From: Desulfurococcales archaeon | GTDB taxonomy: Archaea > Thermoproteota > Thermoprotei_A > Sulfolobales > Acidilobaceae | DNA length: 64,000 nt | Reading direction: 5' to 3' | NCBI GenBank assembly: GCA_015521705.1 | Contig: WANR01000038.1 | Coordinates: 1 to 64,000, forward strand | In this document: piece by piece, positions 1 to 64,000 of the stretch | Layout: the number at the start of each line of letters is the position of its first letter | Numbering within the stretch: position 1 is the first letter of the stretch | The notes under the pieces: model-generated | The model's database searches: none | Told to the model about the DNA's origin: nothing | The model's input: the letters and a program-made list of their open reading frames with translations, nothing else | Translations under genes and position numbers: made by a program

Positions 1-3
1 GTA

Positions 4-9
4 TTTATA
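4..9 (+). promoter_or_regulatory. TATA box for the archaeosortase locus
   Basis: A tttata element lies about 36 bases ahead of the GTG at 45. With normal archaeal spacing, transcription would start near base 34, giving a leader of about 10 bases (or 30 if the TTG at 66 is used). It sits at the window edge, so the BRE element cannot be judged. Confidence 0.4.
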
Positions 10-44
10 CCTTTGAACCATTTTAAGGCAATCAAAAGTCTTAG

Positions 45-842
45 GTGGGGGGCGGGGGGTTTTGTTTGGTTGCTGAGCATTGTTTAAGACGGTTAAGGCT
101 ATGTCTATCAGGTGCCTGCTTGTTGTTAGCTATTCTGAGCGTTGCGGGGCTGGGTCTCGCCGCTCATTCTGTCGAGTACAAGCAATTCGTACTGAACACT
201 GTTTCCAGAGACATGGGCCTGGCTGGCAGCCTTAGCTTTACAGTACTCAACGGCGGTTCCATCGAGTATAGCGGCGGCTCTGTCAGCGTGGCTCCCGGCG
301 ATTTCATAGAGATAGTCATTAGCGATACAGACCTGGAAGCCAGGCTATGGATAGGCGTGGATGGGTGGATCGACATTGAAGACTTAGACGTCGTAGAGGT
401 TAGGGTTAACGGGATCACTGTAGTAGCTGGCGACGAGATAGAGGCTGACAGTATACGGGTTGACGTGGACGGAATGACGAGCAGCTTGGAGGTCTTCGTG
501 ACTAGTAGTACAAACGGGTGGACGCTATTCACGTTCAATGGCACCAGTCTGATCAATGGCAACGATAACAGTGACATACTTCTGTCAGGCGCCAGGCCCG
601 GCCCAGGCTCTGCCTTAAACATTAACATAGAGCCTTCTTCCCAGTACGCCTCGGGAACGGCTTCAACAGCGTACGTAAACGGTACCGAGGTCCCAGAATT
701 CTCGCCTATAGGGCTAGTAGCTTTAGCACTGGCTGGGCTCCTTATCCTAGTAAAGGGGCTCCGGGCTGGCTATGGCCGTTCGGCAGGGCTTGGGGCTCAG
801 AGCCTGCGCGTGAGGCTTAGGGGGCTGGCAGGAGTGGGATGA
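45..842 (+). CDS. Secreted protein with PEF-type C-terminal sorting signal (archaeosortase substrate)
   Basis: 265 aa, no recognised catalytic domain. The N-terminus holds a basic segment (LRRLRLCL) and a hydrophobic core ending in GLGLAAHS, a signal peptide. The middle is beta-rich and acidic with several N-x-S/T sites, as expected of a glycosylated surface protein. Near the C-terminus VPEFSP is followed by a hydrophobic helix and then K-G-L-R-A-G. This PEF / helix / basic layout is that of PEF-CTERM signals cut by archaeosortases. Unusually, about 25 more residues follow the basic cluster. The GTG at 45 opens the frame, but TTG at 66 preceded by a G-rich Shine-Dalgarno tract gives a more compact signal peptide. 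The stop overlaps the next gene's ATG (ATGA). The archaeosortase encoded at 3320-3889 is the likely processing enzyme. Sorting role is inferred from motif and context. Confidence 0.7.
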   Translation: MGGGGFCLVAEHCLRRLRLCLSGACLLLAILSVAGLGLAAHSVEYKQFVLNTVSRDMGLAGSLSFTVLNGGSIEYSGGSVSVAPGDFIEIVISDTDLEARLWIGVDGWIDIEDLDVVEVRVNGITVVAGDEIEADSIRVDVDGMTSSLEVFVTSSTNGWTLFTFNGTSLINGNDNSDILLSGARPGPGSALNINIEPSSQYASGTASTAYVNGTEVPEFSPIGLVALALAGLLILVKGLRAGYGRSAGLGAQSLRVRLRGLAGVG

Positions 843-2026
843 TGCGCGCCGTGCCAGCTCTACTGATCCTAGCTCTACTACTGCCCGTAGTCAGCTCCCT
901 GGATCTGCCACTGGCCACCGGCGGGGTTGAGGGACAGCTGCTATACGTAGCCACGGATAGCTATGATGAAATGTTTGTAAGGGACCTAGTGGAGAAGTAC
1001 CCTAGCCTGGCAGGGCCCGTTATAGGGATCGACGGGCTTATAAGCCTTAGCAACGGGCTCGAGGGTACGATAGTGGTTCTCCTAGACCCCAACTGGGACG
1101 ACGCGCTCCAGGTGCTGGAGGTACTGGAGATCCTCAGAGAGCATCTATACAATGGTGGACTGATCGTGTCGACCCTGAACGGCGCAGTCCTCCTATCCAG
1201 ACTACTCGAGGATCACGGCGTGGCTCTGAGGGTATCCGAGTCCAGCGAAGGATTCGAGGCAGCGTTGCCAGGGTACGAGTATGAGAAATACAAGGTCGCG
1301 GTCTTAGAAGGCGCCGGGGTAGGGATCGTAGAGTTGCAAGGACAAGCGCCCCTGTATAGGGTAACTATCGGCAACGGCTTTGTGGTAATACTGCCCTTCA
1401 ACGTGGTGTGGGCCTACGGCGACCTAGGCCACGAGGCTTACCTCAAGCTCTTCTCGGCTATTCTGGACTACGCTGGGTCGCTTGAACCGTCGAGTCCCGC
1501 GGAGGTAGCTCCGCTAGCCTCAGCCCTGGCGGTTTCTGCCACGGTCGCCGCAGGTTATATCGCTCTAACTCTGAGCCCTGAAGAGGCTAGGAGGCCCATT
1601 ATGGTTCCTCTCAGGATAAGAACAGCTGAGAGGAACGCTCTCGGTCACCCGGTTAGGAGGAAGATCCTCAGGCTCTTGGGTGAGCGCGGCTACCTGTACT
1701 TCAACGAGCTTTGGAGAGAGCTTGGCACGTCCAAGGCAACCCTCTCATGGCACCTAGATGTCCTGTACAGGGCCGGCCTGATCGGGTACCTGAAGTACAA
1801 GAAGTACATGCTATACTATATAGCTACGCCGGCGGCCCTCAGAGCCCTAGCGGAGGATCTGGCCCTGAGGGATCCCGACGTTTGCAGGATCCTCCAGCTA
1901 CTGGAGAAAGGCCTAGACGCCTCCAGCATAAGCGGGGAACTAGGCCTCAGCGTCGAGACTGTTAGTAGCATAGCGGCGCTCCTGTCGAGTTACAAGCCCG
2001 GGCTATGCGCCAGCCCGGAGAGGTAG
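839..2026 (+). CDS. Membrane-anchored winged-helix regulator with extracytoplasmic sensor domain
   Basis: 395 aa. Residues 1-20 form a signal peptide or first membrane helix. About 25-215 is an extracytoplasmic alpha/beta domain that loosely resembles DUF4350/GATase-like folds (weak). About 224-246 is a transmembrane helix. Residues 264-330 form an ArsR-like winged helix (LGHPVRRKILRLL, TSKATLSWHLDVLYRAGLI), and about 345-386 looks like a second helix-turn-helix. The DNA-binding part is therefore cytoplasmic and the sensor outside, a one-component transmembrane regulator. It overlaps the upstream sorting substrate by 4 bases and belongs to the same operon. It probably senses the state of the cell surface or the processed protein and controls this locus; that is inference. 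The wHTH call is strong, the sensor fold is not. Confidence 0.75.
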   Translation: MMRAVPALLILALLLPVVSSLDLPLATGGVEGQLLYVATDSYDEMFVRDLVEKYPSLAGPVIGIDGLISLSNGLEGTIVVLLDPNWDDALQVLEVLEILREHLYNGGLIVSTLNGAVLLSRLLEDHGVALRVSESSEGFEAALPGYEYEKYKVAVLEGAGVGIVELQGQAPLYRVTIGNGFVVILPFNVVWAYGDLGHEAYLKLFSAILDYAGSLEPSSPAEVAPLASALAVSATVAAGYIALTLSPEEARRPIMVPLRIRTAERNALGHPVRRKILRLLGERGYLYFNELWRELGTSKATLSWHLDVLYRAGLIGYLKYKKYMLYYIATPAALRALAEDLALRDPDVCRILQLLEKGLDASSISGELGLSVETVSSIAALLSSYKPGLCASPER

Positions 2027-2031
2027 TAGCG

Positions 2032-3342
2032 TTGCAGGTAGACTACGTGTCACTAGAGCTCGAGAGCTGGGGCAGATTCCTCGGGTCAGCGCTCGTGCTT
2101 GCCGGCATAGCACTTCACGTGTTTGCATCGCTCATTCTAACAATGTATGGCGCATGGTACGTGTCAGGGTTCATAACGTTTCTCAGAACAAGGAGCCTCC
2201 AGCCCCAGCCCAGCGGGCGGCTAGAGAGGCTACCCCCAGTTGTTATCCTGGTGCCAGTCTACAACGACTACGAGCTCCTGTCGAGCCTCAGGACTCTCCT
2301 AGCCCAGGACTACCCAAACTACAGGGTGATCGTCGTAGACGACTCAGATGACGAAGAGTTCTCGAGAGAGATAAAAATGATGGAGCAACTCAACAGAGAC
2401 AGGCTGATCCACCTGAAACGGGGCGGGCGCGAGGGGCTGAAAGCCGGCGCCTTGAACCATGCCATAGACTTTATAGAGTCCAACGGCCTGGACGTGAAAT
2501 ACGTGCTGATACTGGACGCGGACTTCGATCTTGAAAGGGGCATGCTTAGGAGGTATGTAGAGATAGCGGAGCAGTACGGCGCCGACATTGTCCAGGGCCT
2601 GCAGAGGCACTCGAAGGGCTCCCACACCTTGTTTGGCACAGTCTACAGGGCTGCAGCATCAGGGTCCATAGTGAACCTGGCCGGCAGGGCCTTCATGAAC
2701 ATGATGCCCATATTCACCGGGTCCTGCGCCCTCATAAGATACGAGTTACTGCGTGAGGTTAGGTTCAGGGAGAACAGTATAGCGGAGGACTGGAGGTGGA
2801 CCATAGACGCTTACCTGGCCAAGGAGACTCTCGTCATCATAGCGACGGACAGGGTCTACGGCTCCGGGAGCGTTCCTAAGACGCAGAAAGCCTTCATTAG
2901 GCAGCAAGTGAGATGGTCCACGGGGACCCTGCTCGAGTTTAAGGAGACCCTCGTGGACTTCCTCTTCGACACGAGATTCCCGGCCAGCACTAAGCTGGGC
3001 TATGCTATGCAAGGACTACTCTTCACCCAGGGCATTTGGATCTACTACGAGACCATAGCACCCTTCCTGCTAAAGTACCTGGCAGGTGTTGATGTTGAGT
3101 GGATCTGGCCGATAGGCCTATACGTATGGCTTATATGTTTCGAGACGCTCGTACTCTCGGGAGCCCTTCTAGAGTCTTATGACGCCAGCAAGCTCACGGT
3201 GCTAGCCGTGCTGACCATCCCAATGATATACTATACCGCCCTTATACACTCCTATGGCACCCTAAAAGCACTCATAGGCAGAGGGGTCAGGTGGAGGGTC
3301 ACCAGTAAGAGGGGATCCTATGAGAAGAGGTACAGGGAGTAG
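2032..3342 (+). CDS. Family 2 membrane glycosyltransferase (cellulose synthase-like)
   Basis: Transfers a sugar from a nucleotide or lipid donor at the inner membrane face. Motifs, numbered from the upstream ATG at 2005: VPVYND near 84, VVDDSDD near 110, the metal-binding DADFD at 171-175, FTGSCALIR near 237, catalytic ED at 261-262 and QQVRW at 300-304. That is the complete processive GT2 set. One membrane helix precedes the catalytic domain and about three follow it. The ATG at 2005 would overlap the upstream gene by 22 bases; the TTG at 2032 has ggagagg eight bases ahead and is preferred. The archaeosortase gene begins inside its 3' end. Context suggests it makes a glycan for the sorted surface protein. 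The sugar is unknown. Confidence 0.85.
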   Translation: MQVDYVSLELESWGRFLGSALVLAGIALHVFASLILTMYGAWYVSGFITFLRTRSLQPQPSGRLERLPPVVILVPVYNDYELLSSLRTLLAQDYPNYRVIVVDDSDDEEFSREIKMMEQLNRDRLIHLKRGGREGLKAGALNHAIDFIESNGLDVKYVLILDADFDLERGMLRRYVEIAEQYGADIVQGLQRHSKGSHTLFGTVYRAAASGSIVNLAGRAFMNMMPIFTGSCALIRYELLREVRFRENSIAEDWRWTIDAYLAKETLVIIATDRVYGSGSVPKTQKAFIRQQVRWSTGTLLEFKETLVDFLFDTRFPASTKLGYAMQGLLFTQGIWIYYETIAPFLLKYLAGVDVEWIWPIGLYVWLICFETLVLSGALLESYDASKLTVLAVLTIPMIYYTALIHSYGTLKALIGRGVRWRVTSKRGSYEKRYRE

Positions 3343-3889
3343 GGGGTACGGGCGCCTGGGCATACAGGGAGTCACTGGATCCAGCTACAGCTACACCAGC
3401 GTCCTATCCTTCATAGGCCTGGCCACCCTGGTCGTATCGGCCGTGTTCCTCCTCGAGGCCGTACTGGTAGAGGTGCTTGTCAGTGTTCTAAGAGCACTCT
3501 TCGAGGCCACGGGCTATGGCGCTATAGAGTCTTCGTGGAACTCCATAATAGTCTACAAGCCCGAGCTAAACGTTATAACACTGATCATAACCAAGCAGTG
3601 CCTGGGAGTCTACGCCCCGATAGCGTACAGCCTTTTCGTGCTTCTAACACCCCTGTCGACGAGGAGGGAGAAGGCCGTAGAGATCCTTAAGGGATCCCTT
3701 GTGCTCTACTCCTTCAACATTGCCAGGATATACACTGCCGGCCTGGTAGGCGTCAACATGGGGTACAAGATGCTCAGGTTCTACCACGACATAATTGGCG
3801 CCATCATAACCATCCTCCTAGTAGTTGTCATGTGGGTCCTGTGGCTCCGCAGGATCGGTTATAGGGTAAACAGTGATGCCTCTCCGTAG
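3320..3889 (+). CDS. Archaeosortase/exosortase-family transpeptidase
   Basis: 189 aa integral membrane protein with about five hydrophobic segments. It carries the three invariant catalytic positions of the exosortase/archaeosortase fold: Cys94 in TKQCLG, Arg136 in NIAR, and His156 in FYHDIIG. The spacings (42 and 20 residues) match the family. These enzymes cut C-terminal sorting signals on the outer membrane face and join the new end to a lipid or other acceptor. The gene overlaps the GT2 gene by 23 bases and the next gene by about 14, so it is translationally coupled. The PEF-type protein at 45-842 is its obvious substrate. It is shorter than many archaeosortases because it lacks extra N-terminal helices. 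Family call is confident; the subfamily is not determined. Confidence 0.82.
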   Translation: MRRGTGSRGYGRLGIQGVTGSSYSYTSVLSFIGLATLVVSAVFLLEAVLVEVLVSVLRALFEATGYGAIESSWNSIIVYKPELNVITLIITKQCLGVYAPIAYSLFVLLTPLSTRREKAVEILKGSLVLYSFNIARIYTAGLVGVNMGYKMLRFYHDIIGAIITILLVVVMWVLWLRRIGYRVNSDASP

Positions 3890-5588
3890 CATTGTCTCCC
3901 GGCTAGCAGTTAAAGGGACTCCAGAGCCCCTTACGAGGGTCCTGACCGATGTTGCCCTTGTAGCGTACACCACTCTAGTAGTGTACCCCCTCATAGCGAC
4001 CATCGGGCTTCCCAGCTACGAGAAGGGAGTCTTCCACACTGCTACCATAGGCTACTATATGTCCACTGTGAGGCTGATCCAGGAGGACGGCCTCATAACC
4101 GGTGCCTGGTGCGGCTTCTCGGACCTGCTGAGGTTCTACCCCCCACTCTCCCTGGTAGGTATGTATGCAGTATCCCTAACCGTCGGCAACCTGCTGCAGG
4201 GGGCAATGATCTCGTTCTACTTCGCCATAGTATTCCTCGTTCTATCCTTTCACAGATTCGCCTTGGCTGTAACAGGCTCTAGGACTGTAGCCTTCTTAGC
4301 CGCCCTCCTTCTCCCCGTCCTACCCAGGTATGTGGAAGTGACGGCTATCTACTGGGAGTACACTAGGATAGCGGGCGAGGCCGTGTCTTACTACGCCTTG
4401 TACCGCCTAGTCCTAGCGCTCAGGATGGGAAGCGCCAGGGATTTCGCCCTAGCAGGGGCTCTCTACGGGCTGGTGCTACTCACTAGTCTCATAGCGTTCA
4501 TAGAAGCCACCCTGCTAGCTATAGCTACGGTGGCCTACAGCCTCCGCGCCAGGTATAAGGAGGGATCGCCTCCGGGGGTCTTTGCTTACCTAGGATCAGC
4601 CCTCTCACTCTATGCCCTATCCTTCGCAGCTGTAGCGGCGTGGTGGCTGGTTCCAGCAGTGGCCCCCTTTGGTGTCAGCGGGTATCTAAGGGTTGAGACG
4701 CCTCTAGAAGACAGGCTCCTAGCCCTTGCAGGCCTCTTCCTAGAGCCCGGTGACGCCTTATACGCTGTGGGAGGCTCATTGTCCCTTATAGCTATAACGA
4801 TTAGACCCGGAGCTGGCAGGTTGCTTGTCATTTATGCTCTCCTACTAGTATCCTTGGTAGTGCTCACGAGTAGGGGTGCAAGATTCCTCCCAACACTAGA
4901 AGCAATGCTAGCCCTTTCAATGCTCTATGCAGTACTAGCCCTCCACCCAGGTGCCAGGTACGGGCGCTACAGGCTCTTAGCACGGCCTCTGCTAGCTGCG
5001 GGGATTGCGGTAGCTTACGCCTTGACCGCCTGGAACGGCATAGCCGTATACCGTGACATGCTGGCGCTGGACTACACCTTTCAGTCGAGTGACGAGTACA
5101 AGCTCTCTGTAATGCTCGCCGGGCTAGGCGGGGACTACAGGGCCTACATAATGTACGGGCCCAGGCTTCACGGTAACCAGTGGGTCAACCTCTTCAACCC
5201 CAGCATAAAGCAGGTGCTCAGCGGCTTCATGGAAGGCTGCATGCTAGGGGACTACCAGAAGCTAGACAGCCTTGTGAAGAACACGCTTGACACGGCGAGG
5301 GTTAAATTACTCCTGGACAGGACATGCACGGCCGTGATGGTTGTAGACAGAGAGTTCTACGAGTCCAAGAGAAACGTCGTGAGACTGCTGGTAGAGGAGG
5401 GCTATCTGGTCGAGGACAAAGCCATGAACCAGTACCTCGACTACTCGCTGGTTTTCTGGAGAGCCGAGCTACCAGACTGCGTGGTAGGGGGTCCTCCGGG
5501 ATACCTAACCCCTGCCAAGCTCCTGGGCCTAGCTATAAGCGCTGTGGCCGCTATAATGGCGCTCTCGAAGCTTAGACGGCTAGATTAG
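3876..5588 (+). CDS. Polytopic GT-C-like membrane protein
   Basis: About 570 aa with roughly 11 membrane helices and a soluble C-terminal part (about residues 400-540) before a final helix. The first large outside loop contains EKGVFHTATIGYYMSTVRL and, further on, RFYPPLS. This acidic-loop plus YPPL pattern is seen in GT-C transferases and in the membrane family annotated as PTPS-related. Such proteins move a sugar from a polyprenyl-phosphate carrier onto an acceptor outside the membrane. GTG at 3873 and ATG at 3876 are adjacent possible starts; both overlap the archaeosortase end. As the last gene of the overlapping cluster it probably acts on the same surface protein or glycan. Acceptor and donor are unknown, and a non-enzymatic role is possible. 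Confidence 0.6.
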   Translation: MPLRSIVSRLAVKGTPEPLTRVLTDVALVAYTTLVVYPLIATIGLPSYEKGVFHTATIGYYMSTVRLIQEDGLITGAWCGFSDLLRFYPPLSLVGMYAVSLTVGNLLQGAMISFYFAIVFLVLSFHRFALAVTGSRTVAFLAALLLPVLPRYVEVTAIYWEYTRIAGEAVSYYALYRLVLALRMGSARDFALAGALYGLVLLTSLIAFIEATLLAIATVAYSLRARYKEGSPPGVFAYLGSALSLYALSFAAVAAWWLVPAVAPFGVSGYLRVETPLEDRLLALAGLFLEPGDALYAVGGSLSLIAITIRPGAGRLLVIYALLLVSLVVLTSRGARFLPTLEAMLALSMLYAVLALHPGARYGRYRLLARPLLAAGIAVAYALTAWNGIAVYRDMLALDYTFQSSDEYKLSVMLAGLGGDYRAYIMYGPRLHGNQWVNLFNPSIKQVLSGFMEGCMLGDYQKLDSLVKNTLDTARVKLLLDRTCTAVMVVDREFYESKRNVVRLLVEEGYLVEDKAMNQYLDYSLVFWRAELPDCVVGGPPGYLTPAKLLGLAISAVAAIMALSKLRRLD

Positions 5589-5662
5589 GCTGGGTTAGAT
5601 GCGTCGAGCCGTTTGCCCCACCCTATTGGAAGCCTTAATTAGGATCCAGGCTAGAAGCATTA

Positions 5663-6535
5663 GTGGTGCCTGTTTTGACGCTCTTAGATAGGTGGCTTGA
5701 ACCATTCATGAATACGCTGCGCGTGTATGGGCCCCACACTATTAAAGTGCTACTATCTTACCTAGCCTACAGGCTTGGCAGGCAGTGGGCCCCCAGGGTG
5801 AGCATTAAAGGTTTCAGCGTCAGGGAGCCCTGGCCCGTGCTGAGGTATATTAGGGAACTCTACCTTAGAGGCCACAGGCTTCTGGGTAGAGAGGGCGACG
5901 CATACATCGTGGGCTTCTATGGCTATAAGGTCCTAGTGCCTAGGGGGGAGGACTTGGGCGTCTTCATAGAGGACTTCGACGAGATATACGGCCTGGGCGA
6001 GGGCTACAAGGGTAAGAGAGTCCTCGACATCGGCGGATTCCTAGGCGAAACCGCCATGTACTTCCTCTACAGGGGAGCCTCTGCCGTGACAGTGTACGAG
6101 CCCCACCCCCTATTCTATGAAACATTGCTCCAGAACATCGAGTTAAACGGTTTAACAGACAGGATTAGGGCCAAGAGAAAAGCCATATGCTTAGGCGAGG
6201 ACCGCTCAAGCCTGAAAGGGGAAAGCGTGGCTTTCGGCCTACTGGGCAATGGACAAGAAGTCGAGGCCTTTGAGGTGGAATGCGAGCATGCCGGCAAAGC
6301 TCTTTCAGAGAATAGTGCCGATATTGCAAAGTTCAACTGCGAGGGCTGCGAGTACTACCTAATAGGGCTTGACTGTGAAACGCTGAGAAGTATTAGGCAC
6401 TACATAATAGAGATCCACGGCTCACCGCAGCCCCTGATAAATAGGCTGGCACAATGCGGCTTTACTGCTAGGTTCAGGAAAGAGGTGGATCGCTTAATAA
6501 GCGTCTACGAGTTCTCGACCCAGGGAAATGCGTGA
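5663..6535 (+). CDS. FkbM-family SAM-dependent methyltransferase
   Basis: 290 aa. The SAM-binding motif LDIGGFLGE lies at 121-129 and the acidic end of strand 2 (VYEPHP) at about 144-149, followed by NIELNGL, a typical FkbM/class I arrangement. The N-terminal 100 residues are an extra domain common in glycan-linked FkbM proteins. FkbM enzymes O-methylate sugars and polyketides. Here the gene lies 74 bases after the GT-C-like gene, so it may methylate a sugar of the same surface glycan (inference). GTG at 5663 gives the start; no strong Shine-Dalgarno is seen, so a start slightly downstream cannot be excluded. Its last third (EFNCEGCEYYLIGLDCE region) keeps the usual FkbM E-G-x-E-like pattern. 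Confidence 0.75.
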   Translation: MVPVLTLLDRWLEPFMNTLRVYGPHTIKVLLSYLAYRLGRQWAPRVSIKGFSVREPWPVLRYIRELYLRGHRLLGREGDAYIVGFYGYKVLVPRGEDLGVFIEDFDEIYGLGEGYKGKRVLDIGGFLGETAMYFLYRGASAVTVYEPHPLFYETLLQNIELNGLTDRIRAKRKAICLGEDRSSLKGESVAFGLLGNGQEVEAFEVECEHAGKALSENSADIAKFNCEGCEYYLIGLDCETLRSIRHYIIEIHGSPQPLINRLAQCGFTARFRKEVDRLISVYEFSTQGNA

Positions 6536-6587
6536 TCCAAGCACCTAATATGCTTAGAAGTGCGCTCTAGACCCTTGGCTGGCGAGG

Positions 6588-6595
6588 CATATAAG
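6588..6595 (+). promoter_or_regulatory. TATA box of alaX
   Basis: The element catataag stands 38 bases before the GTG at 6626 and 47 before the TTG at 6635. Predicted transcription starts near 6618, leaving a leader of roughly 10 to 20 bases. Confidence 0.55.
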
Positions 6596-6625
6596 ACGGA
6601 GGCTGCCAGTCATAGTATGTAGTGG

Positions 6626-7354
6626 GTGGGAGCCTTGAAGACTAGGCTCTTGTTCCAGGAGGACAGCTACTTGAGGGAGTTCGAGGCTAGAGTAGTTGGG
6701 GTTAAGGGTGACGCTGTTTTCCTTGACTCGACAGCTTTCCACCCGACACCCTATGGTGGCCTCGACACTGATACCGGGTACCTGGAGGGTGCTAGAGGCC
6801 CCGCTAGGGTCCTCAAGGCTATAGTTGAGGGGGATGAAGTGGCGCACATAGTTGAGCGCCCCCTGTTCAGTGTTGGTGACCTTGTTAGGGGGGTCATAGA
6901 CTGGGATAGGAGGTACTCTATGATGAAGCTGCACACGTTCTCCCACATACTAGCGGCCATCCTATATGAGAGGCATGGAGTGCTAGTCACTGGGGGGCAC
7001 ATAACTCAGGAAAGGGCTAGGGAGGACTTCGATGTTGGCGATGTAGCCGACTGGAAATCCATAGTCAGGGAGGCGTTCGAGGAATCACTGGACACAGCAA
7101 GGCGCTGCATAGACGTGAAGATATACTGGATGAAGAGGGAGGAGGCTATGAAGATACCGGGCCTGGTGAAGCTAGCTGAAAGGCTCCCGCCTCAGGTGGA
7201 TACTCTGAGAATAGTCGAAATACCTGGAGTAGACATTCAGGCCGATGGGGGGCCTCATGTCAGAAACACGTGTGAAATAGGCACCGTTGAGATAGAAAAG
7301 ATGGAGAGTAAGGGTAAGAGGCGTAAAAGGCTTTACTACAAGCTGGTAGAATAG
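6626..7354 (+). CDS. alaX: Alanyl-tRNA editing protein AlaX
   Basis: 242 aa, the free-standing editing domain of alanyl-tRNA synthetase, which hydrolyses Ser- (and Gly-) mischarged tRNA-Ala in the cytoplasm. It has the N-terminal PYGG loop typical of the longer AlaX type, the zinc pair His103 and His107 in HTFSH, and the second zinc segment DGGPHVRNTCEIG with His211. In most relatives this reads CGGTH; here the Cys position is Asp207, so the zinc set would be His-His-Asp-His or use another ligand. Start: GTG at 6626, or TTG at 6635 with ggtggg just upstream, which may be the better choice. It is monocistronic, convergent with the ABC ATPase at 7385. The family assignment is firm. Confidence 0.9.
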   Translation: MGALKTRLLFQEDSYLREFEARVVGVKGDAVFLDSTAFHPTPYGGLDTDTGYLEGARGPARVLKAIVEGDEVAHIVERPLFSVGDLVRGVIDWDRRYSMMKLHTFSHILAAILYERHGVLVTGGHITQERAREDFDVGDVADWKSIVREAFEESLDTARRCIDVKIYWMKREEAMKIPGLVKLAERLPPQVDTLRIVEIPGVDIQADGGPHVRNTCEIGTVEIEKMESKGKRRKRLYYKLVE

Positions 7355-7384
7355 CCCTCCCTTAGGGATTCACGGCTCTAACCT

Positions 7385-8953
7385 TCACGCCTTCTGGCTA
7401 GCCACCTGGTAGCCTCCCATAAGCAGGCCTATTTGCCTCCTGTCAGCCTTTTCCGCGGGCATCTCGGCCACTATCCTTCCCTCATACATGACGGCTATCC
7501 TGTCGCTTAGTTGGAAGATCTCGTCCAAGTCAGCGGAGACTAGCAGGACCGCCGCGCCCTTGTCCCTGTACTCCGCCAGGAGCTCTCTTATATACATGGT
7601 TGAAGCTATATCCAGCCCTCTTGTTGGGTGTGCCGCCACTATCAGCCGTGGCTTCTTGCTCAGCTCTCTCCCCACAACGAGCCTCTGCCTATTACCACCG
7701 CTAAGGGCCCTTGCCTGGGCATCTATACCGGGCGTTACTATGTTAAACCTCTTGATGATCTCCCACGCATATCTAGCTATGGAGCGCCAGTTGAGGGCTA
7801 GGCCTCTCGTAAATGATCTCTCCCACTGCCTCCCGATTATAGTGTTCTCTTTAACTGTGAATTCTAGGACAAGGCCGTACCTATCCCTATCCCCGGGTAT
7901 ATGGCTTATACCCATCCTGTAGACGTCGATCGGGGTTTCAACTGATACCCTGACACCATCAATTACTATCTCCCCCGACTCGGGCTTCCGGAGCCCAGTT
8001 ATGGCCTCTACCAGCTCTGCTTGCCCATTACCCTCGACCCCCGCGATCCCGTAGATCTCGCCTGGATACACCTTGAAGGACACGCCTCTAACAGCTTCTA
8101 GGCCGAGATCGTTCTTGACAACGAGCCCCCTAACCTCTAGAACGGGCCTCCCCTCGGTTCTCGGCTTCCTTGCCCTGAGTAGGACGTCTAGCTCCATTCT
8201 CTTACCAACCATTAGTTCTCCAAGCACTTCGGGCGACGCCTCTCTTGTTGGTACTTCGCCTACGACCCGCCCGCCCCTCATTACCACTATCCTATCGGTT
8301 ATCTCTAGGGCTTCCTTTATCTTGTGGGTAATGAATATGACAGTCTTACCCTGGCTCTTCAGGTTTCTAAGAACCTTAAAGAGCTCTTCCACTTCCAGCG
8401 GTGTAAGGAATGTAGTTGGCTCGTCTAGTATAAGGAGCCTGACACCTCTGTAAAGGACCTTAAGGATCTCAGTCCTCTGCCTGAGCCCCAGGGAAAGCTT
8501 CTGAACCTCTGCATCAAGAGGAACCTTCAGCTCGGTCTCCTCCATAAGCTTCTCCAGTCTTTTAACGTGGGACTCGAAGTCTATGCCAGACAGGGTTCCA
8601 GTCAGGCCTTGTCTCTCTCTTTCAATGCCCAGTATTATGTTCTCGAGCACTGTGAAGTTGGGGACTAGGGTGAAGTGCTGGTGCACCATTCCTATCCCGT
8701 GTCTGAGGGCGTCTGCCGGGCTCCTGAAGCGGACCCTGCGGCCCTCAACGAGCAGCTCGCCTGTTGTGGGCTGGAGGACTCCCGAAAGTATTTTCATTAG
8801 CGTGGTCTTTCCAGCACCGTTCTCGCCAAGCAGGCCTAGTATTTCGCCGTACCTTATGGAGAGGCTTACACCACGTAGGGCTACGGTGCCGTCGGGGTAT
8901 ACTTTCGTTATATTTCGCAACTCTACGAAGTTTTTATCGCTGGGCTGCACCAC
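7385..8953 (-). CDS. Dual-domain ABC transporter ATPase, nucleoside/simple-sugar type
   Basis: 522 aa with two ATPase modules. The first has Walker A GENGAGKT, the Q-loop stretch GMVHQHFTLVPNFTVLENI and Walker B LLILDEPTTFLTP. The second has a degenerate Walker A (GVEGNGQAEL) but intact signature LSGGNRQRL. That asymmetry and the HQHF stretch are characteristic of the ATPases that work with BmpA-type lipoproteins and paired permeases to import nucleosides or simple sugars. No permease or binding-protein gene lies nearby: downstream is alaX and upstream a 350-bp gap, so its partners must be elsewhere or it has been left behind. Start GTG at 8953. The substrate cannot be named from this gene. 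Confidence 0.85.
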   Translation of the reverse strand: MVQPSDKNFVELRNITKVYPDGTVALRGVSLSIRYGEILGLLGENGAGKTTLMKILSGVLQPTTGELLVEGRRVRFRSPADALRHGIGMVHQHFTLVPNFTVLENIILGIERERQGLTGTLSGIDFESHVKRLEKLMEETELKVPLDAEVQKLSLGLRQRTEILKVLYRGVRLLILDEPTTFLTPLEVEELFKVLRNLKSQGKTVIFITHKIKEALEITDRIVVMRGGRVVGEVPTREASPEVLGELMVGKRMELDVLLRARKPRTEGRPVLEVRGLVVKNDLGLEAVRGVSFKVYPGEIYGIAGVEGNGQAELVEAITGLRKPESGEIVIDGVRVSVETPIDVYRMGISHIPGDRDRYGLVLEFTVKENTIIGRQWERSFTRGLALNWRSIARYAWEIIKRFNIVTPGIDAQARALSGGNRQRLVVGRELSKKPRLIVAAHPTRGLDIASTMYIRELLAEYRDKGAAVLLVSADLDEIFQLSDRIAVMYEGRIVAEMPAEKADRRQIGLLMGGYQVASQKA

Positions 8954-9306
8954 TTTACCCCATCCTCGGGACAGCTAAGTATTGTGTGTTATTGGGGGTA
9001 CTTAATAGTAACTCTCATTCTGGAGCCATGCTTATTAAGGCGGGTGGGTAATACTTCAGTATTAAGCGTGGGGTCAAGAAGCGGGTTAATGATGAAGAGG
9101 CGTTAACGAGCCCTTGGTTAGGGGCTGTGAATTGCACTGGGTTATCTGAGTAGTCTTGCGGGCTTGACGGGGATCTGGGTTCTCGCCTTGGGAGGCGCTC
9201 CATGAAAATTTATATATAAGTACTTGTATAATTATATGCAATAAAAACATATATAATCTGAGCTTTGTAATTGTAAGCGTACATAGAATATAATAGGGTG
9301 TGAGGG
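8954..9306. other. Intergenic region with divergent promoters and a possible small RNA
   Basis: This 353-base gap lies between two divergent transporter genes. The right end (about 9200-9260) is strongly AT-rich with several TATA-like words serving the binding-protein gene. The middle contains a hairpin with agccc/ggggct arms near 9108-9126. It also holds atgatga at about 9089-9095 and ctga at about 9148-9151, a spacing and order that would fit box C and box D of a small guide RNA on the + strand, though internal D' and C' boxes are not clear. No convincing protein gene is present. Confidence 0.3.
9250..9257 (+). promoter_or_regulatory. TATA box of the first Liv-type transporter operon
   Basis: tatataat centred about 55 bases before the TTG start at 9307. 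The transcript would begin near 9280 and include agggtg at 9295-9300, a Shine-Dalgarno six bases from the start codon, which supports that start. Confidence 0.55.
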
Positions 9307-10866
9307 TTGGGACTGGCGAGGGTTGCTATAGCTGTCATAGTAGCCCTTGCAGTATCCATGCTGGTCCCTGTCTTCATAGGCTCGAACGCGCAGGCACAGA
9401 CGACGATAACGATCGGCGGCCTACTGCCACTAACAGGTGACCTCCAGAGCTACGGTATAAGGGCCCAGGCGGCTGTAGAGGTTGCTGTCGAAAACGTTAA
9501 CAAGTTCCTGGAGGAGCAGAATGCCTGGTTCAGGTTTGAGCTTGTAGTCGAGGATACCCAGACAAAGCCCGACGTGGCGGTTTCTAAGTACAACTCGCTG
9601 GTAGCCCAGGGTATAAAGTTCATAGTAGGGCCCATGACAAGCGCTGAGGTCAAGAAGCTGAAAGACCTAGCCACTGACCAGAACGTGCTCCTCATAAGTC
9701 CTTCGAGCACGGCAATAGAGCTAGCAATACCCGGCGATAACGTGTTCAGGTTCTGTCCGGCTGATGACGTGCAGAGCCAGGCCGTGGCCTCTCTCCTAAG
9801 GGACTTCGGCATAAAGGGAGTGGTCATAATTAACAGGGCCGACACCTGGGGCGAGGGGTTAAAGAACGCCATAGTAGAGAGGCTCGAACCCCTGAACATA
9901 GAGGTCAAGAACATCTATAGCTACAACCCTGAGTCACCCGACTTCCCAGGGATCGCCGCCCAGACTAATGCCGACATGGACGAGCTGATCTCCAAGTATG
10001 GCCCCAATAAGGTGGCTGTGATAGCTATAGGATTCAAGGAGATAGCGTCGCTCTTCTCTGAGGCCTCAGCCTATCCAACCCTGTCTAAAGTGTTCTGGGT
10101 GGGCAGCGATGGGACAGCTAATCTTGCAGAGTTCATCAAGGACCCCATAGCAGCCTCTTTCGCCGAGCAGACCCTCTTCATCAACCCCATATTCAGCCCC
10201 GCTAAGACTGACGTCCAGGAGAAAGTCATAGAGGCTGTAAAAGCTAAGGTGGGAGAGGAGCCCGACGCTTATGCAATGGCCGCCCACGACGCTGTCTGGG
10301 CCCTAGCACTGGCCTTCCTCCAGGCTGGGCCCACCGACAACCTCGACGAGCTAGTAAACAAGGCTAAAGAACTGATACCCCAGATAGTGGAAAGCGACGA
10401 GTTCGCACAAGTGGCGGCCACGGGCAAGTTCCCGCTCAATGAAGCCGGTGACAGGGCAACTGCAGACTACGACTGGTGGATTATAAGGGGCAGTGAGTGG
10501 ATCAAAGTAGGAGTCTACAAGGGTATAGAGGACAAGAACGAGTGGTTCCAGCTACCAGACGGTAAGACATTCCCAGACCTGGTGAGCGAAGCCTTCAAGG
10601 TAGAAGTCATGGAACCCATGCCTGAAGAGACGACACCTTCGCCGACTAGAACACCTGAAGAGACCACGCCTGAGATGGCCACCCAGTCACCCTCCCCTTC
10701 ACCGAGCCCAACTGAGACAGAAACAGAGACAGAAGCCCCGTCCCCAGCCCCAGCAGAGCCTCCTGCAACAGAGACCCCTGAGGAGGGTATAAGCGGGACT
10801 CTTGTGGCTGCAGTAATAGTGTTGATCATCATTGTAGTGGCTGCCGCACTGCTGCTGCGCAGGTAG
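9307..10866 (+). CDS. Branched-chain amino-acid-type ABC transporter substrate-binding protein, membrane anchored
   Basis: 519 aa. Residues 1 to about 30 are a signal peptide ending near NAQAQ. The main part is a type I periplasmic-binding fold of the LivJ class, starting TITIGGLLPLTGDL, with the usual VVEDTQTKPD segment and the GPMTSAEV hinge region. A linker rich in Ser, Thr, Pro and Glu (about 440-490) resembles the glycosylated stalks of archaeal surface proteins. A final helix followed by LLRR anchors it outside the membrane, replacing the lipid anchor used by bacteria. It heads the operon livG-livF-livH-livM, with a 104-base gap before livG that holds a second TATA-like element. The ligand is probably an amino acid or amide, not provable here. 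Confidence 0.88.
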   Translation: MGLARVAIAVIVALAVSMLVPVFIGSNAQAQTTITIGGLLPLTGDLQSYGIRAQAAVEVAVENVNKFLEEQNAWFRFELVVEDTQTKPDVAVSKYNSLVAQGIKFIVGPMTSAEVKKLKDLATDQNVLLISPSSTAIELAIPGDNVFRFCPADDVQSQAVASLLRDFGIKGVVIINRADTWGEGLKNAIVERLEPLNIEVKNIYSYNPESPDFPGIAAQTNADMDELISKYGPNKVAVIAIGFKEIASLFSEASAYPTLSKVFWVGSDGTANLAEFIKDPIAASFAEQTLFINPIFSPAKTDVQEKVIEAVKAKVGEEPDAYAMAAHDAVWALALAFLQAGPTDNLDELVNKAKELIPQIVESDEFAQVAATGKFPLNEAGDRATADYDWWIIRGSEWIKVGVYKGIEDKNEWFQLPDGKTFPDLVSEAFKVEVMEPMPEETTPSPTRTPEETTPEMATQSPSPSPSPTETETETEAPSPAPAEPPATETPEEGISGTLVAAVIVLIIIVVAAALLLRR

Positions 10867-10946
10867 CCAAATATACGATAGAATCCTAAGCTGCTTTAAA
10901 CCTTAAATTATTTTTTAAATAATAATGATAATGGGATTTTTGACGG

Positions 10947-10956
10947 CTTATATTTA
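10947..10956 (+). promoter_or_regulatory. Internal TATA-like element before livG
   Basis: cttatattta in the AT-rich gap after the binding-protein gene, about 24 bases before the TTG at 10971 and 48 before the ATG at 10995. It would allow the ATPase and permease genes to be transcribed separately. T-rich runs just upstream (about 10908-10920) may end part of the transcripts of the binding protein. Confidence 0.35.
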
Positions 10957-10970
10957 TCTCCTCATGATGC

Positions 10971-11774
10971 TTGGGCACGGTGGAGCTGGTGGGAATGAGG
11001 GGCCGGGCAGAGGATAGAAGAGTTATAGAGGTTAGGGGGGTCGTTAAGAGGTTCGGAGGCATAGTGGCGCTTGACGGCGTAGACCTTGTAGTGCCTGAGG
11101 GCAAGGTGACTCTCCTCATAGGCCCTAACGGTAGTGGCAAGACTACGCTGGTTAACGTAATAACCGGGTTCATTAAGCCTGATGCTGGGAGGATTTATTT
11201 CCGGGGAACCGACATAACTGGCATGACGCCGCACAAGATAGCCAAGCTGGGCCTGGCCAGAACCTTCCAGATACCAAGGCCGTTCCTGGACCTTACAGTG
11301 CTGGAAAACGTTATGACTGCCGTTGATGGGAACCCGGGCGAGAACCCCTACCTTAGCCCTATAGCTAGGTGGCGCTGGAAGCTGTTCGAGAAGAGGGCGG
11401 CTGCTAGGGCTTTCGAGATCCTTAGGTGGGTGGGGCTGGCTCATGCATGGGATAAGAGGGCTTCCGAGCTAAGTGGCGGCCAGCTTAAGCTACTCGAGAT
11501 AGCCAGGGCCATTATGAGGGGCGCCGATACCATAATAATGGACGAACCCGCGGCCGGAGTTAATCCCCGCCTTGTACATGAGATATTCGAGAGAATAAGG
11601 CAGTTGGTTGAGCAGAGGGGCATGTCCTTCCTCATAATAGAGCACAGGATAGGCCTTATATCCCACTACGTCGACTATGCCTATGCGATGAATCTAGGCA
11701 AGGTAATAAGCTGGGGGGAGCCTGACAAGGTGCTCAGCGATCCTCAAGTGTTGGAGAGCTACCTAGGTGGCTAG
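10971..11774 (+). CDS. livG: Liv-type ABC transporter ATPase, LivG class
   Basis: About 267 aa. Walker A GPNGSGKTT, signature LSGGQLKLLEIARA and Walker B TIIMDEPAAGVNP. The extended GLARTFQIPRPF loop and the C-terminal helix region are those of LivG, the first of two ATPases of branched-chain amino-acid-type importers. It energises the LivH/LivM permease pair. The listed start is TTG at 10971, but the first 20 residues are not conserved. An ATG at 10995 directly after a ggtggga tract fits the upstream TATA element better and is a reasonable alternative. The stop overlaps the start of livF by one base, so the two ATPases are coupled. Confidence 0.9.
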   Translation: MGTVELVGMRGRAEDRRVIEVRGVVKRFGGIVALDGVDLVVPEGKVTLLIGPNGSGKTTLVNVITGFIKPDAGRIYFRGTDITGMTPHKIAKLGLARTFQIPRPFLDLTVLENVMTAVDGNPGENPYLSPIARWRWKLFEKRAAARAFEILRWVGLAHAWDKRASELSGGQLKLLEIARAIMRGADTIIMDEPAAGVNPRLVHEIFERIRQLVEQRGMSFLIIEHRIGLISHYVDYAYAMNLGKVISWGEPDKVLSDPQVLESYLGG

Positions 11775-12493
11775 TGTTGAGCGATATTGTCAGGATAGAG
11801 GGGCTAAACGCTGGCTACGGGAAGTTCCAGACGCTCTTCGACGTGTCAGTAACCATACCGCGCGGCGGCATAACGTCTATAGTTGGGCCTAATGGGGCCG
11901 GTAAATCCACCCTACTCAAGACGATCTTCGGGCTCACAAAGGTCTATAGTGGTAGAGTGTTTTTTGAGGGCAGGGAAATAACCAGGCTCCCTCCACATGA
12001 AAGAGCTAAGCTAGGCATGGCGTACATACCGCAGCTGGAGAACGTGTTTAGGAACCTGACTGTGTGGGAAAATCTGAGACTGGCTGGCTATGATCTTCCA
12101 CCAAGCGTGTTCTCTGAGAGGATCGAGGAGATCTATAGCTTATTCCCGAGGATAAAGGAGAGGCTGGGACAGAAAGCCGCTACTCTCAGTGGGGGCGAGA
12201 GGCAGATGTTGGCAATGAGTATAGGGCTCATGAGGAAGCCAAAAATACTCTTGTTCGACGAGCCTACAGCGGGGCTCTCGCCCAAGCTAGCTAGGGAGGT
12301 TTTGGACTCTATTAAGGCGTTGAACAGGCAGGGCTACACCATAATCCTGGTAGAGCAGAACGTTAGGGCGGCTCTCGAGATAGGAGATAAGGGGATCCTG
12401 GTGGTTAACGGGAGAATAGCGTTCGAGGGCAAGGCAGGCGACTTGCTGGCCAGGAAGGACCTGGCCAAGATGTACCTGGGCCTGGGTGAATAG
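11774..12493 (+). CDS. livF: Liv-type ABC transporter ATPase, LivF class
   Basis: 239 aa with Walker A GPNGAGKST, signature LSGGERQMLAM and Walker B ILLFDEPTAGLSP. The spacing and the short C-terminus are those of LivF, the second ATPase of this importer class. GTG at 11774 shares one base with the livG stop. A TTG immediately follows and could also serve. The livH gene begins two bases after its stop. Together LivG and LivF form the cytoplasmic heterodimer that drives uptake through the two permeases. Confidence 0.9.
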   Translation: MLSDIVRIEGLNAGYGKFQTLFDVSVTIPRGGITSIVGPNGAGKSTLLKTIFGLTKVYSGRVFFEGREITRLPPHERAKLGMAYIPQLENVFRNLTVWENLRLAGYDLPPSVFSERIEEIYSLFPRIKERLGQKAATLSGGERQMLAMSIGLMRKPKILLFDEPTAGLSPKLAREVLDSIKALNRQGYTIILVEQNVRAALEIGDKGILVVNGRIAFEGKAGDLLARKDLAKMYLGLGE

Positions 12494-12495
12494 GC

Positions 12496-13581
12496 GTGCC
12501 AGTCGACATAAACACTGTCATGAACTCCTTCATATACGCTGGGATCCTGTCTCTGCTAAGCCTCGGCATAACGCTCGCATACATGACGACTGGCGTCTTC
12601 AACTTTGCCCACCCTAGACTAGCGATAATAGGCTCTTATGCCGCGGCGACAGTCGTGGCAGCGTCAATGGCTTACCTAGGCATGAAGCCCAACCTGGAAA
12701 CCTTTGAGACCGCTATTGGAGTGGTCAGGCAACCCCTGCCCCTGTCAGTATACGCTCTCGGACTCCTAGCCTCCGTGGCAGCGGCGACCGCCGCAGCCCT
12801 TGTCGAGTACTACGCCATCCTGAGGCCCCTCCAGAGGAGGGGAGCCGACTTCCTCAAACTGATGATAGCCACTCTAGCCTACGACTTTATACTAGTAGCT
12901 GGGCTATTCCTGTACAGCACGCTGCCCTACCTAGACTCTAAAGCCTCGGAAGCCAACATAGGGATCTCGAGCACCAGCATGACTATGACGTCCTATGACG
13001 TGTGGATCTGGAGCGGCGACGTGGTTATAAGGGGCATGTTCATCATGGGAGTCTCCGCAACGATCGCCGTCTCAGTCATACTCTTCCTGCTCCTCTTCAA
13101 GACAAAGCTTGGGATAAAAATGAGGGCCTCCGTGGAGAACCCAGACCTGGCTAGAGTGCTTGGCATCAACGTTGACAGGGTTTACGCTATAGCCTGGGCC
13201 ATAAGCGGCGCCACGGCCGGCGTTGCTGGGTTCATAATACTCTTCGGAACCCACGTATTGAAGCCAATATCAGCTACTTCGCCAGCGGACGAGATAGTTG
13301 TTAGCGCCTTTGCCGGGAGCATTGTCGGGGGGATCAACAGCGTGTTCGGCAGCATAGGTGGAGGGTTCCTGATAGGCCTGGTAGAGAAGCTGTTTACAAA
13401 CATCCTTGTCGGCGTGACTGGCTATGGGAACCTCTTGAAGTTTGGCAAGGTCTTCTCCATGGCGGCCGTGGTCATAGTGCTCCTATTCATGCCTGAAGGC
13501 CTGGCCTCTGTCAGGTGGAAGCGGGCCCTGGGCAGGCTCCTGAGGCTTAGGTTCATTAGTAGGGGTGTGAGGAGTGGTTGA
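12496..13581 (+). CDS. livH: Liv-type ABC transporter permease, LivH class
   Basis: 361 aa, about eight or nine membrane helices. The family signature is seen in GVFNFAHPRLAIIG near the N-terminus and in VLGINVDRVYAIAWAISGATAGVAG in the ATPase-contact (EAA-like) loop, followed by the G-S-I-V-G-G-I-N-S loop. It is somewhat longer than bacterial LivH because of an enlarged outside loop around residues 55-75. It pairs with the LivM protein encoded next, whose start overlaps its end by 8 bases. Confidence 0.88.
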   Translation: MPVDINTVMNSFIYAGILSLLSLGITLAYMTTGVFNFAHPRLAIIGSYAAATVVAASMAYLGMKPNLETFETAIGVVRQPLPLSVYALGLLASVAAATAAALVEYYAILRPLQRRGADFLKLMIATLAYDFILVAGLFLYSTLPYLDSKASEANIGISSTSMTMTSYDVWIWSGDVVIRGMFIMGVSATIAVSVILFLLLFKTKLGIKMRASVENPDLARVLGINVDRVYAIAWAISGATAGVAGFIILFGTHVLKPISATSPADEIVVSAFAGSIVGGINSVFGSIGGGFLIGLVEKLFTNILVGVTGYGNLLKFGKVFSMAAVVIVLLFMPEGLASVRWKRALGRLLRLRFISRGVRSG

Positions 13582-14692
13582 GGTATCCTCTCTGGCCCAG
13601 CAGATCCTGACATACATTGCAATATACTACATAATAACGACCGCTCTCAACCTCAAGGCCGGAGTAACGGGGATCCCCGACTTCGGCCATGCAATGTTTT
13701 TCGCTATAGGCGGCATCGTCGTGGGCAATATTGTATCCCAGATAGCAGCTGCTATAGCCGGGATAGGGGCATCGAAGGTTATAGAAGACAACACCGTGAC
13801 CCTAAGCATTCTTAACAGGGAGTTCTTCCCCGAGCACCCTCTCACGTCTATAGGGCTAATAGTGCTGGCAATAGTGCTCTCCCTAGTCATGGGAGGACTG
13901 CTCGGGTGGCTGGCCTCATTCCCTGCCCTAAGGCTTCGCGGCGAGTACCTGGCTATAATGCTGCTGGCAGCCTCCGAGGGTCTCAGGGTGTTCGTAACAT
14001 ATACGCCCCAGATAATGGGTGCTACGCCTACCGTGGGGCTCTCGTCACCAGCCCTCCTAGCGTGGACAGGTAATCCGGGGCTGGCGGCTACCATACTTAC
14101 ACTAGCCGTGGCTGTGGGCGTCTATGTTTACTTTGAAAGGTTCTACAACTCGCCTAGTGGCAGGCTGTTCAGGGCTGTGAGAGATGACGAAGAGTCTGCC
14201 AAGGCTCTTGGCAAGGATGTGGCTGCTGTTAGGAGGGACTCCATGATACTGGGGAGCGCCCTGGCAGGGCTTGCAGGCGCCCTCTACTCTATGAACCCGT
14301 GGATAGGGGGAGGCTCCGTGGCGGCACAGTCCGTCTTCGACAGGGTTCTCTGGACATTCTGGCCCTGGGCTCTAATGATACTCGGGGGAATGTCTAGCAA
14401 TAAGGGGGTCGGCCTCGCTGCTATAGTAACGGGTGTCCTAATACTGTGGCCTATTAGGATCTATAAGAGGGAGATAGTGGAGATACTCAGGGTGGGAGAG
14501 CTGGGCTTCAACCCCGACGGCTTTGCCAACGCCCTGGAATACATTCTCATAGGCGTCCTAATACTGGCGGTAATCTTTTTGAGACCTCAAGGAATAGTGC
14601 CAGCACCTCCCTCGAGAACCCTCAGCGAGGAAGAGATAAAAGACGTTGCAACACAGCCGCAACAAGATGCTGGGGAGGAGTCCAAAGGGTAG
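13574..14692 (+). CDS. livM: Liv-type ABC transporter permease, LivM class
   Basis: 372 aa, about ten membrane helices. AGVTGIPDFGHAMFFAIGG near the N-terminus and RLRGEYLAIMLLA in the middle are typical LivM segments, and the contact loop reads FRAVRDDEESAKALGKDV. The C-terminus ends in an acidic and glutamine-rich cytoplasmic tail. GTG at 13574 overlaps livH. It closes this five-gene operon. About 130 bases later a separate promoter drives the small zinc-ribbon gene. Confidence 0.88.
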   Translation: MVEVSSLAQQILTYIAIYYIITTALNLKAGVTGIPDFGHAMFFAIGGIVVGNIVSQIAAAIAGIGASKVIEDNTVTLSILNREFFPEHPLTSIGLIVLAIVLSLVMGGLLGWLASFPALRLRGEYLAIMLLAASEGLRVFVTYTPQIMGATPTVGLSSPALLAWTGNPGLAATILTLAVAVGVYVYFERFYNSPSGRLFRAVRDDEESAKALGKDVAAVRRDSMILGSALAGLAGALYSMNPWIGGGSVAAQSVFDRVLWTFWPWALMILGGMSSNKGVGLAAIVTGVLILWPIRIYKREIVEILRVGELGFNPDGFANALEYILIGVLILAVIFLRPQGIVPAPPSRTLSEEEIKDVATQPQQDAGEESKG

Positions 14693-14762
14693 ACATCAAC
14701 AGCCTCCAGAGTTTTTCTTGCCAGTCAGGATCTCAGGATCCTAGCCCCCTTAGCCTCACGTC

Positions 14763-14770
14763 GATATAAT
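14763..14770 (+). promoter_or_regulatory. TATA box of the zinc-ribbon gene
   Basis: gatataat about 60 bases before the TTG at 14823. agggtgg at about 14810-14816 then acts as the Shine-Dalgarno and decides that start. Confidence 0.5.
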
Positions 14771-14822
14771 AGAGCCAGGAAGCACTGTTTTACCTGGAGA
14801 GTCGCCTTAGGGTGGCCCAGCC

Positions 14823-15215
14823 TTGTCGGATCCTAGGAAGGACCCAGCGGTTGTGAAGAGGATGGCTCAGCTTGTCAGCCAAGGAGCCTCAATGCTGGCA
14901 GAAACCTGCCCAATGGATGGCTTACCGCTCTTCAAGCTTAGAAGTGGCGACATTATATGTCCTGTTCACGGCAAGGTCCTAATAGTTAGTAGCGAGGAAG
15001 AGGCCAGAGAGGCCGAGGTAGACTCGATACTCTCGACAGTAGCCTACTATGCAGCTGTAAGGATTAGGGAGGCGATGAATAGCGGGGACCCTGGAGAGAT
15101 GCTTGAATGGCTAAATGTTCTCGAAGCGGCTGAAAGGGTCAGGGAAATAAGAGGGTCCAGGAAGGGGGGCATGCCTCTGGCTACTGGCAGGGAGACCACG
15201 AGGTCTAAGAAATGA
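14823..15215 (+). CDS. Small zinc-ribbon protein of the Sjogren autoantigen p27 / UPF0148 family
   Basis: 130 aa. Residues 29-47 hold two Cys/His pairs, CPMDGLPLF and CPVHGK, separated by LRSGDI; this single zinc ribbon followed by a helical tail is the mark of the archaeal UPF0148 (autoantigen p27) family, whose role is unknown. The helical region PAVVKRMAQLVSQGASMLAE precedes the ribbon as in relatives. The TTG at 14823 is preferred because of the upstream Shine-Dalgarno. The last 25 residues are basic and poorly ordered. Its TGA overlaps the ATG of the following gene, so the two are expressed together. Confidence 0.75.
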   Translation: MSDPRKDPAVVKRMAQLVSQGASMLAETCPMDGLPLFKLRSGDIICPVHGKVLIVSSEEEAREAEVDSILSTVAYYAAVRIREAMNSGDPGEMLEWLNVLEAAERVREIRGSRKGGMPLATGRETTRSKK

Positions 15216-16132
15216 GCCCTAAAGAGGGTCTACCGGAGGAGTGTGCAAGGCAGTGCCTGGAACTATACGAGAAGTCAAGGATATACTCTATAAAACCCGT
15301 CATAGCCAGCGAGCCGCCTAAAGAGCCCGTTAGAAGCAAGAATGCTGAGACCTTGTGGGTTGTCGTAAAAAGCATCCGTTTACCTAGCATAGATGAGGTT
15401 CCTGTACTGAACGCCGTGATCAAATCTGCAGTAGGTTTTAGGGTAGAGGTCTATACGTATGAGGAGTTTGGCGAGAGTGATAGGGCTTCTAGGCTGGCGT
15501 TTCTAGTGGAGAAAGGCCTCTCGATCGGAGTGCCGATGATAGTAGTGATGCCTGGCCTAATGGGTGTAGCTCTCACCTCGAAAATGAAGCGTAGGGCCCT
15601 GGAGGCTCTAGAGTCATCGTTCGTCCTAGAGGCTAGGCTAGAGTACAGTAATATCCTCTACCTGCCTCTTAGCGGGGAGATAGAGCTCGTCGGCAAAGAG
15701 AATAGTGAGTCCAGCTATGAGAGGATAGAGTGGCTACTTAAAGAGGCTGCGAAGAGGAATATCAAGGTAAGAGGCGTTAAGCTCTTAAAAGATAACAGGG
15801 AGATCTGGGAGTACACAGTGACCCTTGGGCCTAAGGGTCTGTTAGAAAGGGTTCCAGTCAACAAGATCTCGTGGCTGGTAGCTGTCCTATCTAGCTGTAC
15901 GGGCGTTGGGGAGATACAGGTGCTACGAAGAAAGGAGAGGGCTAGACACTTCATCTACGCCATAGGCTTAGACAGGGCTTTTCTAGACAGGCTATCCAAT
16001 AGTTTTAAAAACTATGAGAACTCCTCCTGCAAGCCTTCGCTGGAAATAAGGGATACTGTGGGGGAGGGATGCAAAGAAACCCTGAGTAAATTGCATAGGG
16101 AAGCATTCCAGGGGCTGGGCTCTGTCTCCTAG
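15212..16132 (+). CDS. Conserved-looking hypothetical protein
   Basis: 306 aa, no family recognised. It is soluble, mixed alpha/beta, with no signal peptide or membrane helix. Three cysteines cluster near the N-terminus (ECARQC) and a Cys-Thr pair lies near 230. The middle (about 45-170) reads like a Rossmann-like alpha/beta fold, and the second half contains a basic stretch RRKERARHFIYAIGL. Its ATG overlaps the stop of the zinc-ribbon gene (ATGA), so the two are translationally coupled and probably act in one process. Convergent with the DUF211 gene 8 bases away. Confidence 0.65.
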   Translation: MSPKEGLPEECARQCLELYEKSRIYSIKPVIASEPPKEPVRSKNAETLWVVVKSIRLPSIDEVPVLNAVIKSAVGFRVEVYTYEEFGESDRASRLAFLVEKGLSIGVPMIVVMPGLMGVALTSKMKRRALEALESSFVLEARLEYSNILYLPLSGEIELVGKENSESSYERIEWLLKEAAKRNIKVRGVKLLKDNREIWEYTVTLGPKGLLERVPVNKISWLVAVLSSCTGVGEIQVLRRKERARHFIYAIGLDRAFLDRLSNSFKNYENSSCKPSLEIRDTVGEGCKETLSKLHREAFQGLGSVS

Positions 16133-16140
16133 CCCCTATC

Positions 16141-16446
16141 CTATATTTCTGGCTCCTCTATTATCCTCTTGCCAGTGACAACCTGGTCGACGCTGTGTAT
16201 TATACAGCCTAGCTCTCTTAGCTTTTCTTCTATCTTGGCGAAGTCAATGTCGCTCCCCTCTATAGTGATGCTTAGTGTTATGGTGTCAACGTCGATCTCC
16301 TTAACAGTTATGTTGACCCCCTCCACGCCTAGGACAGCCCCTATCTCGCGGGCAACGTCTATGACGGAGGGGCCTTTAATGGGTTTCAGGACGTCCAGTA
16401 CTATTCTCCTAAGGGGTGCTGGCAACTCCTCCTCAGCACCTCTCAT
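16141..16446 (-). CDS. DUF211 family protein
   Basis: 101 aa. The sequence APLRRIVLDVLKPIKGPS followed by GVEGVNITVKEID and IEGSDIDFAKIEEKLRELGC matches the short archaeal DUF211 proteins (MTH889-like), ferredoxin-like folds reported to form ring oligomers that bind metal. Function in the cell is unknown. ATG start at 16446; the promoter lies in a 13-bp palindrome at 16476-16488. It stands apart from the upstream 166-aa gene by 89 bases, so it is probably transcribed alone. Confidence 0.8.
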   Translation of the reverse strand: MRGAEEELPAPLRRIVLDVLKPIKGPSVIDVAREIGAVLGVEGVNITVKEIDVDTITLSITIEGSDIDFAKIEEKLRELGCIIHSVDQVVTGKRIIEEPEI

Positions 16447-16475
16447 GTGGTTCGCGTATCATTTGTATTGCTTGG

Positions 16476-16488
16476 AGGATTTAATCCT
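16476..16488 (-). promoter_or_regulatory. Palindromic TATA region of the DUF211 gene
   Basis: aggatt-t-aatcct is a perfect inverted repeat with a one-base centre, 30 bases upstream of the DUF211 start. Read on the minus strand its core (ggattaaatcc) can act as a TATA box, so a repressor bound here would block transcription. Confidence 0.35.
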
Positions 16489-16535
16489 TTAATGCTTCAC
16501 TCTGTACTTAACCATGGTCTTGAGGCCTTCAGGTT

Positions 16536-17036
16536 CTATGTGAGCCTGTTTTTCCACTTTTCCACGGTTTCTGCCAGTTTTTCGTCGAATATTACTTCTA
16601 GGCTCCTGAGTTTCGCCATTACTGTTTTCACAAAGCTGTTGATGGTCTCGGGCTTCACGTTTTTAGAGGCGTGTTTTATCACGTGGAGCTTTGTCAGGCT
16701 GTATTTCCTGTATTTCTCGTTTAGTTCTTTCCATTTGATCCCTTTTAGTGAGTTTTCTACTTCACTGTTTCTGGGTAGGAGTCCTAGAAGCATGAGTACG
16801 CTGATTATTGGGTAACCTATGTAGCCCCTGTAGATTGTTCCATTATCGTTGCTATAGGCTTCCACGATGTTTTCTGTGATGCGCTTAACCACGACTCTAT
16901 AGGTTTTTTCTCCGCTGCTAGAAGTGACTATAGCCATGTAGGCTTTCCCTAGGTCGTGTAGCTGGACTCTTCCATCGCCTAAGGCTCCACAAGCTTCTAG
17001 GATCTTTACATCAGGAGGGAGGACTAGTTTTCTCAA
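16536..17036 (-). CDS. Hypothetical protein
   Basis: 166 aa, not assigned to a family. It begins with a beta-rich part (about 1-75, including YRVVVKRITENIVEAY and a G-T-I-Y-R-G-Y-I-G-Y turn), then a hydrophobic stretch IISVLMLLGLLP, and ends in basic helices (LTKLHVIKHASKNVK). It lies 18 bases after the DUF309 gene and probably belongs to the end of the same minus-strand transcript. Start is TTG at 17036. Codon use matches the neighbours, so it is probably a real gene of restricted distribution. Confidence 0.55.
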   Translation of the reverse strand: MRKLVLPPDVKILEACGALGDGRVQLHDLGKAYMAIVTSSSGEKTYRVVVKRITENIVEAYSNDNGTIYRGYIGYPIISVLMLLGLLPRNSEVENSLKGIKWKELNEKYRKYSLTKLHVIKHASKNVKPETINSFVKTVMAKLRSLEVIFDEKLAETVEKWKNRLT

Positions 17037-17054
17037 TACTGGTTCCCCTTACTA

Positions 17055-17621
17055 TCATGTTATGCTCAGGCATTTAACGGGATCTGCCCTTTTGCCTTCA
17101 AGAATCCTCAATGCCTGGGTTCTAGCACAGTCAATGTTGACAATACTGGTCTCTCCTCTAGCGCGGATCCTTTCCAGGATCCTGAGCACCCCGTCTAGTA
17201 TTCCTTCCTGGGCTTTAGCCAGGGCGGCTGCGTAGAGGATTAGAGCTTGGAGGCCTCTATCCCTGTTTCTTCTCCACACGGACTCTAGAATCTCGTGGGC
17301 CTCCCAGAAACGCTCGCTCTCCATGTATCGTCGATACATGGATATGGCTCCTGAGAGCGTTGTCTCGGACTCCGATCCTGGAACCCTTTCCTCTATAAGC
17401 CTTCCTATTAGCCTTTCAAGCTTCCCAAGCTTGGAGGGATCTATTGTCTTGGATTCTATAGAGACCTCGACGTGGCTGGAAGCTATTCTCACTGAGACTT
17501 TTGACCTGCCCATTATATCAGATACAATGCTGGATACTAGCCTAGAGTCTCCGGGCCTAAGCTTCCTCTCGTTCTTGAAGAATAGCAGTTTTCTCTCCAT
17601 CCTAGCAGGGCACCGATACAT
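17055..17621 (-). CDS. DUF309 domain protein
   Basis: 188 aa. The C-terminal half holds the DUF309 helical pair: YMESERFWEAHEILESVW and, later, LQALILYAAALAKAQEG. The pattern W-E-A-H-E-x-x-E with a following Q-x-x-I is the family hallmark. DUF309 proteins are small helical proteins of unknown activity. The N-terminal 90 residues are a separate alpha/beta part with no clear match. ATG at 17621 is used; an internal ATG at 17600 is possible. It starts 27 bases after the livM stop and so is at the tail of the second transporter operon. Confidence 0.75.
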   Translation of the reverse strand: MYRCPARMERKLLFFKNERKLRPGDSRLVSSIVSDIMGRSKVSVRIASSHVEVSIESKTIDPSKLGKLERLIGRLIEERVPGSESETTLSGAISMYRRYMESERFWEAHEILESVWRRNRDRGLQALILYAAALAKAQEGILDGVLRILERIRARGETSIVNIDCARTQALRILEGKRADPVKCLSIT

Positions 17622-17648
17622 CTTTGTTAGGCTAGAGGACTTAATGGT

Positions 17649-18755
17649 TTACCTGCCACGCCGTAGTCTAGGCGCCTTCTCCAGGAGTCCTGCCAGCCCG
17701 CGCGGCATGGCGTACATAACCGCTATAAAGACCGCGCCCACTATTATGGTGCTCCACTTGCCTGTATAGTCGGCTAGAAGCCTTTCCAGGAATACAACGA
17801 AGCCAGTCCCAAGTATAGGCCCCAGGGGGGTCCAGACACCTCCTATTATCGAATAGATGATAGCATATACGGAGACAAGTGGCGAGAACGCCTTGTCCGG
17901 GTTGATGTTGAAGGTGAATGGAGCGTAGAGGCTACCTGCTAAGGCAGCCATGCTTCCTGCCATGGCCATGGCCAGGGCTTTGTACTTGAAAACGTCAAAG
18001 CCCAAGGCACTGGCTCTCTGCTCGTTCTCCCTTATAGCCAGCCACACCCTCCCAACGGGGGACTCTACAAGCCTCTTCGTGAATAAGTATGAGAGAACAA
18101 GCAGGTTTAATGAGAGGAAGTAATAGTTAGGCGTTATCCTTAGTGCAGGTGATTCCAGCGAGAGCTCTTCTATGTACCATGAGTTGGCTAGGAGCACAGC
18201 TACTACCCCGGCAAGGGCTAGAGGCGCAAAGGCCGTGGATCCTCTCCGGAGGGGCCTTGAAGCTATAACGGCGCGCACGACGCTAGAGGCTACTACAAAG
18301 GCTCCCAGAATGACTAGGGTCTCTGAGAAAATCACTGCCTTCATCGAGCCTGGTACCACCAGATTGATGCCCTGCTCGCCCCCGCTGAGGAGTCTCAGCT
18401 CCCTCTTCCTGTACAGGAAGTAGACTATGAGCATTACTGCCAGCGAGATGAATGCAAAGGGGACGCCGTGGAAGACCCTCCTAACAATGAAGGAAAGAGC
18501 TATGCCTGAGATAGCGCCTACTAGAAGAGAGGCGAGTATAGCAGCCATGTAGGGGGCTCCCATGTAGTTAAGCGCGTAGGCAGTTGTATAACCGCCTAGC
18601 CCGAAAAAGAGGGCGTGGCCGAAGTTCAGCAGCCCCAGGTACCCGAGTAGTATAGAGAAGGATAGGGAGTAGAGGGACAGGATGAAAATACTCGTGAGTA
18701 TCCCGGTGAGCCTTGTGAACCCTGTATAATGTATTATGGCCGGGAGCGTCAACAA
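17649..18755 (-). CDS. livM: Second Liv-type ABC transporter permease, LivM class
   Basis: 368 aa, about ten membrane helices. LGYLGLLNFGHALFFGLGGY near the N-terminus and the contact loop LAIRENEQRASALGFDVFKYK are LivM signatures. It differs clearly from the LivM at 13574-14692, so the two operons are old paralogs, not a recent copy. It follows livH on the minus strand after a 63-base gap and precedes the DUF309 gene. With its neighbours it imports a ligand linked to the acyl-CoA genes upstream, if the shared promoter palindrome is a true signal. Confidence 0.87.
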   Translation of the reverse strand: MLTLPAIIHYTGFTRLTGILTSIFILSLYSLSFSILLGYLGLLNFGHALFFGLGGYTTAYALNYMGAPYMAAILASLLVGAISGIALSFIVRRVFHGVPFAFISLAVMLIVYFLYRKRELRLLSGGEQGINLVVPGSMKAVIFSETLVILGAFVVASSVVRAVIASRPLRRGSTAFAPLALAGVVAVLLANSWYIEELSLESPALRITPNYYFLSLNLLVLSYLFTKRLVESPVGRVWLAIRENEQRASALGFDVFKYKALAMAMAGSMAALAGSLYAPFTFNINPDKAFSPLVSVYAIIYSIIGGVWTPLGPILGTGFVVFLERLLADYTGKWSTIIVGAVFIAVMYAMPRGLAGLLEKAPRLRRGR

Positions 18756-18818
18756 GACAAGGTATGACGCTATGAGCCAGTAGCTGGCCGGAGCCCCATT
18801 TTTAGCGGCTAAGACTGT

Positions 18819-19673
18819 TCACCCCCTAACCAAGCCTTCAGGTCTCAGTAGGAGCACTGCGAGCATGAGAATGAAAATAGTGGCCTCGGCCAGCCAGGGG
18901 ACATAGTACGCGGCAAGCTGTTGCGTCACGCCAACAAGCAACGAGGCTGCTAGAGTACCTGTGAAACTGCCTATGCCCCCGATAACCACTATCGCAAACG
19001 CATAGAGGAGATACGTTATACCCAGCGTGGGATAGACTCCCAACCATGGAACTAGCACGGCCCCTCCAAGCCCGGCTAGGCCTGATCCTAGGATAAACGT
19101 TATGGTGAAGGTTTTCCTCACATCGATCCCCAAGGCTTCAACCATTTCCCTGTCTTCTATAGCGGCCCGTATTATGGTCCCGTAGTTCGTGTACTTGAGG
19201 AAAGAGAACACGGCGGCAGCGATAACAGCTCCGAACGCTATGAGGAAAAGCCTATACTCATAGAAAATAATGCCTCCAAGCTCTATGACACCCTTTAGGC
19301 TATCGGGAACCCACTTATAGGTGGTCTCTCCCCAGATTATCCATGCCGTCCTGTCGAGGAGGAGCATGACCCCAATAGTTATGAGGGCCTGCCCGAGCAC
19401 GTCTCCACTCTTCCTCTTAAGAAGCCCGCTCTCTATGGTTCCTCCTAGGAGAGACATTGAAGCTGTAGCTGCCGCAAGCCCGAGCGCTAAGCTGTTGGTG
19501 GAGGAAAACACCTCATAGCCTATATAGGCTCCTAGCATGAACAAGCTTCCATGGGCAAAATTCACTATCCCCATGAGGCCGAATATTAGTGAGAGGCCGG
19601 AACTTATCATGAAAAGAGTGGCACCCAAGGCTATACCGTCTACTATAGCCACAATAAGCGTCTCCAGAGACAA
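18819..19673 (-). CDS. livH: Second Liv-type ABC transporter permease, LivH class
   Basis: 284 aa, about eight membrane helices, a normal LivH length. LIFGLMGIVNFAHGSLFMLG is the N-terminal signature and AAIEDREMVEALGIDVRKTF the ATPase-contact loop. The C-terminus LLRPEGLVRG is typical. It lies 6 bases downstream of the second livF and is part of the same minus-strand operon. Confidence 0.87.
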   Translation of the reverse strand: MSLETLIVAIVDGIALGATLFMISSGLSLIFGLMGIVNFAHGSLFMLGAYIGYEVFSSTNSLALGLAAATASMSLLGGTIESGLLKRKSGDVLGQALITIGVMLLLDRTAWIIWGETTYKWVPDSLKGVIELGGIIFYEYRLFLIAFGAVIAAAVFSFLKYTNYGTIIRAAIEDREMVEALGIDVRKTFTITFILGSGLAGLGGAVLVPWLGVYPTLGITYLLYAFAIVVIGGIGSFTGTLAASLLVGVTQQLAAYYVPWLAEATIFILMLAVLLLRPEGLVRG

Positions 19674-19679
19674 TACTCC

Positions 19680-20408
19680 CTAGCCCCCGCGCATTTCAAC
19701 ACCTATGTATCTCCTCATAATTTCAGGGTTTTCGAAGAGCTCCCCCGAGTCGCCCTCTTTGACTATTTTCCCATGAGAAAGTATGACGTATCTTTTAGTG
19801 ATTCTCTTAACAAGCAATGGCTTAGTCTCTACCAGGATTATTGTGACTCCTTCACGCGTAAGTACCTCGAAAGCCTCGCTTATCCTCTTAACATATAGGG
19901 GGCTAAGCCCCTCAGTGGGCTCATCGACGAGGAGCAGCCTCCTATGAGGGTTCACTATTATTCTTGCTATATTGAGCATTTGCTGTTGCCCACCGCTCAG
20001 ATTCCTCGCCTTGTGGTTCATCAGCTTTGCAAGGTCCGGGAAGATTTTCAGGACAAACTCGAGCCTTTCTGGTATAATCTTTTTATCTATTCCAGCAGCG
20101 CCTAATAGTAGGTTTTCCCTAACAGTGAGGCTGCCGAAGATCCTCCTTGTATCGGGCACGTAGCCGATCCCCATTCTTGCCCTCTCATGGAGCCTGGCAC
20201 CCGTAATGTCTCTACCCCTGAACTTAATGGAGCCTTTGCTTGGCTTCAGGATCCCCATTATGCTCTTGAGCAGCGTGGTTTTACCCGCCCCGTTCCTCCC
20301 TAGTATGGCCAGGTTCTCTCCCTCGTGAACCCGGAAGTTGACTCCCTGGATGATGTAGAGTGTGCCCAGGTGTACGTGGAGATCCTTGAGTTCTAGCAGG
20401 GGCCTCAC
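19680..20408 (-). CDS. livF: Second Liv-type ABC transporter ATPase, LivF class
   Basis: 242 aa with Walker A GRNGAGKTT, signature LSGGQQQMLNIARI and Walker B LLLVDEPTEGLSP. The family's usual terminal part (VRRYIGV-like, here MRRYIGVEMRGG) is present. It begins exactly one base after the livG stop, so both ATPases are coupled. It energises the permeases encoded downstream. Confidence 0.9.
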   Translation of the reverse strand: MRPLLELKDLHVHLGTLYIIQGVNFRVHEGENLAILGRNGAGKTTLLKSIMGILKPSKGSIKFRGRDITGARLHERARMGIGYVPDTRRIFGSLTVRENLLLGAAGIDKKIIPERLEFVLKIFPDLAKLMNHKARNLSGGQQQMLNIARIIVNPHRRLLLVDEPTEGLSPLYVKRISEAFEVLTREGVTIILVETKPLLVKRITKRYVILSHGKIVKEGDSGELFENPEIMRRYIGVEMRGG

Positions 20409-21161
20409 TCATGATCCACCCAGGTAGGCCTCGACTACCAGGGGGTCCCTTGCTACATCGCCTGGTGACCCATCTGCTATGACACGGCCCTCATGGAGAA
20501 CGACTACTCTCTCAGCCAGGTCCTCCACTACGTCCAGTTTGTGCTCGATCATAATGATGGTTAGATCCTTGTTGCTGGAACGCAGGCTCTTTATAAGCGA
20601 CACTATATCTGGTATCTCCTCCACGGCGAGTCCAGAGGTAGGCTCGTCCAGGAGCAGCAGGGAAGGCCTAGACGCTATAGCCATTACTATGTCCAGCTTT
20701 CTCTGGTCGGCCTGCGGAAGACTGCCAGCCAGTTCTAGGGCCTTATTTTCAAGGTTCACGAGCTTGAGCAATCTAAGCGCCTCCATATTTACCTCTTCCA
20801 TATCGAGGGCTCTCGAGAATATGCTCCAGTTACGCCTACCTCCATTAACACCCTGCACGGCGAGCCTAACGTTTTCTATTACTGTGAGATGGGGGAATAA
20901 GCTCACGTTCTGGAAGGACCTGGCTATACCCATTCTAGCTCTAACGTGTGGGGGGAGTACCGTGATATTCTTCCCCCTATAGATTATCCTGCCAGAATCG
21001 GGCCTGATAAGCCCGCTAATTAGGTTGAAAAAAGTTGTTTTACCCGCACCATTGGGCCCTATTATAGCCGTTATAGAGCCCTTCTCGAAGCTCAACGTAA
21101 CCCTGTTTACAGCTATTATCCCTCCGAACCTCTTGGTGAGACTCTCCGTTTTCAGTATCAT
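20409..21161 (-). CDS. livG: Second Liv-type ABC transporter ATPase, LivG class
   Basis: 250 aa. Walker A GPNGAGKTT, the LivG-specific GIARSFQNVSLFPHLTV loop, and Walker B LLLLDEPTSGLAV are present. The signature is altered: in place of LSGGQ it reads LPQADQRKLDIVMA. Relatives often have L-P-x-G-x-Q-R there, so this is a mild variant and activity is likely. ATG at 21161 lies 9 bases after the binding-protein stop. Confidence 0.88.
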   Translation of the reverse strand: MILKTESLTKRFGGIIAVNRVTLSFEKGSITAIIGPNGAGKTTFFNLISGLIRPDSGRIIYRGKNITVLPPHVRARMGIARSFQNVSLFPHLTVIENVRLAVQGVNGGRRNWSIFSRALDMEEVNMEALRLLKLVNLENKALELAGSLPQADQRKLDIVMAIASRPSLLLLDEPTSGLAVEEIPDIVSLIKSLRSSNKDLTIIMIEHKLDVVEDLAERVVVLHEGRVIADGSPGDVARDPLVVEAYLGGS

Positions 21162-21170
21162 TTCCTCTCT

Positions 21171-23030
21171 TCAACCTCCCCTCCTTAGGGCTAAGTAAAT
21201 CGTCGTAGCTAGTAGAACAATCACGGCTACTGCCAGTGCTATAGTTAGAGCTGATAGGCCTTCAGCCCCTGGAGTTGTTACGGTTTCTATTCTGGTGGTT
21301 TTCTCCTCTGGAGGCTTTTCCGGAGTCTTTGTTGGTGTTGTCTCCACATCTTTCAAGGACTCTTTCCTGACAACTGCTATTTCGGCAGAGTCTGAGGCTT
21401 CTAGACCTATCTTGTCGCTACACCTAACCTCAACCTTGTATATTCCTGGCTCGCTGTATGTGTGTTCCACTGTGAGGCCTTCCCTGGAGGTTCCGTCTCC
21501 TAGACTCCAAGTACACTCGTATGGGGGTGTACCCCCCTCTATGCTTGCTGTTAGTCTGGTCGTGAATGGTACAGTCCCTACTGTTGAGGGTACTGAGAGG
21601 GTTACTGAGAACTCTTTAGGATAGGGCTTATAGCTTGTCAGGATCCTTGGCGTCACCACTTCTAGGGGTATCGTGTCTACGTGTTTGCCTACAGCTAAGC
21701 CGTAGGTCTCAGACTCGGGATCCGTATCTATTGTTATGTTGACTATGAAGAAGGGCCTTAAGGCTTGGTGATCCTCAGCCCTTATAGTAGTTAGCCCCAT
21801 AGGAGTCTCCATGGTCCTTCCTTCAAGGTACGCTATGAATCTGTCCTTGTCTAGGTCTGGCACGGCTTTCACAGCGTCTACTATGAATTGGGCTGTAGCG
21901 AAAGCCGGCGGATGCCAGAGATCCGGTACTCTGGCTTTTGATAGTTTATCTAGGGCCTCGCATGGGTGGCCCTCAAGGAAGTCGTAGGGTCTGATGTCCT
22001 CTTCCACCATCATACTTGACAGGGTCTCGTACATTGGGCTAGGATTAGCCCTATATGCGTCATAGGTTATCGCCTGTAGCCCTTCAAGAATACCTTCTAG
22101 GCCTGGTATACAGAAGTTAAGGAAGTTAGTCGTGAACAGGTCTACCATGAAGCTGGCTAGAGGGATCTCCTCTAGCATGCCTAGAGCAGCTAGATCCCTA
22201 AATATGGGGCTGAAGTCGCCGGCCCATACCAGGATCAGGACATCTGGCTGGGCCTCTCTAATCCTCTCTAAATAAGGCCTAAAGTCTGTCGTTGTCAGGG
22301 GAGCCCACGAGATCTGGACTATCCTAGTGCCAGGATACCTGGAGAGAGCTGCCTGAATAGCCTCTACATAAGACCATCCGAATTCGTAGTCTGCCGCTAG
22401 TATCGCGAACTTCTTGTAGCCCTGGACTTCCACGGAGTAGTAGGCCATGGCTAGAGCGTCCTGTTCCACGTTCCTAGCTACTCTGAAGACATACTTGCTG
22501 AACACCGGTTCCTGTGTTATAGTGGCTGCCGCTGCGGGAAATACAAAGAAGGGTATCTCGTATTCCTTGGCCACTGCGGCTACAGTTACTGCCACGCTGC
22601 TAAAGGTAACCCCGGCAAGTATATCGGCGCCCCACTCTTCAATAGCTTCCCTGGCTTTTGAGGCAGCAAAGTCAGGGTTGCCCTGCGTGTCAAACACCCT
22701 AACTATTATGGAGCGCCCGTCTGGCAGCCTGTAAACGGCGTCCTCCATGTTGAGTAGTTTTTCCAGGTTCTCGGGCTTCTTATCGCCAGTAGCATACTCT
22801 AGGCCAAGATGGAAACCCTGGATCGCCCACGTGCCATAGAAATTAAGAACAGGCGCAGTTCTAGGCTGGAGCAAGGCTATCCTAATCTCACTCTTAGCCT
22901 CCTGTGCGCCGGTAAGCAGCCCTGAAAGGGGGCTCCCGAAAGCTATTATCGCTATCAGAAATGCTCCTATAATTGCTATTTTAGCTTGTGGGTTTAGGGT
23001 TGGATAGAGTTCCACGCTTAACACCCTCAA
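21171..23030 (-). CDS. Liv-type substrate-binding protein with PKD domain and membrane anchor
   Basis: 619 aa. A signal peptide (to about residue 45) is followed by a long type I periplasmic-binding fold (IRIALLQPRTAPVLNFYG at its start). About residues 470-550 form a PKD domain with the hallmark CTWSLGDG and HTYSEPGIYKVEV. Then come a Thr/Pro/Glu-rich linker, a membrane helix and basic end (ALRRGG). PKD domains are beta sandwiches found on surface proteins; one placed between receptor and anchor probably works as a rigid spacer or protein contact. The gene heads a minus-strand Liv operon. The start TTG at 23030 lies just downstream of its promoter, so the leader is very short. The ligand may be a carboxylate used by the acyl-CoA genes next door (inference). 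Confidence 0.87.
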   Translation of the reverse strand: MRVLSVELYPTLNPQAKIAIIGAFLIAIIAFGSPLSGLLTGAQEAKSEIRIALLQPRTAPVLNFYGTWAIQGFHLGLEYATGDKKPENLEKLLNMEDAVYRLPDGRSIIVRVFDTQGNPDFAASKAREAIEEWGADILAGVTFSSVAVTVAAVAKEYEIPFFVFPAAAATITQEPVFSKYVFRVARNVEQDALAMAYYSVEVQGYKKFAILAADYEFGWSYVEAIQAALSRYPGTRIVQISWAPLTTTDFRPYLERIREAQPDVLILVWAGDFSPIFRDLAALGMLEEIPLASFMVDLFTTNFLNFCIPGLEGILEGLQAITYDAYRANPSPMYETLSSMMVEEDIRPYDFLEGHPCEALDKLSKARVPDLWHPPAFATAQFIVDAVKAVPDLDKDRFIAYLEGRTMETPMGLTTIRAEDHQALRPFFIVNITIDTDPESETYGLAVGKHVDTIPLEVVTPRILTSYKPYPKEFSVTLSVPSTVGTVPFTTRLTASIEGGTPPYECTWSLGDGTSREGLTVEHTYSEPGIYKVEVRCSDKIGLEASDSAEIAVVRKESLKDVETTPTKTPEKPPEEKTTRIETVTTPGAEGLSALTIALAVAVIVLLATTIYLALRRGG

Positions 23031-23034
23031 TCTA

Positions 23035-23048
23035 TGAATAATGATTCA
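23035..23048 (-). promoter_or_regulatory. Palindromic operator candidate at the second transporter promoter
   Basis: tgaat-aatg-attca, a 5-4-5 inverted repeat, lies between the TATA element (23053-23060) and the start codon at 23030, where a bound repressor would block initiation. A near-identical site, cgaat-acta-attca, occurs at 25049-25062. Confidence 0.45.
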
Positions 23049-23052
23049 CCAA

Positions 23053-23060
23053 TATATAAA
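23053..23060 (-). promoter_or_regulatory. TATA box of the second Liv-type operon
   Basis: Read on the minus strand this is tttatata, about 25 bases before the TTG start at 23030, which implies an almost leaderless transcript. Confidence 0.55.
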
Positions 23061-23112
23061 TTTACAAGTCATCCCGAGGACTTCCATATACTTGTTGAAT
23101 AACGATACAATA

Positions 23113-23973
23113 CTAGAGGAATACCGGTTCTCTTCTAGGCGTGTAGCTTCCCCCCTCAACCTCTCTCACAAAGACCCTTACCAGGTTATTGAAATCTGCA
23201 GGCCTCTCCATGATCACCAAGTGGCCTGCGCCACGGAATATGGCCAAGCTAGAGTTTCTGATCCTTTCGTGTAGCTTATAGGCGTTGCCTACAGGGACGA
23301 CCCTATCCTGATCTCCGTGTACTATGAGGACTGGAGCGGTTATCTCATGTAGCCGTTTTGAGACATCAAACCCGATAACTGCCCTGGCCTGGTTAATGTA
23401 GGCCTCCTGTGGCTGTGGCTCCCTCAGACGGAGATCTATTATCCTCTCTAGGACTTCTCTGTTGGAGTTTATCCACTCCCTGGAAAGTGCAAAGCTCATC
23501 TTGTACCTGTAGAGGCCTCTTTCACTCTTAATATGGGGCGGCGGCTCGCCGAACATTGCTTGCAAAGTTTCTGGTGGGGTAGGATCTATGTCTCGCCCCC
23601 CATGATGGGTAGACACTAGTATGAGAGACTTTACCAGGCTGGGGTATTTAAGGGCAAATTCCTGGGCGATCATGCCGCCCATCGAAACCCCTAGAATATG
23701 GGCAGGACTGTCTAGTAGAACCTCTCTTATAATGGTTCTGAGGTCTTCGGCGAACATTTCCATCGTATAGGGATAGTTCGGCTTATCCGACTTCCCAGCA
23801 CCCCTATTATCGAAAATGACGAGCTTGTGATCCCTGGACAGGTCTTCTACCTGGAAAAACCACATCCAGCTGGCGTAGCCCAGCCCTTCAACAAGCACTA
23901 GAGGGGGCCCAGACCCCTTTACTTCATAGTATATCTTGGCGTCTCCTGATATAACGAAAGGCATTAACCCCAC
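23113..23973 (-). CDS. Alpha/beta hydrolase
   Basis: 286 aa. The fold is clear: oxyanion region SGPPLVLVEGLG, nucleophile elbow GVSMGG with the catalytic Ser, acid in HGDQDRVVP and final His in GAGHLVIMERPADF. Length and layout match small esterases, C-C bond hydrolases and lactonases of this superfamily. Its end overlaps the start of the KAS III-like gene's 3' side: ATG at 23973 lies within the last bases of that gene, so the two are coupled. It probably hydrolyses a thioester, ester or ring-cleavage product in the same pathway. The exact substrate cannot be read from sequence. Confidence 0.82.
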   Translation of the reverse strand: MGLMPFVISGDAKIYYEVKGSGPPLVLVEGLGYASWMWFFQVEDLSRDHKLVIFDNRGAGKSDKPNYPYTMEMFAEDLRTIIREVLLDSPAHILGVSMGGMIAQEFALKYPSLVKSLILVSTHHGGRDIDPTPPETLQAMFGEPPPHIKSERGLYRYKMSFALSREWINSNREVLERIIDLRLREPQPQEAYINQARAVIGFDVSKRLHEITAPVLIVHGDQDRVVPVGNAYKLHERIRNSSLAIFRGAGHLVIMERPADFNNLVRVFVREVEGGSYTPRREPVFL

Positions 23974-24998
23974 CTCAGAGCCGTGGCTCCCCAGAGGAAG
24001 CCTGTTCCTCCAGAAGCGAAAACAATGAGTGATCCCTCCTCGACCAGACCCTTCCTCAAGCCTATATCGAGTCCTATAACCATGTCGCTTGATTGGGTGT
24101 GTCCGTAGTCCTCGAGGTATGGAGCCCTTTCAGGACTTATCCCCAGGTCCTCCACTAGCTTATAGTGGAAACTCCTCTTCATGTGGTTAATTACTAGGAG
24201 ATCTATTTCTTTGACAGAGTACCCGCTTAGCTCTACGGCCTCTCTTATAACTCTGTTAAAGGCTTCCCTACTCTTAGGGCCTAGCTCTTCCTTTAACTCT
24301 TTCTTGTCCATTAAGCTCTCGAAGTAGGGGCGTCCCTGATACCCGCCCTCTGCAAGCCTTACAGCCCCAAGATCCTTCACGACAACGGCGCCGTAAAACC
24401 TGCCGTCGCTCATGAAGGAGCTCTCCAGTATCTTGTTCCTGGGGTATCCTTTAGACACTATAACGGCCGAGGCCCCGTCAGCGAAGTCGAGTAGCCACGT
24501 TGTATCCTTGTCGCCCTCTCTCACTAAGTAGGATTCCTTGCTAGCGGCAACTAGCAGAACGTTGTTGGCCATCCCGTCCATCCTCTTCGCGAGAGCCAGT
24601 CCTAGAACCATTCCAACACACATTGCTGTTATGTCGAAGGCGAAACCCCTGTTTATGCCAAGGTCGTGTTGTATCTTAGTGGCTGCCATCCACACGCCAT
24701 AGTCCTTGAACTCGCTCCCAACATAGAGAACTGCATCTATATCCCCAGGGCCTATGCCCGCCTTTCTACTGGACTCTTCCAGGGCTTTTAGCGAGGCTTT
24801 CACAGCCATCTCGGTAGGCATTTCCCCCTTTTCGCTGACCCTTTTACTCCTCCATCCCTGTTTCTCAACAATGACTTCCGGGGGGATACCACTAGTACTG
24901 GCTACGTCGTCTGGGGTGACGATCCTAGAGGGAAGGTAGAGGCCGTAACTAACAAGCCCGGCCAACTCTTTAACACCCAACCATGAATCCCCGATCAA
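23964..24998 (-). CDS. Thiolase-fold enzyme of the KAS III / HMG-CoA synthase group
   Basis: 344 aa. The nucleophile is Cys117 in FDITAMCVG, matching the KAS III active-site Cys. The second catalytic residue is His262 in LLVINHMK. The third, usually Asn in a GNTS motif, is His290 in DYGHTQSSD. Cys-His-His is the set of FabB/FabF-type enzymes, unusual in a KAS III-like frame. It would form or break a carbon-carbon bond with an acyl-CoA or acyl carrier substrate. Archaea lack normal fatty-acid synthase, so a role in beta-keto acyl-CoA chemistry with the neighbouring ligases, SDR and MaoC protein is likely. Start is TTG at 24998; a downstream TTG is possible. Divergent from the acyl-CoA ligase at 25114. 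Confidence 0.78.
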   Translation of the reverse strand: MIGDSWLGVKELAGLVSYGLYLPSRIVTPDDVASTSGIPPEVIVEKQGWRSKRVSEKGEMPTEMAVKASLKALEESSRKAGIGPGDIDAVLYVGSEFKDYGVWMAATKIQHDLGINRGFAFDITAMCVGMVLGLALAKRMDGMANNVLLVAASKESYLVREGDKDTTWLLDFADGASAVIVSKGYPRNKILESSFMSDGRFYGAVVVKDLGAVRLAEGGYQGRPYFESLMDKKELKEELGPKSREAFNRVIREAVELSGYSVKEIDLLVINHMKRSFHYKLVEDLGISPERAPYLEDYGHTQSSDMVIGLDIGLRKGLVEEGSLIVFASGGTGFLWGATALRWG

Positions 24999-25048
24999 TA
25001 TAGGCTCTAATTATTCAAGCGAATACTGCGGGGCACTAACACTTATAA

Positions 25049-25062
25049 CGAATACTAATTCA
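25049..25062. promoter_or_regulatory. Second copy of the palindromic operator candidate
   Basis: cgaat-acta-attca between the divergent KAS III-like and acyl-CoA ligase genes. It matches the palindrome at 23035-23048 in both arms except one end base. The octamer cgaatact also occurs 29 bases to the left at 25020-25027. A separate 7-bp inverted repeat, atactaa/ttagtat, spans 25052-25073. Confidence 0.45.
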
Positions 25063-25080
25063 CTATTTAGTATGGAGCCC

Positions 25081-25087
25081 TTATAAA
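25081..25087 (+). promoter_or_regulatory. TATA box of the acyl-CoA ligase gene
   Basis: ttataaa 27 bases before the TTG at 25114, so the transcript is nearly leaderless. gggtga at 25102-25107 may add a Shine-Dalgarno if transcription begins earlier. Confidence 0.55.
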
Positions 25088-25113
25088 CCCGATCCTGGGA
25101 CGGGTGAACCCTC

Positions 25114-26685
25114 TTGACCGAGCCATCCCACTACACATACCCCGAAACTGATATATTCTCGGCCGCCTCTAGGCATTTCGCTTCGCTTACTGCAGTGATT
25201 GAATACGATACTGGGAGAAAGCATTCCTACATGGATTTAGAGCTTAGAGGCAGGGCCGTGGCTGGGTTTCTAAGAGAGCTAGGCGTGGGGAAGGGCTCGA
25301 GAATAGCTGTCCTCACGTATAACAGTATAGAGACTATAGACCTGCTCAACGCTTCGTGGAAGCTGGGATCAATCTATGTACCCATAAACTGGAGGCTAGC
25401 CCCCAGAGAGATAGCTTATATACTGAGGGACGTAGAGCCCAGGGTTATAGTGTACGATGCCAGCTTTACCGGCGTGGTGGAAGAGGCACTAAAAGAGGCC
25501 AAGAGGGAAGTGCTCAGGGTATCAATAAACGGCGACTCCAGGAGTAGCGATTACTTATATGAGGAGGCTTTAAGGTCCAGGACCAGTGCTAGGGAGAGTC
25601 TAAGCCTCGAGGACCCCCTGATGATCCTCTACACGGGCGGCACTACAGGCTTTCCCAAGGGGGCCCTCATTAGCGTGAGGCAGGTACTCTTCAACATACT
25701 GTCAGAAATAATGACTTGGAGGCTGAGCAGATCAATTAGAGCCCCCATAATGCTACCACTATTCCACACGGGAGGGTGGAACCTGCTAACACTACCCCTG
25801 CTGGCCGTTGGGGGCACTATATTCTTGAGGAAGAGATTTGACCCAGCATGGCTCGTAGAACTAGTTGAAGCCGAGAAGGGGCCTTTCGTAGTATTCGCGG
25901 TACCCACGATCTACTACATGGTATCGAGCCACAAATCCTTCGGAGAGGCCAGGTTCGAGGAGGTAGAGTGGATGCTCAGCGGAGGCGCTCCCATCAATAA
26001 GAAGATACTGGAGAGGTTCTGGGAGAAGAAAGTCAAAATAGCCCAGGGATATGGTAGCACGGAAGCCGGCCCCAACAACCTCACAATGCCAATATGGGAG
26101 CTTTCCCTAGACGAGATAAAGCATAGGTGGAGCAGTGTCGGGAAACCCTTCGCGTTCAACGAGATAAGCGTGTTAAGGGAAGACGGGTCCCCAGCCGGCC
26201 CCCGAGAGCTCGGCGAACTAGTCGTATGCTCCCCCCTATCGTTCTCCGGCTACTGGGGGATGCCCGAGGAGACCTCTAAAACCCTGAGAAACAGCTGCGT
26301 ATACACGGGCGACATAGCCTACTATGACGAGCAGGGCTTCTACTACATAGTTGACAGGAAGAAGGACATTATCAAGAGTGGGGGAGAGCAGGTTTACCCA
26401 AGAGAGCTCGAGGAGATAGCGCTAACACACCCCCTAGTAGAAGACGCAGCGGTCATAGGGGTTCCCGACGAGAAGTGGGGGGAAGTCCCAAAGCTACTAG
26501 TAAAGGTTGCCAAAGGAGCTAGGCCCACGAAGGAATCTCTCCTAAGCGTGTACCAGGGCAAAGTGGCTAGGTATAAGGTACCCAAATACGTGGCAGTAAT
26601 AGACGAGATCCCGCGAAACGCCGCGGGGAAGATACTGAAGAGGATACTAAGGGAAAGGCATGGCGAACCCAAGGATGAGCTATGA
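25114..26685 (+). CDS. AMP-forming acyl-CoA ligase
   Basis: 523 aa, full length for the ANL superfamily. It carries P-loop-like YTGGTTGFPKGA, the aromatic motif GYGSTEAGP, the hinge YTGDIAYYDEQGFYYIVDRKKD and the C-terminal catalytic lysine in RNAAGKILK. It activates a carboxylic acid with ATP and CoA in two steps. The acid is probably a fatty or aromatic acid, judged only from context: a binding-protein transporter, a KAS III-like enzyme, an SDR and a MaoC hydratase lie around it. It is about 45% similar by eye in core motifs to the ligase at 28970-30520 but is not a recent copy. TTG start at 25114. Confidence 0.88.
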   Translation: MTEPSHYTYPETDIFSAASRHFASLTAVIEYDTGRKHSYMDLELRGRAVAGFLRELGVGKGSRIAVLTYNSIETIDLLNASWKLGSIYVPINWRLAPREIAYILRDVEPRVIVYDASFTGVVEEALKEAKREVLRVSINGDSRSSDYLYEEALRSRTSARESLSLEDPLMILYTGGTTGFPKGALISVRQVLFNILSEIMTWRLSRSIRAPIMLPLFHTGGWNLLTLPLLAVGGTIFLRKRFDPAWLVELVEAEKGPFVVFAVPTIYYMVSSHKSFGEARFEEVEWMLSGGAPINKKILERFWEKKVKIAQGYGSTEAGPNNLTMPIWELSLDEIKHRWSSVGKPFAFNEISVLREDGSPAGPRELGELVVCSPLSFSGYWGMPEETSKTLRNSCVYTGDIAYYDEQGFYYIVDRKKDIIKSGGEQVYPRELEEIALTHPLVEDAAVIGVPDEKWGEVPKLLVKVAKGARPTKESLLSVYQGKVARYKVPKYVAVIDEIPRNAAGKILKRILRERHGEPKDEL

Positions 26686-26765
26686 GTAGGACGAGTAAAG
26701 CTGTTATGGTCACGGCAACAAGCAAAATATCCCATGTAACCCTTTAAGGGGAATAGGGAAAGTCC

Positions 26766-27563
26766 TTGCCTAGGCTCAAGAGCCTGGTATCCCTTGCTAG
26801 GAGCTACTACGAGGAGTTTACAGAAGCCCTCAAGGATTACGAGAGAGGCGAGGAGAGGATCTATGCAGTTGAAAGACTAGCCCAGCTAATAGCCCAGACA
26901 GTCCTGGACTATGCTGCCATGCTGGCTGCACGAGAGAGGGGAGCAAAGCCTGAGACCTACAGGGCTCTTATCAGGTGGCTTGCCGAGAGGCTAGGTGCTA
27001 GCGAGGAGGAGAAGAGGTTCCTCGAGGGTTTGGCAGGTTTTAGAAACATTCTGGTACACATGTATGCTGAGCTGGACAGAGACCTGGAGCTAGAAGCCTT
27101 CAGGGAGATCAATTCAATGATGCCTAGAATCCTTGAGATGCTTGAGAGGTATTCAAGCTCTGACCCCTGTAGGGAGGAAGTAGCTCAGGCTCTGAGGAGG
27201 ATTGCCGGGGAGCTGGGCATAAGGTATGTGATCCTCTTTGGATCCCTAGCCAGGAAGGAGTGCGGCAACGATGTTGACCTGGCAGTAGAGCTTAGGGAGC
27301 ATCCTAGAAGCATGCTGGAAATTGGCAAACTCCGAGCTATGCTAGAAGACGAGCTTAAAACCCGGGTAGACCTCGTGGTACTCAACCTACCAGTCCCGGC
27401 ACATCTAGCCAAGGCAATAGTAGACGATGGAATAGTGCTATATGGCGACTCCCGCAGAGCCGAGGAAACCCTTCTAAGGCTATACAAGGAGTACCTAGAC
27501 AACGTGGAACAGGAAAAGAAACTAGTGAGAACAGAAGAAAATAAAAATAAATATAAATTATGA
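26766..27563 (+). CDS. Single-chain HepT (HEPN) - MNT nucleotidyltransferase fusion
   Basis: 265 aa with two domains that are normally separate toxin and antitoxin genes. Residues 1-130 form a helical HEPN domain with the RNase motif R-x4-H-x-Y intact as Arg93, His98, Tyr100 (FRNILVHMY). Residues 135-235 form a minimal nucleotidyltransferase: GSLARKECGNDVD with Ser160, Asp169 and Asp171, and the third acid Asp202 in RVDLVVL. In HepT-MntA pairs the MntA enzyme adds AMP units to the toxin's motif tyrosine and silences it. Here both catalytic sets look usable in one chain, HEPN first. The GS-to-DxD spacing is two residues shorter than usual. A charged, Lys-rich tail ends the protein. TTG start. 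It stands alone between metabolic genes. Confidence 0.78.
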   Translation: MPRLKSLVSLARSYYEEFTEALKDYERGEERIYAVERLAQLIAQTVLDYAAMLAARERGAKPETYRALIRWLAERLGASEEEKRFLEGLAGFRNILVHMYAELDRDLELEAFREINSMMPRILEMLERYSSSDPCREEVAQALRRIAGELGIRYVILFGSLARKECGNDVDLAVELREHPRSMLEIGKLRAMLEDELKTRVDLVVLNLPVPAHLAKAIVDDGIVLYGDSRRAEETLLRLYKEYLDNVEQEKKLVRTEENKNKYKL

Positions 27564-27678
27564 AAGTAATAGTTCTGCTTGGGTAACAGTGATCAACGTG
27601 TCCTGCAGCCATACCATTTCATTTAGGCTTTATTATTAGGGAAACCCTCTAGATTCTCAGGCTTGGGTGCTGGCTCTT

Positions 27679-28479
27679 ATGGCTAGGAGGGTAGCATTGG
27701 TTACTGGAGCTAGTAGGGGTATAGGGCGTGCTATTGCAGTGGAATTGGCAAGGCGGGGTCATGTGGTTGCAGTGAATTATAGGAAAAGGGATGAGGAGGC
27801 TAGATCCACCGTAGCATCTATCAGGTCTAATGGTGGGGAGGCTGAAGCGTTTAAGGCCGACGTCTCGAAACCCGATGAAGTGGATAGGATGTTCGAATCC
27901 ATCGAAGCGACCCTGGGTAGCGTGGATATTTTGGTCAACAATGCTGGCTGGGGGCTGATTTCTCCTCTCACCCAGATGACGCACGAGCTCTGGGAGAGGC
28001 ATTTAAAGGTGAACCTGGGGGGAGCCTATCTATGTACTAGGAGGGCTTTGCCTGGTATGTTGGGCAAGGGCTGGGGCCGCATAATCAATGTATCATCGGT
28101 AGCCGGGATCCAGGGCCTTGCAGGTCTTGTAGCCTATAGCACCGCCAAGGCAGGGTTGATAGGGTTCACAAAGGCCCTTGCACAGGAGTTGCGGGGGAGC
28201 GGTGTTACGGTTAATGCTATAGCGCCGGGCTTCGTGAGGACAGACATGGGCGTGAGCTTCTTCAAGTTCTTCGGCGAGGATCCGGATCAATGGGCGTCAA
28301 GGGAAACCCTGACGGGAAAGCTTGTGGAGCCAGAGGAGGTAGCTAGGGTTGTCTCCTTTCTTGCCAGCGATAGCGCTTCAAACATTACGGGCCAGGTCTT
28401 TATAATTGACTCGGGGCTCAGCATAGCTGGGGGAGGCCTCTACAGGTTTGCCTCAAGGCTACAAGAGCTAGGCAAGTGA
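27679..28479 (+). CDS. Short-chain dehydrogenase/reductase, 3-oxoacyl reductase type
   Basis: 266 aa. Cofactor motif TGASRGIG, structural NNAG, the catalytic Ser in NVSSVAG, and Tyr/Lys in YSTAK are all present, followed by PGFVRTDMG. The Arg residues after the first strand (NYRKRDEEAR) suggest NADPH. It resembles FabG-like 3-oxoacyl-thioester reductases and would reduce or oxidise a beta-hydroxy/keto acyl-CoA in the pathway formed by its neighbours. The ATG at 27679 is chosen over the GTG at 27667 because gggtg at 27665-27669 is correctly spaced for it. Convergent with the MaoC gene. Confidence 0.87.
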   Translation: MARRVALVTGASRGIGRAIAVELARRGHVVAVNYRKRDEEARSTVASIRSNGGEAEAFKADVSKPDEVDRMFESIEATLGSVDILVNNAGWGLISPLTQMTHELWERHLKVNLGGAYLCTRRALPGMLGKGWGRIINVSSVAGIQGLAGLVAYSTAKAGLIGFTKALAQELRGSGVTVNAIAPGFVRTDMGVSFFKFFGEDPDQWASRETLTGKLVEPEEVARVVSFLASDSASNITGQVFIIDSGLSIAGGGLYRFASRLQELGK

Positions 28480-28507
28480 TGGTAGCTAAAGACAAAATCA
28501 TGGATCT

Positions 28508-28957
28508 TCATGATTCCTTCTCAGCGCGACGCCTATATTTTACTAGTAATTTGGCGTCGAACACGGCGACCAGCCGTTCGCGCTGGTTAAGCACCTCGTT
28601 TTTGAAAGTGACCAGGCCTCCCAGTTCCTTCTCCGTTTTATCGACCACAGTCAGCACGGCTTTAATCGTATCGCCTGGCCTTACAGGGGCCGTGAACCTT
28701 AGCCTGTCTATGCCGTAGAAGGCTATGATAGAGTCGTTAAAGATCCCCAGACGGAACCAGAGGCCTGTAACCATTGAGACTACGAGCATTCCATGGGCTA
28801 TCCTACCGCCATACATTGACCTCCTAGCCTTCTCCTCGTCTGTGTGTAGGTAGTAGAAGTCGCCGCTGATACCGGCAAAGTTTACTATGTCAGCCTCTGT
28901 AACAGTCCTAGACGGTGTTACGAACCTGTCGCCAACCTTGAAGTCCTCATAGTACAT
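28508..28957 (-). CDS. MaoC-like (hot-dog fold) acyl-CoA hydratase
   Basis: 149 aa. The hydratase motif is present as FAGISGDFYYLHTDEEKA, with the Asp and His that activate water, and GGRIAHGML supplies the second half of the active site. This is the (R)-specific enoyl-CoA hydratase / MaoC class. It lies 12 bases after the downstream-oriented acyl-CoA ligase on the minus strand, so the two are one operon. It would interconvert enoyl-CoA and 3-hydroxyacyl-CoA, the step next to the SDR. Confidence 0.85.
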   Translation of the reverse strand: MYYEDFKVGDRFVTPSRTVTEADIVNFAGISGDFYYLHTDEEKARRSMYGGRIAHGMLVVSMVTGLWFRLGIFNDSIIAFYGIDRLRFTAPVRPGDTIKAVLTVVDKTEKELGGLVTFKNEVLNQRERLVAVFDAKLLVKYRRRAEKES

Positions 28958-28969
28958 TATGGCTCCCCA

Positions 28970-30520
28970 CTATTTCCTAGCAACTTTCGCCGAGTAAGCC
29001 CTCTTAATGCTCTGGTAGTCTATCTTGCCCACAGGGGTCCTAGGTATCTCGTCCACGATCCAAACATACTTTGGGATCTTGTATCTCGCTATGAGCCTTC
29101 TAAGCCTCTCCCTGACATCGGCGGGGGTAAGGGTTTCCCCGGGCTTCGGCTTTACTAGGGCAGCCACTGCCTCTCCCCATCTCTCATCGGGGACCCCGAA
29201 AACCACGGCCTCCTCGACGCCGTCTAGGGCTCTAATCGCTCTTTCGACCTCGGACGGGTAGACGTTCTCTCCTCCAGTCTTTATCATGAATTTCTTCCTC
29301 TCGACGAAGTAGTAGTAGCCTTTCCCGTCTCTCATGAAGAGGTCGCCCGTTTTGACCCATCCCTCGCTGGTCAGTGTCTCCCGGGTCTCTTTGTCTCTGT
29401 TTAGGTACCCTGAGAAGACTATTGGGCCTCTAACCCAGAGCTCACCCACTTCTCCCACGCCAGCTTCGCTTCCATCCTCCCTGACTATCTTCAGCTCGGC
29501 GAAGAGGCTCGCCTTGCCCACGCTTAGAGGCGCCTCCTTCAGGGTTTCAGGGGGCGTGTAAAGAAGGTTTGGGCCCGCCTCTGTAAGCCCGTAGCCTTGA
29601 TAGAAGGGCTTGCCCTTTTCCAGGTACTTTCTAACAACGCTTTCAGGCGTCATGCCTCCACCGCTCTTGAAAAACCTAACACTGCTAAAACCTGCATTCT
29701 CGAACTTGGGAGACTTTGCCATGTCGTGAAACATTGTGGGAACCCCTATTACTACCGTGCAAGACTCGCGTTCTATAACGTCAATAGCCTCGTCAGGGTC
29801 AAATCTTGGCACTAGGACGAGCCTGCCGCCGGCAAGGTAGAGGGGTACTGTGAGCACATGCCAGCCCCCAGTGTGGAAGAAGGGGAAGAATATTGGGCCC
29901 ACATCCCCAGGTGTCAGACCCCAGCTAAGCACGGTGTTTACTGCGTTCCAGATAGCCTGTCTGTAAGGTATGATCGCCCCTTTGGGGAAGCCTGTGGTGC
30001 CTCCCGTGTAGAGGATCATCAGGGGGTCCTCCAGGCCCAGGCTTGAAGGTGGAGATGCTTGCTCGGCGTTGTTAGCCACCTCTCCTATCTCGACCATTTC
30101 TACCCTGCCTACTAGCCCCTTGGCCCTAGCAAGGCTCTCTTCAGCGAGACTCCTGAACTCTTCCTGGTACACTATTATTGACGGCCTGGAGTCCTCGACC
30201 ATGAATGATAATTCTTCCGGTGGCAGCCTCCAGTTCAGGGGCACAAGCACGTACCCGGTCTTGGCAGCGGCCAGGTAGAGGGCTAGGTACTCGGCACTAT
30301 TGTGCGCTATAACTGCTATTCTAGAGCCTTTCCTCACCCCTAAACTCGACAGTTTTCCTCCAACCCTTTCGGCTAAACTATTCAGTTCTTGGAAAGTGAA
30401 CTCTCTCCTCTCTCCGCCAAAGTAGTCGACTACACCTACCTTTTCCGGAGTGAGTCTGGCCCTGGAGGCAGCGATGTCTAGGAGGGACCCTTTAGGGTTT
30501 ATCGACAAGAGATTCACCAT
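28970..30520 (-). CDS. AMP-forming acyl-CoA ligase
   Basis: 516 aa. The same ANL motifs as the other ligase: YTGGTTGFPKGA, YQGYGLTEAGP, TGDLFMRDGKGYYYFVERKKF and the C-terminal lysine in RTPVGKIDYQ. It is a paralog of the ligase at 25114-26685 with different specificity likely. ATG at 30520 lies about 20 bases from a TATA element (gatttatatcc, about 30540-30550), so it is nearly leaderless. It is transcribed with the MaoC gene and is divergent from the tandem TetR regulator, the usual arrangement of a repressor and its target. Confidence 0.88.
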   Translation of the reverse strand: MVNLLSINPKGSLLDIAASRARLTPEKVGVVDYFGGERREFTFQELNSLAERVGGKLSSLGVRKGSRIAVIAHNSAEYLALYLAAAKTGYVLVPLNWRLPPEELSFMVEDSRPSIIVYQEEFRSLAEESLARAKGLVGRVEMVEIGEVANNAEQASPPSSLGLEDPLMILYTGGTTGFPKGAIIPYRQAIWNAVNTVLSWGLTPGDVGPIFFPFFHTGGWHVLTVPLYLAGGRLVLVPRFDPDEAIDVIERESCTVVIGVPTMFHDMAKSPKFENAGFSSVRFFKSGGGMTPESVVRKYLEKGKPFYQGYGLTEAGPNLLYTPPETLKEAPLSVGKASLFAELKIVREDGSEAGVGEVGELWVRGPIVFSGYLNRDKETRETLTSEGWVKTGDLFMRDGKGYYYFVERKKFMIKTGGENVYPSEVERAIRALDGVEEAVVFGVPDERWGEAVAALVKPKPGETLTPADVRERLRRLIARYKIPKYVWIVDEIPRTPVGKIDYQSIKRAYSAKVARK

Positions 30521-30652
30521 TTAACTAGGAGCCTGCTTGCAGGATATAAATCAACCGTTAACCCAAAGCCATTATTATCCTCTCATGAACTAATGAAATT
30601 TGGGAGACAATGTAGCCGTTTAAGGAGGCGCCGATTAGAGGGTTAGTTAGGG

Positions 30653-31909
30653 TTGGGGTCTAAGCCGAGGAAAGAGCAGTCTACTACCAGGCAGAAACTG
30701 TTAGCCTCTTTCGCTAGCCTGGTAAACGAGAAAAGCTACTTTGACATAAGCATTAGTGACGTCTCGAAGGGAGCTGGGCTCTCGACTTCCTCCTTCTACA
30801 CGTACTTCGAGTCCAAGAAGGACCTCCTAAGCTATTATCTTCAGGAGTCTCTAGGCACCATAGAAGGGATGGTGAGAGGGCTCCTTTCATCAACCAGAAG
30901 TCCCTCGATACTTGTAAGGAGCCTCATATACACCTTGTCGACATTCGCCGATAACAGGGATCTGGCGGCGTTCCACAGGGTCTTCAGGGAAATAGAGTTT
31001 ATAGACACCACCCTCTCACGCGCATACTATGAAACCATGCTAAGGACTATAGGAGCAGCTTTATCTGAGAGGCTAGCCTCCTCGCTCTCACAGGGCGAGT
31101 ACACTGTTCTCTCGGCAATGCTATTAGGCATGGCACAGTTCATACACCTATTCTCCACGGTCTTTGGCCTAAAACAGGAACGAGAGCCCGGCATAGAAGC
31201 GGCTGGAGACCTTCTCATAAAAGGCTTGGCCAGAGACGCTGGCGAGACGCAGGCTACATACAAGGTTCCACGGGCTCCTAAGCTTCTAGACCTAATAAGC
31301 GAGTATGGAATCCTGGATAACGTAAAAAACAAAGTCAAGAGAAAGCTAATAGAAGCATCACTCGAAGTCTTGTCTAGGAAAACCTTCAGGTCAACAAAAG
31401 TCTACGAGATATGTGATGCATCAGGCTACGCGGTAGGCATGTTCTACAAGGCATACAACTCCAAGAACGACCTGCTAAGAGACATACTACACGTGATAGG
31501 CAGGACTCTTCGACACTACTTAACCACCTGCACCGAAGACATGGAAGAGCTGGTAGCAGTTGAGGTTAAAGGAACAGCCTGTTTCCTGGGCTTCGTGGAG
31601 GCAAACGCCCAGATATACAGGATAGTCAGGGAATCAGAGTACATAGACCTAGGAGTAGCAAAGGAGTACTACATACCCTTCAGAAAGGCGTACGAGTCGA
31701 GACTAGCAAATAGGATAACCACTGGTAAGATAACAGCCCTCGACCCCAAACCCCTTGCTACATCACTAATGGGGATAAACCATGTACTTGGAATAACAGG
31801 ACCCATACTAAAGATAATAGGGGACAACGAGCTGGTAATAGAGACCACGGAGAAGATCTACAGGAGGGGGATCCTAGGCCTACTCTCCGGGCATCCCAGT
31901 AATAGTTAG
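30653..31909 (+). CDS. Tandem (two-in-one) TetR-family regulator
   Basis: 418 aa, twice the normal TetR length. Two complete TetR halves are present: the first helix-turn-helix at about 14-60 (ISISDVSKGAGLSTSSFYTYF) and a second at about 228-278 (VYEICDASGYAVGMFYKAY). The ligand domains repeat too: REIEFIDTTLSRAYY in the first half corresponds to RESEYIDLGVAKEYY in the second. TetR proteins act as dimers, so this chain is probably a covalent dimer with two different faces. It lies divergent from the ligase-MaoC operon and is the likely regulator of the acyl-CoA genes, responding to an acyl-CoA. TTG at 30653 is the start; an in-frame alternative nearby was not found. Confidence 0.83.
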   Translation: MGSKPRKEQSTTRQKLLASFASLVNEKSYFDISISDVSKGAGLSTSSFYTYFESKKDLLSYYLQESLGTIEGMVRGLLSSTRSPSILVRSLIYTLSTFADNRDLAAFHRVFREIEFIDTTLSRAYYETMLRTIGAALSERLASSLSQGEYTVLSAMLLGMAQFIHLFSTVFGLKQEREPGIEAAGDLLIKGLARDAGETQATYKVPRAPKLLDLISEYGILDNVKNKVKRKLIEASLEVLSRKTFRSTKVYEICDASGYAVGMFYKAYNSKNDLLRDILHVIGRTLRHYLTTCTEDMEELVAVEVKGTACFLGFVEANAQIYRIVRESEYIDLGVAKEYYIPFRKAYESRLANRITTGKITALDPKPLATSLMGINHVLGITGPILKIIGDNELVIETTEKIYRRGILGLLSGHPSNS

Positions 31910-31974
31910 CCAGGGCGTATACACGGGTTTCCCTAGCGGTTGTGGATCTTGTTTTAACCTTACATTAGGCTTGC

Positions 31975-32706
31975 TTATATGAGTTCTAGATCCTCCCTCC
32001 TCAGCTGTAGAGGCTCGCCTATCCTCATCCCCACACCGTCCACTATGTCTACCTCGTGGACTCTTAGGTCGTGGCTCGTGTGCCTCATTTTCTCTATGAT
32101 AACCATCCTGATCATCTGGCCGCCTACTATTCTCCTGGTAAACCTTACTACCCCATCTGCTATGTGCTCTAGCCCCCAGCCGTATGCCTCTCCAGTTGTT
32201 ATAGAGTACTGGCTTACTAGGAGCGCTGTGAAGTCCCACTTGTAGAGAACCCTTTTGACGTTATAACTGTACTTCCTGGCCATTACTGGCTTGTCTAGCC
32301 AGAAAGCGCTTATACTGTCAACCACTAGCCTAGCCCTGCCATAACCCAGCTTCTTCTTAGCCTCTATTATCTTCTCCACGAGCTCTTCTATCGAGAGGTC
32401 TGAGAGGCTCCATTCATCGCCTTTACCCCTAAGAAGGGCGTCTATTATTATCATTTTCCCCTCATCAACAGCTCCCGCAAGGTTCATGCCGAAGCTTGCT
32501 GCTTGCCGTATTATGCTCTCCCGGCTCTCCTCCGTTGTCACGTATATAACCCTATCCCCTTCTCGCACACCCTCCCAAGCATAGTGTATGCTAAACACGG
32601 TCTTGCCTGTTCCCGGCTCCCCCACTACCGCTACGAAAAAACCCCTTGGTATCCCTCCCCCTATCAGTTCGTCGAAACCGGGAACGCCTGTCTTGAGCCT
32701 CTCCAT
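31975..32706 (-). CDS. KaiC-like RecA-superfamily ATPase
   Basis: 243 aa, one KaiC domain. It begins with the standard KTGVPGFDELIGGGIPRG, Walker A GEPGTGKT at 29-36, YVTTEES with the catalytic glutamates, and Walker B RLVVDSISAF. The C-terminal DNA-loop-like region is short. Archaeal single-domain KaiC-like proteins bind and hydrolyse ATP, some are phosphorylated, and they are linked to signalling and motility control. ATG at 32706 is preceded by ggtgg. It is convergent with the TetR gene and stands alone, so its partner is not shown by context. Confidence 0.85.
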   Translation of the reverse strand: MERLKTGVPGFDELIGGGIPRGFFVAVVGEPGTGKTVFSIHYAWEGVREGDRVIYVTTEESRESIIRQAASFGMNLAGAVDEGKMIIIDALLRGKGDEWSLSDLSIEELVEKIIEAKKKLGYGRARLVVDSISAFWLDKPVMARKYSYNVKRVLYKWDFTALLVSQYSITTGEAYGWGLEHIADGVVRFTRRIVGGQMIRMVIIEKMRHTSHDLRVHEVDIVDGVGMRIGEPLQLRREDLELI

Positions 32707-32837
32707 CCACCCACCGATTAGATGTTTTGGAGGCCAGAACTAATTTCAATACATACCGTCACTCTCCGTGGAGGGCCTGGGCGCTCGGGAGATCCTCTCG
32801 GCGTCCTTTGGCTCGCTGCTTGAATGTAACGGATAAA

Positions 32838-32846
32838 CATTTAATA
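32838..32846 (+). promoter_or_regulatory. TATA box of glutamate dehydrogenase
   Basis: catttaata about 40 bases before the TTG at 32882; transcription should begin about 32868, leaving a short leader. Confidence 0.4.
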
Positions 32847-32881
32847 GATTGAAATATGAGGAATTACATGTGGGATAAAAT

Positions 32882-34144
32882 TTGGGGCATAGGCTCGACC
32901 CTTATGAGGAAGCTAAGGCCCAGCTCAGGGAATCCCTCGATATTCTCGGATACCCCGAGGAGTATTTCGAGGCACTGGCCGTGCCTGAGAGAGTGATACA
33001 GCTGAAGCTCCTGGTAAGGATGGATGACGGGTCTACTAGAACCTTTATAGGCTGGAGGAGCCAGCATAATAGCGCCTTAGGGCCTTACAAGGGCGGCGTC
33101 AGGTACCACCCTGACACTACCATGAATGAAGTCATAGCGTTGAGCATGTGGATGACATGGAAGAACTCGCTGGCAGGGCTCCCTTATGGTGGAGGCAAGG
33201 GCGGTATTAGAGTGGATCCCCGGAGGCTTTCACGGGGGGAGCTTGAAAGGCTGTCGAGGGTGTACTTTGAGGCTCTCTCAGAGTTCGTTGGCGTCGATGT
33301 CGACATACCAGCGCCCGACGTCTATACGAACCCCCAGGTCATGGCCTGGTACTACGACCAGTATTCGAGGATAAAGAAGGGGTCCTTTTTCGGGGTAGTT
33401 ACTGGAAAGCCCGTGGAGATAGGCGGTCTACGCGCCAGAGTAGTATCTACAGGGCTCGGAGTGGCTGTGGCTGCGCGGGAAGCAGCGTCGCGCGTGTTGG
33501 GAGGCATAGAGGGTGCCAGAGTCGCTGTTCAGGGCTTTGGGAACGTTGGCTACTATGCCTCGAAGTTCCTCTCTGAGATGGGCGCGTCGATAGTAGCTGT
33601 CAGCGATAGCAGGGGGGGCATATACTCCTCCAAGGGCTTGGCAATCGATGAGGTGTCTAAGGTGAAGCAGGCTACTGGTTCGGTTGTCAACTATAAGGGG
33701 GTCGAGAAGCTCCTAGCTAGCAGCGAAGTGCTAGAGCTGGACGTGGACATCCTGGTGCCTGCTGCCATAGAGAACGTTATAACAGAGGAGAACGCGGAGA
33801 GGATCAAGGCCAGAATAATAGTGGAGGGAGCCAATGGGCCTACTACAAAGGAGGGCGAGGAAATACTCACCAAGAGGGGAGTGCTCATAGTGCCAGACAT
33901 ACTGGCTAACGCTGGAGGCGTTATTATGAGCCATATAGAGTGGGTTAACAACAGGATGGGTGGCTGGATAAGCGAGGACGAGGCTAAGAACAAGCTGGTT
34001 GAGAAGGTTAGGACGATGTTTAACAGCGTGTGGGACTACTATGAGTCAAAGATAGACAGGGATAAGCATAACATGAGGGCTGCAGCCTACACTATTGCAG
34101 TAGACAGGGTTGTGAGGGCTATGAAGCTTAGGGGGTGGCTGTGA
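32882..34144 (+). CDS. gdhA: Glutamate dehydrogenase
   Basis: 420 aa, the size of archaeal hexameric GDH. The substrate-domain motif PYGGGKGGIR carries Lys106, and GPYKGGVRYHPD precedes it. The nucleotide domain starts VAVQGFGNVGYYAS; the strand-two end reads SDSRGG, with Asp pointing to NAD or dual cofactor use. It links 2-oxoglutarate and ammonia with glutamate in the cytoplasm. TTG at 32882 follows a TATA element; nearby ATG at 32868 is out of frame. A hairpin with a T run follows the stop, so it is a single-gene unit. Beside two amino-acid-type transporters, a catabolic role in peptide-fed growth is plausible. Confidence 0.93.
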   Translation: MGHRLDPYEEAKAQLRESLDILGYPEEYFEALAVPERVIQLKLLVRMDDGSTRTFIGWRSQHNSALGPYKGGVRYHPDTTMNEVIALSMWMTWKNSLAGLPYGGGKGGIRVDPRRLSRGELERLSRVYFEALSEFVGVDVDIPAPDVYTNPQVMAWYYDQYSRIKKGSFFGVVTGKPVEIGGLRARVVSTGLGVAVAAREAASRVLGGIEGARVAVQGFGNVGYYASKFLSEMGASIVAVSDSRGGIYSSKGLAIDEVSKVKQATGSVVNYKGVEKLLASSEVLELDVDILVPAAIENVITEENAERIKARIIVEGANGPTTKEGEEILTKRGVLIVPDILANAGGVIMSHIEWVNNRMGGWISEDEAKNKLVEKVRTMFNSVWDYYESKIDRDKHNMRAAAYTIAVDRVVRAMKLRGWL

Positions 34145-34146
34145 AG

Positions 34147-34164
34147 GCCTTATTAAGGCTTTTT
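34147..34164 (+). terminator. Hairpin plus T-run terminator after gdhA
   Basis: gcctta-t-taaggc forms a compact inverted repeat starting three bases after the stop codon, directly followed by ttttt. This is the strongest terminator-like structure in the window. Confidence 0.5.
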
Positions 34165-34248
34165 ATATACCTACGTGGCCCTAGAATAATTACCTAGGCG
34201 TTTCTTCGGAGAACAGGGAAAAACTGGGAGGACGGGCTTCAAGGCGGG

Positions 34249-35097
34249 ATGGAAGGCTTGAGGCTCATAGGCCTAATAACCGATTTCGGGCTAAGCCCCT
34301 ACACTGGCATAATGAGGGCTGTAATAAAGTCGATCAACCCGGAGGCCGAGGTAATAGATATAGACCACAGCGTTCCAAACTTTAACGTGCTTGCAGGAGC
34401 CTACGTGCTGTATTCTTCGTATAGATGGATGCCTGTGGGGAGCATAATAGTCACAGTTGTGGATCCAGGTGTGGGCTCGGCCCGGGAAGCCGTGATAGTC
34501 GAGACAAACACCTATACCCTCATAGGCCCCAACAATGGAGTCATCTATCCTGTCGTTGAAGCCGAGGGTTACAGGAGGGGAGTATCCATAGATTATCAAA
34601 AACTCGCAGAAAGAGCCATTTCGGAGTTCAAGGGGAGGGTGACCCATGATAGGTGGGTCTTCTCGCACACTTTCCATGGAAGAGATGTCTTCGCTCCAGC
34701 CGCTGCCCTACTATCCAAGGGGGTTGATATGGAGGATTTAGGCAAGCCTATAGATAAAAGGTCTCTCAAAAAAGTTAGGCTAGACCATGTCGAGAAGCAC
34801 GAAGAGGGCTACAGGGTTTCAGTGGTCTACATTGACAAGTTCGGCAATGTGGCCCTAACAGCTAAGCCGGGCCTCCTGGGCATGCATAGGTGGAAGGTTG
34901 TAGCCATCCAGACGCCTACGGGCACTTTCAATGCCGTAGTGGGCAGGACGTTCTCCGAGGCCACGCCGGGAGACCTCATAATGTATGTTAACAGCTTCGG
35001 CTTCATAGAGATAGCTGTTAACCAGGGAAACGCCGCCCGCAGGCTGGGGGTAGAGATAGGCGAGAAGATAACCATTATCCCCATGGAAGAAGCCTGA
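34249..35097 (+). CDS. SAM hydroxide adenosyltransferase (DUF62 family)
   Basis: 282 aa. The N-terminal ITDFGLSPYTGIMRAVI, then VPNFNVLAGAYVL, VVDPGVGSAR and IGPNNGVIYPV are the family's core motifs. Enzymes of this group use water to split S-adenosylmethionine into adenosine and methionine; they are relatives of fluorinase and chlorinase but lack the halide pocket loop. The Asp of DFG and the Asp-Pro-Gly-Val-Gly motif bind the ribose and methionine parts. ATG at 34249 has a ggcggg tract in front. Probable function is removal or recycling of SAM at high temperature (inference). Confidence 0.88.
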   Translation: MEGLRLIGLITDFGLSPYTGIMRAVIKSINPEAEVIDIDHSVPNFNVLAGAYVLYSSYRWMPVGSIIVTVVDPGVGSAREAVIVETNTYTLIGPNNGVIYPVVEAEGYRRGVSIDYQKLAERAISEFKGRVTHDRWVFSHTFHGRDVFAPAAALLSKGVDMEDLGKPIDKRSLKKVRLDHVEKHEEGYRVSVVYIDKFGNVALTAKPGLLGMHRWKVVAIQTPTGTFNAVVGRTFSEATPGDLIMYVNSFGFIEIAVNQGNAARRLGVEIGEKITIIPMEEA

Positions 35098-35140
35098 AAG
35101 CTGGAGCAAGCGTCTAGACTAATCATTAAAAGTGCCACGC

Positions 35141-35147
35141 TATAAAA
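35141..35147 (+). promoter_or_regulatory. TATA box of the NifX-like gene
   Basis: tataaaa about 30 bases ahead of the ATG at 35173. With normal spacing the message would begin within two or three bases of that ATG, which is why the ATG is preferred over the upstream GTG at 35161. Confidence 0.55.
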
Positions 35148-35172
35148 GCTCTAGCGTAGGGTGCGCAAGGAT

Positions 35173-35628
35173 ATGGGGAAACTGCTAGTAGCGGTGGCTA
35201 GCGACGATAAGAAGAGCGTGGGCTGGGGGCATTTCGCCCATAATAGTTACTACCTTATAGCGGAGGTAAGTGATGGCTCATACAAGATAGTAGAGGTAAG
35301 GAAAAACCCCTTCTCAATGGTTCCCGACCCAGATGACCCTTCCTCTGGTCCCCATCAAGAGATTCCACGCGAGCTCGAGGAGCTGGCACACATGCATGGC
35401 ATCGAGAAGTACAGCACCCTCAAAAACATGGTTCTAAACGACGTGGGCATTATAGTAGCCAGCGGGGGCTGCGCTACCAGCATAGCATACTTCTCCTCAG
35501 AGGGTGTCAAGATAGTATTCGCCCCGGCAGGGGCTCCAGCGGAGAAGGTTCTCCAAGACCTTGCCAAGATAGACCCAGAAAGCCTGCCGCCCCTATCCCA
35601 GTATGACGAAGGAAGATTCGAGGGCTAG
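35173..35628 (+). CDS. NifX/NifB-domain (dinitrogenase cofactor biosynthesis-like) protein
   Basis: 151 aa. It begins KLLVAVASDDKKSVGWGHF with the His used for metal clusters in this fold, continues with a variable acidic loop, and ends with VGIIVASGGCATSIAYF and VKIVFAPAGAPAEKVL, the typical RNase H-like NifX/NifB C-terminal domain. Archaea without nitrogenase carry many of these, where they are thought to bind or deliver iron-sulfur or molybdenum centres. There is one Cys, in SGGCAT. The leaderless start is set by the promoter. No nif genes are near; a link to the molybdenum hydroxylase at 41.8 kb would be guesswork. Confidence 0.8.
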   Translation: MGKLLVAVASDDKKSVGWGHFAHNSYYLIAEVSDGSYKIVEVRKNPFSMVPDPDDPSSGPHQEIPRELEELAHMHGIEKYSTLKNMVLNDVGIIVASGGCATSIAYFSSEGVKIVFAPAGAPAEKVLQDLAKIDPESLPPLSQYDEGRFEG

Positions 35629-35701
35629 CTCTCCACCCCGGCCAAGTCCAGGTATTTATATGTTGCCAGCCATTAGGCAGCGACAAGGAGGAACCCCCGA
35701 T

Positions 35702-36652
35702 CTAAGGCGGGGCTCCTTTCCTTAGCATGGAGCCTAGGTCTCCATGCGTGGCTATGAGCTCTCTCCATTCGTCTTCGTCATAGAACCTAAGGTTGCCAGC
35801 TGTATACTCCTTAGCCACCTCTAGGACGAACCTCGCGGCCATGTCTAGGATGAAGGGGTTCGTGGCGCCTGTAGCCGATCCTGGAACGGTTTCCCTGGCC
35901 GTGGTTGCTACGCCTAGGACTGGGGCTTCCGTGTAGATCCATGGCTGCACAATACTGTTTATATGCCTCACCCTCGTCGTGAAGGGTGTCACGTCCTGCA
36001 TGGTTAGCGGAACTATTACGGGCCTGTCGCCGGTGACCCTCACGTAGATGTCTAGGATCTCATCGGGGATCCTGAGGATCCACCCATCCTTTACCACAGG
36101 CGTTATAGCTATCCCATTGTGGTTAACCACCCTATTAGCCTTAGTAGCGTCGATAGACACTACAGCGTCCATCCTGGGGTCAGCCTCCTTCTTTAACAAC
36201 CCGAAAATATCCACCGGGGACTCCATCATAGCCACGCCGCCGAGGCGCCTAACTACTGCTTTAGTAGCTATGTGGGTCACGACTATAACATCTCCCTTCA
36301 GCTTGTCGCCCCGCGAGGCCATCTCGGCGAGCTTCAGCGCTACAGAAAGCGCCACTATAGCCCCGTCAGCGTCTGAAACCAATCCCGCTTTCCCGGGCCT
36401 AGCTGAGACACCGCCGAGCCTCCCCACAACTCCCAGAGTAGGCCCCTGGCCTGCCCCCCTAACATGGATCCTGACTAGCAGAGTCTTGCCCTTATCCCCT
36501 GCAATCTCCTCCGTCTCCAACTCTACGCTATCATGCTTGCCGAAAAACCTCTCCAAGCCCCCCTTACTAATCTCTGGCGCTTCGAGGAGGTCTATGACCC
36601 CTAGTATTTGCTTGAGAAGGGTCAAAGATGCCAGCCCCCTCACACGAGCCAC
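35702..36652 (-). CDS. DUF1177 family protein
   Basis: 316 aa. The sequence LKQILGVIDLLEAPEISK, the stretch ALSVALKLAEMASRGDKLKGDV and the C-terminal GATNPFILDMAARFVLEVA match the DUF1177 family, known mainly next to peptidase and transporter genes. A basic-acid pattern in VSDADGAIVALS and HINSIVQPW suggests an enzyme fold, but no catalytic residues are proven. Its start overlaps the 3' end of the M29 aminopeptidase gene by 13 bases, so the pair is co-translated and likely acts in one peptide-related step. An imperfect hairpin (about 35687-35717) overlaps its stop. Confidence 0.78.
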   Translation of the reverse strand: MARVRGLASLTLLKQILGVIDLLEAPEISKGGLERFFGKHDSVELETEEIAGDKGKTLLVRIHVRGAGQGPTLGVVGRLGGVSARPGKAGLVSDADGAIVALSVALKLAEMASRGDKLKGDVIVVTHIATKAVVRRLGGVAMMESPVDIFGLLKKEADPRMDAVVSIDATKANRVVNHNGIAITPVVKDGWILRIPDEILDIYVRVTGDRPVIVPLTMQDVTPFTTRVRHINSIVQPWIYTEAPVLGVATTARETVPGSATGATNPFILDMAARFVLEVAKEYTAGNLRFYDEDEWRELIATHGDLGSMLRKGAPP

Positions 36653-37626
36653 TTACCCCTCTCTATCACCACCTCCCCGTCTACCTCAACAGTGGGCCTA
36701 CCAATCACGCCATCAATGTGAACCCCTGCCCTCACAACTCCCCCAAAGGTGCTGTTATCGCCAAAGGCTAGGTGCACCGTTCCATACACTTTCTCGTCCT
36801 CTAGGACGACCCCGACAACCCTGGCTGCAGGGTTGCATCCTATGCCGAACTCTGCCGGGAAGTTAAACGCCTCGCTCTTGCCAACGCTCTCAAGTATCTC
36901 CTTGAGCTTCTCCGCCTCTCTACCCCCCTCAATACTCACTGCCCTACCCCTCTTAACAGTGACGGTTACCGGCTCCTTTAGCAGGCCGATACCCCCGGAA
37001 AGGCTCGAGTCAAACACCACCCTGCCCTCGCCAGTACCCTCAAGGGGGGCCACGTAAACCTCCCCGGCTGGCAGGTTACCCCAAGAGCCTGGCTTATCGT
37101 ATACCCCGGAGTCTAGGTGGAACTCCCTACCCTCGACGGAGAAGGTCACATCAGTGCCACTATCAGTAGTGATCCTGACCCTACTAGCTCCTCGGAGGAC
37201 TCTCAGCAGCCTCTCTCCAAGGGGTATAACAGTCTCCCTATAATCTATCGACAGGGTTCTCACAAAGATGTCCTCCGTTATCCCAGGCATAGTAGCCCCG
37301 CGGGCACCAGCATCTGTAGCAGCCTTCCTGGCCTGCGTGTGAGTCAAACTATACTTGGTGGGAGCCAGGAAGGCGTCAGCCCTCCTCCAGGCCTCCGCGA
37401 TAACCCAGGGAGGCTCCTCGGCATTCCTACTCCTAGGCCTCATAACAGCCAGGACAGCCTCGGCCCCCAACTCGAGGCCGGCCTCGAAGAGAGCCCGGCC
37501 TATCCTCTCCCTCTCAGTATCAGTTATCACTAGAAAAACCTCGCCACTCCTCAAGCCCAGGTTAGACTCGAGAACCCTCCTGGCAACACTCATAAGGTCG
37601 GCCAAAACACTAACACCTCCAGACAT
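36640..37626 (-). CDS. M29-family aminopeptidase (leucyl aminopeptidase, aminopeptidase T type)
   Basis: 328 aa. Motifs of the family: the N-terminal dinucleotide-like GEVFLVITDTE, the middle STDSGTDV-like TTDSGTDVTFSVEGREFHLD, the metal region EFGIGCNPAARVVG, and the C-terminal TVHLAFGDNSTFGG with HIDGVIG. Metal is bound by the Glu and His of these segments. Members remove N-terminal residues from peptides in the cytoplasm. It is shorter than bacterial aminopeptidase T (about 410 aa) but close to archaeal relatives. ATG at 37626 lies about 20 bases from an AT-rich promoter (aataatta region), so it is nearly leaderless. It is the first gene of a two-gene operon with DUF1177. Confidence 0.82.
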   Translation of the reverse strand: MSGGVSVLADLMSVARRVLESNLGLRSGEVFLVITDTERERIGRALFEAGLELGAEAVLAVMRPRSRNAEEPPWVIAEAWRRADAFLAPTKYSLTHTQARKAATDAGARGATMPGITEDIFVRTLSIDYRETVIPLGERLLRVLRGASRVRITTDSGTDVTFSVEGREFHLDSGVYDKPGSWGNLPAGEVYVAPLEGTGEGRVVFDSSLSGGIGLLKEPVTVTVKRGRAVSIEGGREAEKLKEILESVGKSEAFNFPAEFGIGCNPAARVVGVVLEDEKVYGTVHLAFGDNSTFGGVVRAGVHIDGVIGRPTVEVDGEVVIERGKWLV

Positions 37627-37705
37627 GACTCGACATAATTATTAAAAGTAGTTAGGCTAGGTTAAAACAGTTACCAACACACCACAAGATACACCCCTGT
37701 AACAC

Positions 37706-37713
37706 TTTATAAA
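37706..37713 (+). promoter_or_regulatory. TATA box of tRNA-Glu
   Basis: tttataaa about 33 bases before the first base of the tRNA, the expected place for an archaeal tRNA promoter. Confidence 0.65.
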
Positions 37714-37742
37714 CCCCGGTGTTATTCTTCCCTAGTAGTGGT

Positions 37743-37820
37743 GCCGCGGTAGTATAGCCAGGCCAAGTATGCGGGCCTCTCGAGCCCGTGACCCGGGTTC
37801 AAATCCCGGCCGCGGCACCA
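37743..37820 (+). tRNA. tRNA-Glu (CTC anticodon)
   Basis: Acceptor strands gccgcgg (37743-37749) and ccgcggc (37810-37816) pair fully. The anticodon stem cgggc/gcccg encloses the seven-base loop ctctcga, giving anticodon CTC, which reads GAG. The T arm is ccggg-ttcaaat-cccgg. The discriminator A and CCA (37817-37820) are encoded. There is no intron. It stands at the left edge of a decayed accessory stretch. Confidence 0.95.
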
Positions 37821-37868
37821 GCCCACCATCCCTCTTAGCATACGAGGCCGTCACTGACAACTAGGCTA

Positions 37869-37876
37869 CATATAAG
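37869..37876 (+). promoter_or_regulatory. TATA-like element before the tnpB element
   Basis: catataag inside a small hairpin with aggct/agcct arms (37863-37879). It could start the transcript of the small ORF at 37959 and tnpB, or mark the left end of the element. Confidence 0.3.
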
Positions 37877-37958
37877 CCTCAGGCTAACTAGTAGAGAAGA
37901 TAGCCAGGACAACCACGAAGTACTTGAGAACCCCAAGTGCTAAGCAGGGCTGAGGGCC

Positions 37959-38120
37959 GTGCTAGTCGTTAAAGTAGAGGTAGTGGAGGAAACAGAGAAG
38001 GGATACATAGAAGAGTTAATTGAGGATTTCGTTGCTATTGTGATTAGCTTTGCTGGGAGAATATATGGTAAGCGTTCGCAGAAGTTTAGGAAGATAAAAA
38101 GGCCGTTGAAGAGGTGGTAA
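37959..38120 (+). CDS. Small protein upstream of tnpB
   Basis: 53 aa from GTG. It starts with an acidic strand (VVKVEVVEETEKGYIEEL), has a hydrophobic middle (DFVAIVISFAG) and ends very basic (KFRKIKRPLKRW). The stop is three bases before the tnpB start (taagcaatg), so it looks translationally linked to tnpB. No family is recognised. It may be an accessory RNA-binding peptide of the element or a relic of the TnpB N-terminus. Confidence 0.45.
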   Translation: MLVVKVEVVEETEKGYIEELIEDFVAIVISFAGRIYGKRSQKFRKIKRPLKRW

Positions 38121-38123
38121 GCA

Positions 38124-39459
38124 ATGGAGATTAAAACAATCGAGAAGACCATTAAGCTTAAACTCATACCGCTAACAAAGAACGATATAAATCAACTATA
38201 CTCTCTTCTAGACGACTATACATCAATGATAAGAGAAGCACTAGACATCATCATTAAGAATGACGTGCGTAGTAGGAGGAAAGCACATGAACTATGCTAC
38301 CGAGTTCTAAGAGAGAAGTATCCTAGCTTACACAACAAGTTTGTTGAGGAAGCGTATAAGAGAGCCCTGGCAATGTACCGTAGCTACAGGAAACTATTGA
38401 ATAAGTGGAAGCGTTTACCAGAGAAGAAGAGAAAGAAGATATCATCACCATCACTACCCAGGGTGGGGGAAAACAGGGTTGTAGAGCTACATATAGACAC
38501 CTACAAGCTTGAAAGAAGACACGGTTTTCTAATATTAACAGTATCCAGAGGAAACGGCACCTACATTAATTTCCTTGTAATGGAGTATGAGTATGCTAGA
38601 AGAGAGATTAAGGGATCTAAGTTAGGGAACTCCAAGATATTAGTCGATGGAGACAATATCTTCTTACTATTAACAATACGGAAGGATGTAGAGGTGGAAG
38701 AGCATAGGAATAAACTGATTATAGATATCAACGAGGATAGTATTGACTGTTTATTGGTAAACTATGACAAAAGAGAGGCAATACTATTCTCTATTAAACA
38801 CGACATTAGGAAGATACGTACCAATTACAGACGAATTAGGAAAAAGCATACAAGATAAAGTGAGGAACCCGAGGGTACGTGATAAGCTTCTAGGTAAGTA
38901 CGGTCATCGTGAGAGGAAGCGTATAGAGGATAGATTGAAGAAGATGACCACTCTACTAGTAGAGATTGCTAGGGAGTACAATGTGGATTTGGTTAGAGAG
39001 AACCTCAAGGACTTAAAGCTTAACGGTAAGAAGAAGAGTAAACAACTAAACTATAGGTTATCAACATTCCCCTACCGTAGGTTCATAGCATACATTGATT
39101 ACAAGTTCTATGAGCGAGGTTTGAGCGTAATAGGGGTCGATGCTAAGAAGTCGTCTATTACCTGCCCATTATGTGGCTACGTGGATAGGAGGAATAGAGT
39201 AGATAAGGAAACATTCAAGTGTAGAAGATGTGGTTTCACTTTTAACGCTCAATACGTTGCCTGTCTCAATCTTTTATCCCGCTCCAATGACGGTAGAGTA
39301 GCCATCAGGGGCGGGAGACTAGTTCTCATAACCCGTAAGGCCGCCCAAGTGGTGGCGGCCAATGTAGCCTCCAATGAACCACCGAGCATGGATGAGGTAC
39401 TGAGGGGGAAGCCCGTGCCCAGAGCAATCCCGAGTAGCCAAAGTATCACAAACACCTAA
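38124..39459 (+). pseudogene. tnpB: tnpB of an IS200/IS605-type element, frameshifted
   Basis: Two overlapping frames make one TnpB. The first (38124-38858) holds the N-terminal RNA-binding part and the first RuvC acid in LIIDINEDS. The second (to 39459) holds LLGKYGHRERKRIED, the catalytic Glu in VRENLKD, and the zinc finger CPLCG/CRRCG. They join at a run of five A (38841-38845); four A would restore the frame. After the zinc finger the usual Asp-containing end of RuvC reads FNAQYVACLNLL, with no Asp at the expected place, so cleavage activity is doubtful even if the frame is restored. TnpB is an RNA-guided nuclease of transposons. No tnpA is nearby. Lower GC and AT-rich codons set it apart from neighbours, a sign of transfer. 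Confidence 0.85.
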
Positions 39460-39475
39460 ACTAACGGGCACGGGC
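39411..39475 (+). repeat. 10-bp inverted repeat around the tnpB stop, right end or guide-RNA region
   Basis: gcccgtgccc (39411-39420) is repeated perfectly as gggcacgggc (39466-39475) with 45 bases between, spanning the last codons and stop of tnpB. In TnpB elements the guide (omega) RNA arises from this 3' region and has a strong stem, so this is the probable stem or transposon right end. Confidence 0.5.
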
Positions 39476-39656
39476 AACCACCTAGCAGGCCTATAGTCCT
39501 AGTAAAATAAAGATTATGGAATAGGTAGCTTGTAAAGGGGTTAGCTTGGGCTAGAAGCTACCACGACATAGTGAGCGTATACAGGCATGTGGCTAGGCTA
39601 CTACAGCAGTCGTGCCTGCTAGTGAAGCGTGTTGCACTCAGAGAGGAGTGGAAGCC

Positions 39657-40094
39657 GTGTCAAGTAAGAAGACATGCAGAATCTGGTATCCCACCCTAAG
39701 GGTGTTTGAGAGGATCGTAGAAGGTCTAGGAGAGCTGTATCCGGGTGACCCTATACAGTGGAAGGGTGGCGGCAGAGAGCAGGCGGAGCAAGCTATAGCA
39801 GCAGCTAGATGGGCCTTCCAGTTCTCCAGGGGCCAGCCCTGCTATGAGAGGAAGCTGGCTGCTGCAGCCGCACTCTTCTACGAGACAATAACACTCCACC
39901 CGCTGACTGACGGGAACAAGAGGCTAGCCACCATAATGCTCTGGGCGTTCCTACGGGTGAATAGTCTGCCCAGGCCGAGAAGGATTGCTGAGGCAGCTCT
40001 AAGAGTCGCTGGTGGGGAGTGGAGCCAGGAAGAAGTGTACCAGTGGCTACTGCGAGTTTACAGGGCTAGTAGGGCTAGGAAGAGGGGCGACTAG
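39657..40094 (+). CDS. Fic/Doc-family protein, Doc-type motif
   Basis: 145 aa, the length of Doc toxins. The active-site motif is HPLTDGNKRLATI. The His and the N-K-R ending resemble Doc (H-x-F-x-D-A-N-K-R), which phosphorylates its target, more than classical Fic AMP-transferases (G-N-G-R). The helical layout fits (YERKLAAAAALFYE before, WAFLRVNSLPRP after). GTG at 39657 has ggagtgg upstream; the frame stays open to 39612 without support. A paired antitoxin is not recognised; a 42-codon frame from GTG 39571 overlaps its start, and another short one faces its end. It may be toxin, solitary enzyme or relic. It sits in the accessory stretch after tnpB. Confidence 0.75.
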   Translation: MSSKKTCRIWYPTLRVFERIVEGLGELYPGDPIQWKGGGREQAEQAIAAARWAFQFSRGQPCYERKLAAAAALFYETITLHPLTDGNKRLATIMLWAFLRVNSLPRPRRIAEAALRVAGGEWSQEEVYQWLLRVYRASRARKRGD

Positions 40095-40203
40095 CCTTGG
40101 CCTTCAAGTCGTGCTCCCTAAGGAAGTCTAGCTGCGGCTTGAGCACCCTGAAGGCTTCATCAACGGCCTTCTCCCAGGATATACTCTTTCTTCTGCCAGC
40201 CAA
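40075..40203 (-). CDS. Possible small protein convergent with the Fic gene
   Basis: 42 aa from TTG at 40203: it begins AGRRKSISWEKAVDEAF and continues as an amphipathic charged helix to KAKASRPSS. Its 3' end overlaps the end of the Fic gene on the other strand by 20 bases. The helix and charge pattern look protein-like, but no family is recognised and no strong promoter is seen. It could be an antitoxin or the rest of a decayed gene. Confidence 0.3.
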   Translation of the reverse strand: MAGRRKSISWEKAVDEAFRVLKPQLDFLREHDLKAKASRPSS

Positions 40204-40511
40204 ACAAGCACACCTGGAATACTATATGGTGCGTGGAGGTATTAAGTGTGAAGGGTGGGAGTATCACCCAAGAGGCTCCAGAGGCAAGGACTGGGGGCGT
40301 ATCCTGGCATACATGGCCACGCCTCCCAGGCTTCATATTTAGGATCCCCCGCACATGAGGAGCGCCCTGGTAGTCGGGGAGACGGGCTTGGGTAAGGCAT
40401 CGTTTATCGAGGCCAAGCTAGGCGAGGCGGGGATGGATCACTACTAAAATATGGCGTGAACAACTATAACCATTAAATTATTAAAAATACATTATACATT
40501 TATAAAATTAG
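40095..40511. other. Decayed, AT-richer spacer
   Basis: Beyond the tail of the Fic gene this 417-base stretch holds only the possible small minus-strand ORF (40075-40203), a 30-codon P-loop remnant (40354-40447) and, from about 40448, a strongly AT-rich run ending in the 3' end of the GT4 pseudogene. The plus-strand open frame at 40097-40342 has no protein-like features. Confidence 0.5.
40354..40447 (+). pseudogene. Remnant of a P-loop ATPase
   Basis: A 30-codon frame, RSALVVGETGLGKASFIEAK and a short tail. GETGLGKAS is a Walker A with its strand before it, as at the start of an AAA or archaeal ATPase, but the frame stops 13 residues later and nothing similar follows. Probably the front end of a lost ATPase gene. 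Confidence 0.4.
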
Positions 40512-41715
40512 CTACTCGAACAGTTTTGCTAGGTCTTTTACTGTTCTGCTGGCATTAAACTTGTTGGCGGTCGTGTTCCTCATTTTGTAGGCCTCATTTA
40601 TGAGCTCCTCGCGGTTCAGATATATGAGGTGCTCGATCCTAGAGACTATTTCGTCTACTTTACCCGCCTCGAACAGGAAGTTCTCGCCGATGGTGCCCTC
40701 CACTATCTCTGGGACTCCGCCAACCTTCGAGGCTATAGGTATTGTGGCGAGCAGGACTGATTCCAGGACTGCGTATGGGAGGGGCTCTTCTCATATTGAT
40801 GGGAATAGGAGGGCCCACGAGCGAGCCTTTATCCCTAGCAGTTCTCTGTAAGGTAGATAGCCGGCCAGTTTAACCCTCCCCCTGCTTCGACCCATCAGCT
40901 TCTCTAGGCGTTGTAGAAGGACTTTCTCATAGCTTCCTGTAAGAACTATTCTAAGCCCCCTGTCCAGGGAGAGTACTCGTGGAAGTGCTTTTAATAGCAG
41001 GTGGAACTCCTTAATGTAGCTATCGCCGCCCGAGTATAGGAGTAGCGGCTTAGGATCCTTGTTTATCGCCTCTTTCATGTGGGGATCTAGTAGGGGTGGG
41101 GGATTGTAGGAGACCGTTATCTTGTCTTTCACCTCTGGCATTAGCTGGGACACTATGCCGGCCTGCCTCTTGGATACGCAGACAATCCTATCAGCCATGG
41201 AAATCCATCTTCTGGCTAGCATTGTTACGTGTCTCTGGGTGACAGCCGTGGGTAGGCTTTTAAGCGGGTTATCCCTGAAACTCATGGCTATGTTGAAATT
41301 GTTCTATCCTTCCCCGCCACTCCTCGAAGGGTGCGGGCACGGCGGAGCTGTAGCTTACGGGCTGGTAAGCGTGTATGTGGACCACCACTCTTCTCCCTAG
41401 TCTTTTGGCTGCCTCGATCAGGGGGTAGGAGATCCTGGGGATATACACTGTGTCAGAGCTCCTGACAAGCCCTGTGAACCTCTCCTTCCTCGCGAGCCTC
41501 ATACTGTTGAGCCATAAAAGATGCTTACTCCTAGGCCCTAGCAATGGCTCGTAAACGAGCCTGACGCCTGGAATCCTCCATGCCTTTTTAGACCCATGCA
41601 TAACGGTGACTTCAAAGCCCTCCTCAGCTAGGCCCTTCACTATCAAGTACGTGGCCAGCTCTCCCCCACTACCCTCTGGCCACCAGCGCTCTGAGATCAC
41701 CAGGATTTTCGCCAT
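40512..41715 (-). pseudogene. GT4-family glycosyltransferase, broken by a frameshift and a stop
   Basis: Three pieces in order give one GT4 protein of about 400 aa. The first (41269-41715) starts KILVISERWWPEGSGGELA, the N-terminal Rossmann fold. The second (40791-41285) runs from FRDNPL through RIVCVSKRQ and LLYSGGDSYIKEFHLLLKAL to LLFPSI. Then TGA at 40791-40793 interrupts the frame where relatives have Trp (P-S-x-W-E-E-P), and the protein continues in frame with EEPLPYAVLESVLLATIPIA, KVGGVPEIVEGT, carrying the donor-binding E-x7-E, down to 40512. The first two pieces are out of frame by a small indel near 41300. TGG to TGA is a one-base nonsense change. It once added sugars to a glycan or lipid. 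Confidence 0.82.
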
Positions 41716-41805
41716 GGTTTTAAAGCCACCCTTTAACTCGACACAGCGCTCGAGGGGCCCCTAGCCTAGTGTACCGGGGATTAGCGATTGCTCCCTAAAG
41801 ACACG

Positions 41806-44085
41806 CTACACGTCATCCTCTTTTCCGGCTTGTTGAAGCATTCTATGTATCTCTTCGGGTTTTACAGGCGTTTTGCGCACCCGTATTTTTAGCGGTTTCA
41901 GTGCTTCTTCTATGGCCCTTGCTATGGCCGGCGGGGCTGCTATTGCGCCTATCTCTCCCACACCCCTTACCTTGTGTGGGTGGTGTGTTGGTGTTTCTTG
42001 TAGGTGAACCTCTACTCTTGCAGGGGCGTCGAGCGCTGTGGGTACCCCGTAGTCGGACAAGGACTGTGTCAGGAGGGCCCCGTCCCGGCTGTACACTATT
42101 TGCTCGTAGAGCACTTCGCCCAGCCCTTGAACTACTCCGCCAACAATCTGTCCCTCGACAAGGAGCGGGTTTATGGCCTTACCCACGTCGTCTAGGCTCT
42201 TATAGCCGAGCACTCTCACCCTCCCAGTATCTTTCTCCACTTCGACTATAGCCAGGTGAGCGCCGAAGGGGTATACCGGTCTGCCGGGGTCGTAGTGGAC
42301 CTTAGCTTCTAGGCCCCCCGTCGCAGCGGCTATGTCGAGTAATGTGATGATCCTGTCTGGCGATCTCCTGGCTACGAAGCGTCCCTTCCTGTATTCTAGT
42401 TCTTCCTCGCCTACTCTAAGCATTTTGGCAGCCTCTTTCCTCGCCTTCTTTATAATCTCTTCTAGAGCCTTTATGACCGCCCCTCCACCCACCGCCATAG
42501 TTCTGCTACCAAAGGTTCCGACACCCTCGCCGATAAGCCCTGTATCGCCCCACGAGACCTCTATCTTGTCAATGCTAGTGCCGAGAATGTCGGCTGCTAG
42601 CTGCGCAAAGCCCGTGGCATCTCCCTGTCCCGTTGGGGTGGATCCAACTATTATGGAGACCCTGCCGCTCGGCTCCAGCTTTACATGGGCGCTCTCGAAG
42701 GGGCCACCCGAGGTGATCTCGACGTAGAACGCTAGGCCTACCCCTACAAGCCTGCCTCTACCCCTTTCTTCCCTGGCCCACTTTGACAGATCCTTCACCT
42801 TGAAGAGATCCACGGCTTTCCTAAGGGTTCCCGGATAGTCTCCCGAGTCGTACCTGAACCCGAAGCAGTTCTTGTAGGGCATCTGCTCGGGCCTCACCAT
42901 GTTGGCTAGCCTCAGCTCCACGGGGTCCATGCCGAGCTCGTCGGCGAGGAGGTCTACCATTCTCTCGATGAAGAAGATGCCCTCAGGCCTCCCAGCCCCC
43001 CTATAGGGCCCTAGTGGCGTCTTATTGGTGCAGACCCCTAGGACTTCCACGAACCCATTCCTGATGTTGTAGGCTCCTGTAAGGATCCTGGCAGCCACGT
43101 CTGGAAGCCAGTAATCTGAGGGATAGGCGCCTAGATCGCCTAGTATCCTAGCCCTTATGCCTAGTATCTTGCCGTCCCTAGTGGCGGCCAGAGAGATCCG
43201 TGCCCTAACGTCTCTCCCATGGACCGTAGCCACGAAATCTTCCCTCCTAGAGGAGTACCATTTTACGGGGCGCCCCAGCTTCATCGCGAGGAGAGGCACC
43301 ACTAGGTCCTCAGGATACGTGGGTATCTTGGCTCCAAAAGCGCCGCCAACGTCTGGCTGTATAACCCTGACGCTGGAGGGCGGGTCAGAGAACTTCTCTA
43401 GAATAGCGTCCCTCAGGTCGAAGGGAGTTTGCGTGGACGACCACACGGTGAGCTGCTCCCCGTCGTAGTGGGCAACGACCCCGCGGGGCTCCATGGGGGC
43501 GGCGTACACCCTTTCCATGGATAGTTCATCCTCAACCACCACATGTGCTCGGGAGAACGCGTCCTCGACGCTCCCGCACTTATACGACTTCTTGTAGACA
43601 GCATTGCTGCTGGCCCTCTCATGTATCCTGGGAGCCCCTTTCTCGAGAGCCTCTAGGGGGTCTACCACAGGTTCTAGAGGCTCGTACTCTATAGAGACAA
43701 GCTCCGCGGCGTCAGCGGCCAAATAGGGGTCCTCAGCGACTACTACAGCCACTGGCTCCCCGTAATACCTCACCTTGTCCCTTGCGAGGGGGTACATGGG
43801 GTCAGAGGGAACCTCGAACTCCCAAGGCTTTATAGAGCCAGCTATATCCCTGTACGTGAGGACAGCTACTACTCCCCGCAGTCTAGAGGCGTCGCTTACA
43901 TCGACAGACTTGATGATGGCGTGGGGGTAGGGAGACCTGACGAAAACTGCGTGAAGCATGCCGCTCAGGCTAATGTCGTCTATGAACCTAGCCCTGCCTT
44001 TTAGGAGCCTTTCATCCTCGATTCTCCTTAGCGGGGCCCCGACGTATCTTCCGGAGAATATGCTTTCCAAGGCCCTACACTTCAC
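41806..44085 (-). CDS. Molybdenum hydroxylase large subunit (aldehyde/CO dehydrogenase CoxL-like)
   Basis: 759 aa, full length. It opens YVGAPLRRIEDERLLKGRARF, the usual N-terminus. The active loop reads GPYRGAGRPEG, the AYRGAGR type of form II/aldehyde oxidoreductases, not the AYRCSFR of true CO dehydrogenase. GQGDATGFAQLAADILG, GSRTMAVGGGAV and the C-terminal VRGVGEIGAIAAPPAIARAI bind the molybdopterin cofactor and include the catalytic Glu (GVGEIG). It oxidises an aldehyde or similar compound with a small iron-sulfur and a medium FAD subunit. Neither is next to it, so it is an orphan or uses partners elsewhere. ATG start; a TATA-like element lies about 25 bases upstream. Confidence 0.88.
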   Translation of the reverse strand: MKCRALESIFSGRYVGAPLRRIEDERLLKGRARFIDDISLSGMLHAVFVRSPYPHAIIKSVDVSDASRLRGVVAVLTYRDIAGSIKPWEFEVPSDPMYPLARDKVRYYGEPVAVVVAEDPYLAADAAELVSIEYEPLEPVVDPLEALEKGAPRIHERASSNAVYKKSYKCGSVEDAFSRAHVVVEDELSMERVYAAPMEPRGVVAHYDGEQLTVWSSTQTPFDLRDAILEKFSDPPSSVRVIQPDVGGAFGAKIPTYPEDLVVPLLAMKLGRPVKWYSSRREDFVATVHGRDVRARISLAATRDGKILGIRARILGDLGAYPSDYWLPDVAARILTGAYNIRNGFVEVLGVCTNKTPLGPYRGAGRPEGIFFIERMVDLLADELGMDPVELRLANMVRPEQMPYKNCFGFRYDSGDYPGTLRKAVDLFKVKDLSKWAREERGRGRLVGVGLAFYVEITSGGPFESAHVKLEPSGRVSIIVGSTPTGQGDATGFAQLAADILGTSIDKIEVSWGDTGLIGEGVGTFGSRTMAVGGGAVIKALEEIIKKARKEAAKMLRVGEEELEYRKGRFVARRSPDRIITLLDIAAATGGLEAKVHYDPGRPVYPFGAHLAIVEVEKDTGRVRVLGYKSLDDVGKAINPLLVEGQIVGGVVQGLGEVLYEQIVYSRDGALLTQSLSDYGVPTALDAPARVEVHLQETPTHHPHKVRGVGEIGAIAAPPAIARAIEEALKPLKIRVRKTPVKPEEIHRMLQQAGKEDDV

Positions 44086-44309
44086 CCTGGAGAGTTAGTG
44101 GGCCCAGCGAATTATATTGTTTCGCCGACGCGAGCTTGGCGCCATGAGACCACCCGGATCAGCTAGATGGTGTTAAGCTGGGACTTTATAGTGGGTATCT
44201 TTTGCGATCCTAGCCCTGGGCGCCTTGTATAGATTAGGTGTATCATCCTAGGATTCTCTTCTTCATAGAAAGTTTTTCCATTTTAGAATTAGATTCGGTA
44301 AGTCAATGC

Positions 44310-44316
44310 TATAAAA
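44310..44316 (+). promoter_or_regulatory. TATA box of the FTR1 locus
   Basis: tataaaa 36 bases before the GTG at 44352. The predicted start near 44340 rules out the longer frame from 44238 and supports the GTG, which has ggtgga in front. Confidence 0.6.
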
Positions 44317-44351
44317 CCATTAACAGTGTTAATAAACAACTGGTGGAAACC

Positions 44352-45575
44352 GTGCCCAGCAAGCGACGCACCCCAGCATTAAAGGGGTCCATGGCAGCAC
44401 TGCTATTAATAGTAATAGTGCAGATAGCGGCAATGCCCACAGTGCTCTTAGCAAGCGCCTCTCCCGTGGAAGAGGCCAGAGACTTCATGGTGCACGTGGA
44501 GGCGTTTCTTGCCCAAGTGTTTGCAGCAGCGAATAGCCTAGACAAGGGGGAAGAGGAGAGAGCTAGCATACACCTAAGCCTGGCCCTGGAGGCCTGGAAT
44601 GATCTAAGAGAGGAGTTCGAGGGCCTCAACACTAGGATCGCCTCCCAGATCGAGGAGAAGCTCGACGACTTGGAGGCGATAGTAGAGGAACGCCAGGGGG
44701 GTGCCAGGGAGGTAGCGGAGCTACTTGAGAGCCTGGCTTACGAGTTGGCGTCCTTTAGGATCCCAGAGAGCCTTAGGCAGGGGTTTGTGTTTAACGCAAT
44801 GGTAGTAATAGGTGTCCTGGAGTCCTCTGTGGAGGGATACGAGGAGGCATTGTCCAGCGTGGAAGAGCTAGCCAAGGCTGAAGCGCTGGCCGAGAGGGGC
44901 ATCCAGCTCTACTACAGGCTGGATCCCAAAGTCCTGCCAGACGATGAGAAGGAGGAAATAGAAGAGTTCATCGCTGCCGTAAGGAGGGGTCTGGAAGGCG
45001 CGGCTGATCGTGGAACCGTCTTGTGGGGCCTTAAGGGTATAATAACTGAGCTGCGTGATTTGATAGGCCTCGAGGAGGAAGAGGCCCCGCTACAGGCCCT
45101 GCTCGAAGAGACTAAGAGGCTCGTGTCACAGGCTGTAGCTGAGTATAGGAAGGGGGAGTATGAGGAGGCCGAGAGCCTAGTTATAGAGGCGTACCTTGAA
45201 GCGTACGAGCTGGCCGAGCCTATGCTCGCCGAGAAGGATCCACAGCTCAACGACGAGATAGAGAACCTGCTCAGGGAAGAGCTTAGATCCAGGATAGCGC
45301 AAAGGGCACCCATAAGCGAGGTCGAGTCTCTGGCAGATGAGCTACTGAAAAAGCTTGACCAGGCCCTACTCATAGCCGAAGGCAGAGAGGCTGCGGAGAA
45401 GCCCGAAGCTGGGAGCCCCACCACACAGCCAGCTGCCACAGTAGCTGCTCCTGGAGGAGTTGACGTGGTTAGTAAGACTGCCCTTGCAGGAGTGACAGTC
45501 CTCGCCATCGCGGAACTGGCTGTTATACTCAAGCTTCTACGGGAGAGGAGGCCTGCTGGGGCGGGTGGGGTGTGA
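44352..45575 (+). CDS. Membrane-anchored extracytoplasmic protein with repeated FTR1-type helical domain
   Basis: 407 aa. Signal peptide at 1-36 (hydrophobic LLLIVIVQIAA, ends VLLASAS). Three helical copies follow at about 57-135, 147-240 and 258-340. Each has the pattern A/Y-x-x-G-x-x-E-x-A, a Tyr/Trp-rich helix, an Asp/Pro turn and a second Leu/Ile helix: compare YRKGEYEEAESLVIEAYLEA here with YIDGDSEEAFTLARDAYLEH in the next gene's FTR1 protein. A Pro/Thr linker and a membrane helix (about 374-396) with basic end anchor it outside. The copies resemble the outside domain of FTR1-type iron permeases, so it may capture or relay iron. The domain match is by eye; function is inferred from the next gene. 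Confidence 0.7.
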   Translation: MPSKRRTPALKGSMAALLLIVIVQIAAMPTVLLASASPVEEARDFMVHVEAFLAQVFAAANSLDKGEEERASIHLSLALEAWNDLREEFEGLNTRIASQIEEKLDDLEAIVEERQGGAREVAELLESLAYELASFRIPESLRQGFVFNAMVVIGVLESSVEGYEEALSSVEELAKAEALAERGIQLYYRLDPKVLPDDEKEEIEEFIAAVRRGLEGAADRGTVLWGLKGIITELRDLIGLEEEEAPLQALLEETKRLVSQAVAEYRKGEYEEAESLVIEAYLEAYELAEPMLAEKDPQLNDEIENLLREELRSRIAQRAPISEVESLADELLKKLDQALLIAEGREAAEKPEAGSPTTQPAATVAAPGGVDVVSKTALAGVTVLAIAELAVILKLLRERRPAGAGGV

Positions 45576-45581
45576 TAAGCG

Positions 45582-46862
45582 ATGACTCATGCTGTGCGTG
45601 AGCGGCTGGCATGGGTTCTGTCCCTAGTGCTCCTTCTATCCCTAACTGTTATAGCACCACCCGTTTCAGCCTCTAGCGACGAGTATTCTGTCCAAGAGGT
45701 TTTGGAGAACTTCGAGTACCACGTCGATGCAGTCCGCGAGATGCTGCTCGGGTCCCTGAGGAGCTATATTGATGGAGATTCCGAGGAGGCTTTCACGCTG
45801 GCCAGGGATGCTTACCTCGAGCACTTTGAGCCGCTAGAAATACCTCTGAGGGCTGTTAACCCCGACTTTGTTGTGGAAATGGAACTGAGGTTTGCCGAGC
45901 TGAGGAATATGATCAGGGCTGGCGAGGATCCAGGCGCAGTCCGTGACAAGGTTTACGAGATCCTGGGTGACATGGATAGGGTAGAGCTGGCGCTAGATGC
46001 TATGGCTAATCCGAGCTCTATAGAAAAGGCTGCTAGTATAGTGACTTTCATATCGTCCTCGATAGTCGTGCGCGAGGGAGTGGAGGTCGTCATATTCCTT
46101 AGCGTCCTTTACGCTGTTATACTAGCTACTAGAAGCTATGCCATGATAAAGTTCATGAGGCTTGGCGTTATATTGTCCGTGCCAGCGGTGCTGGCTACAT
46201 GGTTCGTGATAGACAGGATCGTGGAGCTGAGCGGCGTTGGTAGGGCCTTTGCAGAAGTGGTACTAACGGCTATTGCCCTGGCCATAATAGGTTTCGTCGG
46301 GCTCGAAGCTTTGAGGGCCTTCCGAGGGCCCGAATGGATGGAGTTCGTAAGGGCCAAGATGTGGGACTCAGTTACCTCGGGAAAGGCCTTGGGCATGCTA
46401 GCCTTATCATTCACGCTCATTTATAGGGAGGGCTTTGAGCTGGTGCTGTTTTACCAGGTTCTCAAGAGAACCGCTGTAGGCTTCGACTCATATATACTGT
46501 CGGGGCTAATAATAGGGCTAGTCGTGATAGCTCTCGTCGCCCTAGCCATAGTAGTGGCGGGCCTGAAACTGCTACCCATGAGGGCCTTTATAGGGTTCTC
46601 CGTGGCAGTCACTGCTTACATATCCTTCATGCTTATGGGGAATATCGTGGAGGAGCTCCAGGAGCTAGGATACGTCCGAGAGACCCCCATATACTGGCTT
46701 GCAGATAAAGTGTCTCCCACGCTTTCAGACGTAACAGGCATACACCCAACCATAGAAACTATGGCAGCCCAGGCTCTTGTACTAATAGCTTACGCTGCAG
46801 CTCTTCTCTACGTGTTTAAGGCCAGGAAAGTCAGTATTTCAAAGATCGCGAGCACAGAGTAG
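45582..46862 (+). CDS. FTR1-family iron permease with extracytoplasmic domain
   Basis: 426 aa. Signal peptide to about residue 30, then a helical outside domain at about 33-140, and a seven-helix permease. The two iron-ligand motifs are intact: REGVE at 164-168 and REGFE at 282-286. FTR1 proteins import iron, usually Fe(III) handed over from an oxidase outside. The outer domain resembles the repeats of the preceding protein and the small protein at 48980. Start ATG at 45582 lies 6 bases after the upstream stop; the HyuA-like gene follows 5 bases on. The four genes look like one operon with the promoter at 44310. Confidence 0.85.
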   Translation: MTHAVRERLAWVLSLVLLLSLTVIAPPVSASSDEYSVQEVLENFEYHVDAVREMLLGSLRSYIDGDSEEAFTLARDAYLEHFEPLEIPLRAVNPDFVVEMELRFAELRNMIRAGEDPGAVRDKVYEILGDMDRVELALDAMANPSSIEKAASIVTFISSSIVVREGVEVVIFLSVLYAVILATRSYAMIKFMRLGVILSVPAVLATWFVIDRIVELSGVGRAFAEVVLTAIALAIIGFVGLEALRAFRGPEWMEFVRAKMWDSVTSGKALGMLALSFTLIYREGFELVLFYQVLKRTAVGFDSYILSGLIIGLVVIALVALAIVVAGLKLLPMRAFIGFSVAVTAYISFMLMGNIVEELQELGYVRETPIYWLADKVSPTLSDVTGIHPTIETMAAQALVLIAYAAALLYVFKARKVSISKIASTE

Positions 46863-46867
46863 CTGGG

Positions 46868-48976
46868 GTGTTCCCAGTGGGGAGGATCAGGATAGGGATA
46901 GATGTTGGCGGCACATTTACTAAGGCCGTGGCTGTTGATGACGAGTTGGGGGTTATAGGTAAGGCAGTGGTGCCAACCTCTTATGACTCAGCCTATGGGA
47001 TCTCAAGCGGCATAGTTGAGGCTTTGACAAAGCTGCTGAGGGATACCGGGATAGACCCTAGGGATGTAAGACTAGTAGCCTTCACAACAACCCATAACGT
47101 CAACGCTCTTCTCGAGGGTGACACTTCCAGGGTCGGCCTAGTGGTCATGTCTAAGAGCGAGTACGCCGGGAAGGCCTTAGAGATCACCAGGAGGTCCGAG
47201 CTTAAAGTCTCCCCCCACAAGAGCATCGAGATAATATACAAATTCATCGACACCACTCAGGGTTTAAGCCCCGGCGATGCTGGCAAGCTGATCGACGAAC
47301 TGGTAAGGAGGGGCGCCGAGGCTCTTGCAGTAAATGAAGCCTTTGGGGTTGATGATCCTCGCAACGAAGAGCTCATAGTAGAGGAGGCCTGGAGGAGAGG
47401 AGTACCAGCTATCTCGGGCCACGAGCTCTCCCTCCTCTACGGCTTAGAGGTTAGGGCTATAACCTCGGTTGTAAATGCCAGTATTATCCCGAAAATGGTT
47501 AGCGTTGCAGAGTCTATTGAGAGGGGGGCTAGGAAGCTGGGAATAGACTCCATGATAGCTGTTGTGAAGGCTGATGGGGGCATAACGGGCCTTGATACTC
47601 TAAAGAAGAAACCAGTTTATACCCTGCTCTCAGGCCCAGCAGCTAGCATGATAGGGGCCCTTTACTATATGAGTGCTTTCAACGCCGTTGTCGTGGAGGT
47701 CGGCGGGACAAGCACTAATGTAGGTATCGTGAAGGAGGGTAGCGTGCCCACCGATTATATTAGGGTAATGGACTACCCACTGGCTGTTAGAGGGGTAGAC
47801 GTTCTAGTCATTGGAGTAGCCGGTGGCAGCATGCCAAGAGTTATGGATGGCGAGATAGTAGGTGTGGGTCCTAGAAGTGCTCACATATCAGGGCTCAGGT
47901 ACTCGGTCTTCGCTGAGCCGCGCGAGATAGAGGACGGGTCGGTCGATATAGTTAGCCCTATAGAGGGGGATCCGCGTCAGTACCCAGTAATTACTAGTAG
48001 AGGCGGCAGATTCGCCGTTACGGTAACTTGTGCCGCTGCAGCGTTAGGAGTTATCCCTAGGGAGGTGGGCTTTAAGGGTAATAGAGACTCGGCTTTGATA
48101 GCGCTCGGTCTCCTTTCCAGGTACCTCAGAACCAGTGCGGAGGACCTGGCCAGGAGAATCCTTGATCTAGCTTCCATAGAGATTATCGAGGCGGTGAAGT
48201 ACATGGCCAGGAAGCACGACCTAGAGCTTTCCAAGGCCAAAATACTGGGCGGTGGTGGCGGTGCCCTTGCCCTGGTCCCCTATGTGGCTCTGAAGCTTGG
48301 TGTGCCCTATGAGGTTGGAGATAATGCGGACGTGATTTCTGCACTGGGTGCTGCCATAGGCGTCATTACCGAGTCAGTAGAGGTCTCCTCGACAACTTTA
48401 GCGAAGCATGGTCTAGCGGAGTTGATGAACCTGGTCTACAGTGCAGTCGTAGAGAAGGGAGGAGATCCCTCAACTATAACGATTACGAGTGAACGTATAC
48501 CGGGCAAAAAGTCAGTCAGGATAGTGGCCGTCGGGATGATGCCGCTCAGGAAAGCCGGGCCTAGAGCTATAGATCGCTCTGAAGCCCTACGCATAGCAGG
48601 CTCCATTCTGGAAGCTCCAGGTGACGGGATCTCCGTGTTTATGGAGAGTAAATACTACGTGCTAGGCTATAAGAGGAAAAGCGTCATCCCAGGACTAGGC
48701 AATGGACAGGTCTCCCTTGTAGTGCTAGACAGGACTGGTAGGGTTCTCCTAAAAGCTAGAAAAGCCGAATTATACAAAGACGAGGGAGGCGATGTACTAG
48801 ACACATTGAAGAAGAGGCTTAAAGGAAGCCTCATAGCGCCCGAGATTTACGTAGTTGACAATGAGAAGTTTATAGACCTTTCATTCATAGCATCCCCCAA
48901 ACAGTTGGTTCAGGCCCTGGAATCTGTTCTGAGAGATCATAAGGGGAGAGCCCTGGTTATCGTGAAAAGGGGGTAG
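46868..48976 (+). CDS. Hydantoinase/oxoprolinase-family (HyuA-like) protein in the FTR1 operon
   Basis: 702 aa. It has the ASKHA ATPase start GIDVGGTFTKAVAVDD, then ADGGITGLDTLKKKPVYTLLSGPAAS and EVGGTSTNVG, all typical of the HyuA / 5-oxoprolinase A family, plus a 150-aa extra C-terminal part not found in HyuA proper. The family normally works with a HyuB partner; none follows here. Tight spacing with the FTR1 gene (5 bases) and with the small membrane protein (3 bases) ties it to iron uptake or to ligand turnover connected with it. The gene at 49742 is a different HyuA with its HyuB. GTG at 46868; GTG at 46877 is possible. Confidence 0.8.
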   Translation: MFPVGRIRIGIDVGGTFTKAVAVDDELGVIGKAVVPTSYDSAYGISSGIVEALTKLLRDTGIDPRDVRLVAFTTTHNVNALLEGDTSRVGLVVMSKSEYAGKALEITRRSELKVSPHKSIEIIYKFIDTTQGLSPGDAGKLIDELVRRGAEALAVNEAFGVDDPRNEELIVEEAWRRGVPAISGHELSLLYGLEVRAITSVVNASIIPKMVSVAESIERGARKLGIDSMIAVVKADGGITGLDTLKKKPVYTLLSGPAASMIGALYYMSAFNAVVVEVGGTSTNVGIVKEGSVPTDYIRVMDYPLAVRGVDVLVIGVAGGSMPRVMDGEIVGVGPRSAHISGLRYSVFAEPREIEDGSVDIVSPIEGDPRQYPVITSRGGRFAVTVTCAAAALGVIPREVGFKGNRDSALIALGLLSRYLRTSAEDLARRILDLASIEIIEAVKYMARKHDLELSKAKILGGGGGALALVPYVALKLGVPYEVGDNADVISALGAAIGVITESVEVSSTTLAKHGLAELMNLVYSAVVEKGGDPSTITITSERIPGKKSVRIVAVGMMPLRKAGPRAIDRSEALRIAGSILEAPGDGISVFMESKYYVLGYKRKSVIPGLGNGQVSLVVLDRTGRVLLKARKAELYKDEGGDVLDTLKKRLKGSLIAPEIYVVDNEKFIDLSFIASPKQLVQALESVLRDHKGRALVIVKRG

Positions 48977-48979
48977 GGA

Positions 48980-49435
48980 ATGGCTGTCAGGGTACCTTAT
49001 AAGGAGAGGAAAAGGCGCCAAAAAATAATACTATCGCTACTAATAGTAGTGGCTCTGCTAGCCATAACGGCTATAATGATACTAGGATCCCGGGGTGAGG
49101 AACCTGTAGGTGTGGGGCCAAAGCTGAAAGACCTAAAAAGCGCATTAGACCTCCTCACGATAGAATACACTGAAGCAGTCTCCGATGGTAGGGTGGTTCT
49201 GGGAAGCGAGTACGAGGTGTCTAAGAACCTTACAGAAAGAGCCATTAGACTGTACCAGGAAATAAGGAACGAGCTAGACTCAGTCTCGCCAGAGCTCTCT
49301 GAGAGGCTATGGAAGACTCTCCAAGAGCTTAGAAACGCCGTGTATAACCGGGAGAACCCTGAAATTGTTGACAGACTTGTTAAAGAAGCCATTAGTAGTA
49401 TAGACTTGATACTAGAACGCCTGGGATCTACATAA
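48980..49435 (+). CDS. Small membrane-anchored protein with FTR1-type helical domain
   Basis: 151 aa. Basic N-terminus (YKERKRRQK), one membrane helix at about 15-36, and an outside helical domain at 45-150. Its pattern, IEYTEAV...AIRLYQEIRNELDSVSPELSERLWKTL, LRNAVYNRENPEIVDRLVKEA, follows the same helix-turn-helix frame as the outer domains of the proteins at 44352 and 45582 (compare FAELRNMIRAGEDPGAV). It is anchored at the opposite end from the first protein. ATG three bases after the HyuA-like stop. It is the last gene of the FTR1 locus. Confidence 0.65.
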   Translation: MAVRVPYKERKRRQKIILSLLIVVALLAITAIMILGSRGEEPVGVGPKLKDLKSALDLLTIEYTEAVSDGRVVLGSEYEVSKNLTERAIRLYQEIRNELDSVSPELSERLWKTLQELRNAVYNRENPEIVDRLVKEAISSIDLILERLGST

Positions 49436-49741
49436 GCCCTATAAATGGGGGAGGCTCGGTGTTACTTCTCCATGTTTTCTAGCCGACGGAGGGCACAGGG
49501 AGGTTCTCTTTACTGTCTAGGCTCCGACTAGTTTATAGTTACTATCTTGTCGTTGACCATAGAGCTCTATACCTCTAAATTCCTACCTAAGGGAATGTAA
49601 GGTTTTTGTATAAAACATGTGAGTGGGGTCGAAGCATATTTTTGGAACTAGGTTTAAGGTGCCTAAGATTGTATGAACTATAAATTTCTTGGCAGACTTC
49701 CGCGTTTCCCGGGTATATTGCCTGCTTGTGGGGAGGATTGT
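49436..49741. other. Intergenic region before the hyuAB pair
   Basis: About 300 bases without a convincing gene. TATA-like elements stand at about 49606-49613 (tgtataaaac) and 49678-49685 (actataaat); the second is suitably placed for the GTG at 49742. A 12-bp perfect palindrome, atagagctctat, lies at 49559-49570. Confidence 0.4.
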
Positions 49742-51790
49742 GTGAGGGTAGGGGTTGACGTAGGAGGCACCTTTACAGACTTGGTTGTATTCAACGAGGA
49801 TAGTGGTGATTTGAGGGCGTTAAAGGTTCTCTCGACTCCTAAAGAGCCCTGGAGGGGGGTTCTCGCCGCCATTATGGGGGCCGCTGAGCCTTCCAGGGTC
49901 ACGATTATTGTTCATGCAACCACTCTTGGCGCTAACATGCTATTGGGCCAGGCTGGGCTGGAGCCTCCTAGCATGTTGCTGCTAACCAATAAAGGGTTCA
50001 GGGACGTCTTGGAGATAGGCAGGCAGAACAGGCCGGAGCTCTACAACCTGTTCTTTGAAAAGCCAAAGCCCCTGATACCCCGAGAGAGAAGAGTAGGGGT
50101 TAGGGGGAGGATAGGCCCGCGGGGGGAGATTATTGAAGGCCTAGACAAGGACGAGATCAGGGAGACGGCTAGGAAGTGGTGCGGCCATGTCAAAGTCTTT
50201 GTGGTGTCCTTCCTAAACAGCCACGTGAACCCTGTACACGAGACAGAGGCTGAGAGGCTCATTAGGGAGGCATGCCCTGGCTCTATAGTGGTTACTGGGA
50301 GCAGCGTGGATCCCCAGGAGAAGGAGTATGAGAGAACCAGCACGGCAGTAGTCAATGCAGCCCTTAAACCTCTGCTTTCGAGGTACCTAGAGAGGCTTCA
50401 CTTAGACCTGAAAAGGGAAGGCTTTAGGGGCAGTCTACTGCTTATGCAGAGCAATGGAGGGATAGCCTCGCTGGGCCAGGCCATTGAGAGGCCAGCCGCT
50501 TTCATAGAGAGCGGGCCCGCGGCTGGCGCCCTAGCCGTTTCCTACTTTGCCAGGATTCATGGAGTTGCCAGGGCTCTGGGCTTCGACATGGGAGGCACTA
50601 CTGCCAAGGCCTCCAGCATAGTCGGCGGTGAGCCTCTAGTTGTTGACGAATACGAGGTAGGGGCTAGAATCCACATGGGGAGGGTTCTGAGGGGGTCAGG
50701 CTACACGGTCAGGTACCCCCACATAGACGTTGTTGAAGTGAGTGCTGGGGGAGGCACCATAGCGTGGGTAGACCCGGGAGGGTCTCTAAGGGTTGGCCCG
50801 GTTAGTGCAGGCGCAGACCCCGGCCCAGCGTGTTATGGGCGGGGCGGCGAAAAGCCCACGATAACGGATGCCAACCTGGTTCTTGGAAGGCTACCAGAAA
50901 AGATAGCTGGCGGCTCCATTAGGCTCCGCAGGGACCTGGCTTTGAGGGCTCTGAAGGCTCTTGCCGAGAAGATCGGAGTAGACGTCTTCGAGGCCGCATG
51001 GTCGGTTGTCAGAGTAGCCAATACAGTTATGGCCAGGGCCCTGAAGCTTGTGACGTTTGAGAGGGGACATGACGCGCGCGAGTTTAAGCTATACGCCTTT
51101 GGCGGGGCGGGCCCCATGCATGCCGCAGAGCTAGCAGAGGAGCTGGGGATCTCCGAGATAATAGTGCCACCCTATCCCGGCGTCTTCTCCTCTCTAGGGC
51201 TACTCCTGGCCGACTATAGGCATGATTTCTACAAGGCCGTGGAGGCGAGCGCTACTGATCCCTCCACGGAAGAGAAGGTTAACAAGGTGATCGAGGAGTT
51301 ATCGGGGAAAGCCGTTGAGACCCTCCGCTCTGAGGGTATAGGCATGGAGAGGTCGAGAATAGTCGCAGCTCTCGACATGAGATATGAGGGCCAGTCCCAC
51401 ACTCTCAAGGTAGCCTATAACGGGTCCCTAAGTGAGGCAGCTAGGAGGTTCGAGGAGCTTCACGAGACGAGATACGGGTATAGGCTCCCCGGCGAGGACG
51501 TCATTGTAGTCAACGCCAGGGTTACGGCGTTCGGTGTCACGGGGAAGCCAAGGCTCCCCAGATCCAAGCCTGCAGGCCCCCTCCACCCCCGGCCGTCCTC
51601 GAGGCGAGAGGCCTTCTTCCCGCGTGATGGGTGGGTCCCGGCTCTTGTCTATGAGAGGCCTAAGCTCAGGCCCGGATCCCTGGTTACCGGCCCCTCAATA
51701 ATAGAGGATAGCGACAGTACTATCGTGATCCCTCCGGGTCATACTGCAAGGGTTGCCGAGGACTACTCAATATGGGTGAGGAGGGGGTAG
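49742..51790 (+). CDS. hyuA: Hydantoinase/oxoprolinase A subunit (HyuA)
   Basis: 682 aa from the preferred start. VGVDVGGTFTDLVVF at the start, then HATTLGANMLL, GPAAGALAVSYFAR, GFDMGGTTAKAS and AGADPGPACYG are the family's core. HyuA proteins bind ATP and, with HyuB, open cyclic amides such as hydantoins or 5-oxoproline in the cytoplasm. The frame extends to an ATG at 49673, but that segment contains the TATA element and lacks conservation; GTG at 49742 has ggggagg in front and gives the normal N-terminus. The hyuB gene begins 4 bases after the stop. Confidence 0.87.
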   Translation: MRVGVDVGGTFTDLVVFNEDSGDLRALKVLSTPKEPWRGVLAAIMGAAEPSRVTIIVHATTLGANMLLGQAGLEPPSMLLLTNKGFRDVLEIGRQNRPELYNLFFEKPKPLIPRERRVGVRGRIGPRGEIIEGLDKDEIRETARKWCGHVKVFVVSFLNSHVNPVHETEAERLIREACPGSIVVTGSSVDPQEKEYERTSTAVVNAALKPLLSRYLERLHLDLKREGFRGSLLLMQSNGGIASLGQAIERPAAFIESGPAAGALAVSYFARIHGVARALGFDMGGTTAKASSIVGGEPLVVDEYEVGARIHMGRVLRGSGYTVRYPHIDVVEVSAGGGTIAWVDPGGSLRVGPVSAGADPGPACYGRGGEKPTITDANLVLGRLPEKIAGGSIRLRRDLALRALKALAEKIGVDVFEAAWSVVRVANTVMARALKLVTFERGHDAREFKLYAFGGAGPMHAAELAEELGISEIIVPPYPGVFSSLGLLLADYRHDFYKAVEASATDPSTEEKVNKVIEELSGKAVETLRSEGIGMERSRIVAALDMRYEGQSHTLKVAYNGSLSEAARRFEELHETRYGYRLPGEDVIVVNARVTAFGVTGKPRLPRSKPAGPLHPRPSSRREAFFPRDGWVPALVYERPKLRPGSLVTGPSIIEDSDSTIVIPPGHTARVAEDYSIWVRRG

Positions 51791-51794
51791 CCCT

Positions 51795-53453
51795 GTGACT
51801 GGGAGCCTCGACGCGGCCACTGTAGAGGTGATACGCAACACCGCAATCTCTATCTCCGAGGAGATGGGCGTCGCGTTGAGAAACGCCTCATTCAGCCCCA
51901 ATATAAGGGACAGGCTCGACTACTCCTGCGCAATCCTGGATCCCGGGGGGAATCTTGTAGCCCAGGCCGAGCACATACCAGTACATCTTGGCAGCATGAG
52001 TGTGGGGGTCAAGAGCTTGGCCGAGTACCTGGAAAGTGAAGGCACCAGCATGGAGCCGGGTGATGTTGTGCTCACCAATGACCCGTACATAGCTGGAACC
52101 CATCTAAACGACGTCCTAGCAGTTAAGCCGGTCTACTATCAAGGGAGGCTGGTCGCTTTCGTCGCCAACAAGGCGCACCACGTGGATATTGGTGGAGCCG
52201 TTCCCGGGAGCATAGGTGCTGCTAGGGAGCTGAGAGAGGAGGGCCTTGTCATTGAGCCCGTGAAGATCGTGGAGAGGGGAAGGGTTAGGTGGGATCTCGT
52301 GAAGCTGTTTGAGGCAAATGTCAGGACGCCTAGGTACCTGAGAGGAGACCTCATGGCTCAGATCGCATCATTGAACGTGGGCGAGGCCAGGCTACGCGAG
52401 GCCGCAGGCAGGCATGGCGTGGACACCATGCTGGGGGCTTGGCCGCGGCTGATAGATCACGCCGAGAGGTATGCGAGGGCTAGGATCAGGGAGCTACCCG
52501 AGAGTTCCCGGGGATTCTTCGAGGCTAGGGACTACGTAGAGTCCAGCAGCGGGTCCCTCCTAGAGCTGAGGTTGAGGCTGGCCATCCGCCATGACAGTGT
52601 CGAGGCTGACTATACTGGCTCCTCGAGGCAGGTCGAGGAGCCCTTAAACGCTGTCTACGGCGTCACTGTGGCTGCCACGGTTTTTGCCTTGAAGTCGGTG
52701 ATAGACCCGGAAATGCCTATGAATCAGGGTTTCTTCCGCGCCGTGTCTATACGGGCCCCTGAGGGAACCATAGTGAACCCTGTTAAACCAGCCCCGGTGG
52801 GTGGAGGTAACGTGGAGACGAGCCAGAGAATAGCCGATGTGGTTCTAAGAGCCCTGGCACAGGCCCTGCCGGAAAGAGTGCCTGCAGCGAGCTGTGGTAC
52901 AATGAGCAATGTGATGGTTGGGGGTAGGGGATGGGCGTTCTACGAGACCATAGCCTGCGGGTCAGGGGCCAGGCCGGGCTCAGACGGTGTAGACGGCGTC
53001 CACACTAACATGACTAACACACTCAACACGCCCATAGAGGTGATAGAAAAAGAGTACCCGATACTCTTCAAGTCCTACGAGCTAAGGCCGGACAGCGGGG
53101 GTCCCGGCGAGTACAGGGGAGGCCTCGGAGTAGTGAGGTCTTTCACCGCGCTAGAAGACGGAGTAATGGTAACCATATACGCTGAGAGAGCGCTGACCAG
53201 GCCCTGGGGCCTGAAAGGCGGGCGCCCCGGGCAGGGTTTCACGGCAAAAATAATAAGGTCCAGCGGCGCCGTGGAGAAGCTACACTCAAAACAAACAGCA
53301 ACGCTAAACAGGGGAGACACGATAGTAATAGAAACGCCAGGCGGGGGAGGCTACGGCGAGCCCTGTAAAAGGCGCAGAGAACTAGTACTCAGAGACCTGG
53401 CAGAAGGTAAAATAACCAGGGAGGCAGCCCTGCAGGAATACTGCACCCAGTAA
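51795..53453 (+). CDS. hyuB: Hydantoinase/oxoprolinase B subunit (HyuB)
   Basis: 552 aa, the normal size. The core motifs include LDPGGNLVAQAEHIPVHLGSM, DVVLTNDPYIAGTHLNDV, KAHHVDIGGAVPGS and PVGGGNVETSQRIADVVL, with the His and Asp residues thought to bind metal. The end reads ETPGGGGYGEP. It is the catalytic partner of the HyuA protein. GTG at 51795 follows four bases after hyuA. It is convergent with the methyltransferase at 53479. Confidence 0.88.
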   Translation: MTGSLDAATVEVIRNTAISISEEMGVALRNASFSPNIRDRLDYSCAILDPGGNLVAQAEHIPVHLGSMSVGVKSLAEYLESEGTSMEPGDVVLTNDPYIAGTHLNDVLAVKPVYYQGRLVAFVANKAHHVDIGGAVPGSIGAARELREEGLVIEPVKIVERGRVRWDLVKLFEANVRTPRYLRGDLMAQIASLNVGEARLREAAGRHGVDTMLGAWPRLIDHAERYARARIRELPESSRGFFEARDYVESSSGSLLELRLRLAIRHDSVEADYTGSSRQVEEPLNAVYGVTVAATVFALKSVIDPEMPMNQGFFRAVSIRAPEGTIVNPVKPAPVGGGNVETSQRIADVVLRALAQALPERVPAASCGTMSNVMVGGRGWAFYETIACGSGARPGSDGVDGVHTNMTNTLNTPIEVIEKEYPILFKSYELRPDSGGPGEYRGGLGVVRSFTALEDGVMVTIYAERALTRPWGLKGGRPGQGFTAKIIRSSGAVEKLHSKQTATLNRGDTIVIETPGGGGYGEPCKRRRELVLRDLAEGKITREAALQEYCTQ

Positions 53454-53478
53454 AAGCGCCTAGGAAAACTGATACAGC

Positions 53479-54339
53479 CTAGTTTCTGGACACGAGCCAA
53501 GTCTCCAGGGGGATCCCCCTTAACAGGTCTTTCCAGGGCGTGGCTATTCTTCTAGGCTTCTGAGCTACTATGACTTTAGAGGGGTAGCCCCGCTCTATGT
53601 AGTCGAGCACCTCTACGTTTTCGTAGAAGATCCATGAAAGCGACACTATCTGGCTTAGCTCCCACAGCCTCGACTCAGCCACGCCCAGGTACTCTAGCCC
53701 TGGGAGTTTATAGACCAGCCTTTTCTGGACCCCCCTGCGCGCATCGTACTCTCTATAGATTGTCAGGAGTCCTCCCTCTACCATGATGTGCCTGAAGCTG
53801 TTGTTTACGAGGATCCAAGGCAGCAGGTCTTTCTGTTGTATTATTAATGCTCCATCGGCCGCTTGTACCTCCCGCACACCAGATAGGAGGAGTACGGCCT
53901 TGTACACGTCCAGGTGCGGCATAGAGCTCCCCCAGCATATTACCAGGTCAAACTCTTGCTCCCCCAGTTCAGGGAGCCTTGAGGCATCCGCCCTAGCATA
54001 CCTAACCCTAGCATGCTCCTCCAGGCCCGCTACCCGTGCCCATTCGAGTGCCAGGCCTAGCTCTTCTTCTCTCAGGTCTGTAACTAGTAGTTCAACGCTG
54101 GCCCCTCTAAGCGATAGAGCTTTAGCAAAGGCTACGCCGGCAATGCCAGAGCCCGCCATTATGTCCAGGATCCTAATCCTCCCCTTTTCGGGGAGACCAG
54201 CCAGGGGGCCCTTGTCTAGGAGTGTTTCCGCGAGGCGTAGTATATCGTTGAACCTCTCGCGGGCCACGGGATCTTTGGGCCTTGAGGGCCACCCCAGCCC
54301 TCTATAGAGAGCTTCCAAGTCGACCATTTCTCCTTCCAT
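53479..54339 (-). CDS. SAM-dependent methyltransferase
   Basis: 286 aa. The class I fold is shown by motif I IRILDIMAGSGIAGVAFA (about 52-69), the acidic loop LLVTDLREEEL, YARADASRLPEL for motif II, and FDLVICWGSSM for motif IV. The substrate group is not recognised. Large hydrophobic residues in the C-terminal half (WELSQIVSLSWIFYENVEV) suggest a small-molecule or lipid substrate, only a guess. ATG at 54339; a second ATG four codons in is possible. Divergent from the peptidase gene at 54486. Confidence 0.75.
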   Translation of the reverse strand: MEGEMVDLEALYRGLGWPSRPKDPVARERFNDILRLAETLLDKGPLAGLPEKGRIRILDIMAGSGIAGVAFAKALSLRGASVELLVTDLREEELGLALEWARVAGLEEHARVRYARADASRLPELGEQEFDLVICWGSSMPHLDVYKAVLLLSGVREVQAADGALIIQQKDLLPWILVNNSFRHIMVEGGLLTIYREYDARRGVQKRLVYKLPGLEYLGVAESRLWELSQIVSLSWIFYENVEVLDYIERGYPSKVIVAQKPRRIATPWKDLLRGIPLETWLVSRN

Positions 54340-54450
54340 TGCCAGCCCCTCTCCCGACAGCTCATTCCCCGCTTGCCCAGGCGCTCTTGGACTAAAATAT
54401 TGTTATAGAATGAAATATTAGAATACTCCCGCCGCCGGCGCCTGCTACAG

Positions 54451-54463
54451 CTTAAGATAAATA
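54451..54463 (+). promoter_or_regulatory. TATA-like element of the prolyl oligopeptidase gene
   Basis: cttaagataaata about 25-35 bases ahead of the TTG at 54486; the leader would be very short. Confidence 0.35.
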
Positions 54464-54485
54464 GTCCTCCTGCGCACTGCCTGCC

Positions 54486-56336
54486 TTGGGGGTTCCCGTG
54501 TTGGAGGCTCCTTTTCTCTATCTAGAGAACTTGGCTGATCCAAGAACGCGGGACTTCATTAATAGGCATAACTCGAGGCTTAGAGGGTTTCTGGGAGAGC
54601 TGCCCGACGAGATTTTCCCTGAAGTGCTTAGATGGTTCGGCGTCGAGTATGTCTACACCTACCAGGCGTGCAGTAGGAGGGTTTACGTGGTTCTACGGAG
54701 CAGCGAGGGGTTTAGGGTTGTCGAGCTTCCTGGAGGTAGGGTTGTGTTCGAGAAGCCTGGCATGATTGTTTGGGGCGTCTATCCCTCCCCTGACTGCTCC
54801 TTCATCGGCGTAGTCTATACTGCTGGCAGTGATGAGGGAGTCATAGAGGTTATAGATGCTGGTAGCCTTGATGTGGTTGACAGGGTTGAGGGGCACGTTT
54901 ATGGTGTTGTGTGGAGGAGTGATGGTAGATACTATTACCTGAGAATGTATAGAAAGTCCCCGCCTCCTGATGGTGGGGAGGTGCCTGTTGAGAGGATCTT
55001 GTTGAGGGATCCCTCTAGTGGCAGGGAGGAGATAGTTTGGGGGCAGGGCCTGCCTAGGGGGTACCTTGTCAGCCTGTACCCGGTCTACGAGGAGGACATG
55101 TTGTTGCTACACGTCTCCAGGGGGTGGAGTGAGGGCGTTCTCTATGCCGGCCCTATAGGGGATCCTGGGAAATGGGAGAAGCTCCTGAGCCCCGGGGCCC
55201 CTCTAGCCCCCGCGGGCTCTTATCAGGGAAGAGTGTATGCTATAGTCTATGATGGGCCCGGGACTGGCAGGATCCTTGAGGTTTCCGGCGGTAGTGCTCG
55301 CGAGGTTGTGCCGGCCCATGAGAAGTACCCCCTCGAGGATGCTGTGGCTTATGATGATGGAATAGTTGCTGTAAAGCTTGTCGACGCTAAGGGCATTGTG
55401 GAGGTCTACGGCTTTGATGGCAGGTTGAGGGAGCGAGCAGAGCCCAGGGATCCCCTGTTTATAGGATTCGTGAAGAGGTGGGGCTCGCGTGTCCTAGCCA
55501 TGTCGGAGTCCTTCGGTAGGCCTATGGGCTTATACGAGCTCCCCGGAATGAGGCCTATCCACGAGTCGGGCGCTAGCTTGGATCTCGAGGTAGGCGAGGG
55601 CTGGGCTAGTAGCCATGACGGCGTGGACATACACTACTTCATAGCCAAGGAGCCTGGCACGAGTGCTAGGAAGGTTTTACTATACGGCTACGGCGGGTTC
55701 GGCATAAGCATGACACCAAGATACATTGGCCAGCTCAAGCCCCTGCTCGAGAGGGGTTTTGCCTTTGCAATGGCTAACCTCAGGGGCGGGAGAGAGTATG
55801 GTGAGAGGTGGCACGACGCGGGGAGAAGGCTCAACAAGAAGAATGTTTTCGAGGACTACAAGTCCGTGGCTAGGAAGCTTAAGTCCGAGGGCTACAGGAT
55901 CGCTGGATGGGGCGCCAGTAATGGTGGCCTACTAATATCAGCCGTAATGGTCCAGGATCCGGGCCTGCTGGATGCCGCAGTCATAGGGTACCCCGTGATA
56001 GACATGCTGAGGTTCCACAAGCTGTACATAGGCAGTATATGGATCGACGAGTACGGGGACCCCGAGGATCCCGCGCAGAGAAAGTACCTGCAAAGCTACT
56101 CTCCCATGCATAACGTGAAACCATCCAAATACCCTCCCACTCTCATATACACAGGCCTCCACGACGACAGGGTGCATCCAGGCCATGCCCTAAGGTTCGC
56201 CGCGGTGCTCGAGGAAGTGGGTGCCCCAGTATATCTCAGGGTGGAGACGGAGTCCGGCCACATGGGGGCTGATCCGAGGATAAAGGCTAGAGAGCTCGCC
56301 GATATACAGGCGTTTCTATTAAAGGTTCTAGCATGA
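54486..56336 (+). CDS. Prolyl oligopeptidase-family serine peptidase (S9)
   Basis: 616 aa: an N-terminal seven-blade beta-propeller (about 40-370) and a C-terminal alpha/beta-hydrolase domain. The nucleophile motif is GWGASNGG, the acid lies in HDDRVHPGHA, and the His in ESGHMGADP. GYGGFGISMTPRY is the usual oxyanion loop. Enzymes of this group cut short peptides in the cytoplasm; prolyl-type specificity is likely but not proven. There is no signal peptide. TTG start at 54486. It ends 36 bases before the convergent ACT gene. Confidence 0.87.
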   Translation: MGVPVLEAPFLYLENLADPRTRDFINRHNSRLRGFLGELPDEIFPEVLRWFGVEYVYTYQACSRRVYVVLRSSEGFRVVELPGGRVVFEKPGMIVWGVYPSPDCSFIGVVYTAGSDEGVIEVIDAGSLDVVDRVEGHVYGVVWRSDGRYYYLRMYRKSPPPDGGEVPVERILLRDPSSGREEIVWGQGLPRGYLVSLYPVYEEDMLLLHVSRGWSEGVLYAGPIGDPGKWEKLLSPGAPLAPAGSYQGRVYAIVYDGPGTGRILEVSGGSAREVVPAHEKYPLEDAVAYDDGIVAVKLVDAKGIVEVYGFDGRLRERAEPRDPLFIGFVKRWGSRVLAMSESFGRPMGLYELPGMRPIHESGASLDLEVGEGWASSHDGVDIHYFIAKEPGTSARKVLLYGYGGFGISMTPRYIGQLKPLLERGFAFAMANLRGGREYGERWHDAGRRLNKKNVFEDYKSVARKLKSEGYRIAGWGASNGGLLISAVMVQDPGLLDAAVIGYPVIDMLRFHKLYIGSIWIDEYGDPEDPAQRKYLQSYSPMHNVKPSKYPPTLIYTGLHDDRVHPGHALRFAAVLEEVGAPVYLRVETESGHMGADPRIKARELADIQAFLLKVLA

Positions 56337-56371
56337 CCCCCAGGGCCGTGCTCGATTGCCCTCTGGGCCTC

Positions 56372-57073
56372 CTACTCCGCGCCTCCAAGGACTTGCTGCC
56401 TGGCCAGCCTTATCGCCTTATAGAGCGTTTCCAGTGCTTTTGGTGCCTGCCTCTCTTCCAGGATCAGGATAGTGTCTGTATGGATCGACTCTATCTGTGT
56501 CAGGTTTATACCTTCCTTGGCTAGCACTCCTGTGAGGTAGGCCACTACTCCCGGCGTCGATATTATCTCCTCGGGGCTGACAACTATCAGAGCTGCTTGG
56601 CCCTTATACGTTTTTATCGCATACTCGCCTAGCTTCTCTGTTATGGGATCCAGTAGTTCCTCGTCCACGACGATCGTGAAGGTCTTGAGCCCTGAAAGGA
56701 GTAGGAAGAGCCTGCTCTTCTCCGCCAGTGATTCTAGGTCTTTACCCACCCTTTGGAGGCCCCTTGAGTAAGAGGTTACAAGCCCTACTCCTGAACGTAG
56801 CTCCACACTACTCTTGGCAATGACTTCGAGGATCCGCCTCCTGGGATGGCCTAAATGGTCCCTGCCCGGAGTGTACCTGGCTATAGCCATTTTTATTGCC
56901 TGAAGGCTAGACTCCGACCCTACGAGGGTGTCTACCCAGGGTTTTATGTGCCTGGCTAGCTGGGAATAGTTCACTATGCCTCGCGAGACGCATTCCTTCA
57001 GTGAGGGGTCTGAGTCTATGATCCTTCTGACGGCCGCTGAAACACTCATGTCCAAGATCCGGAGCCCCTCCAC
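56372..57073 (-). CDS. ACT-domain protein divergent from argG
   Basis: 233 aa. The C-terminal half holds an ACT fold: TFTIVVDEELLDPITEKLG, ALIVVSPEEIISTPGVVAYLTGVLAKEGINLTQIESIHTDTIL, with the Gly-Val and Ile-Asn positions where ACT domains bind amino acids. The first 90 residues are helical (AAVRRIIDSDPSLKECVSRGIVNYSQLARHI) and may bind DNA. Together this suggests an amino-acid-sensing regulator. It is transcribed away from argG across an intergenic region with repeated GTTAC half-sites, so control of the arginine genes is the simple hypothesis. No helix-turn-helix is proven. Confidence 0.7.
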   Translation of the reverse strand: MEGLRILDMSVSAAVRRIIDSDPSLKECVSRGIVNYSQLARHIKPWVDTLVGSESSLQAIKMAIARYTPGRDHLGHPRRRILEVIAKSSVELRSGVGLVTSYSRGLQRVGKDLESLAEKSRLFLLLSGLKTFTIVVDEELLDPITEKLGEYAIKTYKGQAALIVVSPEEIISTPGVVAYLTGVLAKEGINLTQIESIHTDTILILEERQAPKALETLYKAIRLARQQVLGGAE

Positions 57074-57127
57074 GTTATAGCCTTTAGCCCCTCTCCCGTT
57101 TAAAGCGTTACCCCCGGATCTTGTCTG

Positions 57128-57193
57128 GTTACATGTGTAACAATGATTTTAGGGTATTATTACGGGTGTTACGAAACTGTCTAGCATTGTTAC
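57128..57193. promoter_or_regulatory. Operator candidates (GTTAC half-sites) in the argG promoter
   Basis: A perfect 14-bp palindrome gttaca-tg-tgtaac lies at 57128-57141. Two more tgttac half-sites follow at 57167-57172 and 57188-57193, spaced 21 bases (two DNA turns); the first is 39-40 bases from the palindrome. They flank a TATA-like element (tattatta, about 57154-57161) and lie between it and the argG start at 57209, where binding would repress. Confidence 0.5.
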
Positions 57194-57208
57194 TAAGGGG
57201 TAATAGTA

Positions 57209-58411
57209 GTGGTGCGAGGGTTGGGGCAAGGCCGTGTAGTACTGGCGTACTCGGGCGGCCTGGATACGTCCGCCTTAATAGTGTTGCTTAGAGAGAGGGG
57301 CATGGAAGTAGTTACGGTTACTGTTGACGTGGGCCAGGAAGAGGATCTCGCCGGGGTTGGGGAGAGGGCGTACAAGCTGGGAGCCTCGGCCCACTATACT
57401 ATAGATGCCAAGCGCGAATTCGCCTCGAAGTACGCGTTTAAGGCGGTCAAGGCTAACGCTCTCTACGAGGACAAGTACCCCCTGGGGACTGCCCTGGCTA
57501 GGCCCCTAATAGCTGCCAAGGTGGCAGAGGTCGCTAAAAAGGTGGGTGCAGACTACGTAGCCCATGGATGCACGGGTAAGGGGAATGACCAGGTCAGGTT
57601 CGACTCCACCCTGAGGCTGGTCCTCGGCGATGACGTGAAGATACTTGCCCCTGTCAGGGAGCTGGGGCTCAGAAGGGAGCACTCTGTTGCGATACTAGAG
57701 TCCAAAGGGTTTAAACCCCCCGGTTTACATGGAAAGTACAGCATAGACGAGAACCTATGGACCAGGAGCATAGAGGGCGATTTCTGGGACTCAGAGCCCC
57801 CTGAAGACGCTTTCGAGTGGACGGTTAGCCCCGAAAAGGCTCCCGATAAGGCGGTAACCCTCACCGTTAGCTTCGAGAAAGGTGTCCCCGTAGCCATAAA
57901 CGGGTACAAGATGGATCCACACGAGCTAATACTCCGCCTTAACAGGGTCCTGGGCAGAGCGGGCTACGGCAGGGTTGACCATATAGAGAACAGGATTGTC
58001 GGCTTCAAGTCCAGGGAAGTGTATGAGGCGCCCGCAGCGCTTGCCCTCATAGAAGCCCACAGGGACCTGGAAAAGGCGGTCTACACGCCCATGGAGTACA
58101 GGTTCAAGAAACTACTGGACCAGGCATGGACTGATCTGGTGTATAACGGGTTATGGGTAGAGCCCCTGCGGAGCCACCTGGAGGCCGCCATAGACTCCAT
58201 GAACAAGTATGTGACTGGAAGCGTGACCCTCAAAGCATACAAGGGATCCCTGTGGATCGCCTCGCGCCACTCAGACTACTCAACCTACTCGAAGGATTTA
58301 GAGGACTACAACAAGGGCTGGTACCCCGAAGGTAAGGAGTCCGAGGGCTTCGTCAAGCTCTACACGATGCATAGCTTGCTGGCAGCTAAAAAGAGAGGGG
58401 CCGGTATTTGA
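57209..58411 (+). CDS. argG: Argininosuccinate synthase
   Basis: 400 aa. The P-loop-like nucleotide motif AYSGGLDTSA opens the protein, and AHGCTGKGNDQVRFD carries the citrulline and ATP residues. It joins citrulline and aspartate with ATP in the last part of arginine synthesis. GTG at 57209; a second GTG and a TTG follow within four codons. The argH start overlaps the stop (TTGA). No other arg genes are in the window. Confidence 0.95.
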   Translation: MVRGLGQGRVVLAYSGGLDTSALIVLLRERGMEVVTVTVDVGQEEDLAGVGERAYKLGASAHYTIDAKREFASKYAFKAVKANALYEDKYPLGTALARPLIAAKVAEVAKKVGADYVAHGCTGKGNDQVRFDSTLRLVLGDDVKILAPVRELGLRREHSVAILESKGFKPPGLHGKYSIDENLWTRSIEGDFWDSEPPEDAFEWTVSPEKAPDKAVTLTVSFEKGVPVAINGYKMDPHELILRLNRVLGRAGYGRVDHIENRIVGFKSREVYEAPAALALIEAHRDLEKAVYTPMEYRFKKLLDQAWTDLVYNGLWVEPLRSHLEAAIDSMNKYVTGSVTLKAYKGSLWIASRHSDYSTYSKDLEDYNKGWYPEGKESEGFVKLYTMHSLLAAKKRGAGI

Positions 58412-59760
58412 GGTATAGAGAGTTAAAGGGGCTGAGAGGCGAGTCTGTCTACAAGTACTCTTCCAGCCTCGAACACGACGTCCACATAGCCAAGTACGTG
58501 GCCCTAGTCACGGGGGCCCACCTAAGGGAACTACACAGGCTCGGCTACGTGAGCACCGAGGCCTTGGAGAGGGCTCTTAAAGTACTGAAGAGTGTGTACG
58601 AGAACCCCGAATCACTGCCCAAGACGGGCTACGAAGACGTCTTCGAGTACCTGGAGGACATGCTCCAGAGGAAAATAGGCAGAGAAGCCCTATGGCTACC
58701 CCTAGGCAGGAGCCGTAACGACCACGTCGCGGCTGCTCTAAGACTCTATGTGGCAGACACCATGACCAGTATGGCTACCACACTTGCCAGCGTCGTCAAG
58801 GCCTTCCTGGACAAGGCGAGGGAGGAGAGGGTTCCCATAGTAGGGTTCACCCACGGCGAACCCTCCTTCATAATAGACTCTCCATGCCTCTTCCTCTCAT
58901 ACGCGGAGAGCCTGGCAGACTCGTTACCATTGATAAGGGCCGTTCTCGAGGTAGCCTGCAAGTCGCCTCTGTACGCCGCCGCTGGAGCCGGGACCCTGGC
59001 ACCTGTAGATGAAGAGCGTGTAGCCAGCATGCTAGGGTTCCGTGCTACCTACCACTCGCCATACTATGCAGTAGGGTCTAGGGCTTTCCTGGAGGCCGCA
59101 GCCCTAGCACTGTCGCTGGCCTGCACAGAAACGTCTAGGATAGCCGAGGACTTCATAGCGATGCACGGGTTGAGGCTTGTGAGGATCCCCGAGGACCACA
59201 TAGCTACTAGTAGCTACATGCCACACAAGGAGAACCCTGTAACCCTGGAAGCCGCTAGAGCCTTCTCCATGAGGTGCATATCAGCCGCCCAGGCAGTTAT
59301 CCTAGTAGCCTCTAAGCTAAGGTACTCCTATAACCTGGACTTCCAAGAAGCCTCCCAGACCTACACTGACGCCCTCGGCTTCGCGCTGAAAGCAATCAAC
59401 ATACTTGGAGAAGTAGCCGCGGGCGTAGAGATAATTGAGGATAACGCCTACCGCATGATCGAGGAAAGAATCCCCTATACTGCAGAAGAGGCTGAAGATA
59501 GAAGCCTCGAAAGGGGAGTCCCGCTAAGGCTTGAATATGCCAGAGCAGCCAGGAGCATGCGAAAGCTGCGAGGCAACATACTCAGGGGGCTGGAGCTGGC
59601 TCAGAAGAGGAAGACAGGGTGCAGCCCCGAGAGGATAGCGGCGCGCATTGAATCCCTGGAGAGGAGCGTAGAGGAGGGGCTCTCCGAGATCAGGAAACTC
59701 TTCCCAGGACTCCAACACGTATCTAAGGCTGTGTGGGCGGGCCTTCATGGCAGGGGCTAG
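58408..59760 (+). CDS. argH: Argininosuccinate lyase
   Basis: 450 aa. The fumarase/lyase superfamily signature is SSYMPHKENPVTLE, with the catalytic Ser loop, and GRSRNDHVAAALRLY is the upstream active-site segment. It splits argininosuccinate into arginine and fumarate. TTG at 58408 overlaps argG by 4 bases. The gene's stop shares 3 bases with the opposing galK stop, a tail-to-tail overlap. Confidence 0.95.
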   Translation: MRYRELKGLRGESVYKYSSSLEHDVHIAKYVALVTGAHLRELHRLGYVSTEALERALKVLKSVYENPESLPKTGYEDVFEYLEDMLQRKIGREALWLPLGRSRNDHVAAALRLYVADTMTSMATTLASVVKAFLDKAREERVPIVGFTHGEPSFIIDSPCLFLSYAESLADSLPLIRAVLEVACKSPLYAAAGAGTLAPVDEERVASMLGFRATYHSPYYAVGSRAFLEAAALALSLACTETSRIAEDFIAMHGLRLVRIPEDHIATSSYMPHKENPVTLEAARAFSMRCISAAQAVILVASKLRYSYNLDFQEASQTYTDALGFALKAINILGEVAAGVEIIEDNAYRMIEERIPYTAEEAEDRSLERGVPLRLEYARAARSMRKLRGNILRGLELAQKRKTGCSPERIAARIESLERSVEEGLSEIRKLFPGLQHVSKAVWAGLHGRG

Positions 59761-61049
59761 TGGAGTTTAAGCCCCTCATCCACGCTTACAACATAGTAGT
59801 CTCCAAGTAGCCTGCCCCTGGCTTTGTCTACCAGCTCCACTGCCCTGTCATGGTCAGCGAGCCCCATAACAATGCCTCCCAGCCCGGCCCCGCTAAGCTT
59901 AGCCCCCAGAGCTCCCTCTAGTACCAGGAACCTCACGATGGAGTCTAGCTCGCCTAGGCTGACATCGTATAGGAGTGATAGGAGGCAGTGCTGGTAAGTG
60001 GTTACGAGGCCCAGCTGGCGAGTCTCTGAGAGGCTGCTAGGTGATGCGTAGACCCTTCCCCCTAGCCAGGAATCGACGAGCTCTGCCCATTCAGCGAGCT
60101 TCTCAGTCTCTGGTTTTTCTCCCCTGAGGAGCCTTATCGCCTCTATGGTGGACTCGTGGGCCATCACCGTATAAGCTATTCTGTTGTATAAGTGCTCTGG
60201 CAGCGCCCAGCGGATCTTCTCTAGTTCCTCCCTGGTTATAGCATCCCATAGTGTTGAGCCGTGAGAGTCTCCCAGCTTACCTAGTAGGCTCCTGGGCAGG
60301 CCCTTAGAGGCCTTCAGTATTCTTAGTGCTTCGTCGAGCTCCCTCTGCCTAACGGGGTGTATCTCGCCCGTCCTATGCCTGATCCCAGAGTCAGCCACAA
60401 TAACCGAGGCCATGGGGTGGGCCAGTCTCTCCACACGGACGGGCTCTCTAGTCTCTATGAGAACCACTCCCCCATATACTATGGAGTACTGGTCCAGCCT
60501 CCCACACGGGATCCCCATTACGTGCCTCTCAGCCCTGTAGGCCAGCTCAGCTATAGCGTCTAGCCCTAGCTTGTAGCCTAGGAGACTGCTGACAGCAGCA
60601 ATTATGCCCACTGTTAGGGCCGCGCTACTAGCCATGCCCGCTCCCATAGGTATTTCGCTAGAAATGGAAACATCTACGGAATCGCTTCTAAAACCCTCCC
60701 CCTCCAAGGCCCTTAAAGCTGCCCTGGCATAGTCGCCAAACCACTTGCCACCCCTCAATGGTGGGCGCTTCCCAGGGAATTCGTCCATAAACTCCTTGCC
60801 CTCCCTCTTAAGGTTGAGGGAGGCCACTCTAATAGAGCCCTCTCGCCCCCTAGAGACTCCCACGAAGAGCCTCCTATTTATAGCCATGGCAACGACCGGG
60901 AGCCCCTTATAGTCCTGGTGAGTGTTCAGGAAGTCCAGCCTCCCAGGCACTGATAATACTAGATCTGGCTCCCGGCCATACACAGACCTGTGGAAGCCCA
61001 CTAGAAGGCTTAGACTACCACTCACCCCTCCTACCTCCCCAGCAGGCAC
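59757..61049 (-). CDS. galK: Galactokinase-type GHMP kinase
   Basis: 430 aa. The substrate-binding signature is PGRLDFLNTHQDYKGLP, a variant of the galactokinase PGRVNLIGEHTDY; the GHMP ATP loop is IPMGAGMASSAAL, and the C-terminal loop reads KLSGAGLGGIVMG. It phosphorylates galactose at C1, giving the substrate of the uridylyltransferase encoded just upstream, whose end it overlaps by 19 bases. The altered signature and length (slightly above the usual 350-390) leave room for a related sugar, but galT next door makes galactose most likely. Confidence 0.83.
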   Translation of the reverse strand: MPAGEVGGVSGSLSLLVGFHRSVYGREPDLVLSVPGRLDFLNTHQDYKGLPVVAMAINRRLFVGVSRGREGSIRVASLNLKREGKEFMDEFPGKRPPLRGGKWFGDYARAALRALEGEGFRSDSVDVSISSEIPMGAGMASSAALTVGIIAAVSSLLGYKLGLDAIAELAYRAERHVMGIPCGRLDQYSIVYGGVVLIETREPVRVERLAHPMASVIVADSGIRHRTGEIHPVRQRELDEALRILKASKGLPRSLLGKLGDSHGSTLWDAITREELEKIRWALPEHLYNRIAYTVMAHESTIEAIRLLRGEKPETEKLAEWAELVDSWLGGRVYASPSSLSETRQLGLVTTYQHCLLSLLYDVSLGELDSIVRFLVLEGALGAKLSGAGLGGIVMGLADHDRAVELVDKARGRLLGDYYVVSVDEGLKLH

Positions 61050-61987
61050 CTCAAAACCGAGTCTCTTAGGAGGGAGGCATTCGACTCGGGGCTAGAGTCG
61101 TAGGTGAAATTGCCCCCGGCCATCTCCATGCCAGCCGCATACTTAAGTCTGCCATTCCTGCGGTAGACCCCGTATATCTCCAGGTGCAGGTGGTAGCTGG
61201 GCTCGCCCGATAGGGGGGCCTGGTGGAGGGCCAGCATATAGGGCATAGGCCTGCCCAGGACCCTCTGCAAGCCGCACAAGACGTTTTTCAAAGCAGTAGC
61301 AAGACCCTCAACCTCTCTCCTAGTTAGCCGCGTCAGCAGGTCGACGTGCCTCTTCGGGTATATATGCACCTCGAAGGGCCATCTTGCATAGAAGGGTAGG
61401 AACGCCGTCCAGGACTCGTTCTCATAGACAATTCTATACCCGTCCCTCTTCTCAGCACTTAAGACCTCGCATCCAAGGCATTTAGAGGCCTCGTTCATGT
61501 ATCTCCTAGACGACTCTATCTCTTTCCTTACGAGCGATGGGGTGAAGTCCATCACGTAGATCTGGCTGTGGGGGTGGGGCTGAGAGACGCCTATCTCTTC
61601 TCCCTTGTTCCTGAACCAGAACACGTACCTGTAACCTTCCCTCATTGAGTCCTCCATGACCCCTATCACGGACTCGATGACTTCTACTATGTTATTGGTA
61701 CTTAAGTCGCTTATGTCTTCTATATTGTGAATGGGCGTCTCTACCAGGACTAGGCACTTACCCCTAGCTCTCCCCCTCCTATAGAACCAGTGCCTCTCGG
61801 GCTCTGGAGCTCTCGGCGATAGCATTGGGTACTTGTTCTCGACGATCCTAACTCTCCACCCGCGCCCCATCTCAGGGGCCCCCTCGCAGAAGGGGCACCC
61901 ACCACTCCTCCACGGCCTCTCCTCCCTGATCGACGATACCATGACCCATTCTTCCAGGAAGGGGTTCCACCTAAGCTCCTGGATCAA
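61031..61987 (-). CDS. galT: Galactose-1-phosphate uridylyltransferase
   Basis: 318 aa. The catalytic motif QPHPHSQIY carries the nucleophile His, and zinc-binding residues appear in GCPFCEGAP and the later SKCLGCEV. This GalT passes UMP between UDP-glucose and galactose-1-phosphate (Leloir pathway). ATG at 61987, 41 bases after the ABC ATPase gene on the same strand. It is followed, with overlap, by galK. Confidence 0.9.
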   Translation of the reverse strand: MIQELRWNPFLEEWVMVSSIREERPWRSGGCPFCEGAPEMGRGWRVRIVENKYPMLSPRAPEPERHWFYRRGRARGKCLVLVETPIHNIEDISDLSTNNIVEVIESVIGVMEDSMREGYRYVFWFRNKGEEIGVSQPHPHSQIYVMDFTPSLVRKEIESSRRYMNEASKCLGCEVLSAEKRDGYRIVYENESWTAFLPFYARWPFEVHIYPKRHVDLLTRLTRREVEGLATALKNVLCGLQRVLGRPMPYMLALHQAPLSGEPSYHLHLEIYGVYRRNGRLKYAAGMEMAGGNFTYDSSPESNASLLRDSVLRCLLGR

Positions 61988-62028
61988 CGCTGGAGACCTC
62001 TCCCGGATCTCCCCTCTTTCCCCAGTGG

Positions 62029-63102
62029 CTATCCTACGATGGTAGCTATCCTCTCCCCTTTCTCGTTAAATATGTGTACCTTCCTGAAAACTATGTAGAC
62101 CCTCTCTCCTGGGCTAAGGCTTGACGACGGATCCACTAGTACGTTCAACGAAGCCCTGCCTATGTTAACGATTGCATACTCCCTAGAGCCGGTGGACTCT
62201 ACCAGGTCTACTACGCCAGTAGCTACAAGGCCGCCGGGGGGAGGGGTCTTAGATGCTATAGCCTCGTCGGGCCTCACGCCAATCCTGTAACCCTCCCCTA
62301 TACTAGCCTTCCCCGAAACTATCGCTTCCAAACCGCTGGCGTGGGCCTCGACAATGTTCATTGGAGGGTCTCCTATGAATGAGGCAGTGAAAAGGTTGGC
62401 AGGCTCGTCGTAGAGCTCCCTGGGGGCGCCGACCTGCTGGATCCTTCCCTGGTTTAGCACCACTATGCGGTCGCCAACGGCGAAGGCGTCTGCCTGATCG
62501 TGCGTCACGAGAACAGTGGTTATACCCAGGCTCCTCTGAACCTTCTTAACAAAAGTGCGCGCTGTGACCCTGACCCTGGCGTCTAGATTGGAGAATGGCT
62601 CGTCTAGGAGTAGTACCTTGGGGTTCTTTACCAGGGCCCTGGCTAGGGCCACCCTCTGCTGTTGCCCCCCGCTGAGCTGCCTCGGGTACCTGTCTAGCAG
62701 CTCCTGGATGCCTAGAACCTCCGCTACCTCCTTTACCCTCCTCCTTATCTCGCTCTTGCTGAGGCCCTTGATCTCCAGGGGGAACGCTATGTTGTCGAAC
62801 ACCCTCATGTTTGGATAGAGTGCCCAGTTCTGGAAAACCATGCCCACGTCTCTCTTCTGCGGGGGTATGTATAGCTTCTTTGAGGGGTCGGCCACGGCCT
62901 CCCCATCTATATAGACCACTCCCCTGGTCGGTCTCTCTAGGCCCGCTATGATCCTTAGGAGCGTGGTCTTGCCCGATCCCGAGGGGCCCAGGACTACCAG
63001 GAACTCGCCCTTCTCCACGTCTAGGGACACGTTATCCAGGGCCACGACGTTTGGCTGGAAAACCTTTGTTAGGTTCTCGACTCTTATCCCCTTGCCCGCC
63101 AC
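62029..63102 (-). CDS. Sugar ABC transporter ATPase (MalK/UgpC-like)
   Basis: 357 aa. Walker A GPSGSGKTT, signature LSGGQQQRVALARAL and Walker B VLLLDEPFSNLDA, with a C-terminal TOBE domain (from about 240, including IGVRPDEA) as in the CUT1 sugar importers. It would drive uptake by the two permeases encoded upstream on the minus strand. Its start overlaps the permease stop by one base. Association with galT-galK suggests galactose or a galactoside as the transported sugar. Confidence 0.9.
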   Translation of the reverse strand: MAGKGIRVENLTKVFQPNVVALDNVSLDVEKGEFLVVLGPSGSGKTTLLRIIAGLERPTRGVVYIDGEAVADPSKKLYIPPQKRDVGMVFQNWALYPNMRVFDNIAFPLEIKGLSKSEIRRRVKEVAEVLGIQELLDRYPRQLSGGQQQRVALARALVKNPKVLLLDEPFSNLDARVRVTARTFVKKVQRSLGITTVLVTHDQADAFAVGDRIVVLNQGRIQQVGAPRELYDEPANLFTASFIGDPPMNIVEAHASGLEAIVSGKASIGEGYRIGVRPDEAIASKTPPPGGLVATGVVDLVESTGSREYAIVNIGRASLNVLVDPSSSLSPGERVYIVFRKVHIFNEKGERIATIVG

Positions 63103-63947
63103 TACGCTTTAACACCCCCGCCGTAAGCCTGTAACCCTCTTATAAAGTACCTGCCGAGCGAGAGAAAAACTATTAACGGGGGGAGGGAGCCGAGGAGGGA
63201 GGCCGCGAACATCTCATTGTAAAGGGTCCCGCTCTGCCCCACATAGCTGAAAATCTTCAGCGTTATGTGCGTCTCATAGCCCCTGCTAAGTAGCAGGGGG
63301 ATGTAGAAGTTGTTCCACGTCATTATGAAGAGGAATATCATGGTAGACGTGAGGCCGGGTCCTAGAAGAGGCAGGACGACCCTCCTGAACACTCTCAGAT
63401 CCCCAGCGCCGTCGACCATGGCCGCCTCTATATAGAACCTGGGTATGGCTGACATGAATATGACCATTAGGAGGGCAGCCATGGGGGTGTAGTACGTTAG
63501 CAGGGCTAGGGCTATGCCTGGCAGGGTGTCGTAGAGGCCCAGCGACTTGACCAGGTTTATCAGGGGGACTAGTATGGCGTGGTAGGGTATGTAAGTAGCT
63601 ATGGCTATCGCCACCATTATGGAGTCGCTCACCCTGTCCATCCTCCTGTATATCGAGTAGGCAGCCAACGACCCCAGCCACGTAGCCAGGGCTGCCACTG
63701 GAAGAACCGTTATGAAAGTGTTCTTTAGGGGCCCCGTCAGCTCCCTGGCCACCCTAGCTATGGTCTCGAAGTTTAGCTCGCTAGGCGGGGAGAGGACAGG
63801 GGTCCCCTGAACCTCGGCCAGGCTCTTCAGGGAACCAGAGAGCAGCCCGTAGATGGGTATGACCCAGACAAGCCCAAAGACTACTACCACTGCCGAAGCC
63901 GCTATAACCCTGGCACTGAACTCTAGCTCGACCCTACCTAGCGCCAC
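63102..63947 (-). CDS. Sugar ABC transporter permease, MalG type
   Basis: 281 aa, six membrane helices. The ATPase-contact (EAA) loop is EAAMVDGAGDLRVFRRVVLPLLGPG, and the N-terminal helix region YGLLSGSLKSLAEVQG is normal for MalG-like permeases. GTG at 63947 overlaps the end of the preceding permease gene by 14 bases. It pairs with that protein and the ATPase at 62029. Confidence 0.9.
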   Translation of the reverse strand: MALGRVELEFSARVIAASAVVVVFGLVWVIPIYGLLSGSLKSLAEVQGTPVLSPPSELNFETIARVARELTGPLKNTFITVLPVAALATWLGSLAAYSIYRRMDRVSDSIMVAIAIATYIPYHAILVPLINLVKSLGLYDTLPGIALALLTYYTPMAALLMVIFMSAIPRFYIEAAMVDGAGDLRVFRRVVLPLLGPGLTSTMIFLFIMTWNNFYIPLLLSRGYETHITLKIFSYVGQSGTLYNEMFAASLLGSLPPLIVFLSLGRYFIRGLQAYGGGVKA

Positions 63948-64000
63948 GCAGGATCCACCTCCTTATCCCGTAGAGCGCGTAGGGGATCACTATGAAGGCT
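63934..64000 (-). CDS. Sugar ABC transporter permease, MalF type (3' end only)
   Basis: Only the last 22 codons are inside the window, reading AFIVIPYALYGIRRWILRGAR then stop. This hydrophobic end with a basic tail and the overlap with the MalG-type gene indicate the partner permease of the same sugar transporter. The rest, and a binding-protein gene, would lie to the right. Confidence 0.6.
   Translation of the reverse strand, partial: AFIVIPYALYGIRRWILRGAR

Follow-up and report, generated by a model that had tools for sequence, protein, structure and literature searches.

The XrtG system of Lactiplantibacillus plantarum is reported to combine one CTERM substrate, the enzyme XrtG and two glycosyltransferases (PMC12854382). 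In archaea, ArtA of Haloferax volcanii carries Cys, Arg and His residues and acts on PGF-CTERM proteins with a tripartite C-terminal signal (PMC7157517). We analyzed the first 64,000 nucleotides (the window) of a 110,055-bp contig from a Desulfurococcales archaeon. A five-gene locus at its start shares the ArtA superfamily, the three residues and the tripartite signal; whereas ArtA uses PGF, many substrates and lipid-synthase neighbors, this locus uses VP(E), one substrate and glycosyltransferases. In composition it resembles the XrtG/Firmicu-CTERM clusters, each of which likewise pairs a sortase and its dedicated substrate with two glycosyltransferases (PMC12854382), and the archaeal arrangement parallels this Gram-positive system, with a membrane regulator as an extra. 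The best reading of the locus is an undescribed archaeosortase subfamily that would couple a single surface protein to a glycan or glycolipid produced by the neighboring enzymes.

The five overlapping genes and the crenarchaeal host named in an earlier, sequence-only reading were both confirmed. All five open reading frames lie on the + strand: the secreted substrate SUB (45..842), the membrane regulator REG (839..2026), the glycosyltransferase GT2 (2005..3342), the sortase-like enzyme ART (3320..3889) and the polytopic membrane protein GTC (3873..5588), with successive overlaps of 4, 22, 23 and 17 bp. The GTG start at position 45 is directly preceded by an in-frame TAG, so the SUB gene is complete despite the window starting at the contig end.

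ART (189 aa) is a genuine member of the exosortase/archaeosortase superfamily. The signature model TIGR04178, with a curated cut-off of 23 bits, matched it at 41.7 bits as a protein and at 43.8 bits in the genome search, and also matched 7/7 ART orthologues; the HMM comparison of the 3320..3889 protein with archaeosortase/exosortase profiles, proposed earlier as a check, thus returned a significant match. The codons of Cys94 (3599..3601, the predicted nucleophile), Arg136 (3725..3727) and His156 (3785..3787) specify residues invariant in 16 sequences with ~17–33% identity to the window ART. Since these are three of only four invariant residues, their presence is not due to chance, and the archaeosortase-type enzyme originally proposed from them is upheld. 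The three residues lie on successive membrane helices, and the positive charge of the TM3–TM4 loop (mean K+R 2.5 vs. D+E 0.6) supports their location on the outer face. ART passed no named subfamily cut-off and gave neither a Pfam match nor a match by sequence to solved structures. Above-cut-off superfamily matches were present in 38/214 genomes of the order, most of them of a different, ~550-aa type; the rarity of the superfamily in this branch, implied by the sequence-only reading, did not hold.

Among the subfamily models, ArtF (TIGR04293) and XrtG (TIGR03110) each matched 7/7 ART orthologues, with best E values of 2.8e-14 and 6e-12, respectively; the window ART scored 30.2 bits against a cut-off of 150 for ArtF and 35.2 bits against 102.75 for XrtG. 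The XrtG-associated glycosyltransferase model TIGR03111 matched GT2 at 37 bits (cut-off 363.95), none of the six GTC members examined had an NCBIfam transferase match as expected of the second XrtG-associated glycosyltransferase, and the substrate tail and GTC do not match the bacterial families. A plasmid search gave no match with ART, and the Lactobacillaceae matches of GT2 fell in unrelated clusters. The ArtA model weakly matched only 1/7 orthologues. ArtB (TIGR04144) matched 4/7 (best E 5.4e-11), and its VPXXXP-CTERM motif also starts with VP; because the window ART was unmatched at E 0.1 and only three SUB-type tails fit VPxxxP while several do not, membership in this family was rejected. 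None of the substrates was reached by the VPXXXP-CTERM models.

SUB (265 aa) consists of an N-terminal signal helix, a beta-rich domain and a C-terminal sorting tail. A hydrophobic stretch at residues 19–37 lies in a signal-peptide-like helix that the AlphaFold model (pLDDT 81.7) extends over aa 7–39 (63..161, +); the beta domain (aa 46–211; 180..677, +; pLDDT about 90–95) has homologues elsewhere that are fused to GH5/GH12 cellulases. A PDB search with the SUB fold gave no reliable match; the top hit had an E value of 0.024, a probability of 0.08 and a TM of 0.11. The tripartite sorting signal (687..785, +) begins with EVPE (687–698) in the context EVPEFSP and continues with a hydrophobic helix (aa 221–247; 705–785), followed by a basic tail with a net charge of +5. 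A PEF-type signal had been claimed for this tail. The PEF residues are there, but the feature conserved between SUB and its orthologues is VP(E) with the helix and basic tail, and PEF occurs in only two substrates (the window SUB and that of locus L137). ArtC (TIGR03762) weakly matched 5/7 ART orthologues and did not match the window ART at E 0.1, and the PEF-CTERM models matched none of the SUB set; since PEF is not conserved and neither model fits, a PEF-CTERM/ArtC identity was rejected.

The VP-helix-basic tail was found in 7/7 SUB-domain proteins encoded beside the ART and/or GT2 gene of the set, with the motif SYVPEAPL in the L155 substrate, and was absent, as far as the proteins were read, from ten other SUB-domain proteins, including all those from genomes without a sortase match. 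SUB orthologues adjoin the sortase and/or GT2 gene in L036, L037, L038, L137, L165 and L155. The genome was searched for further tails at 34 EVPE-coding DNA sites, a search that would miss tails without EVPE; only one of the 34, that of SUB, precedes a membrane helix. The system therefore looks like a one-enzyme-one-substrate system of the bacterial XrtG/Firmicu-CTERM kind, and the dedicated secreted substrate proposed earlier, with its signal-peptide-like N-terminus and tripartite tail, is borne out.

The assignments of the remaining three proteins also agreed with the sequence-only reading. GT2 is a membrane family-2 glycosyltransferase (PF00535, E 6.6e-20) with DAD (2515–2523), ED (2785–2790) and QQVRW (2902–2916); the D, DxD, ED and QxxRW motifs together with membrane helices form the signature of processive beta-glycan synthases. 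Its profile matches were PgaC (60 bits), CelA, NodC and the XrtG-associated family, and its PDB match was cellulose synthase (E 1.3e-14). By sequence it resembles cellulose, chitin-oligosaccharide and PNAG synthases and is predicted to be of the processive type. GTC (571 aa) had no Pfam or NCBIfam family, and its AlphaFold model (pLDDT 74.8, pTM 0.76) matched GT-C enzymes in Foldseek: yeast OST STT3 (E 1.2e-6) and also AglB, PglB, DPY19 and ArnT, with a probability of 1.00. The TM-scores of about 0.5 and the high rmsd limit the assignment to class level, namely a predicted STT3/ArnT-like GT-C fold. REG is a membrane one-component regulator (PF12840, E 1.4e-13; PF01022, E 8.6e-13) with a signal/TM segment, an extracytoplasmic domain, a TM helix (1514–1570) and a C-terminal cytoplasmic ArsR-type winged helix (1640–1783, +); the HTH was present in 7/7 REG orthologues.

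Most or all of the set was also found in at least seven related genomes from five GTDB families of the order, and the gene order differed between genomes: SUB-REG-GT2-ART-GTC at L036 and L037; SUB-GT2-ART-REG-GTC at L038 and likewise, over two contigs (L165 and L034), in genome G179; and GTC...REG-GT2-ART at L035. The set was incomplete or had members replaced at L033 and L155, and ART was not found in genome G115, where the contig breaks off directly after GT2. The GT2 gene adjoined the ART gene in 15/16 ART relatives examined. This pair is distributed more widely in the phylum than the full set and persists with GTC and SUB missing or different at L148–L152, L157, L161 and L166. A contig search with ART alone as the query found relatives encoded in none of 588 candidate stretches; repeated with a GT-C alignment, the search yielded three named relatives.

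With a probability of roughly 0.55, the locus is a dedicated sorting unit in which ART cuts SUB at VP(E) and transfers it to an acceptor most likely made by GT2 and GTC. Computation places ART in its superfamily and shows its conserved catalytic residues, the VP tail, the fold classes of GT2 and GTC and the repeated occurrence of the gene set; cleavage, transfer, acceptor and the stimulus of REG are inferred as follows. SUB would be exported via its signal peptide and retained in the membrane via its C-terminal helix; ART, with Cys94, Arg136 and His156 on the outer face, would recognize VP(E) beside that helix, cut there and transfer the new SUB C-terminus to the acceptor, most likely a glycan or a prenyl-linked glycolipid. 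GT2 may make the sugar part of the acceptor from the cytoplasmic side, and GTC may add or transfer sugar outside from a lipid-phosphate donor. An external signal received by the extracytoplasmic domain of REG would change expression via the cytoplasmic winged helix.

Several observations count against this explanation. ArtA of H. volcanii joins the processed C-termini of its substrates to lipid, with archaetidylserine-type synthases and not glycosyltransferases implicated (PMC7157517); GTC has no sequence match to XrtG-associated transferases; GT2 scores higher with PgaC than with the XrtG-associated family; and the set is incomplete or altered in the three cases given above. The ArtA precedent, together with ArtF and, in orthologues, ArtB being among the nearest archaeal models of ART, is in line with an ArtA-like enzyme that cleaves SUB at VPE and links it to a common membrane lipid, with GT2 and GTC separately glycosylating SUB or another surface protein instead of making the acceptor. 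The role of a GT-C/STT3-like protein could just be to glycosylate SUB, whose sequence offers Asn-X-Ser/Thr sites (e.g., N-G-T). However, a processive polysaccharide-synthase type of GT2 would be odd for decorating one protein, and the persistence of the ART-GT2 pair without the usual GTC and SUB ties GT2 to the sortase reaction and not to SUB. We regard this lipid attachment as a serious but somewhat unlikely alternative.

The likeness of GT2 to beta-glycan synthases, the cellulase fusions of the SUB domain and the sugar-rich mucoid coat of one host, Desulfurococcus mucosus, would also suit a locus whose main function is the regulated synthesis of an exopolysaccharide or surface glycan; ART and SUB would then help in its assembly, with SUB as a glycan-binding surface anchor that ART releases or trims without covalent transfer. 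Plain release gives no obvious reason for the tail and the Cys/Arg/His set in every member, and both match a known transpeptidase-like family; we consider this reading quite improbable. That the genes are ordinary neighbors, with ART inactive as a sortase and SUB carrying VPE by coincidence, could draw on the scores of ART below all named subfamily cut-offs and its lack of a Pfam match, but is already disfavored and highly improbable given the above-cut-off signature match in this genome, the invariant catalytic residues and the retention of the set over five families in rearranged order.

For most subfamilies of exosortase-family enzymes, we know of no established attachment partner of the substrates. 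One genome with the set is that of the cultured, slime-coated D. mucosus (1,314,639 bp; locus L037, with the SUB orthologue at 12572–13273), which has the best-known cell surface among the hosts. Its mucoid coat consists of neutral and amino sugars (PMC3111991). Among the literature searched, one paper, an S-layer review, named archaeosortase as well as Desulfurococcus, and its two passages on archaeosortase deal with Haloferax ArtA and the corresponding reference. More speculatively, and with the slime correlation coming from this one species, the locus might be a polysaccharide synthase and a sorting machine in one: GT2 and GTC would make a surface glycan to which ART covalently joins one protein, anchoring the mucoid coat in crenarchaea that form slime, D. 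mucosus among them. This is doubtful; if true, the coat would be held by a sortase-made protein-glycan bond, and ART would be, to our knowledge, the first exosortase-family enzyme with an acceptor supplied by its own operon partners. One enzyme, one substrate and two transferases in a sugar-coated, cultured hyperthermophile make the acceptor question directly testable. At L035, a 380-aa SNase-domain protein has an EVPE tail; its similarity to SUB is weak (7.8 and 4.4 bits), and it is therefore listed only as a candidate substrate.

Five closely packed genes on the forward strand open the window: those for the putative secreted substrate SUB (45-842), the regulator REG (839-2026), GT2 (2005-3342), the sortase-like enzyme ART (3320-3889) and the GT-C-fold membrane protein GTC (3873-5588). 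The five ORFs named in the sequence-only reading were genuine, with overlaps of 4, 22, 23, and 17 bp. The window starts at one end of a contig of 110,055 bp, and sequence 5' of SUB is missing from the contig; despite this, the SUB gene is complete, because an in-frame stop precedes its start codon. An FkbM-type methyltransferase gene (5663-6535; TIGR01444, 45.9 bits) lies 74 bp downstream of the cluster, and none was noted at the same place in the other loci.

The claim that the locus encodes an archaeosortase held: ART matched TIGR04178, the exosortase/archaeosortase superfamily signature, at 41.7 bits (cut-off 23) and was the sole match to this model in the source genome. ART fell far short of all named-subfamily cut-offs (XrtX, 41.8 of 170 bits; XrtG, 35.2 of 102.75; ArtF, 30.2 of 150), and its orthologues matched the TIGR04178, ArtF, and XrtG models in seven of seven cases, the ArtC model in five and the ArtB model in four. 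Judged by these sequence scores, ART is a superfamily member in an unnamed subfamily and, by those subfamilies' own cut-offs, is not XrtG, ArtA, ArtB, ArtC, or ArtF. Alignment of 16 relatives left just four invariant columns, Cys94, Arg136, Gly148, and His156. Cys94, Arg136, and His156 are predicted to be catalytic and would lie at the outer membrane face, since the loop joining the helices that bear Cys94 and Arg136 is basic (mean K+R 2.5, D+E 0.6).

In SUB, a signal helix precedes a beta domain, and the protein closes with a helix and a basic tail. PEF, proposed earlier as the substrate motif, was not borne out as a conserved one, because the SUB tails share VP instead: EVPEFSP in the window, EVPEIGL at locus L036, EVPEVTP at L037 of Desulfurococcus mucosus, EVPEFGL at L137, EVPTAAP at L138/L165, YVPEAPL at L155, and PVPILAV at L038. 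The conserved motif is thus VP(E). Proteins with the SUB domain that are encoded beside ART and/or GT2 genes of this set carried VP, then a hydrophobic helix, then a basic tail; this arrangement was absent, as far as the proteins were read, in those encoded elsewhere (L136, L139-L142, L144-L147, and one further match in genome G047), and four genomes with tail-less proteins (G124, G129, G130, and G176) had no sortase match at all. Of 34 EVPE-coding DNA sites in the source genome, only that of SUB was followed by a membrane helix, which, within a search limited to such sites, supports the prediction that one ART enzyme serves one substrate. At L035 (genome G167), a gene between GTC and REG (4460-5602) encodes a staphylococcal-nuclease-like domain protein (PF00565) whose tail is EVPE, a membrane helix, and a basic end; it may be an alternative substrate.

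GT2 contains the motifs DAD, ED, and QQVRW; models of poly-GlcNAc synthase, cellulose synthase, and NodC matched it, and in the PDB it hit cellulose synthase (E 1.3e-14). On these grounds, GT2 resembles a processive beta-glycan synthase. GTC matched no sequence family. Its predicted model (pLDDT 74.8) matched STT3, AglB, PglB, DPY19, and ArnT at probability 1.00, and because TM-scores were near 0.5 with high rmsd, the model supports assignment to the GT-C class and not a specific function. Enzymes of this class take their sugars from lipid-phosphate donors on the outside of the membrane. REG is made up of an extracytoplasmic domain, a single transmembrane helix, and, on the cytoplasmic side, a winged helix of ArsR type that all seven orthologues retain.

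Clear GTC orthologues were present in 7/214 genomes of the order, the copy in G180 being broken or partial; an eighth genome gave a short weak match, and G394, from elsewhere in the phylum, carries a more distant relative. The gene set, whole or in part, was found beyond the source genome in seven more genomes from five GTDB families (f1, f3, f7, f8, and f9). Gene order was as in the window at L036 and L037, SUB-GT2-ART-REG-GTC at L038 and in G179 (divided over contigs L165 and L034), GTC...REG-GT2-ART at L035, SUB-GT2 at a contig end in G115, and REG-ART-GT2 only at L033. Conserved membership with rearranged order argues for a cluster that would act as a functional unit. A literature search, largely without subscription papers, found no such locus described in the crenarchaeal branch.

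In the probable mechanism, ART cleaves SUB at VP(E) before handing it on to an acceptor. We favour an acceptor containing a GT2-made glycan, because ART keeps a GT2 gene beside it also in loci that lack SUB and GTC or have different ones: outside the order, ART relatives adjoin GT2 genes (L148-L152, L157, L161, and L166), and 15 of the 16 relatives examined had a GT2 neighbour. The chief alternative is that SUB is attached to a lipid in the manner of ArtA, glycosylation being a separate matter (PMC7157517). Three further points agree with the glycan acceptor, none of the supporting points being proof. Other crenarchaea have GH5 and GH12 cellulases fused to the SUB domain, a combination that suggests carbohydrate contact by this domain. 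In L. plantarum, the XrtG system comprises XrtG, a single CTERM substrate, and a pair of transferases (PMC12854382), the same composition as the ART cluster, whereas ART itself scored under XrtG's own cut-off; GTC and SUB were compared with the XrtG partners by single-sequence model scans only. D. mucosus has a mucoid coat of neutral and amino sugars, and D. mobilis is without it (PMC3111991).

The SUB beta domain was predicted confidently (pLDDT about 90-95 in most blocks), and a PDB fold search with it gave no reliable match; the all-beta model (window 45-842) may represent an undescribed fold. GH12/GH5 cellulases with this domain occur in crenarchaeal family f3 (L136:1447-3408, L145:1-3183, and L146:1438-3432), and the shared domain is possibly a new carbohydrate-associated module. 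In one lineage (L149, L150, L161, and L166), the GT2 partner of ART is a long protein, about 670-835 aa in size, that has as many as eight membrane helices. ART-GT2 pairs at L151:122-5944 and L157:11340-15556 are followed by bactofilin-like beta-helix proteins, and L151 also encodes a DUF7305 protein ending in VIPELPWPTP and a membrane helix; these loci may encode a related sorting unit that handles other substrates.

The superfamily is common in the order, with above-cut-off matches in 38/214 genomes, mostly of a separate type of ~550 aa. These ~550-aa proteins with PF09721 (Exosortase_EpsH) form a second exosortase class of the order (L044-L052). At L050:9431-19568, such a gene is clustered with MoxR AAA+ ATPase, DUF4350, weak DUF58, and DUF1616 genes; several other loci have a comparable gene arrangement.
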